From Natronospiraceae bacterium (lineage in GTDB: Bacteria; Pseudomonadota; Gammaproteobacteria; Natronospirales; Natronospiraceae): 49,856 bases of DNA. The DNA lies in contig SLND01000185.1 in NCBI GenBank assembly GCA_007133205.1, forward strand, positions 1 to 49,856, written 5' to 3'. Of this stretch, positions 1 to 49,856 are shown in pieces. The translations under genes and the position numbers were made by a program. Under the pieces are notes generated by a model, which worked only from the letters and a program-made list of their open reading frames with translations, was not told where the DNA came from and made no database searches. Positions within the stretch are counted from its first letter, which is position 1; each line of letters opens with the position of its first letter.

Positions 1-18
1 ACTGTGCACTGTGCACTG
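1..18. repeat. 7-bp tandem repeat at the window edge
   Basis: The first 18 bases are two and a half copies of the heptamer ACTGTGC. The array may continue left of the window. Just after it, TTTCCA (31-36) and TGGAAA (45-50) form a short inverted repeat immediately ahead of the ribB start. Whether either element matters for ribB expression cannot be seen here. Confidence 0.6.
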
Positions 19-55
19 CTCTCTGTTCACTTTCCAATGAACACTGGAAACCCGC

Positions 56-1180
56 ATGAGTTTCAATACCATTGACGAAATCCTGGACGACCTCCGTGCC
101 GGCCGCATGGTGATCATGGTCGATGACGAAGACCGTGAGAACGAGGGCGATTTGCTGATGATTGCGGAGAAGGTCGGCCCCCAGGACATCAATTTCATGG
201 CCCAGTACGGGCGCGGACTGATCTGCGTGACCCTGACCGAGGAACGCTGTCGCCAGTTGCGGCTGCCGCTGATGGTCTCGGACACCGACAGCCGTCAAAG
301 CACCAACTTCACCGTCTCGATCGAGGCCGCCGAGGGCGTGACCACGGGCATCTCCGCCTATGATCGCGCCCACACCGTGCGCACCGCCGTCCGGCCCGAT
401 GCCAGACCCGAGGACCTGACCCAGCCGGGTCACATCTTCCCGCTCATGGCCCAGGCCGGTGGGGTGCTGGAACGCGCCGGACACACCGAAGCCGGCTGCG
501 ATCTGGCGCGCCTCGCCGACTGCGAACCTGCCGCGGTGATTGTGGAAATCCTCAACGAGGACGGGACCATGGCCCGCCGCCCGGACCTGGAAAAGTTTGC
601 CGAGAGGCACGGGCTCAAGATCGGCACCATTGCCGACCTGATTCGCTATCGCATGGACCACGAGCACACCGTGGACCGGATTTATCAGCGCAAGGTACCG
701 ACCCGCCACGGCGAGTTTGACCTCCACGTCTACGAGGACCACCTGCACAAGACGGTGCATCTTGCCCTCACCCGGGGAGAAATCCGCGCCGACGAGCCCA
801 CGCCCGTGCGGGTGCATCTGCAGGACAGCCTCGGTGATGTGGTCGGCATTGACTGGCAGAACATGGGCTGGCCGCTGGACAACGCCATGGAGCGGATTGC
901 ACGGGACGGCGGGGTGCTGGTCCTGCTGCGCCCGGAGGAAGATCCCCGTCGGCTGGTGGAACGGCTGCAGGAAGGGGATCAACCCTCGGATCATGCCGTC
1001 ATCGAGGATCCCGCCGCCGGCGAGAACGGTGCCCAGGTACTGCGCACCTATGGTATCGGTGCCCAGATCCTTACCGATCTCGGCGTACGCAAGATGAAGG
1101 TGCTCTCCGCCCCCAAACGCCTGCAGGGCATTTCCGGCTTCGGCCTGGAAGTGGTGGAGTATGTGGGGACCGAGGAATAG
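56..1180 (+). CDS. ribB: 3,4-dihydroxy-2-butanone-4-phosphate synthase with degenerate GTP cyclohydrolase II domain
   Basis: RibB converts ribulose 5-phosphate to dihydroxybutanone phosphate, the four-carbon precursor of riboflavin, in the cytosol. Residues 1-205 are a complete synthase domain, with the acidic loop [10 protein letters not shown] near residue 23 and the HTEA motif in [10 protein letters not shown] near residue 141. Residues 210-374 look like GTP cyclohydrolase II, but the region that should hold the three zinc cysteines reads [15 protein letters not shown] and has none, so cyclohydrolase activity is unlikely. This RibBA-like protein with a dead second half is common in gammaproteobacteria, where a separate ribA does that step. 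It is the first gene in the window of the ribB-ribH-nusB operon. The ATG at 56 is the obvious start, though its ribosome binding site is weak. Confidence 0.93.
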
Positions 1181-1230
1181 CGGGCGGTCCGTGAGACAAT
1201 AAGCGGCTGGCAATGGACTATGGAATCCCG

Positions 1231-1704
1231 ATGAACGACATACGCATTATCGAGGGCGGCGCACGCATCACCGGCGCCCGCTTTGCCGTGATCGTGGCCC
1301 GCTTCTACGCCGAAGTCGGCGACGCCCTGACACGCGGCGCGGTGGACACCCTGCGTGCCGCTGGCGCGGACGGGGCCGACATCCACGTCATTCACGTGCC
1401 CGGCGCCTGGGAATTGCCGCTGGCCGCGCGCCGCGCCGCGGGCAATGGGCAATATGATGCGATCATAGCCCTTGGCTGCGTGATTCGCGGCGAAACGGCC
1501 CATTTCGACTATGTCTGCACCGAGGCCAGCCGCGGTCTCGCCGCCGTGGGCGAGGACTGCGGCCTGCCGGTGGGTTTCGGGCTGCTGACCGCGGAAAACC
1601 GCACTCAGGCCGAAGCGCGTGCCGGGGGTGAAAAGGGCAACAAGGGGGTGGAAGCGGCCAGCGCGGCCATCGAGATGATCAATCTATTGCGGCGGATCGG
1701 ATGA
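1231..1704 (+). CDS. ribH: 6,7-dimethyl-8-ribityllumazine synthase
   Basis: This enzyme condenses the butanone phosphate made by RibB with the ribityl-aminopyrimidine to give lumazine, the last intermediate before riboflavin. It normally assembles as a pentamer or a 60-mer shell. The 157-residue product has the family landmarks: an N-terminal strand then ARF, VPGAWELPLAARR, ALGCVIRGETAHFDYV and a C-terminal GNKGVEAASAAIEMINLL. The ATG at 1231 is chosen because its start, MNDIRIIEGG, aligns with known lumazine synthases and a GGA lies upstream. An in-frame ATG at 1213 would add six residues and cannot be excluded. The stop overlaps the first copy of the short duplication before nusB. Confidence 0.94.
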   Translation: MNDIRIIEGGARITGARFAVIVARFYAEVGDALTRGAVDTLRAAGADGADIHVIHVPGAWELPLAARRAAGNGQYDAIIALGCVIRGETAHFDYVCTEASRGLAAVGEDCGLPVGFGLLTAENRTQAEARAGGEKGNKGVEAASAAIEMINLLRRIG

Positions 1705-1728
1705 GTGACAGGGGATGAGTGACAGGGA
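1701..1728 (+). repeat. 14-bp tandem duplication at the ribH/nusB junction
   Basis: ATGAGTGACAGGGG (1701-1714) is followed directly by ATGAGTGACAGGGA (1715-1728), 13 of 14 bases identical. The first ATG overlaps the ribH stop in the usual ATGA arrangement but is out of frame with nusB and ends after five codons. The second ATG is in frame with nusB but has its purine-rich stretch touching the start codon. The duplication therefore seems to have disturbed the original translational coupling. Confidence 0.75.
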
Positions 1729-1732
1729 ACAC

Positions 1733-2206
1733 ATGGCCAATCAGAGCAGCCGGGCGGAGCAACGCAACCTGGCGAACCAACGCAGCCGGGGCCGCAGTCT
1801 CGCGGTTCAGGCCCTGTATCAATGGCAGATTTCCGAGACCGACAGCGGGGACCTGCTGAACCAGTTCCACGCCGACGAGACCATGGATGGCGCCGATCGA
1901 GAGTATTTTGATGCCCTGGTGCGGGGTTGCCTGGCCGAGGCCGCCAGTCTGCGTGCCTTGTATGACGCGCATCTGGATCGTCCGGAAGTCCAGCTGGATC
2001 CGGTCGAAAGAGCGATCATGCTCGTGGCGGTATATGAACTGCGTGAACGCATCGATGTGCCCTGGCGGGTCGTGCTGAACGAGGCGGTGAGCCTGGCACG
2101 TCGCTTCGGGGCAGAGGAAAGCCATCGTTACATCAATGCGGTGCTGGATCGGGTCGCCCGGGAGCTGCGGCCCGCCGAAATGCAATCCGGGGGAAATTCC
2201 CGATGA
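1733..2206 (+). CDS. nusB: Transcription antitermination factor NusB
   Basis: NusB binds boxA RNA with NusE (ribosomal protein S10) and supports antitermination on rRNA operons. The product is about 157 residues of all-alpha character, with RGRSLAVQALYQWQ near the start and ERAIMLVAVYELRERIDVPWRVVLNEAVSLARRFG and SHRYINAVLDRVA in the C-terminal half, matching E. coli NusB throughout. I prefer the ATG at 1733, which has AGGGA at proper spacing inside the second duplicated copy. The in-frame ATG at 1715 would give 163 residues. The position between ribH and thiL is the standard gammaproteobacterial order, and the stop overlaps the next start by four bases. Confidence 0.95.
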   Translation: MANQSSRAEQRNLANQRSRGRSLAVQALYQWQISETDSGDLLNQFHADETMDGADREYFDALVRGCLAEAASLRALYDAHLDRPEVQLDPVERAIMLVAVYELRERIDVPWRVVLNEAVSLARRFGAEESHRYINAVLDRVARELRPAEMQSGGNSR

Positions 2207-2802
2207 GTGCTGATTTCTCCGCCGAGAATCAGGCGGCCGGCCTGAGCCGCCCGGCCGAGCGCAGGAAACTGCATGAGCGGCAGGTGATTGCCGAGGGCTA
2301 CCAGCGTGAAGACGGCATGTTCGACATCGAGGGCCGGCTCACGGACAGCAAGACCTATCCCTTCGACAATGCCTGGCGGGGCACCATTGAACCGGGAGAC
2401 TGGGTCCACCGCATGGCCCTGCGCCTGACCGTCGATCGCAGCTTCACCATCCGGAAGGTGGAAGCGGCCATGGCCGATCATCCCTTTGCGGTGTGCCCCG
2501 AAATTACTGCCGCCTTTCGCAAGCTGGAAGGCCTCGCGATTCGGCCCGGCTTTACCCGACAGGTGCGTGAACGGGTGGGAGGGGTCAACGGCTGTACCCA
2601 TATCGTGAACCTGGTCGAGCAGCTCGCGGTCGTCAGCTTCCAGACCATTGGTCCCATCCTCAAGGCCGATCCCGATTTCCGGATGCCCGGCAAGCCCCGC
2701 CACATCGATTCCTGCCATGCCTTGCGTTCCGACGGCCCGGTGGTGCGCGAGCATTATCCCCAGTGGTATCGGCGCCCGGACGAAAAGACGGACGACAGGT
2801 AA
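2203..2802 (+). CDS. DUF2889 family protein
   Basis: This 199-residue soluble protein belongs to the uncharacterised DUF2889 family. The recognisable core is EGYQREDGMFDIEG and LTDSKTYPF near the N-terminus, a central segment on conserved initial Ile/Arg positions, FAVCPEIT near residue 90 and GGVNGCTHIVNLVEQL near residue 125. The conserved Cys, His and acidic residues could form an active or metal site, but no function is established. It has no signal peptide or membrane segment. It overlaps nusB by four bases (ATGA) and has GGGGGAAA upstream, so it is translated within the riboflavin/thiamine operon. DUF2889 is not a usual member between nusB and thiL, which makes the linkage noteworthy. 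Confidence 0.85.
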   Translation: MSADFSAENQAAGLSRPAERRKLHERQVIAEGYQREDGMFDIEGRLTDSKTYPFDNAWRGTIEPGDWVHRMALRLTVDRSFTIRKVEAAMADHPFAVCPEITAAFRKLEGLAIRPGFTRQVRERVGGVNGCTHIVNLVEQLAVVSFQTIGPILKADPDFRMPGKPRHIDSCHALRSDGPVVREHYPQWYRRPDEKTDDR

Positions 2803-2804
2803 GC

Positions 2805-3773
2805 ATGAGCGCGGTGGAATTCGACATCATCCGCCGCCATTTCCTGTCCCGGGTGAGCCCGGTTCCGGGTCTGCCAGTGGGCATTGGTGATGATGGGGCA
2901 ATCCTGTCTGCATCCACTACGGAGCAGGCCTGGGTGATGGATACGCTCAATGGCGGCGTCCACTTCACCGCGGATGCTCCCGCCCGCTCCATTGGTCATC
3001 GGGCCCTGGCGGTCAATCTCAGCGACATGGTGGCAATGGGCGCGGAGCCGCGTTGGGCATTGCTCTCACTGAGCCTGCCGAAGGCCGACGAGGCCTGGCT
3101 GGAAGCATTCTCTGACGGGTTCTTCACGCTGGCGGGGAAGGCCGGCACCACGCTCGCGGGGGGTGATCTCACGCGAGGTGCCTTGTCCGTTACTGTCAGC
3201 CTGCTCGGTTCCCTGCATGGCTCGCGCGTGCTTCGTTCCGGTGCCCGTCCGGACGACCGGATCCTGGTCTCCGGCACGCTCGGGGATGCGCGCGCGGGGC
3301 TGGAACTGCTGCTGGACAGCGACAGTCCGAGCGATCCCGCGCACGCATGGCTGGTGGAACGCCATTCCTACCCGGAGCCCCCACTCACGCTCGCACCGAT
3401 TCTGGCCGAGAAGGCGACAGGGGCGCTCGATCTGTCCGACGGACTGGTGGCCGATATCGATCACCTGCTCACCGCTTCCGGTGTTGGTGCCGTGATCGAG
3501 AGCGCCCGGTTGCCCATCTCGACCGCGCTGCGCAGGCTCCACGGCGAGCGGGCCGTGGACCTTGCACTGGCCGGCGGAGACGATTACGAAATCCTCTGTA
3601 CCGCCGATCCCGGCCAGGCCGAAGCCCTTGTTGAAGCGGGCAGGGAGGTCGGCGTCACGCTTACGGACATTGGCCACGTGAGTTCGGAGCCAGGGCTGAG
3701 CGTGCTGGATGAACAGGGCCGGACACGCGAGCTGCCTGACGCTTACCTGCATTTCGGGGCCGCCGATGACTGA
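2805..3773 (+). CDS. thiL: Thiamine-monophosphate kinase
   Basis: ThiL phosphorylates thiamine monophosphate to the active cofactor thiamine diphosphate using ATP. The 322-residue product has the PurM/ThiL-fold signatures: IGDDGAIL near the N-terminus, NLSDMVAMGAEPRWALLSL, GGDLTRG, DLSDGLVADIDHL and a C-terminal ALAGGDDYEILCT. The ATG at 2805 follows the DUF2889 stop by two bases and has AGG upstream; a longer reading frame from 2763 would lie inside DUF2889 and has no support. The gene overlaps pgpA by eight bases, as expected for a tightly coupled operon. Confidence 0.95.
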   Translation: MSAVEFDIIRRHFLSRVSPVPGLPVGIGDDGAILSASTTEQAWVMDTLNGGVHFTADAPARSIGHRALAVNLSDMVAMGAEPRWALLSLSLPKADEAWLEAFSDGFFTLAGKAGTTLAGGDLTRGALSVTVSLLGSLHGSRVLRSGARPDDRILVSGTLGDARAGLELLLDSDSPSDPAHAWLVERHSYPEPPLTLAPILAEKATGALDLSDGLVADIDHLLTASGVGAVIESARLPISTALRRLHGERAVDLALAGGDDYEILCTADPGQAEALVEAGREVGVTLTDIGHVSSEPGLSVLDEQGRTRELPDAYLHFGAADD

Positions 3774-4293
3774 GGAGGCCCGCGAATCAGGCAATCGCAA
3801 GCCGCCCATGCCACCATTGCGGACGGTATTCACCGATCCGGTGCATTTCCTCGCCTTCGGCTTTGGTCTCGGACGGATTCCGGGTGCCCCGGGCACCTTC
3901 GGGACCCTGGCGGCCCTGCCCCTGATCCTGGTTGCAGCCAATTGGTCCCTGTGGGTGCAGATCCTGCTGGCGGGTGTGGTCATTGTGGGCGGAATAGCCC
4001 TGTGCGGGGAAAGCGCGCGGCGCCTTCGTGCCCACGATCACCCCGGGATTGTCTGGGACGAAATTGCCGGATGGCTGGTCACCATGCTATTTGTGCCGGT
4101 CACGCTCTATACTCTGGTGGTGGGATTTGTGCTTTTCCGCTTCTTTGATATCGCCAAACCGTGGCCGATTGGCCTGGCGGATCGCAGATTGCACGGAGGA
4201 ACCGGCATCATGGTGGATGATGTCCTTGCCGGACTCATGGCGGGGGGGCTCTTGCTTGCGCTGGAATGGGGGCGGGCGGAATGGTTCGCCTGA
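3766..4293 (+). CDS. pgpA: Phosphatidylglycerophosphatase A
   Basis: PgpA removes phosphate from phosphatidylglycerophosphate at the inner membrane, giving phosphatidylglycerol. The 175-residue protein has the family motifs GRIPGAPGTFGTLAALP, GIVWDEIAGWLV, RFFDIAKPWPI and GGTGIMVDDVLAG, with membrane segments at about residues 50-75, 100-130 and 155-170. The ATG at 3766 overlaps the end of thiL; the upstream ATG at 3709 lies within thiL. The thiL-pgpA pair is typical of gammaproteobacteria. Confidence 0.95.
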   Translation: MTEEARESGNRKPPMPPLRTVFTDPVHFLAFGFGLGRIPGAPGTFGTLAALPLILVAANWSLWVQILLAGVVIVGGIALCGESARRLRAHDHPGIVWDEIAGWLVTMLFVPVTLYTLVVGFVLFRFFDIAKPWPIGLADRRLHGGTGIMVDDVLAGLMAGGLLLALEWGRAEWFA

Positions 4294-4344
4294 GTTGAAG
4301 GATCAGGGGTGCGCCCCGAAGCGGCACACCGGTGGAGAGGTCTA

Positions 4345-5664
4345 GTGGCACGACCGGGATACAAGCGACGGCTGGAGGCGGTGAAGTCGGCTGCGCCGCA
4401 GCAGATCGGCAAGTATGTGGTGGCCCGCGAACTCGGCCACGGCACGACCAGCAATGTCTATCTCTGTCACGATCCCTACCGGGGACATGATGTCGCCGTC
4501 AAGCTGTATCACTCCGAGGAGGGGCTGACCGAAAAGGAGTCGATGGTACGTCGACGCCTGTTTTTCAATGAAGCCCAGATGGCAGGCATGCTCGATCACC
4601 CGAACATCCTGCCGATCCTGGATGCCGGCGAAGTCGACGACAAGCGCTATGTTGTCATGGAGTATGTGCCGGAAGCGCGGCCGCTCCGCGAACATTGCTC
4701 GCCGGACCGCCTCCTGCCTCTCGGCAAGGTGGTGGAAGTGGTCTTCAAGTGCGCCCGTGCACTGGAATATGCCCACTCGCAGGGGGTGATCCATCGTGAT
4801 GTGAAACCCGGGAATATCCTGCTGACCCGGCAGGGAGATGTGCGTCTGGTGGATTTCGGGGTGGCCCGAACCGCCCGGAGTTCACCCGAGAACATCCGTG
4901 GTTTCTTCGGATCCCCGAGTTATATGGCGCCGGAGCAGGTGACCAAGCACATCGCGACCCGGGAGTCGGACCTGTACGCCCTGGGAGTCGTCTTCTACGA
5001 ATTGCTTACCGGCAAGCGTCCCTTCTACGGTTCACATATCGAGCAATTGCGACAGCAGATCGTCTACGCGACGCCGGTACCGGTGCACAAGCTGCGGGCG
5101 GAGGTTCCTCCGGAACTGGAACGGATCGTCAATCGTGCGATTGAAAAACAGCCCGGTCGTCGCTATCGCTCCGGCCTCGAATTTGCCTCCGACCTGGCAC
5201 AGGCCTTTCAGGAAACGGACCGGGTGCACCGCAAGATCGTGGAACAGGAACGCTTTCGCTGTCTGCGACACCTGGCCTTTTTCCAGGATTTCTCCTATCC
5301 CAATATCTGGGAATTGCTCAACGCGGGCAGCTGGGAGCAGTATCGGGCGGGCGAGGCCCTGCTGCAGGAAGGCGACCTGGATGAGAGTTTCTTCGTCCTG
5401 GTCTCGGGCAGTGTTCTCGTCCAGCGGGGCGGGGAGACGGTAGGCCGGCTGGCGCCCGGTGAGTGCTTTGGTGCTGCCGGCTATCTCGACGAGGTGATCC
5501 GGGACACCGGGATCGTGGCCGCCGACGACACCGAGGTCCTGCGTCTCAATGCGACCGCGGTAGAGCAGTGTTCCACCGATTGCCAGCTCCGTTTCATGCG
5601 CCAATTCCTCCGTCGCCTGCTCAAGCGCCTCGGTAGCTGCGAGGTGCCCGCTCGCCAGGGCTGA
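4345..5664 (+). CDS. Serine/threonine protein kinase with C-terminal cyclic-nucleotide-binding-like domain
   Basis: Residues 20-285 form a Hanks-type kinase with everything needed for catalysis: glycine loop GHGTTSNVY (31-39), Lys53 in VAVKLY, HRDVKPGN with catalytic Asp152, DFG at 170-172 and APE at 195-197. Residues 313-423 resemble a CAP/PKA cyclic-nucleotide-binding beta-roll (EGDLDESFFVLVSGSVLV then GECFGAAGYLDEVIRDTG). In that pocket the usual Glu of FGEL is Ala while an Arg is kept, so real cAMP or cGMP binding is doubtful. There is no membrane segment, so it is cytosolic. The GTG at 4345 is chosen for GGAGAGG upstream; GTG codons at 4309 and 4381 are alternatives. Target and trigger are unknown; the gene simply follows pgpA. 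Confidence 0.88.
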   Translation: MARPGYKRRLEAVKSAAPQQIGKYVVARELGHGTTSNVYLCHDPYRGHDVAVKLYHSEEGLTEKESMVRRRLFFNEAQMAGMLDHPNILPILDAGEVDDKRYVVMEYVPEARPLREHCSPDRLLPLGKVVEVVFKCARALEYAHSQGVIHRDVKPGNILLTRQGDVRLVDFGVARTARSSPENIRGFFGSPSYMAPEQVTKHIATRESDLYALGVVFYELLTGKRPFYGSHIEQLRQQIVYATPVPVHKLRAEVPPELERIVNRAIEKQPGRRYRSGLEFASDLAQAFQETDRVHRKIVEQERFRCLRHLAFFQDFSYPNIWELLNAGSWEQYRAGEALLQEGDLDESFFVLVSGSVLVQRGGETVGRLAPGECFGAAGYLDEVIRDTGIVAADDTEVLRLNATAVEQCSTDCQLRFMRQFLRRLLKRLGSCEVPARQG

Positions 5665-5961
5665 GGCTCAGCGGCGCCTGCTGCTGCATTGGCCCGCGCA
5701 GTTTCAAAGCCCGGCTTTCATTTTGCACTTCCCTGGCGATGTCCCCCGATGCCGGAGCCCCTTTCCGGCTTAGCACCCAGCGCCAGTTTCAGGCATCAGC
5801 AGATCCGCCATCGCTGGGCTTCGGAAAAATTTCGGGAATTTTTCGGTTCTCTCTCAAGGCGTCGCATGGCGCCTAGCGTCAGATTCAGGCCTGGCGCCGA
5901 AAAGGGCCGGCATCCGCCCCTGGGCGTCTCGTGTTGAGCTGGAATTGCGAGGAGAACGGAA
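5665..5961. other. Non-coding gap with inverted and direct repeats upstream of secreted protein A
   Basis: No convincing gene lies here. GAAAAATT (5824-5831) and AATTTTTC (5837-5844) form a perfect 8-bp inverted repeat around TCGGG, conspicuous because it is AT-rich. A 16-base sequence of the form AGCGYCAGWTTCAGGC occurs at 5779-5794 and 5875-5890, 96 bases apart, with 14 matches. GCCGGA (5751-5756) pairs with TCCGGC (5764-5769). These could be a terminator for the kinase gene or operator sites for the downstream gene; the sequence alone does not decide. Confidence 0.5.
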
Positions 5962-6879
5962 ATGAAGTGCCTGAAATGTAAAACATTCTGGAGTCTTGTG
6001 CTGGCAGGGGTGTTGGTCCTCACACCGGCCATCGCCGCAACGGAAGAGCCGGACGAGGAGGCAAAGCACGACGAGGTGCCGGATTTTGAGGAGGAGGAGC
6101 CAAAGAAGCTGGAGACCATTCAGACCGAAGCGGAGCCGATCGAAATGGATGAGGAACTGGCTCTGCGCCTGATTCACATGGGGCTGCAAGAACCGCGGCG
6201 TCTCACTGCCGAATACATGGACAGGGTAGTGTGCCGACACCGTGAAGTCACGGGAAGTCGGCTTCGTTACGTCATCTGCGGTACCAATGCAGCCTGGATG
6301 GCCGGTGAGCCGGATATGCGCCAACAGAGCAGCACTGGACAAAGCGCGGGCAATGGAGGAGAAGGCAGTGGGCAAAGGGAGAGTGCCGGCCCACGTCCGT
6401 CGGATTGGGGGCAGGACTCCGGTGCCTGGGGAACGCTGGCTCAGATGGCCGGTGGTGGTGGCCTGGATATGGACCTGGAAGGCGGTTTTGCCGTGCTGGG
6501 ACCCATCAGTCGTCGCCAGATCGAACAGGCCATGCTGCAGGTCCGCGCTCTGCAGCACAGCGAGCGGATCGTCGCACGCATGCTTGATCCTCAGGTGAGT
6601 GTGCCCCCGGAAGTACGTGATGGCACGATTCATGAGCTGGCGGAGATCCATGTTGCACTGGATGATGTTCGGCTGGAATGGGTCGATGAAATCGAAGCCA
6701 CCACCGGGCGCGAGCAGCAACGCCTGGTCGAGAAAATGGACAAGGAACTGGAGTCGGTGCTGGCCGACCACGGGTATTCCGTGGAGGAATACAACGAGCA
6801 GGTCGCCCATATCGAGGAGGACGAAGATCTCCTGAATCACAAGGCTGGCGCGGTCGAGGATATTCTGGAAAATCGATAG
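5962..6879 (+). CDS. Secreted acidic protein of unknown function, paralogue A (DUF4168-like C-terminus)
   Basis: The product has 305 residues, with a Sec signal peptide (about 1-25, ending PAIA) and a very acidic stretch (27-47). Residues 50-117 are a conserved block with two cysteines, Cys91 and Cys106, in the pattern CR-x4-TGSR-x6-CGT-x3-W, similar to short modules in many small proteobacterial exported proteins; the pair could form a disulphide. A Gly/Ser-rich spacer follows (120-165). Residues 222-300 are helical and end with GYSVEEYN and acidic residues, resembling DUF4168. It is close to the protein at 9261 except in the spacer. GAGGAGAA precedes the ATG. It is convergent with the regulator at 6968. 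Function is unknown; a periplasmic role is inferred from the signal peptide. Confidence 0.85.
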   Translation: MKCLKCKTFWSLVLAGVLVLTPAIAATEEPDEEAKHDEVPDFEEEEPKKLETIQTEAEPIEMDEELALRLIHMGLQEPRRLTAEYMDRVVCRHREVTGSRLRYVICGTNAAWMAGEPDMRQQSSTGQSAGNGGEGSGQRESAGPRPSDWGQDSGAWGTLAQMAGGGGLDMDLEGGFAVLGPISRRQIEQAMLQVRALQHSERIVARMLDPQVSVPPEVRDGTIHELAEIHVALDDVRLEWVDEIEATTGREQQRLVEKMDKELESVLADHGYSVEEYNEQVAHIEEDEDLLNHKAGAVEDILENR

Positions 6880-6889
6880 CCAGGACAAG

Positions 6890-6967
6890 GATCCCGGGTG
6901 CCGCAGCCTCAGACCGGCGTGTCTGGACGCAAGCTGCGGTTGCCCGGGGTCTCGTGGTGCCGGCACC
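6890..6967. terminator. Nested inverted repeats between convergent genes, probable bidirectional terminator
   Basis: The arms at 6890-6906 and 6934-6951 pair nearly throughout (shared cores CTGCGG and CCCGGG). Inside them CAGAC (6910-6914) pairs with GTCTG (6921-6925). Next to the regulator stop lies the perfect 12-bp palindrome GGTGCCGGCACC (6956-6967). There is no T-run, so intrinsic termination is not certain, but the position between two converging genes fits. Confidence 0.5.
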
Positions 6968-9070
6968 TCATGGCAACAGGGTGGTGGGATCCGCGATCAT
7001 GTACACGATGCTTTCTTCACTGAGCGTTTCGGTGATGTAGGCATGGTTTCCGTCCCGGTCCACACTGATCGTGGTGGCATTGAACTGGCCATGTCCTACC
7101 TGATACTCCCGGACTTGAGTGGCTGTTGCTTGCAGGCCGGGTTGCCGCATCAGCCTGGGATTGTCTCCTTCATCCTTCACCTGGATGTACCAGATGGCAT
7201 CCGGGTGTGCATCCCAGGCATGGGATTTCGCTGTCGTCAGGGATATGGATGTCGGTTCCATGTTTCCATTCTCGAGTTCAAGCGTCCACAGACCCTCCCT
7301 GTCACGTCGGGTGACAACCAGATTGCCGTCGTCCCGTGACGCCTGGACGCGATCAATGTCCTTGCCTCCTAGCAAGCTGCGCTGACCCTCTTGCAGCTTG
7401 TATTGATGCAGTTGCCAGGTCCCCGTCCGGTCGGAAGAGAAATACAGCGAGTCGCCCTCAGGGCTGAAGGCTGCATCACGTATGTTTTCATTCCTTTCAC
7501 TGATTCTGCGCGGCTCCCCGTCCGATATCGGTTGGTGGAAAAGTGTGCGTTTATCGTAATCGGTCAGGACATAGGCAATCTGTTCACCGGAGGGATGCCA
7601 GGCCAGGGAGCTGATCAGTCCGGTGTCGTGCTTGGTAAGTTGGCGTGACTGGCCGGTTCTCAGGTTTCCCAGCCAGATTTGTTCTTCTCCGGTGCGGTCC
7701 GAACGGAAGGCCAGTTTGCGGCCATCCGGGGAAACCCTGGGCGTATGTTCATTGAAGCGGCTGGCGAACAGCTGCTCGCCATCTTCCGGATGGGCTTCCT
7801 CTCCGGGGTCGAGGTCCACGGCAGCCAGCCCGGTTCGGCCTTCCCAGCGCTCGAACAGGAGCACGGATCCATCGGCCGAGAATCTTGGCCAGAGTGCCCC
7901 TGAAATTCCGAGACCGGTGACGGCGCCATCTTCTGCATCCATCAGCCACAATGTGGGCCGCCCTTCGTGCGGAGAGGAGAACACGATCCCGGACCCGTCG
8001 GGCGTCCAGTCAAATCCCTTCAGGGGCAGTTCATGTGGTGTCAGCGTTCGGGTGTTCCCTTTCTCCGCATCAATAATGTGAAGAGAGTTGTCGGGCCAAT
8101 TGCCACGCCGAATGGCGATCCTTCCGCCATCCGGCGAAATCCGTGCTTCCGCGTCAATATCGCCGGCTGTGAAATCGTAATCCAGGGGCTTGCGGCTGCC
8201 ATCCAGGCCAAGACGGTGCAGGCGGATTCCGGCTTCCGCGTCGTAATGGCTGACCAGCAGCGATTGCCCATCGGGAAACCAGTCCATCAGGGTAACGAGA
8301 GATCCCGGACAGCCATCGGCCAGCTTCCGCGTGATGCCGTTCTCACGGTTGTGCAGGTGTACTTCGCAGTTGCCCGGGAAATGGCGTTGAAAGGCGATAT
8401 AGTCCCCGTCCGGGGACCAGGCCGCTGCGGTATCAAGGGCCCCGGGCTCATGGGGAAGAGGAGACCGGTCGTTGCTTCCGACCGGGCGAACAATCTGTGG
8501 GCCATGCTCGCCCCTGGCGCCAACCGGGGTATAGACCATGTATTCGCCATCCGGCGAGGGTGTGGGGCGGGTTTTTCGGCCCGGCTCGAACGTGACGGGT
8601 TGCATCTCGGCTTCCAGCACCTGGTGGTAGGGGCGCGATTCCAGGGAGAAGTGACCCACAAGCAGGAGAATCCCGATGGGAAGCGTGACAAGCGCGAGTA
8701 CAGCCACCAGACCCATCACACGGGTGTCCCGAAAGGGGTTGCGTGTGTGTCCCGGCGGTGCCTCCGAGACGGCCGCCACCACCCGGTAACCCACCTTGGG
8801 TACAGTGCGGATGAAATCACGATCCTGGGCGGTATCGCCCAGCGCGCGTCGCAGTTCCCCGATCGCCTGGGTCAGTACGTCGTCGGTGGGGTACAGGCCG
8901 GGCCACACCGTTTCGAACAGTTCTTCACGCGTGACCGCGCGATGCTGCTGTTCGATCAGAACTCGCAGTACCGCGCCCGCTTTGGGTGTTATCCGGACCG
9001 ACCTCCCGTTCCGCTCGATGCGGTTCTCGGAGAGGTCCGCGGTGACGCCATTCAGTCTGAATCGATGCAT
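6968..9070 (-). CDS. CadC-like membrane-bound winged-helix regulator with periplasmic TolB/PD40 propeller
   Basis: The 700-residue protein has three parts. Residues 1-105 are an OmpR/PhoB-type winged helix (VTREELFETVWPGLYPTDDVLTQAIGELRRALGD, then IRTVPKVGYRVV), which binds DNA. One membrane segment follows at about 118-140. Residues 165-700 carry at least nine PD40/TolB-like blades of the type SPDG-x-x-[IL]-[AV]-[FY], for instance near residues 170, 213, 260, 310, 360, 450 and 545, and should lie in the periplasm. No receiver domain or kinase is present, so it is a one-component transmembrane regulator in the CadC/ToxR manner, sensing envelope signals through the propeller. It is divergent from paralogue B and convergent with paralogue A, which are its likely targets or partners; that link is inferred from position. 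Confidence 0.85.
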   Translation of the reverse strand: MHRFRLNGVTADLSENRIERNGRSVRITPKAGAVLRVLIEQQHRAVTREELFETVWPGLYPTDDVLTQAIGELRRALGDTAQDRDFIRTVPKVGYRVVAAVSEAPPGHTRNPFRDTRVMGLVAVLALVTLPIGILLLVGHFSLESRPYHQVLEAEMQPVTFEPGRKTRPTPSPDGEYMVYTPVGARGEHGPQIVRPVGSNDRSPLPHEPGALDTAAAWSPDGDYIAFQRHFPGNCEVHLHNRENGITRKLADGCPGSLVTLMDWFPDGQSLLVSHYDAEAGIRLHRLGLDGSRKPLDYDFTAGDIDAEARISPDGGRIAIRRGNWPDNSLHIIDAEKGNTRTLTPHELPLKGFDWTPDGSGIVFSSPHEGRPTLWLMDAEDGAVTGLGISGALWPRFSADGSVLLFERWEGRTGLAAVDLDPGEEAHPEDGEQLFASRFNEHTPRVSPDGRKLAFRSDRTGEEQIWLGNLRTGQSRQLTKHDTGLISSLAWHPSGEQIAYVLTDYDKRTLFHQPISDGEPRRISERNENIRDAAFSPEGDSLYFSSDRTGTWQLHQYKLQEGQRSLLGGKDIDRVQASRDDGNLVVTRRDREGLWTLELENGNMEPTSISLTTAKSHAWDAHPDAIWYIQVKDEGDNPRLMRQPGLQATATQVREYQVGHGQFNATTISVDRDGNHAYITETLSEESIVYMIADPTTLLP

Positions 9071-9260
9071 GACCTCGAGTTTTCCCCCGCGGGTTCGGCC
9101 AGTCTTTCCCGCAACCTAAAGCCTACTCTATACTGGAAAAAGCCGGAAGCCCGATGCGCCCTGACGGGTTCGCATTGCCCCGGCCAGTTCCGGAGGGTGT
9201 GTTAGGTGCAACAGGTGGTCCATCCGGGGAGTCACACTACGCGTCTGGGGAATCAGGGTC
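9071..9260. promoter_or_regulatory. Shared divergent promoter region of the propeller regulator and paralogue B
   Basis: These 190 bases separate the divergent regulator and paralogue B. The elements CGGGTTCG (9090-9097 and 9165-9172) and CGGCCAGT (9096-9103 and 9181-9188) each occur twice in the same orientation and order, a plausible arrangement for binding by a winged-helix protein. On the minus strand a TATAGA-type -10 candidate lies near 9128-9133. GAGGT precedes the regulator start and CAGGG precedes paralogue B. Operator function is inference. Confidence 0.4.
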
Positions 9261-10097
9261 ATGTGGAAGTCCTCGTTGATCACAGCATGTCTGGCACTTT
9301 CCCTTGTGTTTCTTGCGGCCGGCCCCGTCCTGGCTCAGGAAAGCGATGAGGGATTTGTTCCTGAAGACGAGGACCCACACGAGCTGGCTACCATAGAAAC
9401 CGAGGCGGATCCCATCACCATGGACGAGGAGCTGGCGCTTCGGATCATTCACATGGGGCTCAATGAACCCAGGCGATTCACGGGCGAATATATGGACCGT
9501 ATTGTATGTCGCCACCGGGCACTTACCGGTAGCCGAATGCGCTATCTCATTTGTGGTACCAACGCCGCATGGCTGGCTGGTGAACCGGACGACAGCGACT
9601 CTCCTGTCAGATCGCGGCGCGGAGTGGCCTCCGGAGAGGCGGGGTTTTCCAGCCTGGCGCGGATGGTGAGTGCAACCAGAGTGGATATGGACGCCGCGGA
9701 CGGATTTGCTGTGTTCGGTCCAATCAGCCGGAGTGAGATTGAACGCTCAATGGCCGAGATTCAGGCGATTGAGCACAGTGAAGCCATCGTTGAGAGCATG
9801 CTCGATCCACGTACGGAAGTTCCCGAAAAAGTCCGCAATGGAACGATTCATGAGCTGGCCGAAATCCATGTTCTGCTGGATGATATTCGCAGGGAGTGGA
9901 TAGCGGATATCGAGTCCGCGGATGAAGCGGAACGGGACGAGCTGGTTGAGGAAATGGACCGGGATCTGGAGGCCGTGCTGGAGAGCCACGGCTATACCGT
10001 TGAAGCGTACAACGAAGCGGTCGCTCGCATCGAGGAAGACGAGATGCTGCTTGGGCACAAGGCGGCTGCCGTAGAGCAGCTTGAGGACGAACGTTAG
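9261..10097 (+). CDS. Secreted acidic protein of unknown function, paralogue B (DUF4168-like C-terminus)
   Basis: This 278-residue paralogue of the protein at 5962 has a signal peptide (about 1-25, ending PVLA) and an acidic start. It repeats the two-cysteine block (Cys83 and Cys98 in CRHRALTGSR and ICGTNAAW) and the same GFAVFGPISR and GTIHELAEIHVLLDD segments, ending in the helical DUF4168-like part with GYTVEAYN (244-251). The Gly/Ser-rich spacer of paralogue A is much shorter here and has a cluster of arginines. The gene is divergent from the propeller regulator and shares its promoter region. Two copies on either side of the regulator suggest local duplication. No enzymatic motif is visible; a role as periplasmic effector or ligand of the regulator is only a hypothesis. 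Confidence 0.85.
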   Translation: MWKSSLITACLALSLVFLAAGPVLAQESDEGFVPEDEDPHELATIETEADPITMDEELALRIIHMGLNEPRRFTGEYMDRIVCRHRALTGSRMRYLICGTNAAWLAGEPDDSDSPVRSRRGVASGEAGFSSLARMVSATRVDMDAADGFAVFGPISRSEIERSMAEIQAIEHSEAIVESMLDPRTEVPEKVRNGTIHELAEIHVLLDDIRREWIADIESADEAERDELVEEMDRDLEAVLESHGYTVEAYNEAVARIEEDEMLLGHKAAAVEQLEDER

Positions 10098-10182
10098 CGT
10101 ATGCTGAAAGGCTGCTGAAGAGGCTTCCCTGCGCGCTGCCCTTCAGCCCAGAGCCACCTTGCCCATCCTGCATTGGTTGCGT

Positions 10183-11016
10183 TCATTCCTGCTCTTGCCG
10201 TTCCTGTTCCTTGTCCCGCTCGATCAGTGCATAGGCCGAGTGGTTATGTATGGATTCGAAGTTCTCCGAAGAAACCGTGTAGGCTGCGATGCGTTCGTCC
10301 CGATTGAGTTCCACTGCAATATCGCGAACGATGTCTTCCACGAACTTGGGGTTGTCGTAAGCGCGTTCGGTCACGTATTTTTCGTCCGGTCGCTTGAGCA
10401 GGCCGTACAACTCGCAGGAGGCTTGCGACTCCACCATTTCGATCAATTCCTCGATCCACACGAAATCGCGGGTGCGGGCTTCCACCATGACTTCCGAGCG
10501 CTGGTTATGGGCGCCATAATCCGAGATTTTCTTTGAACAGGGGCACAGGCTTGTCACCGGGACTTTCACCCGGACGATCATTTCCGTGCTGTCTCCCCGG
10601 CGTTCACCGATGAAGCCAACCTCGTAATCCATCAGGCTTTCCACCCCGGAGACCGGAGCCTTCTTCGAGATGAAGTAGGGGAAGGTCATCTCGATGTGAC
10701 CCGAGCAGGCCTCCAGCACTTCGGTCATTTCCCGGAGGATTTCCTTGAAGGAGCGGACCGTGATTTCGCGCTCGTGGTTTTCGAGGATCTGTACAAAACG
10801 TGACATGTGGGTGCCCTTGAAGTTGTGAGGCAGGTCCACATACATGTTGAAATTGGCAACGGTGTGCTGTTCGCCGCCGGTCCTGTCGCGAACCCTTACC
10901 GGATGGCGAATGTCCTTGATTCCGACCTTGTTGATCGGGATCTGGCGCGTGTCGGCGCTGCCCTGGACATCGTCAATCTGGCTCACGGTAGCCTTGCCTT
11001 GCTTCAATTCCGTCAT
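10183..11016 (-). CDS. folE2: GTP cyclohydrolase FolE2 (type IB)
   Basis: FolE2 makes 7,8-dihydroneopterin triphosphate from GTP, the first step toward folate and queuosine-type compounds. It is unrelated in sequence to zinc-dependent FolE and tolerates metals other than zinc. The 277-residue product shows typical segments: [47 protein letters not shown] (metal-site Cys and His) and [18 protein letters not shown]. The start is the ATG at 11016, with CTGGAGA upstream; the reading frame runs further upstream only through the dxs end. It lies 22 bases after dxs and is probably co-transcribed with it. Confidence 0.95.
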
Positions 11017-11038
11017 TGTCTCGAATCTCCAGAAAAAT

Positions 11039-12940
11039 TCATGACACCAGGCGCTTGCCCTTGGCGTCGGTCTGTTCCACCTGCCATTCGTGAATTCGCC
11101 GTTCAATGGCATCGGCAGTGAGCCCCGCATCGGCCAGGAGGTCTTCCCGGCTGCCATGGGTCAGGAACTGATCAGGGAGCCCTATGTGGAGGACCGGGCA
11201 TTCAAGGCCAAGTTCCGCCAATTTCTCGGATACCGCGCTGCCGGCACCCCCGTGAATCGTGTTGTCTTCAATGGTGACGACGGCCCGGTAATTGCTTGCC
11301 GCTTCCCGAACCACTGCCGCGTCCAGGGGTTTGACGAATCGCATGTCCCACAGGGCCGCGCCAGTGCGTTCTGCGACCTCTTCGACTTCATGTAGCAGGG
11401 CGCCAAAGCTCAGAATGGCGGTATTGCGACCATCACGGCGCTTGCGTGCCTGCCCGAGGGGCAGGGCCTGCATTTCCTTCTCGGGTGCGACTCCGGGCCC
11501 CGAGCCCCGTGGGTAGCGGACCGATGACGGACCATCGAGACAGAATCCCGTATAAAGCATCTGCCGGCATTCGTTCTCGTCCGCGGGCGTCATGACGGTC
11601 ATGTTGGGGAGGCAGCGCAGGAAACTGATGTCGAAGCTACCGGCGTGGGTAGTGCCGTCGCCGCCGACGGGACCGGCCCGGTCGATGGCAAACATCACTG
11701 GCAGGTTCTGTACAGCCACGTCATGTATGACCTGGTCATAGGCTCGTTGCAGGAATGTGGAATAGATTGCCACGACCGGGTGCAAGCCCTCGCAGGCCAT
11801 GCCCGCGGCCAGCGTGACCGCATTCTGTTCGGCAATGCCGACATCCTGGTAACGCTCGGGAAAACGCTTGTGGAAATCCACCAGGCCCGAGCCTTCCCGC
11901 ATCGCCGGCGTGATGGCCACGATTGGTTCGTCCGCCTCGGCCATGTCACAGGCCCATTGGCCGAAAACAGCCGAGTAACTATAACCGGCGGGTGTTGCCT
12001 TGGGCTTCAGTTCGCCGCGGTCTGCGTCAAATTTTCCCGGCCCATGCCATTTGATTGGATCCAGTTCCGCGGGGCCATAGCCCTTGCCCTTGCGGGTGAC
12101 AACATGCAGGAATTGGGGGCCCGGCCGCTCGCGCAGGTTCTGCAGAGTTGAAACCAGGGTTTCCAGATCATGGCCGTCCACCGGTCCCACATAATTCAGG
12201 CCGAGCTCTTCGAAGAGGGTGGCAGGCAGAACCATGCCCTTGGCATGTTCCTCCGACCGTCGCAGCAATTCCCGCAGAGGAGGGACCATCTCCAGGGCCT
12301 TCTTGCTGTTTTCCCTGAACTCGCCGTACAGGCGACTTGAAAGCACACGCGAAAAATAATTGGACAGGGCCCCGACGTTCTCCGAAATGGACATGTCGTT
12401 GTCGTTCAGAATGACCAGCATGTCTGCCTTGGTGGTGCCGGCATGATTGAGCGCCTCAAAGGCCATTCCGGCCGTCATCGCGCCATCGCCAATCACGGCT
12501 GCCACGCGCCGGTCCTCCTGCTGCATGCGTGCTGCAAGCGCCATGCCCAGGGCGGCGCCTACCGAAGTGCTGGAGTGGCCGACACCGAAGCAGTCGTACT
12601 CACTTTCATCCCGCTTGGGGAAGGGCGCGAGTCCGCCGTGTTGACGTATGGTGTGCAATTGATCGCGACGACCGGTGAGTATCTTGTGGGGATAGGCCTG
12701 GTGTCCGACATCCCAGACCAGGCGGTCCCTGGGGGTCTGGTAGGCATAGTGAAGGGCCACGGTCAGCTCCACCGCGCCCAGTCCGGCGGCGAAATGCCCG
12801 CCAGTCCGGCTCAGCGTGTCAATCATGAAGCCACGGATCTCCTCCGCCAGCTGCGGGAGGCTGGATCGTGGCAGGTCCCGCAGCTGATCGGGGGAGTCTA
12901 TGGTGCCCAGCAGGGGGAATCGGGATTCGGTTCGGCTCAT
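11039..12940 (-). CDS. dxs: 1-deoxy-D-xylulose-5-phosphate synthase
   Basis: Dxs joins pyruvate and glyceraldehyde 3-phosphate with thiamine diphosphate, the entry step of the MEP isoprenoid pathway. The 633-residue protein has the complete transketolase-like layout: GVGHSSTS, the thiamine-diphosphate motif [18 protein letters not shown]...[20 protein letters not shown] with the catalytic Glu, and the C-terminal HGGAGSAV. The ATG at 12940 (MSRTESRFP) is preferred; an in-frame ATG at 12970 would add ten residues unlike the family. It follows ispA by about 100 bases, a standard gammaproteobacterial pairing that puts isoprenoid precursor synthesis and chain elongation together. Confidence 0.97.
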
Positions 12941-13043
12941 GGTCTTCGGCTTTTGCAGGCAGCGCCACATTATCCGTCGGCAGAGGGGGTGGCATCAACT
13001 GCGATCCCCTTTTGGGGCGGAGACTGCCGGTCGTCAGCCAGGC

Positions 13044-13937
13044 TCAACTGCGCCTGTGCCGCAGATTGCGCACAAGCCCCAGCAGCAGGCTCGTATCGCC
13101 TTCGAGCCGGCGACAGATGTCTTCGGCTTCGTCATAAAGGCCGGCCGCGCGGTCCCGGGCCTTGTCCACGCCCAGCACGCTGACGAAGGTGGGCTGGTCT
13201 CGCGCTGCGTCCGCCCCGGGCTGCTTGCCCAGGGCCCCGGTTTCGCCGGTGGCATCGAGCACGTCGTCCTGTATCTGGAAGGCCAGGCCCAGGCAGGATC
13301 CGATTTGTCGACAGTCCTGGTGAGTCTGCATGGCGACGGTATCGGCCGATAACAGCCCCAGCAGGAGGGAAGCCTCGATCAGGGCTCCGGTCTTCATGCG
13401 GTGGAGGCGCTCCAGTGTCTCGATATCCGCCGTGCCGCCGGTCAGTGAAAGGTCCAGGGCCTGGCCGCCGGCCATGCCGGCGGGCCCGGCGGCTTCAGCC
13501 AGTAGAGCAATCTTTTCCCCGGTCCGGCGGGCGTTTCCCCGGTAGCCGTTTGCCAGCAGCCCGAATGCCCGGGCCTGGAGCGCGTCGCCCGCAAGGATCG
13601 CGGTAGCTTCGTCGAAGGCCAGGTGGCAGGTGGGACGACCCCGGCGGAGTACATCGTCGTCCATGGCCGGGAGGTCGTCGTGAACCAGGGAGTATGCGTG
13701 GATCATCTCCACGGCACTGGCCGGCGCGTCCAGGGCACCGGGAACGGCGCCTGAGATTCTGCCCCCGGCGTGGACCAGAAGCGGGCGCAGGCGTTTGCCG
13801 CCACCCAGGACGGCGTACCGCATGGCGGCAGTCAGGCGACTGTCCCCCGGAAGGGCCTCATCCAGGCATTGTTCGATGCGCTGGCGCAGCTGCGCAATCT
13901 GTTCCTCGGTCGTGCCGGGTTCAGCCTTGAGCGTCAT
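13044..13937 (-). CDS. ispA: Farnesyl/geranyl diphosphate synthase
   Basis: IspA condenses isopentenyl diphosphate with allylic diphosphates to give geranyl and farnesyl diphosphate. The 297-residue product has GGGKRLRP, the first aspartate-rich motif DDLPAMDDD preceded by SLVHD, and the second motif in [12 protein letters not shown]. Size and motif spacing match short-chain prenyl synthases rather than octaprenyl synthases. The start overlaps xseB by 17 bases, so translation is coupled, and dxs follows. Confidence 0.95.
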
Positions 13938-14193
13938 CCCCCGGGCCCTCAGTTTGTTGCTTACTGTCCAGATCTTCCAGTTGTTCGTTTCCGTTGCTGC
14001 CTACCAGTGTTTGGACCTGTTGTTCCGCTTTCTCGAGCGCGCCGCGACACTGACGGGTGAGCTTGATGCCCTTTTCGAATCGCTTCAGGGATTCCTCCAG
14101 GCTGAGCTCACCATCCTCAAGGCTTTCCACGATAGCCTCAAGCTCGCTCAGTGCCTGCTCGAAATCCGGCTGCCGGTCTTCTTTCCTCGCCAT
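13921..14193 (-). CDS. xseB: Exodeoxyribonuclease VII small subunit
   Basis: XseB is the small subunit of exonuclease VII, which degrades single-stranded DNA together with XseA. The 90-residue protein has the family core [33 protein letters not shown] followed by a helix and a polar C-terminal tail. It precedes and overlaps ispA, the usual xseB-ispA-dxs order. XseA is not in the window. Confidence 0.93.
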
Positions 14194-14275
14194 GCTGAAA
14201 TCGCTCCCTGGATGCTGGTGGTTCTGTGCAGTCTGACTGCGTTAGAGGGTTATTGAAGTCACCGGTGGTGTCCGG

Positions 14276-15010
14276 TTATTCCGGCCGCGAAGGCTCCGTG
14301 ACATCGTCCGGATCATTGGCGGACAGGCGTCGGCGGAAGGGGTGATAGAGTTTCTTGCGGGTGGCTCGCCCAAGCCGCAGGTACCAGGGTGGATGTTCCA
14401 CATAGTGCCGTTCATCCGGCTCCAGGTGTTCGCCCCCAAACATCCGGTTCTTGATCTTGGCCACCCGGGCCAGGTCGATTCGGCAGGCCATGCGATAAAT
14501 GCCCCCCAGGCCCCACCGCGGTGGCATCCGAAACTGGAGGGATTGGGTGAAATCCAGTAACAGGGGTTGGGTGGGTCGTTCCGGGTTGAACAGCAGATTG
14601 TTGAGACCCAGATCACCGTGGGTGATGCCGTGGGCATGCATTTCACGCACCAGCTCCTTGAGTGCGTCGAAATAGGCCAGGGGAGGCGAGTCCCCGGCCA
14701 GGAACAGCTCCGCGAGGGGATGCCCCTTGAGGGCCTCCATCTCGATCGTGTCCTGGCGGGATCCGGTATAGACCCTGGGGACGGCACCGGTGGTCTCCAG
14801 CTCTTTCAGAATACGGGTTTCACGCTGGGCCAGAAAACGGCCGAACCGGCGCTTCATGAAGCCCTTGCCGCGGTACCAGGTCTTCCAGACGCGAGTGCCG
14901 TCCGCTGTTTCGCCCAGCCACAGGTCTGCCTGCGGAAAGGCGAAGGCCGCCTTCAGCAGACGCGCTGATTGCGGCAATTCCGGCGGGCATTCTGGTTTGT
15001 CCTCGCTCAT
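14276..15010 (-). CDS. LPS/Kdo-type or RIO-like small-molecule kinase
   Basis: This 244-residue cytosolic protein has a compact kinase fold of the WaaP/KdkA/RIO group. Visible elements are a possible ATP lysine in VWKTWYRG near residue 43, Glu-containing helix ILKELETTG near residue 67, catalytic HGDLGLNN near residue 137 and LLDFTQS near residue 155, where DFT stands in place of DFG. The basic C-terminal part (RLGRATRKKLYHPFRRRL) would suit membrane or LPS contact. Whether the substrate is an LPS sugar or something else cannot be told. It is transcribed toward xseB and divergent from tetR, so the palindromic operator between them could also affect it. Confidence 0.7.
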   Translation of the reverse strand: MSEDKPECPPELPQSARLLKAAFAFPQADLWLGETADGTRVWKTWYRGKGFMKRRFGRFLAQRETRILKELETTGAVPRVYTGSRQDTIEMEALKGHPLAELFLAGDSPPLAYFDALKELVREMHAHGITHGDLGLNNLLFNPERPTQPLLLDFTQSLQFRMPPRWGLGGIYRMACRIDLARVAKIKNRMFGGEHLEPDERHYVEHPPWYLRLGRATRKKLYHPFRRRLSANDPDDVTEPSRPE

Positions 15011-15040
15011 TCAGCGCGTCCTGTTTCCGCCCCGTTTGCG

Positions 15041-15072
15041 GACCGACCGGTCGGTCGGTATAGTGACCGACC
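15041..15072. promoter_or_regulatory. Palindromic operator for the TetR-family regulator
   Basis: GACCGACC (15041-15048) followed by GGTCGGTC (15049-15056) is a perfect 16-bp palindrome. A second, overlapping inverted repeat pairs GGTCGGT (15053-15059) with ACCGACC (15066-15072) around ATAGTG. It lies between the divergent kinase and tetR genes, 28 bases from the tetR start, where autoregulatory TetR operators usually are. ACCGACCGGTCGGT-like sites are a familiar TetR-family operator form. Confidence 0.8.
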
Positions 15073-15099
15073 CTGCCACCAGCACCGCGAGCAATCGTA

Positions 15100-15738
15100 A
15101 TGTCCGAGCCTCAATCCACCAGCCCGCCTGAGCCCTCAGAAGGTGCCAGCGCCATTATAACGGCCGCAAGCAAGCTTTTTGCGGAACAGGGCTTCGAGGC
15201 AGTATCGGTTGCCGAAATTGCCCGCGTTGCCGGTGTCGGGAAGGCTACCATTTTTCACCATTATCCGAGCAAGCTGGCGCTTTACGAAGCCGTGCTGGAG
15301 AGCGTGCGTTCCGATGCATTGTGGAGCCTGGAAGACCAGGACTGGAATTCAGGTGAGCTGGAGGAGCGTATCGCTTCCTATGTAGAACGCCAGGTCCGGC
15401 ATCTGGAGGCGAATCGCGAGATTCTGCGGCTGGTGCAGCGTGAGCTGCATTCCCCGGACAAGGAAGACAACATGCGTCGGGTGGCCCGGATATTCGAGGA
15501 ACCCTTTACCCGCCTGGTGCGTCTGTTTCGAGAGGCACGTGTACGTGGGCAAACCAGCCCAGATGTAAGCCCGGAAGTTGCCGCGCACCTGCTCATGCAT
15601 GCGGGCGTCGACTTCGTCTGCAGTCGTCCGGTACTGGTCCACATGGCGGGCGCTGGTCACACGGCCGATGTGAGTGAATTTGCCCGTAATGTAGCGGCAA
15701 TACTTACCCATGGATTCGCACCCCGGAGCACGGAATGA
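15100..15738 (+). CDS. TetR/AcrR family transcriptional regulator
   Basis: The 212-residue protein has an N-terminal TetR helix-turn-helix (residues 17-63: AIITAASKLFAEQGFEAVSVAEIARVAG then KATIFHHYPSKLALYEAVL) and a helical ligand-binding part from about residue 70 that resembles the TetR_C group of efflux regulators. It is the first gene of the efflux operon, with its stop overlapping the reading frame of the membrane fusion protein. It most likely represses itself and the pump by binding the palindrome just upstream, and is released by a pump substrate; the inducer is unknown. Confidence 0.9.
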   Translation: MSEPQSTSPPEPSEGASAIITAASKLFAEQGFEAVSVAEIARVAGVGKATIFHHYPSKLALYEAVLESVRSDALWSLEDQDWNSGELEERIASYVERQVRHLEANREILRLVQRELHSPDKEDNMRRVARIFEEPFTRLVRLFREARVRGQTSPDVSPEVAAHLLMHAGVDFVCSRPVLVHMAGAGHTADVSEFARNVAAILTHGFAPRSTE

Positions 15739-15749
15739 GGAGCCGCGAT

Positions 15750-16850
15750 ATGGACATGAATAGCCCTTCTTCCACCGTACGCTGGCCAGTGTTGCTGGTC
15801 CTGGCGGTCACCCTCGTGCTTGCCGCCTGTGATGACGAAGAAGAGTTTGCCGAAGATGACGAGGAGCGTCCGACCAGTATCCATGTCGTTGAAGTGGAGA
15901 CAAGCGACATCGACGAAATGGAACGCACCGTGGGACTGGTGGAGACCTTTTCCCGCCCCCGGGTCGCAGCCGAAGTGGCGGGGCGCCTTGAAAGCGTCGA
16001 GGCCGATGTGGGGGATGAAGTCGAAAAAGGCCAGCTTCTGGCCAGTATCGACCCCGAGCCTTTCGAGTTGGCCCGGGATATTGCCGACGCTGAAGTGGAC
16101 CGTCTCAAGGCGCGGATAGACCAGCTCGAGATCGATCTTGCCCGGCTTGAGCGCATGTCCGAGCGGGAATATGTGACCGAGCAGGAAAGGGACAGTACCC
16201 GCGCGGAACTGGATGCCACTCGCCAGCAGCTCCGGGGTGCACGCTCCGAGCGCAGTCGAGCGGAGCGGGAACTGCGACTGACCGGGATCACGGCGCCGGT
16301 CAGTGGTCAGGTGGATGAGCGTCGGGTGTCCGAAGGCGATTTTATCCCCGCCGGAGAAATGGCCTATCGAATTCAACCCGCGGATCGTTTTCGGGTTGTG
16401 CTGTCCTACCCGGAGCGGACCGCCCAGCGGTTTGAGCGCGGGATGCCGGTACGCTTGACCTCACGCCTGGCCAATGGTGACTCGGTGGAGGGAGAGATTT
16501 CCCGTCTGCGTTCCGCTGTCGATCCAGGATCCCGTTCTGTCCGTGCGGTCGTGGAATTCGAGAACGAGAATGCCTGGCGCCCGGGCATGCTGGTGACCGG
16601 TGAAGTCATCGTGGATCGGCGCGAGGCATCGAAGCGGGTGCCCAACCACAGTGTCGTCCGGCGTCCAGCCGGGCGCGTGGTGTATGTCATTGAAGACGGA
16701 CGGGCGTTCGAACGAGAGGTGGAAATCGGGGTCCGCACGGGCGAGTGGACGGAGATCCGCTCGGGAGTCGAGGCCGGTGAGACGGTGGCGACCGATGGTG
16801 CTGATTTCCTGACCGACGACACCCCCGTGGAAATCCGCGAGGACGACTGA
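15750..16850 (+). CDS. RND efflux membrane fusion lipoprotein
   Basis: This periplasmic adaptor links the inner-membrane pump to the outer-membrane channel. The 366-residue product starts with a lipoprotein signal peptide ending LVLAAC, so it should be anchored by a lipidated Cys near residue 27. An acidic linker, a split lipoyl domain (RVAAEVAGRLESVEADVGDEVEKGQLLASID and ITAPVSGQVDERRVSEGDFI) flanking a coiled-coil hairpin (about 115-170), and beta-barrel plus membrane-proximal domains follow. ATG 15750 is chosen for GAGGAG seven bases upstream; the ATG at 15735 overlaps the tetR stop and would add five residues. The RND gene starts one base after the stop. Confidence 0.93.
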   Translation: MDMNSPSSTVRWPVLLVLAVTLVLAACDDEEEFAEDDEERPTSIHVVEVETSDIDEMERTVGLVETFSRPRVAAEVAGRLESVEADVGDEVEKGQLLASIDPEPFELARDIADAEVDRLKARIDQLEIDLARLERMSEREYVTEQERDSTRAELDATRQQLRGARSERSRAERELRLTGITAPVSGQVDERRVSEGDFIPAGEMAYRIQPADRFRVVLSYPERTAQRFERGMPVRLTSRLANGDSVEGEISRLRSAVDPGSRSVRAVVEFENENAWRPGMLVTGEVIVDRREASKRVPNHSVVRRPAGRVVYVIEDGRAFEREVEIGVRTGEWTEIRSGVEAGETVATDGADFLTDDTPVEIREDD

Positions 16851-16851
16851 G

Positions 16852-19800
16852 ATGACCCTTCCCGAGTTTTCCGTAAAACGGCACGTCATGGCGTTCATGA
16901 TGAGTGCCGCGCTGATCCTGTTCGGCATTATTGGCTATCAGGATATCGGCAACGACCGGTTTCCGGATATCGACTTCCCGATCATCAATGTGACCACTGT
17001 GCTTCCGGGTGCCGATCCGGAAGTGGTGGATGCCAGTGTGACCCGGGAGCTCGAGCGCGCCATCAATACTGTGCCTGGAATTGATGATGTGCAGTCCAAT
17101 TCATCTCCTGGCACATCCACCATTACCATCACCTTTGATCTGGATCAGGATATCGATATTGCCTTCAACGACGTCCAGGCAAAAGTCAGGGAAACAGTCA
17201 ACCAACTCCCTCAGGATGCCGAAGACCCGATCGTGTCCAAGGTGGAAGTGGATGCCAGTCCGATCATGTGGCTTTCACTTCAGGGTGATCGTACGCTCCA
17301 GCAATTGTCGGACTACGCCGAGAACAATATTCGCCGCCGACTGGAAACCATACCCGGCGTCGGTGATGTGATGATTGGTGGCGGTCGTGATCGAAACATC
17401 CGGGTAGAGCTGGATGTCGCAGCGCTCGCCAACGAACGCCTGACCGTTCAGGACGTGATGAACAGCTTCGAAATGGAGCATTTTCAGCTCCCCGGCGGGT
17501 TTCTGGTCAGTGGCCAGCGCGAACAACTCCTGAAGCTGGATCTGGAGTATGACGATCCGGATCGGCTGGAGCAGATGATTCTGGCCAACCGTGACGGACA
17601 CCTGGTTCGGCTCGGGGATGTGGCGGATGTCCAGGATGACCTGGAGGATTTTCGCAGTCTGGCGCGCTTTAATGGGGAGCCCACCGTAGGTGTCGGGGTG
17701 GTGAAGATTGCTGGCACCAATACCCTGAATATTATCGATGAGGTCAGGACCCGCCTTGATGAAGAAATAATCCCCCAGTTGCCACCAGGGATGGAGATCA
17801 ATATTTCTTCGGATCAGTCCATCTTCATTGAAGGAATGATCGACAATCTTGAGCGAACACTCCTTGTCGCGGTCATGCTGGCTGCCCTGGTGATGTGGCT
17901 GTTCCTCAAGAGCATGCGTTCCACCCTGATTATCGCTGCCTCGATTCCAGTTTCCTTGCTGGCCGTAATCGCGGTCATTTACTTTTTCGGCTACACCCTG
18001 AATTCCATGACCCTGCTCGCGATCCTGCTGTTGATCGGGGTAGTGGTCGATGATGCGATCGTGGTGCTGGAGAATGTCTACCGACATCGCGAGGAGGGTC
18101 AGGAAGATTCGCGGGTGGCCGCGGTGACCGGGGCCAATCAGGTCTTTTTTGCAGTCATTGCTTCATCGCTGGCGCTTATCTCGATCTTTGGTCCGGTCAT
18201 GTTCATGGACGGCATTATCGGGCGATTCTTTGAGTCCTTCGCGGTGGTGGTGGTCTTCGGGATTGCGGCTTCCACCTTCGTCGCGCTCACTCTGATTCCA
18301 ATGCTTTGTTCCCGCTTTCTCTATGTTCCCAGGGCGCATGGGCGTATGTACTGGGTTCTGGAGAATGGGTTTCGCGCGATGGATCGCTTTTATCGTGGTC
18401 TGCTTGGCAGTGCGCTTCGCCATCGCCCGCTCGTGCTATTCATCGCCCTGACGGTTGTGGTCCCGTCGTTTTATCTGGCCGGGCAACTGGGGGGTGAGTT
18501 CGCGCCGGAAGAAGATGAAGGGCAGTTCGTGGTGAACGTGCGTGCGCCACTTGGATCGAGTATCCATTACACGGACCGAAAGCTGACTGAAGTGGAGGGT
18601 GTGCTGGCGGAGCAGCCCGAGGTTGATCGCTACTTTACCGCCATTGGTCTGGGCGCAGGCGGGCAGGTCGACTCCGGCATTGCATTTGTCCGCTTGAAGG
18701 ATCACTCAGAGCGGGACGCGTCCCAGGAAGAAGTGGTGGGTCGTATCTCCGCGGGGTTGCAGAAAATCAGTGGTGTTCGCGCCTTTGCGTCTCAGATTGG
18801 CATTGTCGGTGGACAACGCGGGGAGCCGCTCCAATTCATGGTGCGGGGCCCGGATCTGGAGGAGCTGGCGGAACATTCAGAGGCGATTGAAAGAGAATTG
18901 AATCGCATTGATGGCATGGGATCGGTGGATCTGGATCTTCGCCTGGATCAACCGGAGATGGAGATTGAGGTCGATCGGGAGCAGGCCCATTTGCTGGGTA
19001 TTCCCACTTTTGAAGTAGCGCGCGCCGTGAACGTGCTCGTAGGAGGGCTGGATATCGCCCGCTATGATGATGACTTTGGCGGCGGAGAGCGTTACGACGT
19101 CCGCCTCAAGGCGCGTGAGGACCAGTTTGAATCGCCTGATGACATGGCGAGGATTCAACTGCGTAGCGCGGAAGGCGAGCTTGTTCGCCTGGATCAGGTT
19201 GCGGAATTCGAAGAAACCGTGGGTCCTGCCGTAGTACCGCGCTACAACCTCGAGTATGGGGCGCAATTCTTCATCGATCCTGAGATGTCACTTGCCGATG
19301 CAATGGATGAGGTGCAGGAGGTCACGGATGAGATTCTGCCGCTGGGGTACAGCCTGGATGTGGTAGGCCAGGCGCGCGAGTTCGAGCGCACCATCGGAGC
19401 AATCATCTTTGTCTTTGTTCTCGCGGTGATACTTGTTTACATGGTGCTGGGCAGTCAGTTCAATTCCTTCATTCAGCCCATCATCGTGATGCTGGCCATG
19501 CCGCTGGCGATTACCGGTGCCCTGCTGGGTCTGCTGATCACAGGGCAGACACTCAATATATTCTCGATGATTGGGATGGTGCTGCTTATTGGGGTAGTCA
19601 CCAAGAACTCCATCCTGCTGATCGACCTGACCAATCAGTATCGGGGCAAGCATGGCATGAAGGTGGATGAAGCCCTGATGGCTGCGTGCCCGATTCGTCT
19701 GCGTCCTGTATTGATGACCTCGCTGACCCTGATTCTGGCCATGTTGCCGGCCGCCCTGGATACAGGGCCGGGCGCGGAAGGCAATTCCGCCATGGCGACG

Positions 19801-19935
19801 TCGATTATCTTCGGAATGATTGCATCTACCCTTTTGACACTGGTGGTGATCCCGAGCGCCTATTCCCTGGTGGAAAACCGCCTGTCCCGAACCGAGATGC
19901 CGGGTGGCTATGAACCGGAACCGGAGACTGCCTGA
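16852..19935 (+). CDS. RND efflux pump, HAE1/AcrB family
   Basis: The 1027-residue inner-membrane proton antiporter has the classic duplicated RND layout: one N-terminal helix, a large periplasmic loop, six helices (about 335-560), a second loop and five C-terminal helices. The proton-relay residues are present: Asp400 and Asp401 in VVDDAIVVLEN (TM4) and Lys918 in VTKNSILLID (TM10), equivalent to AcrB Asp407/Asp408/Lys940. That marks it as a drug or lipophile exporter rather than a heavy-metal pump. The MFP ends one base before it and the outer-membrane gene starts 13 bases after, so the complete tripartite complex is encoded together. Substrates cannot be read from sequence. Confidence 0.95.
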   Translation: MTLPEFSVKRHVMAFMMSAALILFGIIGYQDIGNDRFPDIDFPIINVTTVLPGADPEVVDASVTRELERAINTVPGIDDVQSNSSPGTSTITITFDLDQDIDIAFNDVQAKVRETVNQLPQDAEDPIVSKVEVDASPIMWLSLQGDRTLQQLSDYAENNIRRRLETIPGVGDVMIGGGRDRNIRVELDVAALANERLTVQDVMNSFEMEHFQLPGGFLVSGQREQLLKLDLEYDDPDRLEQMILANRDGHLVRLGDVADVQDDLEDFRSLARFNGEPTVGVGVVKIAGTNTLNIIDEVRTRLDEEIIPQLPPGMEINISSDQSIFIEGMIDNLERTLLVAVMLAALVMWLFLKSMRSTLIIAASIPVSLLAVIAVIYFFGYTLNSMTLLAILLLIGVVVDDAIVVLENVYRHREEGQEDSRVAAVTGANQVFFAVIASSLALISIFGPVMFMDGIIGRFFESFAVVVVFGIAASTFVALTLIPMLCSRFLYVPRAHGRMYWVLENGFRAMDRFYRGLLGSALRHRPLVLFIALTVVVPSFYLAGQLGGEFAPEEDEGQFVVNVRAPLGSSIHYTDRKLTEVEGVLAEQPEVDRYFTAIGLGAGGQVDSGIAFVRLKDHSERDASQEEVVGRISAGLQKISGVRAFASQIGIVGGQRGEPLQFMVRGPDLEELAEHSEAIERELNRIDGMGSVDLDLRLDQPEMEIEVDREQAHLLGIPTFEVARAVNVLVGGLDIARYDDDFGGGERYDVRLKAREDQFESPDDMARIQLRSAEGELVRLDQVAEFEETVGPAVVPRYNLEYGAQFFIDPEMSLADAMDEVQEVTDEILPLGYSLDVVGQAREFERTIGAIIFVFVLAVILVYMVLGSQFNSFIQPIIVMLAMPLAITGALLGLLITGQTLNIFSMIGMVLLIGVVTKNSILLIDLTNQYRGKHGMKVDEALMAACPIRLRPVLMTSLTLILAMLPAALDTGPGAEGNSAMATSIIFGMIASTLLTLVVIPSAYSLVENRLSRTEMPGGYEPEPETA

Positions 19936-19948
19936 GGAGTGAAAAGCC

Positions 19949-21364
19949 ATGGATACGCGTGAGGATGCGACAGGTCGTATAGCAGGAGGCAGTTCTGTTT
20001 TGGTTTTGCTGGGGTTCATGTTTCTCCTGGCAACCCCGTTGGCAGCCGATGAAGCTGCGACTGGGGATGGAGATGCACTGGATCTGATGAGCCTTTATCA
20101 GCTTGCGGCGGATGCCGACCCGGCGATTCACCGGGCACGTGCCCGGCTGGACCAGGCCAGGGAAGCGACCCCGCAGGCACGGGCACGCCTGTTGCCTGAG
20201 GTCTCGCTGTCGGCCCAGATCCAGGAAAGCTGGGAGGATGGCACCCAGATCGGGTTTGACCAGGCAACTGGTGAAATCGATACGCTGGACTTTGAGACTG
20301 AACTGGACAGTACCAGCTATGGCGTGGAATTGCGCCAGACCCTGTTCCAGTGGGATCTGTTCATCGGTCTGGATCGGGCACGTGCCGAGGTGGCCGAGGC
20401 GGAAGCCAACTTCGAGGGAGAGCTGCAGGATCTTCTTATCCGGGTCGCCGAAGCCTATTTCAACAAGCTGGTCGCCAGTGAAGTCCTGGCGACACGGGTG
20501 GCCACCCGTGAAGCCTTCGAGCGGGAAAAGGAGCGGGCGGAATATGGCCGGGAAGTGGGGCTGGCAGCCCTGACCGATGTGGAAGAGGCTCGTGCCGCCC
20601 ACGATCGGGCCCTGTCCGATGAAATAGGCGCGCAGCGAGAGCTGGAAATTGCACGTGAGGCCCTGTTCGAACTGACTGGACGCGAGATCCGTGAACTCGC
20701 ACCTTTGCGAGCCGAGATCGAGCTACTCCTTCCGGAGCCGGATGATATTGAATTCTGGGTGGAACGGGCGCGGGAGCTCAATCCGGAATTGGCCGCTGCT
20801 GAACATGTGGCCGAGGCTTCCGAGGCCATGGTCAGCCAGGCTCGTTCAGGGCACTACCCACGGCTCGAGCTGACTGCATCCCGTAGATACCAGGATATTG
20901 ATAGTGACAATCCCTTTCAGGTACGGGATACGGTCACGGACCAGATCGGTGTGCAGCTGTCGATGCCTCTGTTCCGCGGTGGAGGTACCCGTTCGGAAGT
21001 GCGCGAGGCGCGTGCCGGTGAACGTGAAGCCTGGCAGGCGGTCAAGCAGGCCAATCGTGAAGTGCGGCGCGCAACTCGTGATGCCTTCCTTGGTATCCGC
21101 TCCGGTGTGGCTCGCGTCCGGGCACTGGAGCAGGCCGTCAAGTCGGCCGAAACGGCAGTGGAAGCCACCGAGATCGGTGTCGAAGTCGGCACCCGCAGTA
21201 CACTTGACCTGCTGAATGTACGTCGTGAATTGGCTGATGCAAGGGCGGAATATGCCCAGGTCCGCTTTGAGTTCCTCGCCGACCGGCTTCGCTTGCGCCG
21301 CGCGGTAGGTGAACTTTCAACCGATTACCTGGAACGTCTCAACGAACTGTTTCGGGACGCCTGA
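19949..21364 (+). CDS. TolC family outer-membrane efflux protein
   Basis: The 471-residue protein has a signal peptide (about 1-34, ending LAAD) and two OEP repeats (about 50-235 and 265-460), each a strand-helix-helix unit that builds the trimeric TolC barrel and tunnel. Repeat landmarks are YFNKLVASEVLATRVATREAFEREKER in the first half and AFLGIRSGVARVRALEQAVKSAETAVEATEIGVEVGTRSTLDLLN in the second. AGGAG precedes the ATG. It is the last gene of the tetR-MFP-RND-TolC operon. Confidence 0.93.
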   Translation: MDTREDATGRIAGGSSVLVLLGFMFLLATPLAADEAATGDGDALDLMSLYQLAADADPAIHRARARLDQAREATPQARARLLPEVSLSAQIQESWEDGTQIGFDQATGEIDTLDFETELDSTSYGVELRQTLFQWDLFIGLDRARAEVAEAEANFEGELQDLLIRVAEAYFNKLVASEVLATRVATREAFEREKERAEYGREVGLAALTDVEEARAAHDRALSDEIGAQRELEIAREALFELTGREIRELAPLRAEIELLLPEPDDIEFWVERARELNPELAAAEHVAEASEAMVSQARSGHYPRLELTASRRYQDIDSDNPFQVRDTVTDQIGVQLSMPLFRGGGTRSEVREARAGEREAWQAVKQANREVRRATRDAFLGIRSGVARVRALEQAVKSAETAVEATEIGVEVGTRSTLDLLNVRRELADARAEYAQVRFEFLADRLRLRRAVGELSTDYLERLNELFRDA

Positions 21365-21389
21365 CGGCACCCGATCACTCCTGAAATCG

Positions 21390-21415
21390 CCGGCTCCCGG
21401 ACTGACCGGAGCCGG
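21390..21415 (+). terminator. Stem-loop after the efflux operon
   Basis: CCGGCTCC (21390-21397) pairs perfectly with GGAGCCGG (21408-21415) over a 10-base loop, 26 bases after the TolC stop. A CCCTT tract follows instead of a proper T-run, so it is a moderate terminator candidate. Confidence 0.55.
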
Positions 21416-21639
21416 CCCTTCGAAGCCTGCCCGAGGCTGCTCCACCAGAAATATCCCGCCGGTAATTTCAATATCAGGTCATTGACCCGCAACTCAGCGC
21501 GTTCCTGGTCTGGAGCGCGCGCGTGTGTATGATGGTACTCTGGAAAGAAGGGGAAACACCGGTATTCATATCAAGGGATGGCTTGACCGTGAGCCATGCC
21601 TCGGACGCCCTGGTAATTTCTGATGTGAGGGAGGGGGAA

Positions 21640-23397
21640 ATGAAAAAGTGGATGATAATGATCGGCATGCTGGTCTTCAGTGTGCAGGGAATCGCTCTGG
21701 CGAATGACGTGTCGGAAGAATCCCGGATTGAACGGGAAGCCGCGCTGGTCGAATGGCTGGGCGTGGCGCGCTACTTCCATCCCGCCGATGGTGTGGAAGA
21801 GACCGACTGGGAAGGGGTCCTGCACAAGGCCCTCAAGGTGGCCGCCCAGGCGGAAGATGACGAGACCTTCGTGGATGAGGTGACTGCGCTGATTGAACCG
21901 GCAACCGTGGGTATGGTGGTCGGAGCGGAGGTGAGCGGACAGGGTGTGATGCCGGAAGACTGTGATGCAGCGCCCCTGCGCTGGACGCATCGCGGCTTCG
22001 ATGCCTGGCCGGTAGTCGACGAGGAGCATATTGCCAATCACTATCAAAGTGAACGCAGCGAGTGGCCCGGGGAAAGGCTTGGAGTGGCGGAGGACGAGCT
22101 TCCGCGGGACTGGAAAATGAACCTGCCCGGTGGGCGCAGTGTCAGCTTGCCCCTGGCTCTCTGCCCGGAGCAGGCCGCGGAATCCGAAGCCGTGAAACCG
22201 CCGGAGACCGACTTTGGCGAGGATCATGCCGCAATGGCCCGTTATGCCATCGCCCAGATGGCCCCGGTATTCAGGCATTTCTATCCCTACCAGACGCATA
22301 TGAGCAGGGACTGGGATGAATGGCTACGGTCGGAACTTGCCAGGGCCCATGAGGTTGAAGACCGGGAAGGACTCCATGTATTCCTGCAACATTTCGTCGC
22401 GCCTCTCAATGACGGGCATCTGATGGTCCTCGATACCAGGGCCGAGGGGGAGTCGGGTTTCCTGCCCATCGATATCGTCTGGCATGAAGACAAGGCAGTC
22501 GTTATTCACATCAATGAACGCGCTGAGTCTGATCTCCAATTGGGTGACCGGATCAAAAGCGTCAATGGGGAACCCACGAAGGAATGGCTGGAAACGCGCA
22601 TGGCGCGCTACAGCGGAACCAGTCAGTGGCGTCAGGAGCGGGCGCGCCGGGAATTTCTCGGCAATGACCGGGATGGCGCGGACTCGATCGAGCTGGAACT
22701 GATCCGGGATGGGGATGTTGAATCGATCGAGCAGGAATACAGTGCCCCGGGCATGGCACACGCCCCCGAGCGGGAAGGATTCGATGAACTTGGCGACGGT
22801 GTGGTGTATGTGGATCTGCGCGCCAAGGACATGACGGCCCTGAACGAACGTATGGATACCCTGATCGAGGCGGAGACCGTGGTCTTCGACTTGCGGGGAT
22901 ACCCCACCGATGCCGGGGCGGGAATATTGACTCATCTGCTTGAGGAACAGGATGAGTGGGGTGACTGGATGCGCGTGCTCATGGCCACCGGTCCGGGAGG
23001 AGAGTTCTTGCCCTACCAGGCCCATGGCTGGCATATACCGCCGAGCGAGGATCATATCGGCGGCAAGGTAGCCTTTTTGAGTAATGGCCGTGCCATCAGC
23101 TATACGGAGTCGGTGGTGGGCATGGTGAAAAAGCATGAGCTGGGCAAGCTGGTCGGCGGCTCTACTGCCGGTGCCAACGGTAATGTGATCATGCTGGAGG
23201 GCCCGGATGGTCTTGATGTGATGTTCACCGGCATGCAGGTCCTCAATCCGAAAGGTCGCACTTTCCACGCCGAGGGACTGCATCCGGATATCGAAGTGAC
23301 TCCCGACCCCGAGCGCCTGGCCCGGGGTGAAGATCCCGTGCTGGAGGCAGCCCTTGAGGCACTGGGCGCGGATCCGGAGTTGGCATATCCGGAGTGA
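21640..23397 (+). CDS. Secreted S41 (C-terminal processing) family peptidase
   Basis: The 585-residue exported protein has a clear signal peptide (MKKWMIMIGMLVFSVQGIALA). A helical segment (about 25-200) of the kind that precedes some S41 domains follows. At 260-330 lies a Tricorn/PDZ-like part (GHLMVLDTRA; LQLGDRIKSVNGEPTKEW) and then the catalytic S41 part, with VVYVDLR, VVFDLRGYP, VAFLSNGRAISYTESVVGMVK (the nucleophile serine should be in the SNGRAIS region) and GGSTAGANGN. The His usually found early is not clear, so catalysis should be checked. GAGGGAGGGGG precedes the ATG at 21640; the frame extends upstream to 21523, but the signal peptide fixes the start. A role in protein degradation in the periplasm is inferred. 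Confidence 0.85.
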   Translation: MKKWMIMIGMLVFSVQGIALANDVSEESRIEREAALVEWLGVARYFHPADGVEETDWEGVLHKALKVAAQAEDDETFVDEVTALIEPATVGMVVGAEVSGQGVMPEDCDAAPLRWTHRGFDAWPVVDEEHIANHYQSERSEWPGERLGVAEDELPRDWKMNLPGGRSVSLPLALCPEQAAESEAVKPPETDFGEDHAAMARYAIAQMAPVFRHFYPYQTHMSRDWDEWLRSELARAHEVEDREGLHVFLQHFVAPLNDGHLMVLDTRAEGESGFLPIDIVWHEDKAVVIHINERAESDLQLGDRIKSVNGEPTKEWLETRMARYSGTSQWRQERARREFLGNDRDGADSIELELIRDGDVESIEQEYSAPGMAHAPEREGFDELGDGVVYVDLRAKDMTALNERMDTLIEAETVVFDLRGYPTDAGAGILTHLLEEQDEWGDWMRVLMATGPGGEFLPYQAHGWHIPPSEDHIGGKVAFLSNGRAISYTESVVGMVKKHELGKLVGGSTAGANGNVIMLEGPDGLDVMFTGMQVLNPKGRTFHAEGLHPDIEVTPDPERLARGEDPVLEAALEALGADPELAYPE

Positions 23398-23720
23398 TTT
23401 TTCGTCAATTCGAATAGATATCGACTGAAATGGATAGGGAAGAGGGGCGGCAGGGAGGCTTGCCCGTCTGTCCAGGGCGCGAGGATCCACCTCGGGCCGG
23501 ATGTGTTTCGGCACGCCGGGCAGGGGTGCTTTCCTGAGCGTATTCCCCCGCAGGGAAGCTGATTGATTCCGCTGCTGGCATGCGGGATAATACTGTATAT
23601 AATGACAGCATCGGGGCTATGCGCGCCGGGCTGAGTTGATCGACGGCTCACCCGAAGCGAGCAGCCCATGTTTGCTAGAATCGCCGCCTGTCCCAGCAAT
23701 CCATTCCGCGAGTCACCTGA
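23398..23720. other. 323-base non-coding gap upstream of parE
   Basis: No supported gene is present; a six-codon frame (ATG at 23619) in the presumed leader has no visible ribosome binding site. The gap contains the promoter and LexA-like site listed separately. Downstream of them GGGCTG (23628-23633) can pair with CAGCCC (23662-23667), with GCTC (23646-23649) and GAGC (23659-23662) nested inside, so the parE leader may fold. parE has no strong Shine-Dalgarno sequence. Confidence 0.5.
23575..23608 (+). promoter_or_regulatory. Sigma-70 promoter overlapped by a LexA-box-like palindrome, upstream of parE
   Basis: CTGGCA (23575-23580), a 17-base spacer and a perfect TATAAT (23598-23603) form a good sigma-70 promoter. 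The -10 lies inside CTGT-N8-ACAG (23593-23608). Against the 20-base E. coli LexA consensus, TACTG(TA)5CAGTA, bases 23591-23610 match 16 positions, including the whole left half. A repressor bound here would block the promoter. The only gene it can drive on this strand is parE, about 110 bases downstream. LexA control is inferred from the motif. Confidence 0.6.
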
Positions 23721-25613
23721 ATGAACGATCGCTACGATGCTTCCAGTCTCGAGGTGCTCACCGGCCTGGAGCCGGTCCGCAAGCGCCCCGGGATGTATAC
23801 CGACACCTCCCGCCCCAATCACATCGCCCAGGAAGTCATAGACAACAGCGTGGATGAGGCCATTGCCGGCCACGCGGACAGGGTCACCGTGATTGTCCGC
23901 AAGGACGGCAGTCTCGAAGTGCGTGACAATGGACGTGGCATGCCGGTGGACATCCACCCGAAGGAGAAGATTCCCGGGGTGGAGTTGATCCTCACCCGCC
24001 TCCATGCCGGGGGCAAGTTCTCCGACAAGAATTACCGTTTCTCCGGTGGCTTGCACGGGGTAGGGGTCTCGGTCACCAATGCCCTGTCAAAGTGGTTGGA
24101 GGTCGAGGTGCGTCGCGATGGGCGCAGCTGGACCATGGCCTTTGCCGGTGGCAGGCGCAAGAAAAAGCTTACCGACACCGGCAAGGTCGGCAAGCGCAAT
24201 ACCGGCACTACGGTACGTTTTCTCCCCGACCCGAAGTATTTCGACACGACCAGGTTCGGCATTGCTCACCTTCGCCATGCGCTGCGTGCCAAGGCCGTCC
24301 TCTGTCCCGGTCTCACCGTGCGTTTCGAACGCCCCGGCGAAGAGGCGGAGGAGTGGTGCTATACGGGAGGTGTGGCCGATTATCTGGCAGAAGCCCTGGG
24401 TGAGCTGCCGCGTCTGCCCGAAGATCCCTTTGATGGCTCCATCGAAGGCCAGAACGAAGCGGCGGAATGGGCCGTCACCTGGCTGCCCGAGGGCGGCGAA
24501 GGTGTCGCCGAGAGCTATGTCAATCTGATCCCGACGGTACAGGGGGGTACCCACGTCAACGGCCTGCGCGCTGGTCTGACAGATGCAATCCGTGAATTTG
24601 CCGAATTCAGGAATCTTCTCCCGCGCGGCTTGCGGATTACCCCGGAAGATGTGTGGGAAAACTGCAGTTACATTCTCTCGGTGAAGATGCATGACCCGCT
24701 CTTTTCGGGTCAGAAAAAGGAGCGGCTGGGCTCACGGGAATGTGCTCCCTTCGTTTCCGGCGTGGTCAAGGATGCCTTTCTGCTGTGGCTGAATCAGCAT
24801 TCGGATGCCGGGGATCAGATTGTCCAGCTTGCCATTGCCAACGCCAACCGGCGTCTCAAGGCGAGCCGCAAGGTGGTCCGCAAGCGGGTGACCTCGGGCC
24901 CGGCCCTCCCGGGAAAGCTGGCGGATTGCACCGCCCAGGACCCGGAGCGGACCGAACTTTTTCTCGTGGAAGGGGATTCCGCCGGGGGGTCGGCGAAACA
25001 GGCAAGGGATCGGGAGTTTCAGGCAGTCATGCCGCTGCGCGGCAAGATCATGAACACCTGGGATGTGGAGCCGGCGCAGGTGCTGGGGTCCCAGGAAGTC
25101 CATGACATCAGTGTGGCACTGGGCGTGGACCCGGGATCCGATGATCTGAGCGGTCTGCGCTACAACAAGATCTGCATTCTCGCGGATGCGGATTCTGACG
25201 GGCTGCATATTGCAACCTTGCTGTGCGCACTCTTTCTGCGCCATTTCCGGCCCCTGGTCAGCCGGGGGCACATCTTCGTTGCCATGCCTCCACTGTATCG
25301 TATAGACGTGGGCAAGCAGGTCTTTTACGCCCTGGATGATGCGGAAAAGCAGGGCGTACTCGACCGCGTTGAAGCGGAAAAACTCAAGGGCAAGGTCACG
25401 GTGACCCGGTTCAAGGGCCTCGGCGAAATGTCACCGGTCCAGTTGCGTGAAACAACCATTTCTCCGGATACCCGGCGACTGGTGCAACTTACCATTCGTG
25501 ACGGTGATGACACCGACCGCCTGATGGACATGCTTCTGGGTCGGGGGCGTGCCGCCGATCGGCGAGGCTGGCTCGAGAAAAAGGGCAATCTGGCGGATAC
25601 CGAAATCCTGTGA
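23721..25613 (+). CDS. parE: DNA topoisomerase IV subunit B
   Basis: ParE supplies the ATPase of topoisomerase IV, which unlinks replicated chromosomes. The 630-residue protein has the GHKL ATPase motifs (DNSVDEAIAGHADRV, RDNGRGMPVDIHPKEK, GGLHGVGVSVTNALS), the transducer domain with KKRLGSRECAPFV-type residues around 330, and the TOPRIM domain with EGDSAGGSAKQARDREFQ (catalytic Glu417) and the DADSDG metal site. LRGKIMNTWDVE and the short length mark it as ParE rather than GyrB. parC follows after 59 bases, so both subunits are made from one operon. Confidence 0.96.
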   Translation: MNDRYDASSLEVLTGLEPVRKRPGMYTDTSRPNHIAQEVIDNSVDEAIAGHADRVTVIVRKDGSLEVRDNGRGMPVDIHPKEKIPGVELILTRLHAGGKFSDKNYRFSGGLHGVGVSVTNALSKWLEVEVRRDGRSWTMAFAGGRRKKKLTDTGKVGKRNTGTTVRFLPDPKYFDTTRFGIAHLRHALRAKAVLCPGLTVRFERPGEEAEEWCYTGGVADYLAEALGELPRLPEDPFDGSIEGQNEAAEWAVTWLPEGGEGVAESYVNLIPTVQGGTHVNGLRAGLTDAIREFAEFRNLLPRGLRITPEDVWENCSYILSVKMHDPLFSGQKKERLGSRECAPFVSGVVKDAFLLWLNQHSDAGDQIVQLAIANANRRLKASRKVVRKRVTSGPALPGKLADCTAQDPERTELFLVEGDSAGGSAKQARDREFQAVMPLRGKIMNTWDVEPAQVLGSQEVHDISVALGVDPGSDDLSGLRYNKICILADADSDGLHIATLLCALFLRHFRPLVSRGHIFVAMPPLYRIDVGKQVFYALDDAEKQGVLDRVEAEKLKGKVTVTRFKGLGEMSPVQLRETTISPDTRRLVQLTIRDGDDTDRLMDMLLGRGRAADRRGWLEKKGNLADTEIL

Positions 25614-25672
25614 AGTCGAAATACTCGCGGAAAAACTGATCCACCCACCATGGGGAACGACAGCGAATTGCC

Positions 25673-27940
25673 ATGAGCGAAACCACCGAAGAGCGCCATC
25701 AACCCTGGGAAAGTCAGACCCTGGGGGATTTTACCGAAAAGGCCTACCTGGATTACTCGATGTACGTGGTTCTGGACCGGGCCCTGCCGCATGTCGGGGA
25801 TGGCCTCAAGCCGGTCCAGCGCCGCATTGTCTATGCCATGTCCGAACTGGGCCTGTCCGCCGGTTCCAAGCCGAAGAAATCCGCGCGGACGATTGGTGAC
25901 GTGCTCGGGAAATATCATCCTCATGGTGATTCGGCCTGTTACGAGGCCATGGTCCTGATGGCCCAACCCTTTGCCTATCGTTATCCCCTGGTGGACGGGC
26001 AGGGCAACTGGGGTTCCCCGGACGATCCCAAATCCTTCGCCGCGATGCGCTACACCGAGGCCCGGTTGGCGCCCTATGCCGGTGTGCTACTGGCAGAACT
26101 GGGTCAGGGCACCGTGGACTGGACCGCGAATTTCGACGGCACGCTCCAGGAGCCCGAGACGCTGCCGGCACGCCTGCCCAATGTCCTGCTCAATGGAACC
26201 ACGGGCATTGCCGTGGGCATGGCCACCGATATTCCGCCGCACAACCTGCGGGAAGTGGCCGGTGCCTGCATGCGACTGCTGGAGAACAGCCGCGCTTCTC
26301 TGGACGAACTCATGAAGCACGTGCCGGCACCGGATTTTCCCACCGAGGCCGAGATCATTACGCCGGCCGAAGATATCCGGGCAATGTATGAGAGTGGGCA
26401 TGGTTCGATCCGGATGCGGGCTGCATGGAAGCGGGAAGACGGGGACATCGTGATCACCGGGCTGCCATTCCAGACCGCCGGCAGCCGGGTGCTGGAGCAG
26501 GTGGCAGAGCAGATGCGGCAGAAGAAGCTGCCCATGGTGAGCGACCTGCGCGATGAGTCTGATCACGAGAATCCGGTGCGCCTGGTGATCGTGCCCCGTT
26601 CCAACCGGGTGGACTGTGAACGACTGATGAGCCACCTGTTTGCCACCACGGACCTGGAGAAGAATTATCGGGTCAACATGAATGTGATTGGCCTGGATGG
26701 CCGACCGCAGGTCAAGGGCCTGAAGGGGCTGTTATCCGAATGGATCAATTATCGTCTTGAAACGGTAACCCGGCGCCTGCAGTTCCGCCTCGATCGGGTG
26801 GAAAAACGCCTGCATATCCTTGAAGGCCTCCTGATCGCCTACCTGAACGTGGATGAGGTGATCCGGATTATTCGCGAGGAGGACGAACCAAAGCCGGTCC
26901 TGATGAAGACCTTCGGTCTCAGTGACCCACAGGCCGAGGCCATCCTGGAACTGAAGCTGCGCCATCTTGCACGCTTGGAGGAAATGAAGATTCGTGGCGA
27001 GCAGGATGAGCTGATGCAGGAATACCAGTCACTGCAGAAAACCCTGGGCTCCCGGCAACGCCTGAAGACCCTGGTCAAGAAGGAGATCAAGGCGGACGCG
27101 GAACGCTACGGAGATGCGCGCCTGTCGCCGATCGTTTCGCGAACGCCCGCACGTGCGATGGACGAGTCCGACCTGGTCCCCACCGAACCGGTTACCGTGG
27201 TTCTGTCGAAACGCGGCCTGGCGAGGGCAGCCAAGGGCCACGATGTGGATCCCGAGAAGCTGAACTTCAAGTCCGGCGATGGTTTTCTTGCTTCTGCACG
27301 TGGACGGAGCAACCAGCCTGCGGTATTCCTGGATTCCACCGGACGAACATACACTGTTCCCGCCCATCTGCTGCCTTCGGCACGGGGGCAGGGTGAGCCC
27401 CTGTCCGGTCGGGTCAATCCCCCGGATGGTGCCACCTTCGCCGGCGTCATGACCGGCGAAGCCGATGATCGCTGGTTGCTGATGACCGACCACGGCTATG
27501 GCTTCATCGCACGCCTGGGTGATCTTCTGACCCGTAATCGCAAGGGCAAGGCCGTGCTCAAGGTGCCACCCGGCGCGGGTGTGCTGCCACCCACACCGGT
27601 GATGGACGCGGAGCATGACTGGATCGCGGTTGCCGGCAGCGAAGGCCATTTCCTGACCTTCCCGGTAGAGGATCTCCCGGAAATGCCGCGGGGCAAGGGC
27701 AACAAGATGCTGGGCCTGCCCCCCCGCCGTGTTCGCGCCGGGGAGGAACGGGTCGCGGCAGTTACCACCTATGACGAAGAGGACATCCTGGTCCTGTACA
27801 GCGGGCAGCGCTACAAGCGTCTCGGCCCCGATGAACTGGATGAGTACCAGGGAGAGCGGGGACGCCGCGGCTACAAGCTGCCCCAGGGCTGGCGCAAGGT
27901 GGATCGGCTGGTGCCGGTGAGCCGTCTCCCCGAATCCTGA
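25673..27940 (+). CDS. parC: DNA topoisomerase IV subunit A
   Basis: ParC forms the DNA-cleaving core of topoisomerase IV with ParE. The 755-residue protein has the catalytic Tyr127 in MRYTEARL, the helix [16 protein letters not shown] with Ser87 and Glu91 (equivalents of the quinolone-resistance positions Ser80/Glu84 of E. coli ParC, both wild-type here), and a C-terminal beta-pinwheel (about 500-740) with degenerate blades and without the GyrA-box, as expected for ParC. Identity to E. coli ParC is very high around the active site. The stop is seven bases from the heat-shock promoter of htpX. Confidence 0.96.
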
Positions 27941-27946
27941 GCCCCG

Positions 27947-27974
27947 CTTGAAAGGCGTCGGGATATCCCCATAT
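27947..27974 (+). promoter_or_regulatory. Sigma-32 (heat-shock) promoter of htpX
   Basis: CTTGAAA (27947-27953), a 13-base spacer and CCCCATAT (27967-27974) match the sigma-32 consensus CTTGAAA-N13-15-CCCCATNT exactly. It lies six bases after the parC stop and about 125 bases before htpX, a heat-inducible gene in E. coli. Transcription should begin near 27981. Confidence 0.85.
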
Positions 27975-27978
27975 TCCC

Positions 27979-28051
27979 TGTGAGACTCCGGGGATGCGGG
28001 AACTTCCCCTGGGGGCCGCGTTCTCACATGGCAGCAACGGCCGCAGGCCGT
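27979..28051 (+). promoter_or_regulatory. Folded 5' leader of htpX
   Basis: TGTGAGA (27979-27985) can pair with TCTCACA (28022-28028), with GGGGA (27990-27994) and TCCCC (28005-28009) nested inside. A second hairpin, ACGGCC (28037-28042) with GGCCGT (28046-28051), follows. The ribosome binding site GAGGGTGAG (28089-28097) is outside these stems. The leader is unusually structured; a regulatory role is inference. Confidence 0.45.
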
Positions 28052-28099
28052 GTTCAGGGCCTGTTCTAAAGATACAGCATCGCAATACGAGGGTGAGTC

Positions 28100-28981
28100 A
28101 TGAAGCGAGTTGCGTTGTTCGTGATGACCAACATCGCCATTCTGGCGGTCCTGTTTGTTATCACCTCCCTGCTGGGGGTCAACCGCTATCTGGATGAGCA
28201 CGGTGCCATCAATTATGAGGCGCTCTTCATCTTCGCGGCTGTCCTTGGCATGGGCGGATCCCTGATTTCTCTCGCTATTTCGAAATGGTCAGCCAAACAG
28301 ATGACCGGGGCGAAGGTGATCGAGCAGCCCCGTAACGAGACCGAAGCCTGGCTATTGCGGACGGTGGAGCAACAGGCACGGCAATGCGGCATCGGTATGC
28401 CGGAGGTCGCGATCTATCCCGGGGCGGAAATGAATGCCTTTGCAACCGGCATGAGCAGGAACAAGGCTCTGGTCGCGGTCAGCGCGGGTCTTTTGCAGAA
28501 CATGAGCCGGGATGAAGTGGAGGCCGTGCTCGGTCACGAAGTAAGTCATGTTGCCAACGGGGACATGGTGACCCTGGCCCTGGTCCAGGGCGTAGTCAAC
28601 ACCTTCGTCATCTTCCTGTCCCGCATAATCGGGCACATCGTCGATCGGGTGGTATTCAAGAACGAGTCCGGTCATGGGCCGGGTTTCTTCATCACCGCGA
28701 TCCTGGCGCAGATTGTCCTTGGCATACTGGCCAGCACCATCGTGTTCTGGTTCTCGCGCCACCGCGAATTCAGGGCCGATGCCGGGGGCGCAGAACTGGC
28801 GGGTCGCGAGAAGATGATTTCAGCTCTGAAGCGGCTCGGCGGCAAGGCCAATCAGGAACTCCCGGACCAGATGGCGGCCTTCGGGATTTTCGGACGCCCG
28901 GGTCAGGGCATCAAGCGTTTGTTCATGACTCACCCGCCGATCGAGGAACGAATCGAGGCCCTGCAGCAGCGGGGATTCTGA
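28100..28981 (+). CDS. htpX: HtpX membrane zinc protease
   Basis: HtpX is an inner-membrane M48 metalloprotease that works with FtsH in membrane-protein quality control under heat and envelope stress. The 293-residue protein has two N-terminal membrane helices (about 5-25 and 40-60), the zinc motif HEVSH (146-150), two further helices (about 160-180 and 195-220), and the downstream acidic ligand in [12 protein letters not shown]. Size and motifs match E. coli HtpX throughout. The perfect sigma-32 promoter upstream agrees with its known heat-shock control. Confidence 0.95.
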
Positions 28982-29161
28982 AGGGAGTCCAGTGGACGGG
29001 GCGTGCACATTGAACCCGCTCCCGATGGGAGTTTGATCCCAGGAATCGCGGCTGGACTGGACTGTTACTGGGCAGACACCGGGGCTGAGTTCCGTGGATG
29101 GTCTTGTTGGCCAGAGAATGCTATGTTCAGGGGAACAGGGATACGCGCCAAGGAGGCAGGG

Positions 29162-30418
29162 ATGCAGAAGAAAAAGGTTTCCGTTGGGGATCTTGTCCCC
29201 GGAATGTATGTCGCTGAACTGGATCGCCCCTGGACCGAAACGGGCTTTGTCTTCCAGGGTTTCTATATCCAGGGTGAAGGCGAGATCAAGGCCCTTGCAA
29301 AAACCTGCCGGTATGTATTCATAGATGTTGAACGCGGCTATGACCCCGATGCCGAGGGCTGGTCCCAGGTGCGGGAGGAGCCCGATGAGAAGCCGGTGCT
29401 TGAATCGGGGGGACCGAAGGAACTGGTACCGGAAGAGCCGGATTTCAGGAAGGGCGTGCGCCGAGTACGCGAATATCGCCGGAGCACCGCGGCCTTCCTT
29501 GACAATGCCATGTCGCAGGTGCGATCCGGCAAGGGTATCCCTACCAATGCTGCCGCCACCGCTGTAAATGGACTGATCAAGTCGATCCGGATCAACGTAA
29601 ACGCGTCGATCTGGCTCAATAATCTGAAACGCCGTCACGAACATTCGGCCGATCACTGTGCCAACGTGGCGGTCGTGTCACTGGCGTTTGCCTACCACCT
29701 GGGGTATCGGGGCAGAGACCTGGCTTCCATTGGTCTCGGGGCGCTTCTCCATGATGTTGGCCTGATGCGCCTGCCCTCGGAGCTGCTGGACAAGCCGGCC
29801 GACCTCGAGATCCCGGAGCTCCAGGAAATCCGCGAACATCCCCTTGAGGGATATCGAATGATGAAGCGGAACGGCAATGTTCCGGAGATTGCTCTCAATA
29901 TCATTCGCTACCATCATGAGCGTGTCAGCGGTGATGGCTACCCGGAAGGCCTGTCAGGAGATCAGATTCCGACGGAAGCCCTGATCGTCTCCATTGCCGA
30001 TGTCTACGATGCCATGACCACGGACCGGCCGTACCGCAATCCCCTGTCTCCTCACGGATGTCTGAGCGTGATCCGTCACATGGGGGCCACCGATTTCGGT
30101 GCAAAGCTGGCCAGGGAGTTCATGACCTGCATTGGTGTCTATCCAATCAGCAGCGTAGTCGAGCTGAACAATGGAAGCATCGCCATGGTTGTGGCCCATA
30201 ATCACCGGACGCGTGTGCGGCCCGAGATCATGTTGCTGTGGGACAGGAACGGAAAGCCGTATGAGGACTGGCCCATCATGAGCATTGATCGCAAGGCCGA
30301 GCAGCCGGATGGCGATCAGTGGTTGATCATGCGGGTCGTGGATCCGGAAGAGTATAACGTGGATGTAGGCAAGGTCACGGAAGAGTATCTGGACCGAAAC
30401 TACCTGACCACGGCCTGA
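29162..30418 (+). CDS. DUF3391/HD-GYP protein 1 (signature Lys replaced)
   Basis: The 418-residue protein has an N-terminal DUF3391 domain (about 5-60: GDLVPGMYVAELDRPW, FVFQGFYI), a variable linker, and an HD-GYP cyclic-di-GMP phosphodiesterase-type domain (about 150-330). Metal ligands are present: HCANV (His165), HD at 197-198, HHER at 251-254 and GYPEGL at 259-264. The lysine that follows in HDxGK is Leu201, so substrate binding or activity may be altered. AAGGAGG precedes ATG 29162; the longer frame from 29003 has no such site. It is the first of three paralogues in this window (also at 35434 and 40816). It stands alone after htpX and converges on the FimX-like gene. Confidence 0.9.
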   Translation: MQKKKVSVGDLVPGMYVAELDRPWTETGFVFQGFYIQGEGEIKALAKTCRYVFIDVERGYDPDAEGWSQVREEPDEKPVLESGGPKELVPEEPDFRKGVRRVREYRRSTAAFLDNAMSQVRSGKGIPTNAAATAVNGLIKSIRINVNASIWLNNLKRRHEHSADHCANVAVVSLAFAYHLGYRGRDLASIGLGALLHDVGLMRLPSELLDKPADLEIPELQEIREHPLEGYRMMKRNGNVPEIALNIIRYHHERVSGDGYPEGLSGDQIPTEALIVSIADVYDAMTTDRPYRNPLSPHGCLSVIRHMGATDFGAKLAREFMTCIGVYPISSVVELNNGSIAMVVAHNHRTRVRPEIMLLWDRNGKPYEDWPIMSIDRKAEQPDGDQWLIMRVVDPEEYNVDVGKVTEEYLDRNYLTTA

Positions 30419-30546
30419 ACGATGCTCGGGGGCATGACTGGCCCGTATGATGCGGATCTGCCGAGCGCCACCCTCCCGCTGTCGGCATGAGCATGTAGCA
30501 AAGCCGTGAGCTGTCCCTTGTCTTATGGCATCCGAGTCAAAAGGGG

Positions 30547-32625
30547 CTACTGCGGCTCTGCCATGACAACCTCGGGTTCCTGCACGTAGTTGCCCTGGAT
30601 ATAGGCAATTCCAACCTGGAAAAGGGATGCCATGGTGTGGGCATCCTCCACCCCTTCTGCCACGGTGGCGATCTTCCGGGACTGTGCTGTCTTGACGAAG
30701 CCTTCCACCTGCGCCTGTTTGTCCTCGTCGGATTCAAGTCCATCCATGAAAGAAGCATCGATCTTGAGGTAGTCCATTTCCAGATGCTGCAGGGTCTGGG
30801 TCGGATTGTGGCCAATCCCGAAATGCTCAATAGCTATACCGCAACCGTGCTTGCGCATGGTTGCGCTGAAGCTCTTCGCCTCCTTGAGTCGTTTGTCCAC
30901 GGATGCCTCGGAGATTTCGAAGACAATATGCTGCTTGGGGATACTGGTTTTCTGAACACGTCTTTCGATCCATTCAAGCAGTTTCGCATCACCCAGCGTC
31001 TGATGGTGAATCCGGATGAAAAAAGCATGCTTCTCGCCCCGTTGGTGCCGGTCTTCCAGCACCTTCAAGGCATTCTCGACGACCCATCGGTCAATCAGGA
31101 CCATGAGGCGATTGCGCTCCGCTGCCTCCATGAAATCGGAGGCTTCATGCTGTTTTCCATTTTCATCCCGTAGCTGGACAAGAATGTCGAAAAGACTGGA
31201 GTCGCCACCGGCGAGATCTGCAATGGGCTGGGAGACAACCTGGAACAGGTCCTTTTCCACGCCCGCCTTGATGCGTTTGACCCAGGCATGGTCGGAAAGC
31301 TGTCCTTCTTCGTCGGTCTCGGGTGGTTCGTAGCGGACGACCTTGTTGCCCCCCGCCTTGCTGGCCTGGGTGGCAGCCTGTTCGGCGTGGGAGAGCAGCG
31401 TATCCGGGGTGTCGACGGATTCCTTCATCTCCCCCACACCAATCGAGCAGGTGAGGGCCGTGGATTGGCCGCCGGCCTCGAAGACCTCGGACGCAATCTT
31501 GTTGCGTAACTCGTCGGCCCATTGCTCGATGATGCTTATATTGCCACGCTCGCTCAGAACCGTAATGATGTTGTCGCTGAAGCGAGCACAGAAATCACTT
31601 TCATCCGCGTGCTCCCGAACAATCGCGGCCAGTTTTTTCAGGATATCGTCAGATGCAACCGTGCCGATCTTGTCCTTGATGACATCAAACTTGTCCGGGC
31701 GCATATATAGCAGGGCGCGGCCCTGGCCATCGTCCTGCCGTGCACCGAAGCGCTGGGTCAGTACTTCGCCAAAATAAGCGCGGTTGAACAGTCCGGTCAG
31801 GGAGTCGCGTCGTTCCAGCTCCTGGATGATACCCTCGGTATCCACATCAGATGCTTCACTTCGGATCGCGAGTTCCACCGCCGGCTCGCCATCCATTTCA
31901 AGGCTGCGCATCTCCAGGGTCAGGTCAAACTCGCTGCCGTCCTGGTGTCGTCCCTTCAGCTCGGTTGTTTCATCCTGGGTCTTGCCCTTGAGGGTATTCC
32001 GGATCAGGGTCTTGAGAATCTTCTGTGAATCCGGCGCGAAGAGGTCCATGACGGGCATTCCCTCGAGTGCCTCCTTGTCCTCATAACCGAAGAGCTCAAG
32101 GTAGGCGGGGTTTGCATCCACATGAATGCCTTCCTGGACATAGGCCAGGGCATCGGCGGTTTCAGAAACAATCCCTTCAAAACGTTTTTCGTATTCCTGT
32201 AATTGTTCTCGCGCGGCCTGCAGGGCACGGGCCTGCCTCAGGACACCAAATTCGCGCGTGACGACGGCAATCAGTCGTTCAGTCTCCTCAAGGGAGACCA
32301 GGTCCCTGGCGCCGTTCTGGATGGCCTTGGCTACGGAACTCTCGTCGGCATCATTGCTGATTGCGATGACCGGGACCAGTGGGGCGTGTTCGTCCCTCAG
32401 TTCGACCACCTTGGCAAGACCGGCGCCGGCCCCCTTGGTGTACGAGACGATCAGGTCAGGTTCTTCCTGCTTGATGGCCCGTGCAAGCTCATCGAAATTG
32501 CTGACCCATTTGGTCCGCATGGCGTGGCCGGCACCGCGCAGGGCCCGGTTGAGGGTTTCCGCATCGTCCTGTGAGCGGGTCAAGACCAGTGCCGGCAGAT
32601 AGTCTCTTTGCATATCCTTCTGCAT
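30547..32625 (-). CDS. FimX-like degenerate GGDEF-EAL protein
   Basis: The 692-residue protein has a receiver-like N-terminus (about 8-125) without a convincing phosphorylation pocket, a PAS domain (about 145-255), a GGDEF domain (260-435) and an EAL domain (445-690). Both catalytic signatures are lost: the GGDEF position reads SDNII (350-354) and the EAL position DIL (480-482); DDFG of the EAL domain is EHFG (600-603). REC-PAS-GGDEF-EAL with a GDSIF-like and an EVL-like motif, and about 690 residues, is the layout of Pseudomonas FimX, a c-di-GMP receptor for type IV pilus twitching. So this is probably a c-di-GMP receptor, not an enzyme. The start at ATG 32625 matches FimX length; the frame runs on to 33117 inside epmB. 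It lies 83 bases after epmB. Confidence 0.85.
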   Translation of the reverse strand: MQKDMQRDYLPALVLTRSQDDAETLNRALRGAGHAMRTKWVSNFDELARAIKQEEPDLIVSYTKGAGAGLAKVVELRDEHAPLVPVIAISNDADESSVAKAIQNGARDLVSLEETERLIAVVTREFGVLRQARALQAAREQLQEYEKRFEGIVSETADALAYVQEGIHVDANPAYLELFGYEDKEALEGMPVMDLFAPDSQKILKTLIRNTLKGKTQDETTELKGRHQDGSEFDLTLEMRSLEMDGEPAVELAIRSEASDVDTEGIIQELERRDSLTGLFNRAYFGEVLTQRFGARQDDGQGRALLYMRPDKFDVIKDKIGTVASDDILKKLAAIVREHADESDFCARFSDNIITVLSERGNISIIEQWADELRNKIASEVFEAGGQSTALTCSIGVGEMKESVDTPDTLLSHAEQAATQASKAGGNKVVRYEPPETDEEGQLSDHAWVKRIKAGVEKDLFQVVSQPIADLAGGDSSLFDILVQLRDENGKQHEASDFMEAAERNRLMVLIDRWVVENALKVLEDRHQRGEKHAFFIRIHHQTLGDAKLLEWIERRVQKTSIPKQHIVFEISEASVDKRLKEAKSFSATMRKHGCGIAIEHFGIGHNPTQTLQHLEMDYLKIDASFMDGLESDEDKQAQVEGFVKTAQSRKIATVAEGVEDAHTMASLFQVGIAYIQGNYVQEPEVVMAEPQ

Positions 32626-32708
32626 ATCCTGGTTGCTTAACAGATCAGATCGTGTGGAACCGCGTCGCGGGCTGCCATGCTGGCGACCCGTTGCCTCTAG
32701 TATCCCAT

Positions 32709-33749
32709 TCAGGGCGTGTTGTCCACCACCTCGCCCGTGACGGGGGTCTTGGCGTCTTCTCCGGGTATTTCCCGGACAAGCCGCGGAACCATATACCCCG
32801 GCGCCCGCCGTCGCAAGCGATCCACCAGATCGAGCGCCCGGGATTCCGGGACGTCGAAATGGGCTGCCCCGGCCACCGGATCCAGCATGTGGAGATAATA
32901 GGGGCTGACGGCGGCGGCCGTCAGCGCCTCTCCCAGGGCTTCCAGGGCCTCTATATTGTCGTTGACGCCGCGCAGGAGCACCGCCTGGTTGAGCAGCAGC
33001 GCGCCCGTTTCGCGCAGCCTCCCGATCCCGGAGCGTACATGCGAGTCGATTTCCCGGGCATGATTGGCGTGCAGGACCACTGTCACGGGCCCCGGGAATC
33101 GCTCGATTTCCCGGCAAAGGGCCCTGGTGACGCGTTCGGGCAACACCACGGGATGGCGGCTGTGAATCCGCAGGCGCTTTACATGTGAGATTTGTCCCAA
33201 GCCCTGTATCAGCTCGCCCAGCCTGTCGTCACCCAGGGACAGCGGATCACCGCCACTGAGGATGACTTCGTGAATATCCCGGTCATTGGCGACGGCGGTC
33301 AGGGCCTGGTGCCAGCGCCCTCGGGCTGCATTCTGCTCGGAGTACGGGAAATGGCGTCGAAAACAGTAGCGGCAGTGAACGGCACAGGCGCCCGTGGTGA
33401 TGAGCAGGGCACGGCCCGGATACTTCTTGAGGACGCCAGGGTCGAGTTGACTGTCCAGGTCCCCTACCGGATCGGCGCGGAAACCGGGCACCTCCTCGAA
33501 TTCCGCCTCCAGCGGCAATACCTGCCGCAGGAGCGGGTCGGCGGGATCACCCCGCTGCATCCGCGCCACGTAGCCCCGCGGCACCCTGAGAGGAAAGAGC
33601 TGGGCGGCACGGCGTGCCGACGGCAGCAGATTGGCCGGCAGCTCCAGCATCTCCAGAAGCTCGCGGGGATCGCGCACCGCCTCGGCGAGGGCCTGTTGCC
33701 AGTTTCTCGCCCCCGCGGGCTGCGTAAAGGCCTTGTGAGCGGTTATCAT
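32709..33749 (-). CDS. epmB: EF-P (R)-beta-lysylation: lysine 2,3-aminomutase EpmB
   Basis: EpmB is a radical-SAM, PLP-dependent aminomutase that turns (S)-alpha-lysine into (R)-beta-lysine, which EpmA attaches to EF-P. The 346-residue protein has the iron-sulphur motif CAVHCRYC (Cys-x3-Cys-x2-Cys) near residue 122 and the SGGDPLSLGDDRL segment near 170, both standard for the KamA family. It lacks the extra C-terminal part of the catabolic KamA, and its neighbourhood settles the call: efp and epmA are directly on the other side of the divergent promoter region (33750-33853). Confidence 0.95.
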   Translation of the reverse strand: MITAHKAFTQPAGARNWQQALAEAVRDPRELLEMLELPANLLPSARRAAQLFPLRVPRGYVARMQRGDPADPLLRQVLPLEAEFEEVPGFRADPVGDLDSQLDPGVLKKYPGRALLITTGACAVHCRYCFRRHFPYSEQNAARGRWHQALTAVANDRDIHEVILSGGDPLSLGDDRLGELIQGLGQISHVKRLRIHSRHPVVLPERVTRALCREIERFPGPVTVVLHANHAREIDSHVRSGIGRLRETGALLLNQAVLLRGVNDNIEALEALGEALTAAAVSPYYLHMLDPVAGAAHFDVPESRALDLVDRLRRRAPGYMVPRLVREIPGEDAKTPVTGEVVDNTP

Positions 33750-33853
33750 AAGCAGCTTTGTCGCAGGCAGTTGAGTCGATTCGGTCCTGTTCCAGGACGC
33801 TCTGGATTAAACCACGGATACCAATTTCTGCACCGTACAGCCGGGGAATATAA

Positions 33854-34423
33854 ATGGCCAGTTACAGTACCAACGAATTCAAGAGCGGATTGAAGATCAT
33901 GCTCGATGGTGACCCCTATAACATCGTCGAGAATGAGTTCGTCAAGCCGGGCAAGGGCCAGGCCTTCAATCGGGTGAAGGTCCGGAACCTCAAGACGGGC
34001 CGCGTGGTGGACCGGACTTTCAAGTCCGGTGAATCCGTGGAGGCCGCCGATGTCTTTGAAATGGACATGGAGTATCTCTACACGGATGGTGAGTTCTATT
34101 ATTTCATGGAGCCACAGAGCTTCGAGCAGTATCCGGCAAACCCGGAAGCCATGGGGGATACTGCAAAGTGGATCAAGGAGCAGGATTCCTGCCGCGTCAC
34201 TCTGTATGAGGGTGCGCCCCTGGCGGTCGAACCCCCGGCCATGGCGGAGCTGAAGGTGGTCGAAACCGACCCCGGTGTGCGTGGTGACACCTCCAGTGGG
34301 GGCACCAAGCCGGCAAAGCTGGAGACAGGCGCCACCGTGCAGGTTCCGCTCTTTCTCGAGGAAGGCGAGGTCATCAAGGTGGATCCACGCAAGGGCGAGT
34401 ACATTTCCCGGGTCAAGAAATGA
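33854..34423 (+). CDS. efp: Elongation factor P
   Basis: EF-P relieves ribosomes stalled on polyproline stretches. The 189-residue protein has three beta-barrel domains; the modified lysine is Lys34 at the tip of the loop [15 protein letters not shown]-like and [18 protein letters not shown] segments match E. coli EF-P. Lys34 and the adjacent epmA and epmB show that beta-lysylation, rather than rhamnosylation, is used. GGGGAATA precedes the ATG. The stop overlaps the epmA start. Confidence 0.97.
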
Positions 34424-35382
34424 CCCGGGAATGGCGGCCCGCCGCCGATCCCGACGTCATCAGGGCCCGGGCGCGGCTGACCGCACGCGTCCGGGCCTTT
34501 TTCGATCAGCGGGGCGTGACCGAAGTCACTACCCCCGTGCTCTCGCGGGCAAGCATTCCCGACCCCAACATCCCGAGCATGTCGGCGCAGACGGCCCAGG
34601 GCCGGCGCTACCTGCAGACCTCTCCCGAATTTCCCATGAAACGCCTGCTTGCCGCGGGCAGCGGAGATATTTTCCAGATCTGTCCAGTGTTTCGCGATGG
34701 CGAATCAGGTCAGTGGCACAACCCCGAATTCGAGTTGCTGGAATGGTATCGACTGGGGCTGGATGAGCTCGCGTTGGCGCGGGAGTGTGCTTCCCTGGTG
34801 GAGTGTGTGGTCGAGCGACCGACCCAATTGCAGGAGACGGAATTTCTGTCCTATCGCGATGCCTTTGTCAGGCATGCCGGCATCGACCCCCTGGATGCAT
34901 CCACGGAGGAAATTGCGGAAACCGCAATCGAGATTCTGGGGACCGGTGGACCAAAGGACTGGACCGCGTCGGAATGGCTGGACCTGCTGGGGGCGACCCG
35001 GGTCTGGCCCGCCCTGGGCCGGGGCCGGGTGACCGTGGTCACCGATTTCCCGCAAGACCAGGCAGCGCTGGCGCGGTTGCGCCCGGGCAATCCGCCCACG
35101 GCGGCACGTTTCGAGCTCTTTCTGGACGGCATCGAACTGGCCAACGGTTTCCATGAACTGACCGATGCCGGGGAGCAAAGGGCCCGATTCGAGGCGGATA
35201 ACCGCCGGCGCAGGGCCCGGGGCCTCCCGGAAGTGCCCCTGGATGAGTGTCTCCTGGAGGCACTGGCGCACGGTCTGCCGGATTGTGCGGGGGTGGCCCT
35301 TGGGCTGGATCGCCTTTATGCGCTGGCCCTGGGAGCATCATCCATCGCGGAGGTAATGAGCTTTCCAAGTGATCGTGCGTGA
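34420..35382 (+). CDS. epmA: EF-P--(R)-beta-lysine ligase
   Basis: EpmA is a class-II lysyl-tRNA-synthetase homologue without the tRNA-binding domain; it joins beta-lysine to Lys34 of EF-P. The 320-residue protein has class-II motifs: motif 1 around [19 protein letters not shown], motif 2 around [27 protein letters not shown], and motif 3 [15 protein letters not shown] near the end. ATGA overlap with efp (34420-34423) means translational coupling. The lysine 5-hydroxylase EpmC is not seen. Confidence 0.96.
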
Positions 35383-35433
35383 ATTACTGTCAGGGGTGCT
35401 GACATTCGATTACTGTCGAGAATGGGGTGTCTG

Positions 35434-36747
35434 ATGAGTCGGGAAAAGGTATTGGTGGAAGACCTCGAATACGGCATGTACGTGACCGAACTCGATCGGC
35501 CGTGGCTGGAAACCGATTTCCTGTTTCAGGGTTTCGTGATCCGCAATGCCGAGGATCTCAGGCGCCTCCAGGCGCAATGTGAATGGGTCTGTATCGACAC
35601 CCTGCGCGGCGAGGATCCGGAAAAGCCCGATTCACCGAAACCGGGCAAGCGCAAACCGGAATTCAAGAAGAAACAGACACCGCGCCAGGCGGCGGCCCCA
35701 TCAAGTAGCCAAGGCACGGTACAGCAGGCCGGTGCCGTTTCGCGGCCCGGGAAGGTCGCGCCGGTGGCCCCGCGCGAGCCGAATTTCAATAAAGCGCTGC
35801 CGGAAGCGGTGCAGGCACGCAAGCAGGTCAGTCGTTTTTTCAACGAGGCCATTCGGGACCTGGGTGCCGGGCGTTCGATGGGTTTCGAGCGCGCCAGGGA
35901 AGCGGTAAGTGAGCTGGAACAGGCGGTCTCACTCAATGCCAATGCCACCATCTGGCTGAACAATCTGCGCCGTGAGAGTGAGTTCGTTGCCGCCCACTGC
36001 ATCAATGTCAGCGCACTGACCCTGGGGTTCGCACGCCATCTCGGCTATGAAGGTGATGAGCTGCATGCACTGGGCACCGGCGCCTTGCTGCACGATATCG
36101 GTTTCCTGGACACACCGGTCGAAATATTGCGCAAGCCGGGAAAGCTGACCGATGACGAATGGAAAGTGGTCCGCCGACATGCGGAAAAAGGGTCGGAGCT
36201 GGCGACATTGATTCCGGGCATTCCGAGCATTGCTGCCAATGTGATCCGATATCACCATGAAAGATTGAATGGGCGTGGCTACCCCGAAGGTCTTGCGGGC
36301 AAGGATGTGCCCCGCGAGGCACTGATCGTCGCGATCGCGGATGTTTATGACGCCATGACCGGTGAGCAACCCTGGTCTCCGGCCATGTCTCCGCATGGTA
36401 CCCTCAGCGTCCTTCGTCAGGTAAGCCCTCAGGAGTTCGGTTCCGAACTTGCCCGTGAATTCCTGAACTTCATCGGCATTTATCCCGTCAGCACGCTCGT
36501 CGAGCTTGCCAGCGGCGCCGTCGGCATGGTGGTATCTCACACCCCGAAAACACGCTTGTCTCCGGTGTTGATGATGCTTCGAAATCCGCGCGGCGAGGAT
36601 GTGAAGGACAGGCCACTGGTGGACCTTGCAAATGTCGGCGAAGATGAATCCGACCAGTGGCAGATCACCAGCGTGCTGGAGCCGGAACAGGTAGGCCTGG
36701 ATGTGGCAAGTATCACGGCCATCTATCTGGATCGGCTTTTCGGCTGA
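35434..36747 (+). CDS. DUF3391/HD-GYP protein 2 (signature Lys replaced)
   Basis: The 437-residue paralogue of the protein at 29162 has DUF3391 (about 5-58, with EYGMYVTELDRPW and FLFQGFVI), a basic Lys/Pro/Gln-rich linker (about 66-115) and an HD-GYP domain. The metal ligands stand: HCINV, HD at 220-221, HHERLNG at 274 and GYPEGL at 282. The lysine of HDxGK is Phe224. The start at ATG 35434 has GGGGTG upstream; ATG 35422 in the same frame would add four residues. ATTACTGTC is repeated at 35383-35391 and 35409-35417 just before. The gene leads a short row with the transglutaminase and creatininase genes. Confidence 0.9.
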   Translation: MSREKVLVEDLEYGMYVTELDRPWLETDFLFQGFVIRNAEDLRRLQAQCEWVCIDTLRGEDPEKPDSPKPGKRKPEFKKKQTPRQAAAPSSSQGTVQQAGAVSRPGKVAPVAPREPNFNKALPEAVQARKQVSRFFNEAIRDLGAGRSMGFERAREAVSELEQAVSLNANATIWLNNLRRESEFVAAHCINVSALTLGFARHLGYEGDELHALGTGALLHDIGFLDTPVEILRKPGKLTDDEWKVVRRHAEKGSELATLIPGIPSIAANVIRYHHERLNGRGYPEGLAGKDVPREALIVAIADVYDAMTGEQPWSPAMSPHGTLSVLRQVSPQEFGSELAREFLNFIGIYPVSTLVELASGAVGMVVSHTPKTRLSPVLMMLRNPRGEDVKDRPLVDLANVGEDESDQWQITSVLEPEQVGLDVASITAIYLDRLFG

Positions 36748-36775
36748 GCCTCAGGCAGCCATCGTCGAGGGAAAC

Positions 36776-37576
36776 ATGGGTTTTCGACTGCAGACTTTTT
36801 GCCGCCTCGAATTTGAAGTGAGCGTGGCAACACCAATGATTCTGGTATTGCGGCCATCAGCAAGGGCGGCTCAGTGGGTGGCGCACGACAGTTTTGAGGT
36901 CAATCCCCCGGTAGCGCTGCGAGAGTACCACGATGTCTTCGAAAACCGTTGTCAGCGCCTGGTGGCGCCACCGGGGCAGTTCAGCATCGAGGCGACGGCC
37001 GAAGTGCAGGTGCCGGACGGGGGTGAAGTGAATGAAGAAGCCCCGTTCGTGGATATTGTCCGACTGCCTGATTGGGCCCTCGGGTATCTGCTGCCGAGTC
37101 GCTATTGTGAGTCGGATCGGGCCGGCAGCCTGGCCCGACGGATTGTAGGCAAGGCACCACTGGGTTATCCGCAGGTGCTGCGGCTGCGGGACTGGATTCG
37201 CACGGAAGTGGCCTATAAACCCGGGTCCGGTGAGCAATTGCTGTCGGCGCTGGAGGTCCTGGAGCGGGGCGAAGGGGTCTGTCGTGATCTGGCACATCTC
37301 CTGATTACCCTGTGCCGGGCATTGAGCATACCCGCCCGCATTGTTGTCGGCTTTGCCCGGGAAGTGAATCCCATGGACATTCACGCCTGGGTGGAAGTCT
37401 GGCTTGGGGATCGCTGGTACGGATTTGATCCTACGCCGGGAACTCCCATCGCGGGGCGGGTCGTACTGGGTGTGGGACGTGATGGCGCGGATGTGCCACT
37501 TTTCAACCAGTTCGGTCCCGTACTTCGACCGAGCAAGCTGGAAGTCTCGTTGCGTGAATTGACGCAGGCGCCTTGA
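36776..37576 (+). CDS. Transglutaminase-like cysteine protease family protein
   Basis: The 266-residue protein has an N-terminal beta-sandwich of the bacterial transglutaminase-like type (about 1-110) and a catalytic transglutaminase core with Cys in GEGVCRDLAHLL near residue 172, His in MDIHAWVEVWLG near residue 207, and Asp in WYGFDPTPG near residue 222. The triad is intact, so it probably hydrolyses or cross-links peptide or amide bonds; no signal peptide is evident. It follows HD-GYP protein 2 by 28 bases and precedes the creatininase-family gene by about 40, so the three are likely co-transcribed. ATG 36776 has GAGGGA upstream; the frame upstream to 36701 lies in the HD-GYP gene. Confidence 0.88.
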   Translation: MGFRLQTFCRLEFEVSVATPMILVLRPSARAAQWVAHDSFEVNPPVALREYHDVFENRCQRLVAPPGQFSIEATAEVQVPDGGEVNEEAPFVDIVRLPDWALGYLLPSRYCESDRAGSLARRIVGKAPLGYPQVLRLRDWIRTEVAYKPGSGEQLLSALEVLERGEGVCRDLAHLLITLCRALSIPARIVVGFAREVNPMDIHAWVEVWLGDRWYGFDPTPGTPIAGRVVLGVGRDGADVPLFNQFGPVLRPSKLEVSLRELTQAP

Positions 37577-37615
37577 GCCGACCTTTTGTCAAATTTCCGT
37601 GCATGGAGGGATGAA

Positions 37616-38362
37616 GTGAAACTGAAACTGTGTACCTGGCAGGAAGTGGATACTTACCTGCAAGAGTCGGACGGCATCATCATTCCGATCGGATCCCATG
37701 AGCAGCATGGTCCGACCGGATTGATCGGGACCGATGCGATCTGCCCCGAGGTGGTGGCCCATGGCGCCGGTTCCCGCGAGGGCATCATGGTGGGACCGAC
37801 GCTTGGCATCGGGATGGCCCAGCATCACCTGGGATTTGCCGGTTCAATCACTCTGCGGCCGCGGACGCTGGCCGCCGTGATCCATGATGTGGTCCAGTCC
37901 CTGGATCGCCACGGGTTTCGGCATATCTATTTCCTGAATGGCCACGGGGGCAACATCACCACGGTGAATTCCGCTTTCCAGGAGCTTTATGCGGATTTCA
38001 GTCTGCATGGGGGGTATGGCGCGGAAGCAGGTTTTCATCTGAAGCTGGGCAACTGGTTCACCGGCAAACGGGTCACCAGACTCAGTGACGAGCTTTACGG
38101 AGATCGCAACGGCAGCCACGGAACCGCAGCCGAAATATCCCTGACTTATTACGCCTATCCCGAAGCAGTCAAGAATGCGGAGCTGGAGCCAAGAAAGGCG
38201 CCCGATGGCAGCTTCCGGGATGCGGCTGATTTCCGTCGGCGCTTCCCGGATGGCCGGATGGGTTCGGATCCGAGCGACTGCTGCCCGGAACATGGCGAGC
38301 GCCTGTTCGAGGCCGCAGTCGCCGATTTGATCGAGGACTACCAGCAGTTTCTGAAATCCTGA
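37616..38362 (+). CDS. Creatininase family amidohydrolase
   Basis: The 248-residue protein has the creatininase fold signatures: IPIGSHEQHGPTGLIGTD (metal Glu, His and Asp), NGHGGN near residue 115 and HGTAAEISL near residue 164. The family hydrolyses cyclic amides such as creatinine or formyl-aminopyrimidines in cofactor synthesis; substrate cannot be told here. I choose GTG 37616, with GGAGGG directly upstream at proper spacing. An ATG at 37611 in another frame gives only a two-codon mini-frame (ATGAAGTGA) that overlaps that start. A TTG at 37586 would add ten residues. It follows the transglutaminase gene. Confidence 0.85.
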   Translation: MKLKLCTWQEVDTYLQESDGIIIPIGSHEQHGPTGLIGTDAICPEVVAHGAGSREGIMVGPTLGIGMAQHHLGFAGSITLRPRTLAAVIHDVVQSLDRHGFRHIYFLNGHGGNITTVNSAFQELYADFSLHGGYGAEAGFHLKLGNWFTGKRVTRLSDELYGDRNGSHGTAAEISLTYYAYPEAVKNAELEPRKAPDGSFRDAADFRRRFPDGRMGSDPSDCCPEHGERLFEAAVADLIEDYQQFLKS

Positions 38363-38435
38363 GCCCCAGCATTGCTGATGGTGATATTGGAAGTGGCGTA
38401 GGGACAACACTCGGTATCCGACGGAGGATCCTGTC

Positions 38436-38867
38436 ATGTCGGAGCAAGACATCGAACCCGTAAAGCGGAGCAAGCGGGAATGGCGTGATCGCCTCGAGCC
38501 GGAACGCTACGATATCCTCTTCCGTGATCGGACCGAGCGGGCCTTCACCAGCCCTCTGAATGACGAGAAACGGGCAGGGGTCTACATATGTGCAGCCTGT
38601 CATCTGCCGCTGTTCAGTTCGGAATCGAAATTCGACAGTGGCACGGGCTGGCCCAGCTTTTTTGAGCCCCTGCCCGGGCGGATTGGGACTCGGCGCGACT
38701 TCAAGCTGTTGATGCCCCGTACCGAGTACCACTGCATTCGCTGTGGTGGCCACCAGGGACACGTATTCGATGACGGCCCGGAGCCCACGGGGCAGCGTTG
38801 GTGCAACAATGGTCTTGCACTGAAATTTGTCCCGGAAGATGAAACACCACCCTCATTGCGTGGCTGA
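38436..38867 (+). CDS. msrB: Peptide-methionine (R)-S-oxide reductase MsrB
   Basis: MsrB reduces methionine-R-sulfoxide in proteins. The 143-residue product has the zinc-binding pairs CAACHLP and CIRCGGH, GTGWPSFFEP, GHVFDDGPEPTGQRW and the catalytic Cys in RWCNNGLALKF (RYCVNSASLRF in E. coli; the flanking residues differ). It has no signal peptide and acts in the cytosol. A second, free-methionine reductase is encoded nearby at 42293. ATG 38436 has a GGAGG upstream. Confidence 0.93.
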   Translation: MSEQDIEPVKRSKREWRDRLEPERYDILFRDRTERAFTSPLNDEKRAGVYICAACHLPLFSSESKFDSGTGWPSFFEPLPGRIGTRRDFKLLMPRTEYHCIRCGGHQGHVFDDGPEPTGQRWCNNGLALKFVPEDETPPSLRG

Positions 38868-38995
38868 CAACAGCGTGGACTCCAGTGATCTGGAGCGGGG
38901 GTGGCCACGTCGCGCAATCAAGGGAAGCAAGTTTCCAACTGAAGTAGCTGGCGCTTTCCGGAAAAGGTTCGCATCAAGCCAGGATGGAGTTGCTT

Positions 38996-40771
38996 ATGTC
39001 TGATCAGGATGCATTCACGAAACCTGGGCTCAAGCCCAGCTTGTCCGGACTCCTCGCTGGGGCAACGGGACTTCTCGGCGTCTGTGCGCTGCTTGTACTT
39101 GCCGCCTGTGGAACGGAGGATTCCGGTCCGAAAGGGGCAGAGGCGGACCTGATTGTTCAGGGGGCACCTGTCTGGTCAGCGGGTTACACAGGCGACTCCG
39201 ATGCGATCGCCATTCGGGGAGACCGGATTCTCGCGGTAGGTCGCGAGGAAGACATGGAAGCGCACAGAGGTGCCACCACCGAAGTCCTGGAAGTGGAGGA
39301 AGGTGGTCGTATCGTGCCCGGTTTCATCGACAACCATACCCATTTTGACCGGGCGGGCGAGTTGCTGCTGGGCATCAATCTGCTCTCCGTGTCGGATGAG
39401 GATGGCCTGATCGAGGCGCTTGAAGCCGCCCATGAGCGCATGCCGGAAGCGGCCTGGATCATCGGGGGGCAGTGGGGTGCTTACGAGGCATGGGATCATG
39501 GCGACGGTGACGGAGAGGGTGAGACGCCTGAGGATGCCTTCGACCCTGATCGCAGCCTGGTCGAGGAGGTCACCAGTGAGCGTCCGGTACTGCTCTGGAA
39601 CTGGGACCAGAGCCGCTGGCTGGCCAACCGGGCGGCGCTGGATCATGCCGCCTTCGACTGCGATACCGATGGCGTGGAATGCGAGGAGGGCGAGCCTACG
39701 GGCAGGTTGAGTCCCGAGGCAGGTGAAGCACTCCATGAACGGATGCCGGAAAAGGCCTTCTCACAACGCCTCGCCGAAGCGCGCAAGGCGCTCGAGCGTC
39801 TCCGCGAGAACGGTGTCACCACGATTCACGACAATACGCCGGCGCAACAGATGCAGGTCTTTCACGCACTTGAGCGTGAAGGCGAACTGACGACACGTGT
39901 TTATGCCCGCCCCACCCTGGACAAATGGGACGGCCTGAGTGAGGCCGGCATGGCGCATGGCTTTGGCAATGAGTACCTGAAACTCGGGGGACTCAAGGGG
40001 TTCGTGGACGGGATCATGGGCAACTCCACGGCACGGTTCTACGAGTCCTATGACCATATCGAGTCCCGCGGTGAATGGCGTGACATGATGGATCCGCCCG
40101 AGGACATGCAAGAGATGCTGATAGAGGCCGATGCAGCCGGCCACTGGCCCCAGGTGCATGCGATCGGGGATGAGGCGATCGATACGTTGTTGGACAAGTA
40201 CGAGAAGCTTATCGAAGTCAACGGGCCGGATGAGGACCGCCGGCTGCGTGTCATCCATACCCAGGTTTTGGGGGATGCGGACGTGGCCAAGCGCATGGCG
40301 GAAATGGACCTGATTGCGGAAATGCAGCCATTTCACGCCATTGATGACATGCGCTGGATGGAAGAGCGCATAGGTGAGCGTTCGCGTTGGGCCTATGCCT
40401 TCAATACCCTGGAAGAGGCCGGGGTGATGCTGTCATTCGGCAGCGACTGGCCCGGCACGAATGCCTCCTGGTATCCGTCCAATCCCATGAAGGGTGTCTA
40501 TGCCGCGGTAGTGCGCAAGACCCTGGATGGCAGCCCCGAGGGAGGCTGGTATCCGGAGGAGCGCGTGGATCTCGAAACGGCGATGGAAGCCTATACCGCG
40601 AACAATGCCTGGGCGGCGGGCGAAGAGGACCGCAAGGGGCGCCTGGAACCGGGCATGCTGGCGGATGTCGTGGTACTCGACCGGGATCCTTTCGAGGTCG
40701 ACGAAATGGAACTCAAGGATATCCAGCCGACCCATACCATCATCGGCGGGCGCATCGTCTACGGGGATTGA
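38996..40771 (+). CDS. Amidohydrolase 3 (YtcJ-like) lipoprotein
   Basis: The 591-residue protein carries a lipoprotein signal peptide (ending LVLAAC, Cys near residue 37) and so should be anchored at the inner or outer membrane. The amidohydrolase domain has HTHFD (metal site) near residue 115, KGFVDGIMGNSTARF near residue 330, VHAIGDEA near residue 391, IHTQVLGDAD, and GSDWPGT near residue 480, followed by the beta-sandwich end VVLDRDPFEV...GGRIVY. This is the YtcJ-like group; substrates are unknown. ATG 38996 has TGGAG upstream; ATG 38984 would add four residues. Confidence 0.88.
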   Translation: MSDQDAFTKPGLKPSLSGLLAGATGLLGVCALLVLAACGTEDSGPKGAEADLIVQGAPVWSAGYTGDSDAIAIRGDRILAVGREEDMEAHRGATTEVLEVEEGGRIVPGFIDNHTHFDRAGELLLGINLLSVSDEDGLIEALEAAHERMPEAAWIIGGQWGAYEAWDHGDGDGEGETPEDAFDPDRSLVEEVTSERPVLLWNWDQSRWLANRAALDHAAFDCDTDGVECEEGEPTGRLSPEAGEALHERMPEKAFSQRLAEARKALERLRENGVTTIHDNTPAQQMQVFHALEREGELTTRVYARPTLDKWDGLSEAGMAHGFGNEYLKLGGLKGFVDGIMGNSTARFYESYDHIESRGEWRDMMDPPEDMQEMLIEADAAGHWPQVHAIGDEAIDTLLDKYEKLIEVNGPDEDRRLRVIHTQVLGDADVAKRMAEMDLIAEMQPFHAIDDMRWMEERIGERSRWAYAFNTLEEAGVMLSFGSDWPGTNASWYPSNPMKGVYAAVVRKTLDGSPEGGWYPEERVDLETAMEAYTANNAWAAGEEDRKGRLEPGMLADVVVLDRDPFEVDEMELKDIQPTHTIIGGRIVYGD

Positions 40772-40777
40772 TTTCAG

Positions 40778-40798
40778 GGGCCTGCTGCAGGCAGGCCC
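40778..40798. terminator. Terminator between convergent amidohydrolase and HD-GYP 3
   Basis: GGGCCTGC (40778-40785) and GCAGGCCC (40791-40798) form an 8-bp stem with a five-base loop, seven bases after the amidohydrolase stop and 17 before the end of HD-GYP protein 3. Only TT follows, so its strength is uncertain, but the placement fits a shared terminator. Confidence 0.6.
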
Positions 40799-40815
40799 TT
40801 GATAAATCCTTGATG

Positions 40816-42078
40816 CTATAAACCCCTGGCGCTCAGGGGTTCCAGGTTGGCGTCCACGGCAGGTGTGTCGAAGGCCTCGGAAATCACCACCTTGCGGGCG
40901 TCCAGGGGCGCTTCCGACGGTGCCAGAAGGCGGTGAATCTGCCACTCTTCGCCATTGGGTTCGCCAGCCATGCGCGCAAGATCCACCAGCGCCCGCTGTT
41001 CAATGGCCTGGTGTTTCTGATCGCTGACAACCAGAACACGTGGTTTCAGGCGGTTGTTCTCGGGGGCGGAAACCACCAGACCGATACAGCCGTTGTTCAG
41101 TTCCACCATGCTGCCGACCGGGTAGATTCCGATGCACTTGACGAAGTTGTGCATCAATTCGCCACCGAAGGTTCGATCGGCCTGCTGTTGCATCATCTGT
41201 ACAGCGCGGTCGGCAGGTTGCGCGCGGCTGTAGGAGCGGTCACTGGTGATGGCGTCGTATACGTCACATACTGCCGTGGCCAGGATGGGGACATGCAGCT
41301 CGTCGCTGTCCAGCCCCTTGGGATAACCCTGTCCGTTTATCCGCTCGTGGTGATGCCGAATGACTGAAAGGGAAACCTCGGGCAGGTTGGTCTGGCTGAC
41401 CATCAGGCGGTACCCGTCCTCCGGGTGGCGCCGCAGGACCTGCAGCTCTTCCGGGGTAAGTGCATCCGGCTTGTTCAAAAGCTCGGGTGGTGTCAATGCC
41501 TTGCCGACATCGTGCAGCAGCGCTCCAAGTCCGATGGTTTCCAGGTCGGTCTTGGAGTATCCGAGATAATGGCAGAAGCTTACTGTCAGCACGCAGACAT
41601 TGAGGCAATGGAGGCAGGTATATTCATCCTGGTTCTTGAGCTGGGTGAGCCAGATTGAGGCATCCCGGTAGCGGACAATGCTGTCCACCATCTTGGTGAC
41701 CACGAAGCGGGTATTGTCCACATCGATATGGCGCCCCAGACGCAGATCAGTGAGTACCCGGCGAATCTGGCGGCGAGTGACTTCGCGGGTATCGGCGGCG
41801 CCATTGACCTGGTGCCGGAAGGCCTCCCGCCCGGCAGGGCCGTCAAGGTCCTGATCCGCCGCTTCGGCCTCCGGGAACTCGTCCCGGCGCATTTCGGCCC
41901 GCGATCGATCGGCATCGATATAGACGTGACGGCAGAGGCGGCGAAATTCCTCTATCTCGCCACCGGTTTCGACCACGAAGCCCTGAAAGGGGAAGGGTGT
42001 CTCAAGCCAGGAGCGATCCAGCCTGGCGACATACATCCCTGGTTTCAGGGAACTGGTCGGAATTTTCAGATATGCCAT
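40816..42078 (-). CDS. DUF3391/HD-GYP protein 3 (canonical signature)
   Basis: The 420-residue paralogue of the proteins at 29162 and 35434 has DUF3391 (about 5-58: SSLKPGMYVARLDRSW, FPFQGFVV), a linker (60-100) and an HD-GYP domain with all ligands: HCLNV, HDVGK (189-193, Lys193 kept), HHHER and GYPKGL (251-256). Of the three it is the one most likely to hydrolyse cyclic-di-GMP. It lies after the GAF-domain Msr gene but 214 bases away, so it probably has its own promoter. Confidence 0.92.
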   Translation of the reverse strand: MAYLKIPTSSLKPGMYVARLDRSWLETPFPFQGFVVETGGEIEEFRRLCRHVYIDADRSRAEMRRDEFPEAEAADQDLDGPAGREAFRHQVNGAADTREVTRRQIRRVLTDLRLGRHIDVDNTRFVVTKMVDSIVRYRDASIWLTQLKNQDEYTCLHCLNVCVLTVSFCHYLGYSKTDLETIGLGALLHDVGKALTPPELLNKPDALTPEELQVLRRHPEDGYRLMVSQTNLPEVSLSVIRHHHERINGQGYPKGLDSDELHVPILATAVCDVYDAITSDRSYSRAQPADRAVQMMQQQADRTFGGELMHNFVKCIGIYPVGSMVELNNGCIGLVVSAPENNRLKPRVLVVSDQKHQAIEQRALVDLARMAGEPNGEEWQIHRLLAPSEAPLDARKVVISEAFDTPAVDANLEPLSARGL

Positions 42079-42292
42079 GCCGTTAGGCCTCCTGATTCCC
42101 TGGAGGATGGGCAGATTCCCTGTCCCGCGGCAGGCTGGAGCCTGCTGCGCTCAAACTGAATATAACAAAGGATTCCGGCCATCACAGCGGTTCCGGACAT
42201 TCGGTAGCAAAAATTGCACCTGACGACCCCTTGTCGATCCATTCGTGCCAATTGCTCCCTCCCGGGGAGGGATGTAAATCCCAAATTCAGCT

Positions 42293-42766
42293 TCAAGCCA
42301 GGAGGGCGGCAATGGCCTCCAGACCGCGTTGGTCCTGCTCGTCGAAGCGATCGCGCACGGGGGCATCGATATCCAGTACCCCGATCAGCGCCGAGTCACG
42401 GAACAGGGGTACGACAATCTCGCTCTTGCTGGCTGAGTCGCAGGGGATGTGGCCGGGAAAGCTGTCCACATCGGCCACGACCTGTGTTTTGCCCTCGGCG
42501 GCCGCAGTACCGCAGACACCTTCGCCGAGGGCAATGCGCACGCAGGCCGGTTTGCCCTGAAATGGTCCGACGACCAGCTCGCCGTCACGGTGGAGATAGA
42601 AACCTGCCCAGTTGACGCGTGGCAGGCTGTGAAACAGCAAGGCTGCGAGATTGGCGCAGTTGGCCACCCGATCACTTTCCCCTTCCGTCAGGCCGCGGGC
42701 GGCAAGCAGCAAGTCCTCGTAGAAGGCCTCGCGGTTGTCGTAATCAAGTTCCGGCAGTTCAAACAT
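42293..42766 (-). CDS. msrC: Free methionine-(R)-sulfoxide reductase (GAF domain)
   Basis: fRMsr (MsrC/YebR) reduces free methionine-R-sulfoxide. The 157-residue protein is one GAF domain with the family signature NWAGFYLHRDGELVVGPFQGKPACVRI, GVCGTAA and FPGHIPCDSASKSEIVVPL, including the three cysteines of the catalytic cycle at about residues 84, 94 and 118. It lies 27 bases after psd in the SCO-PCuAC-psd series. Confidence 0.92.
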   Translation of the reverse strand: MFELPELDYDNREAFYEDLLLAARGLTEGESDRVANCANLAALLFHSLPRVNWAGFYLHRDGELVVGPFQGKPACVRIALGEGVCGTAAAEGKTQVVADVDSFPGHIPCDSASKSEIVVPLFRDSALIGVLDIDAPVRDRFDEQDQRGLEAIAALLA

Positions 42767-42792
42767 CCCGTACTCTCCTGTGACAGCGGGTA

Positions 42793-43653
42793 TTACTCGG
42801 ACAAGGCCATGCCCATCCGGAGTTCCCGCCCCGGATGCAGTGTTCTCGCGAAATCCGGGGCGCCGGCCGGCAGCACTACGATCACCGTGCTGCCCATGTT
42901 GAACCGCCCCAGCTCCGCGCCCTGTCCGAGTCTGCGTTGCTTGATGGACGGAAGATCGAGGGCGCGGGCGGCGAGTCGGGTAGGGGGTGTGACTTCACCG
43001 GTCCAGATCGTTTCCATGGATCCGACCAGCATCGCGCCAACCAGGATTACGGCCATGGGGCCGAATTCCGTTTCGAAACCGGCGACAAGGCGCTCATTGC
43101 GCGCGAAGAGTCGCGGTACGCCACGTGTTGTGGCCGGGTTAACCGAGAACAGGCGGCCCGGTACATGGCATAACTTCACAAGCGTACCGTCGGCCGGCAT
43201 GTGGACCCGATGATAGTGGTGTGGTGCCAGATACAGGGTAATGAACCGGCCGTCCTTCCAGGGTTCCGCACTCCCTTCGTCCGCGAGCAGTTCCTCCAGC
43301 GTGAATCGCCGGCCCTTGGCCTGGATCAGCTGCCCGCGCTCAATGTCCCCCAATCGGCTGATGACACCATCCACGGGACTGACCAGATCTGCATGGTGGT
43401 CAACCGGCCTCGCTCCCGGATTCAGGGCACGGGTGAAGAGATCGTTCAGACTGTCGTAATCGGATATTTCATCCCGATCCGCTTCTTTCAGGTCGACGCC
43501 GTATCGTTCCACGAACCAGGTCATCAGCCGATCCCGCAACCACGGTGCACGGGAGCGGCTGGTGGCATGGACCAGCCGTGACAGGGCATGATGGGGCAGT
43601 GGATACTGGAGCCAGGCCTTGAGGAAATCTCCAGGTCCCGGGGCGTCGCTCAT
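42793..43653 (-). CDS. psd: Phosphatidylserine decarboxylase proenzyme
   Basis: Psd makes phosphatidylethanolamine from phosphatidylserine. The 286-residue proenzyme cleaves itself at the GS pair of MGST (Ser255 becomes the pyruvoyl cofactor); E. coli has LGST at the same place. SPVDG near residue 92, HHYHRVH (145-151) and CHVPGRLFSVNP are family residues. It overlaps the PCuAC gene by four bases (ATGA). Confidence 0.95.
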   Translation of the reverse strand: MSDAPGPGDFLKAWLQYPLPHHALSRLVHATSRSRAPWLRDRLMTWFVERYGVDLKEADRDEISDYDSLNDLFTRALNPGARPVDHHADLVSPVDGVISRLGDIERGQLIQAKGRRFTLEELLADEGSAEPWKDGRFITLYLAPHHYHRVHMPADGTLVKLCHVPGRLFSVNPATTRGVPRLFARNERLVAGFETEFGPMAVILVGAMLVGSMETIWTGEVTPPTRLAARALDLPSIKQRRLGQGAELGRFNMGSTVIVVLPAGAPDFARTLHPGRELRMGMALSE

Positions 43654-44135
43654 GCGTCCCCTTCGTGATCTTCATGGTGGTGGTCGTGGTCATCGCGTCC
43701 GGTTTCCTGGCGCACCGGCATCATCAGATCGAGCAGGCTGCCATCATCAAACTCGAGTACCAGGGTCAGCATCTGGCCGGCCTGTGGCTGTTCCCGTGCC
43801 TCCAGCAGCATCAGGTGCTTTCCGCCCGGAGCCAGTTCCACGCTGCTTTCCGCCGGAATCTCCAGTCCATCGAGTTTCTCCATCCGTGTCCGCCCATCCT
43901 CGGTCACGGTCTGATGGATCTCGACCCGGCCAAAATCCGGGGAGCCCACGTGAACCAGGGTCACATCCTCATCGCCCGCATTTTCCAGTGCCATGTAGGC
44001 GGCGGTGGTGTCCGTGCCCGGCGGGGCCTCGCGAATCCACGCATCGTCGGCAGTAAGCGCCTGACTGTCGGCGAACAGGACCAGTGGTGCGCTGGTGAGC
44101 AGCAGGAGAGCTAGGAAGGTGGCAGATCTGCGCAT
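43650..44135 (-). CDS. Periplasmic copper chaperone PCuAC
   Basis: PCuAC binds copper(I) in the periplasm and, with SCO proteins, supplies the CuA site of cytochrome c oxidase. The 161-residue protein has a signal peptide (about 1-22), and the PCuAC copper pattern with His and Met near residues 74-86 (EIHQT...RMEKL) and HLML near residue 107. The C-terminus (about 147-158) is rich in His and Asp, a possible extra metal tail beyond the conserved domain. The SCO gene is 46 bases upstream, the expected partner. Confidence 0.9.
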   Translation of the reverse strand: MRRSATFLALLLLTSAPLVLFADSQALTADDAWIREAPPGTDTTAAYMALENAGDEDVTLVHVGSPDFGRVEIHQTVTEDGRTRMEKLDGLEIPAESSVELAPGGKHLMLLEAREQPQAGQMLTLVLEFDDGSLLDLMMPVRQETGRDDHDHHHEDHEGDA

Positions 44136-44181
44136 CTTGTGTTTCCTCTGTGGTTTGTTGGCTTGTCTTCAGGTGGCCAGA

Positions 44182-44835
44182 TCAGAGATCCTGCTCATCA
44201 ATCTGGTTTTCCAGCCAGGGAATCATCAACTCAAGGTCGTCGGCGATCCGGTCGGCATCATGCGGCGTTGTGAAGAAGGCGCGGATGTGGCCATCCGGGC
44301 CGACCAGGGTGAGCGAGGCTCCGTGGTCCACCAGATAATCATCCGCACCTTCCTCCGCCGGTGGCATGAAGGGGACGCCCATGGCCTCACTCAGCTTGGC
44401 AATATCTTCCCTGTTCCCGGTGACACCAAGGAAATCTTCATTGAAATAGGGAACATAATCGGCGAGCCGGTCCGGGGTGTCCCGCTTCGGATCAACCGAC
44501 ACGAACAATACCCTCGGAGGCGTGACATCACCATTGGCGCGCAGTTGGCTGTCCACCCGGTTCATCTTGATCATGGTCTCGGGGCAGACATCCGGGCAAT
44601 TCGTGAAACCGAAGAAGACCAGGGTCCAGTCGCCCTCGAATTGATCCGGGGTCCAGCGCTCGCCATGGTGATCGCGCATGCTCACCTCGGGAATCAGGCG
44701 CGGCTGATCAAGGATGACGCCATCGGTCTGTGGCGGTTCAGAGGCAGCCTCTCCGGCCACATAGGCCAGAAAACCGCCACTGGCCGCGGCAGCCAGGGCG
44801 ACGCAGATGAGGAGGAGTTTGGTTCGCATGTTCAT
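44182..44835 (-). CDS. SCO1/SenC-family copper protein
   Basis: SCO proteins deliver copper to cytochrome oxidase or reduce its cysteines. The 217-residue protein has an N-terminal membrane anchor (about 5-25) and a thioredoxin-like domain with the copper ligands in CPDVC (CxxxC) near residue 72 and a His in DHGASL near residue 170. VSVDPKRDTP is the usual SCO segment. Starts at ATG 44835 or 44829 are close; a frame extending to 44856 is less likely. It is the first gene of the minus-strand run toward psd. Confidence 0.92.
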   Translation of the reverse strand: MNMRTKLLLICVALAAAASGGFLAYVAGEAASEPPQTDGVILDQPRLIPEVSMRDHHGERWTPDQFEGDWTLVFFGFTNCPDVCPETMIKMNRVDSQLRANGDVTPPRVLFVSVDPKRDTPDRLADYVPYFNEDFLGVTGNREDIAKLSEAMGVPFMPPAEEGADDYLVDHGASLTLVGPDGHIRAFFTTPHDADRIADDLELMIPWLENQIDEQDL

Positions 44836-45003
44836 TGTTCGTCCATTATCCCACAAGCAAAATTCTGTTCCATGGTCAGGTTTGCGGCATGCCAGAATCG
44901 TCGCATCCGGCCATGCCGGTGTGCCCTGACCGGAAAATGGCCAACTCGGTTATCATGGCGCAGGTGAATTCTACATGCCGCGCTGCAAGGGAAACGCAAA
45001 TCC

Positions 45004-45948
45004 GTGAGCGAAAATGATTACAATCAGGAACCTCCGAAAGAACTGACAACCGTGGCGGATTTTATCCGCTGGGGTGCCAGTCTGTTCAACCGCGCGGGTC
45101 TCCATTATGGTCATGGCACGGACAATGCCCATGACGAAGCCCAATGGCTGGTACTCCATGCCCTGTCGCTGGAGTCGCCCCTGCCCGAGCCGCTTTACTC
45201 GGCACGTCTGGCGGAGGACGAGCGGGCAGCGGTCATGCATCTGCTCCAGGAACGGGTACGGACCCGACGCCCCGCAGCCTACATGATCGGTGAGGCCCGC
45301 TTCGCAGGCCTGAAGTTCCACGTCAACGAGTACGTGCTGGTCCCGCGCTCGCCGGTGGCGGAGTTGATTGAAAGCGGTTTCGAACCATGGCTGGAGGCTC
45401 ATCCGGTACGTCGGGTGGCCGACCTGTGTACCGGCAGTGGCTGCATTGCCGTGGCCTGTGCCCTGGTCTTCCCCGAGGCGAGGGTGTGGGCCACCGACAT
45501 TGACCCGCATGCGCTGAGTGTCGCCGAGCAGAATGTCGCCCGTTATGATCTCGACCAGCGGGTCGAGCTCCGCCGTGGTGATCTTTACGCCGATCTGCCG
45601 GCGGATGGCGGCTTCGAGCTGATCGTGGCGAATCCGCCCTACGTGGATGCCGGTGCGATGGCCCGGCTGCCCGACGAATACCGCCATGAGCCGGAAGTGG
45701 CACTGGCAGGTGGCGAGTCCGGGCTGGATTTCGCCGAGCGGATCATTCGTCGGGCTGCCGACTATCTCAGCCCGGAGGGTCTGCTGGTGCTGGAGGTCGG
45801 CCGTGGCGCTTCTGCCCTTGAGTCCCGCTTTCCGGACCTGCCCATGAGCTGGCCCGAGTTCGAACGCGGTGGTTTCGGGGTCTGCCTGATCCATGCTGCT
45901 GACCTGGGTGTGCTGGAGGCACCGGAGGAGGGCGACCGTGCCGGGTAG
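45004..45948 (+). CDS. prmB: Ribosomal protein L3 glutamine methyltransferase
   Basis: PrmB methylates a glutamine in ribosomal protein L3. The 314-residue protein has an N-terminal helical domain and a Rossmann methyltransferase: [33 protein letters not shown] and the glutamine-binding NPPYVD near residue 210. VPRSP and its position beside aroC mark PrmB rather than PrmC. The GTG at 45004 is used; AAGGGAA lies about ten bases upstream. It overlaps aroC by 11 bases. Confidence 0.94.
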
Positions 45949-47041
45949 CGGATTCGGGGAACGGTTTCGCATCACGAGCTTCGGCGAGAGTCATGGCCCG
46001 GCCCTGGGCTGTGTGGTCGAGGGTTGTCCACCGGGGCTTGCCCTGTCTGAAAAGGATCTGCAGGCGGACGTGGACCGGCGTCGGACGGGTCAGTCCCGCC
46101 ATACCAGCCAGCGCCGCGAGCCCGATCAGGTGCGCATCCTGTCCGGGGTATTCGAGGGCCGAACCACCGGTACTCCGATTGGCCTGCTGGTGGAGAACAC
46201 GGATCAGAAGCCCAGGGATTATTCGAAGATCCGGGATCGCTTTCGGCCCGGCCACGCTGATTATGTCTATCTGCAGAAGTATGGCCGACGCGATTATCGC
46301 GGTGGGGGGAGGGCCTCGGCCAGGGAGACGGTCATGCGGGTGGCGGCTGCCGCCATTGCCCGCAAGTATCTCGCTGAATCCCTGGGTATACGGGTCCGGG
46401 CCTATCTGAGTGCGATTGGCGAACTGGACCTGGCCCTGCGGGACTGGGATGCAGTCGAGCGGAATCCATTCTTCTGTGGCGACCCGGACAGGATCGGAGA
46501 GCTGGAAGATTACATGAAGGCCCTGCGCAAGTCCGGAGATTCGGTCGGCGCGCGGGTGGACGTGGTCGCCGAGGGTGTGCCGGTGGGTCTCGGTGAACCG
46601 GTGTTCGACCGCCTGGATGCGGACATCGCCAAGGCCATGATGAGCATCAACGCCGCCAGGGGCGTGGAAATCGGTGCCGGTTTCCAGGCGGCACGCCAGC
46701 GCGGCACCGAGCACCGGGACGAAATGAGCCCGGAGGGTTTTCTCGGCAACCAGGCCGGTGGGGTGCTCGGGGGCATCAGTACCGGCCAGGACCTGACCGT
46801 GGGTGTCGCATTCAAGCCCACTTCCAGCATCCGTCTGCCGGGCCGCTCGGTGAACGAGTCGGGTGAGCCGGTTGAGGTGGTGACCACCGGCCGGCATGAC
46901 CCCTGCGTCGGATTGCGGGCGGTGCCCATCGTGGAGGCCATGCTGCTGCTGGTGTTGATGGACCATTGGCTGCGCCATCGTGCCCAGAATGCGGACGTGG
47001 AGCCTCCGGGACCGGAGATTCCCGGGCATCCGGGGGCATGA
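45938..47041 (+). CDS. aroC: Chorismate synthase
   Basis: AroC makes chorismate from EPSP with reduced FMN, the end of the shikimate pathway. The 367-residue protein has [19 protein letters not shown], the segment [36 protein letters not shown], and [16 protein letters not shown]. Start is GTG 45938, with AGGAGG six bases upstream, and [20 protein letters not shown] aligns with family N-termini. It overlaps prmB and shares ATGA with the next gene. Confidence 0.96.
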
Positions 47042-48207
47042 TCTCGGCCCGACTGTCCAGCTTCTACCTGTTCTATTTCGCCGCCCTCGGGGCCCTCATG
47101 CCTTACTGGGGCCCCTATCTGCGTTCAATCGGCTTCGAGCCGTCGCAGATTGGCGAGTTGATGGCCATCCTGCTCGGTACCAAGATCCTCGCGCCCTATA
47201 TCTGGGGCTGGCTTGCGGACCGGACCGGGGCACGCATGCCGATCATTCGGGTGGCGACCTTTCTCGCCGCCACCGCCTTTACCGGCGTGTTTTTCGGTGA
47301 AGCCTTCCTGTGGATGGCGGCCGTCATGCTGACTTTCAGCTTCTTCTGGAATGCCGCTCTGCCCCAGTTCGAGGCGGTGACGCTCAATCACCTGGGAACG
47401 CGGATTCATCGTTACGGCTGGATTCGGATGTGGGGGTCTGTCGGCTTCATTCTCTCGGTGGTGGTGCTGGGCTCCAGCCTGGACCGGACCGGCCATGGCC
47501 TGTTGCCCTGGGTCATACTGGCCCTGTTCGTGCTGCTCTGGCTGGTCTCCCTGACCGTTCCCGAGCGCAGGGACCAGAGGCAGAGCTTGCGCGAGGGGTC
47601 CCTTGGCAGCGTGTTGACCCATCCGGCAGTGATCAGCCTGTTCGTGGTCTGTTTCCTGGCCAAGGCCAGCCACGGTCCCTATTACACCTTCTTCACCATC
47701 CATCTCCAGGATGTCGGATATTCCGGCCTGGCCGTGGGTTCGCTCTGGGCCCTGGGTGTGGTCGCCGAAATCGCGGTCTTTCTGCTCATGCCACGTCTGC
47801 TTCCGGCGGCAGGCCCGCGCCTGCTGATGCTGGTCGCGCTGGCGCTGACGGCCCTGCGCTGGCTGCTGATTGCCGGCTTTGTTGATAAAATACCCGTATT
47901 GATCGGAGCCCAGCTTCTGCACATGGCCAGTTTCGGCCTGTACCACGCGGTAGCGATTCACTTTGTCCATCGCTTCTTCCCGGGGCATGTCCAGGGCCGT
48001 GGCCAGGCCCTGTACAGCAGTCTCAGTTTTGGTGCCGGAGGGGCGCTGGGCAGCCTGGGCAGCGGATATCTCTGGGGGCCGGCCGGCGCCGAAGTGGTAT
48101 TTGCTCTTGCGGCTCTGGCGGCGGGGATCGCTTTCCTGGTGGCCTGTTTCGGACTGCCGCGGGATCGAGTTGACAAGGCACCGAAGAACATCGTTACCGA
48201 ACACTGA
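47038..48207 (+). CDS. MFS transporter
   Basis: The 389-residue protein has about 12 membrane helices and resembles the MFS_1-like group that includes the HcaT/3-phenylpropionate transporters. Typical are the first-helix start [19 protein letters not shown], the loop [16 protein letters not shown] and [20 protein letters not shown] in the second half. The substrate is unknown. It begins within the aroC stop (ATGA), suggesting co-transcription with prmB-aroC. Confidence 0.88.
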
Positions 48208-48226
48208 GGAACAGGAGTAGACAGCA

Positions 48227-49246
48227 ATGAGCAAGCAAGTGGATGTAGCCGTCGTCGGTGCCACCGGTGCGGTCGGAGAGACCATGCTTTCCATTCTGGA
48301 ACAGCGCGACTTTCCGGTCGGCAGAATCTATCCTCTCGCCAGCAGCCGTTCGGCGGGCAAGAAGCTTCGCTTCCGTGGCGAGGAAATCACCGTGGAAGAT
48401 CTGGCCGAATTCGATTTCTCCCGGGTCCAGGTCGGCCTTTTCAGTGCCGGCGGGGGCATATCCGAGGAGTTCGCTCCCAAGGCCGCCGCGGCCGGATGCG
48501 TGGTGATTGATAACACCTCGAAGTTTCGTTATGAGGACGATATTCCGCTGGTGGTCCCGGAAGTGAATGCAGAGCGCATCGCGGATTACACCACCCGGGG
48601 CATCATCGCCAATCCGAACTGCTCGACCATCCAGATGCTGGTGGCGCTCAAGCCGTTGCACGACGCGGCCCGGATCCGCCGGATCAACGTGGCCACCTAC
48701 CAGGCGGTCTCCGGCGCCGGGAAGGCGGCCATGGAGGAACTGGCCGAGCAGACGGCGAACCTGCTCAACGGCAAGCCGATCGAATCAAGGATCTCGCCCA
48801 AGCAGATCGCCTTCAATGCCGTCCCCCATATCGATGATTTCCAGACCAACGGGTACACCCGCGAGGAAATGAAGATGGTCTGGGAAACGCAGAAGATCAT
48901 GGACCCGGAGATTCAGATCAATCCGAGCGCAGTGCGGATTCCGGTCTTCTACGGCCACTCGGAGGCTGTCCATATCGAGACCGAAGAGAAGCTGGGGGCG
49001 GCCGAGGCCACTCGCCTGCTCGAGAAGGCACCGGGCATCGAGGTGCTCGACAAGCGTGAGCCCGGCGGCTACCCGACTGCGGTGACCGAGGGAGCCGACA
49101 CCGACCCGGTCTACGTCGGCCGGATTCGTGAGGATATTTCCCACGAGCGCGGGCTGGACCTGTGGGTCGTGGCCGACAATGTCCGCAAGGGGGCCGCTCT
49201 CAACAGTGTTCAGATCGCCGAGATTTTGGTAAAAGACCATTTGTGA
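48227..49246 (+). CDS. asd: Aspartate-semialdehyde dehydrogenase
   Basis: Asd reduces aspartyl phosphate to the semialdehyde, the branch point to lysine, threonine, methionine and peptidoglycan diaminopimelate. The 339-residue protein has the NADP motif GATGAVGETM, the catalytic Cys132 in ANPNCSTIQM, AVSGAGKAAMEEL and the His in YGHSEAVHIE. Its 19-base distance from the transporter and asd-fimV order fit Pseudomonas-like genomes. Confidence 0.96.
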   Translation: MSKQVDVAVVGATGAVGETMLSILEQRDFPVGRIYPLASSRSAGKKLRFRGEEITVEDLAEFDFSRVQVGLFSAGGGISEEFAPKAAAAGCVVIDNTSKFRYEDDIPLVVPEVNAERIADYTTRGIIANPNCSTIQMLVALKPLHDAARIRRINVATYQAVSGAGKAAMEELAEQTANLLNGKPIESRISPKQIAFNAVPHIDDFQTNGYTREEMKMVWETQKIMDPEIQINPSAVRIPVFYGHSEAVHIETEEKLGAAEATRLLEKAPGIEVLDKREPGGYPTAVTEGADTDPVYVGRIREDISHERGLDLWVVADNVRKGAALNSVQIAEILVKDHL

Positions 49247-49261
49247 GCTATATTTAGCTCA
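49244..49261 (+). terminator. Hairpin at the asd stop codon
   Basis: TGAGCTA (49244-49250) and TAGCTCA (49255-49261) make a 7-bp stem with a TATT loop. The stem begins on the asd stop codon. No T-run follows, so it may be a weak terminator or an mRNA-end stem before fimV. Confidence 0.4.
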
Positions 49262-49350
49262 ACATTGTGAGAAATATCCTGAACATGCGGGCCGTAAATC
49301 CCTGACCCGTGGGGGCTGGGCGCTGGATGGGGTAGGAACGGGGAGTGAGC

Positions 49351-49856
49351 ATGAGACGACGAGTGGCCTATGTGGCAGGGCTGGCCTGCCTGGTCCAGGC
49401 ACCCTTGCTTTGGGCGCTGGGCCTGGGCGATATCGAGCTGCGCTCGAATCTCCACCAGCCTCTGGATGCCCGAATCGAGCTGATTTCTCCAGAACAGGAG
49501 GATCTGGATCAGCTCAATGTCAGCATGGCATCCAATGAAATCTTCGAACGCTACGGGCTGCGTCGCGGCGCCCTGCACGGCCAGGTGCAGTTTGAAATCG
49601 TGGACGAAGGGGCCACGGCCTACGTTCAGATCAGCACTGAAGACCCCATCAGGGAACCCCATCTCAGCTTCCTGATGGAAGCCAATTGGCCGAGTGGCCG
49701 CCTCCTGCGCGAATACACGCTGCTCATCGATCCACCCGCCTTCGGTCCCGGCGAGGCTGAAGTCACGGAACGTCCCGTGGCCGAGGCGGAAGTGCCCGAG
49801 GAAGCTCCCGAGGCGGCACCTGAGCCTGCGCCGGAACCGGAACCAGAGCCGGAACC
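49351..49856 (+). CDS. fimV: FimV-family pilus/polar protein (partial, N-terminus)
   Basis: The frame is open to the end of the window (168 codons). It begins with a signal peptide and the FimV mark LGLGDIELRSNLHQPLDARIEL, then the conserved VYLRITSxDPIREPFL-like segment (here STEDPIREPHLSFLMEANWPSGRLLREYTLLIDPP) and finally a Pro/Glu repeat region. FimV is a peptidoglycan-binding inner-membrane protein that supports type IV pilus assembly and polar signalling, and in Pseudomonas helps cAMP-dependent control. The LysM and C-terminal TPR parts lie beyond the window. GGGAG precedes the ATG. The FimX-like protein at 30547 belongs to the same theme. Confidence 0.9.
   Translation, partial: MRRRVAYVAGLACLVQAPLLWALGLGDIELRSNLHQPLDARIELISPEQEDLDQLNVSMASNEIFERYGLRRGALHGQVQFEIVDEGATAYVQISTEDPIREPHLSFLMEANWPSGRLLREYTLLIDPPAFGPGEAEVTERPVAEAEVPEEAPEAAPEPAPEPEPEPE

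Follow-up and report, generated by a model that had tools for sequence, protein, structure and literature searches.

A predicted LexA operator overlapping a putative distal promoter of the topoisomerase IV operon in a Natronospiraceae bacterium

The segment at positions 23591-23610 of the window (the whole stretch of 49,856 nucleotides analysed here, from contig SLND01000185.1 of an uncultured Natronospiraceae bacterium) is very probably a LexA operator (SOS box). It is located upstream of parE and parC, the genes for topoisomerase IV, and it is a near-exact copy of the operator of the lexA gene in the same genome, so that production of this enzyme probably rises when DNA is damaged. In the arrangement that we consider likely, LexA would cover the -10 element of a distal promoter (P1) of parE-parC, and P1 would be a damage-inducible promoter above a base level from a proximal promoter (P2).

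The box and the putative distal promoter upstream of parE

The parE gene (topoisomerase IV subunit B, 630 aa) is located at 23721-25613 and the parC gene (subunit A, 755 aa) at 25673-27940, both on the plus strand. Their matches to TIGR01055 (957.9 bits) and TIGR01062 (1060.4 bits), respectively, are far above the NCBI model cut-offs. The gap between the two genes is 59 bp, and they are likely carried on one transcript, with the predicted LexA site at the parE promoter and parC as the next gene. An S41-peptidase-like gene (21523-23397, plus strand, with a C-terminal match to PF03572) sits between a TolC-like gene and parE in the window. In three genomes of the same family (G001-G003), parE directly follows the TolC-like gene (tblastn, 65-66% identity), and no S41 match was found by tblastn between these two genes.

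The predicted operator, TACTGTATATAATGACAGCA, has no strand assigned to it. At its center is an exact CTGT-N8-ACAG core, CTGTATATAATGACAG (23593-23608), with CTGT at 23593-23596, ACAG at 23605-23608 and a spacer of 8 bases, and this is the only such core in the window. The core has the palindromic form of the gammaproteobacterial SOS box, including an A/T-rich spacer. An earlier note on this DNA had reported a match to the E. coli LexA consensus, TACTGTATATATATACAGTA, and a reading of 23591-23610 agrees with it, as 16 of the 20 bases are the same. An outer base is off the consensus, with GCA where GTA is expected.

The same note placed a TATAAT inside the box, and it is indeed found there, at 23598-23603. 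This hexamer is the -10 element of the putative promoter P1 (23575-23603, plus strand), which has its -35 element, CTGGCA, at 23575-23580 and a spacer of 17 bp. In a consensus scan P1 agrees with the consensus at 10 of 12 positions, the TATAAT being perfect, and two promoter-like hits are found in this region as compared to 0.1 expected. With the -10 element of the predicted promoter inside the box, binding of LexA could repress P1. For the minus strand, the promoter scan gave no support for a promoter at the box.

The LexA of the host and the site model

The host genome is a draft assembly (84% complete, 2.07 Mb) with a single copy of lexA. The alignment of its LexA with that of E. coli, for which structures have been solved, covers the full length of the protein. 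The recognition region, LGFRSPNAAE.HL.AL, is retained with hardly any change, and the catalytic residues (Ser and Lys) are present, as is the AG cleavage site.

The operator of this lexA gene, CTGTATATAATCACAG, is located 41 bp before the ATG and overlies a TATAAT as well, and a half-conserved second box follows it upstream of lexA. The parE core and this operator are identical at 15 of 16 positions, with one base different, and over the 34 bases between the start of the -35 element and the end of the box the two promoter-operators agree at 25. The possibility, raised in the earlier note, that the LexA of this genome recognizes another motif is therefore not borne out, given its own operator, the resemblance of the two promoters and the conservation of LexA itself.

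In the lexA locus (L001, contig C39), imuA follows lexA, which suggests a lexA-imuA(-imuB-dnaE2) mutagenesis operon headed by a canonical LexA. The recA contig begins inside the recA gene.

For an independent site model, a 20-base weight matrix was built from 14 lexA-operator sites, taken in both orientations, from eight other genomes, all of which have CTGTATA...CAG boxes at lexA. Only lexA operators of other genomes were used, so neither the host genome nor parE contributed to the matrix, and since the matrix is symmetric a scan of a single strand of the window was enough. The parE site has a score of 23.1 bits, the best in the window, and the runner-up position is 10 bits lower, at 13.1 bits. 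In the genome, where pattern scans and selected loci rather than every base were scored, only lexA (25.9 bits), a PA0069-family radical SAM gene (23.8 bits) and parE are above 17 bits. Places with three or fewer mismatches from CTGTATATATATACAG number four genome-wide (lexA, parE, the PA0069-family gene and one weak site), as compared to one for a reversed-pattern control. The operator of the host's own lexA, the site model and the near-identical DNA-binding domain of LexA thus strongly support the reading of this site as a LexA operator.

It is extremely unlikely that the site is an A+T-rich promoter that resembles a LexA box by chance. TATA-rich letters are common to TATAAT-type promoters and the LexA spacer, and there are 20 exact CTGT-N8-ACAG cores in the genome versus 9 for the reversed control, which indicates that many exact cores are due to chance. 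Most of the other cores, however, are within coding sequence or have far lower scores. The full-site score at parE is 23.1 bits, as compared to 16.4 bits at most for the other scored cores (excepting lexA and the PA0069-like gene), and none of the 40 million positions in simulated sequence (40 Mb, with the trinucleotide statistics of the window) reaches this score.

Two other candidate sites were observed in the genome. A strong candidate LexA box, TACTGTATATCCGTACAGTT, is located immediately before the PA0069-family radical SAM gene (L002:1499-1518, contig C18), the family being assigned by a match to NF033668. PA0069 of P. aeruginosa is a LexA target and a member of the SOS regulon; a literature search on PA0069 together with LexA found nothing. 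A weaker LexA-like box (16.4 bits; L016:1499-1518, contig C132) separates two divergent genes, one encoding a PF06189 5'-nucleotidase and the other an ExeM/NucH-type extracellular nuclease, and marks a possible further SOS target.

The putative proximal promoter and the proposed mode of control

In the earlier note, parE was the only gene that the boxed promoter could serve. It is indeed the first gene downstream on the plus strand, but P1 is probably not its only promoter. A putative extended -10 element, TGC-TAGAAT (P2, 23673-23681, plus strand), is located between P1 and parE, with its hexamer (23676-23681) outside the LexA box and at -45 from the parE start. Of 104 parE loci, 22 have TAGAAT in the interval from -80 to -20, as compared to 4 and 0 in the two intervals upstream of it, and the same-family relatives have a -10-like element, GTTTAGAATCC, at about -40 from parE. 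We infer that P2 would be the older, proximal promoter, free of LexA cover, and P1 the newer, LexA-covered distal one. With a P2-like element outside the box, the control by LexA probably amounts to an extra, inducible distal promoter and is not the sole control of parEC.

In undamaged cells, LexA on the box would block P1, and the conserved P2, about 75 bp downstream, would continue to supply the essential topoisomerase IV. When an essential operon is subject to repression, some basal expression has to be maintained, and P2 would provide it. RecA on single-stranded DNA would lead to self-cleavage of LexA, upon which P1 would open and the transcription of parEC would rise alongside that of lexA, imuA and the PA0069-like gene. 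This would give extra decatenation capacity during replication-fork repair and sister-chromosome separation. More topoisomerase IV would aid the separation of sister chromosomes following repair and where forks converge. We infer these steps (LexA binding, the activity of P1 and P2, damage induction and the physiological benefit) from the sequence. The induction of parEC is probably real but partial, and the net induction could be small if P2 is active.

It is possible, though we consider it unlikely, that LexA binds the box but P1 adds little. In this case P2 would set the expression level, and the box would be a recent, nearly neutral acquisition with a small induction. The retention of the P2-like element is consistent with this, as is the distribution of the box, which is missing from same-family relatives and nearly all of the sampled gammaproteobacteria (see below). 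On the other hand, P1 is better than P2 by consensus (10 of 12, with a perfect TATAAT), and its layout mirrors that of the lexA promoter. Moreover, two diverged genomes of another lineage have in common a different parE box, and this suggests that selection can maintain such an arrangement.

P1 might instead chiefly drive some other product of the 110 bp upstream of parE, such as a leader peptide or a short RNA, with parE expression as a by-product, which we regard as very unlikely. An 18-codon reading frame, MFARIAACPSNPFRESPE (23668-23724, plus strand), begins downstream of P1 and ends in a stop codon that overlaps the start of parE (ATGA). As it begins upstream of the expected start of the P2 transcript, it would be carried by P1 transcripts only; the frame could also be due to chance. 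E. coli has small genes under SOS control. Against this role of P1, however, a search of 23380-23760 gave no match to an Rfam family, a scan of the stretch between P1 and parE gave no terminator-like site, and the interval has no sizeable ORF.

Distribution of parE boxes and comparison with known systems

Conservation in relatives, which the earlier note had proposed as a check on the LexA site, is missing. The box is absent at parE in the three same-family genomes. A survey of 369 genomes across the class, in which the exact core was sought no more than 131 bp upstream of the start motif of parE (the parE-start pattern recovers 106 of 110 known parE loci), finds it in one, namely that of the window, and in none of the other 368 gammaproteobacterial genomes sampled. 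The missing conservation lowers the likelihood of function without excluding it.

A different parE box, CTGTTAATATATACAG, is located about 40 bp before parE, corresponding to its proximal promoter position, in 2 of 217 genomes of a separate gammaproteobacterial family (L133 in G397; L032/L134 in G384). Between these two genomes the 20-base box is 95% identical, as compared to 57-62% for the flanks and 75% for the coding sequence, which indicates that the box was kept where its surroundings changed. G397 has a lexA gene with the same operator type; lexA was not found in the G384 draft.

The window lineage and G384/G397 are apart in a protein tree; between the two are genomes that lack the box and belong to well-supported groups. 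As the boxes also differ in position and sequence, the simplest reading is that they were gained independently, and it is preferred here over an ancestral parE box with many losses. With independent gain, we lean slightly toward at least two acquisitions of LexA control over topoisomerase IV within Gammaproteobacteria, by different routes. A LexA-covered distal promoter would have been added above the old one in the window lineage, and the box would be at the proximal promoter position in G384/G397.

The earlier note considered damage control of decatenation to be unusual. This is overstated across bacteria, in view of Staphylococcus, Bacteroidetes and Sinorhizobium, but it is fair for Gammaproteobacteria. 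In E. coli, parE and parC are not known to be LexA targets. The literature searched, which left out most subscription journals, gave no account of LexA control of parE in Gammaproteobacteria. As SOS-controlled topoisomerase IV is known elsewhere, the control proposed here would be of a known kind, though apparently not one known in Gammaproteobacteria.

If confirmed, SOS control of topoisomerase IV would reach Gammaproteobacteria with a canonical LexA box, in a class whose model organism does not have such control. The operon would also offer a two-promoter case (one LexA-controlled, the other apparently constitutive) for studying extra decatenation under DNA damage, and the relevant damage includes that by fluoroquinolones, which are poisons of topoisomerase IV itself. 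If LexA control was gained at least twice in this class, damage-induced decatenation would, with Firmicutes, Bacteroidetes and Alphaproteobacteria also counted, be a feature of the SOS response that has arisen repeatedly by convergent evolution.

In S. aureus, the parEC operon is under LexA control, and parE and parC share a transcript made from a parE promoter that has a LexA site (PMC11442139), similar to the arrangement proposed here. However, this Gram-positive organism has a different LexA and motif, CGAACGTACGTTTG (PMC11442139), and the sites are not homologous. LexA control of topoisomerase IV has also been predicted in Lactobacillaceae (PMC3616900). In Bacteroidetes, parCE is SOS-regulated, with induction by mitomycin C confirmed by RT-qPCR (PMC8565304). 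The likeness is in a topoisomerase IV operon with a LexA site, predicted from sequence in our case, but the LexA of Bacteroidetes is non-canonical, with a CTAA-N5-TTAG motif (PMC8565304).

The parE gene of Sinorhizobium meliloti is reported to be SOS-regulated (cited in PMC3323433). It is a LexA target in a proteobacterium, as is predicted here, but the alphaproteobacterial LexA has a different recognition motif. The topoisomerase gene under SOS control in Vibrio is topB (PMC3323433, PMC5963079). It is a gammaproteobacterial topoisomerase with the canonical gammaproteobacterial box, as in the present case, but it is topoisomerase III rather than IV (PMC3323433, PMC5963079). The operator type, CTGT-N8-ACAG, is that of the E. 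coli SOS regulon, the LexA of which can be aligned with the host LexA from end to end.
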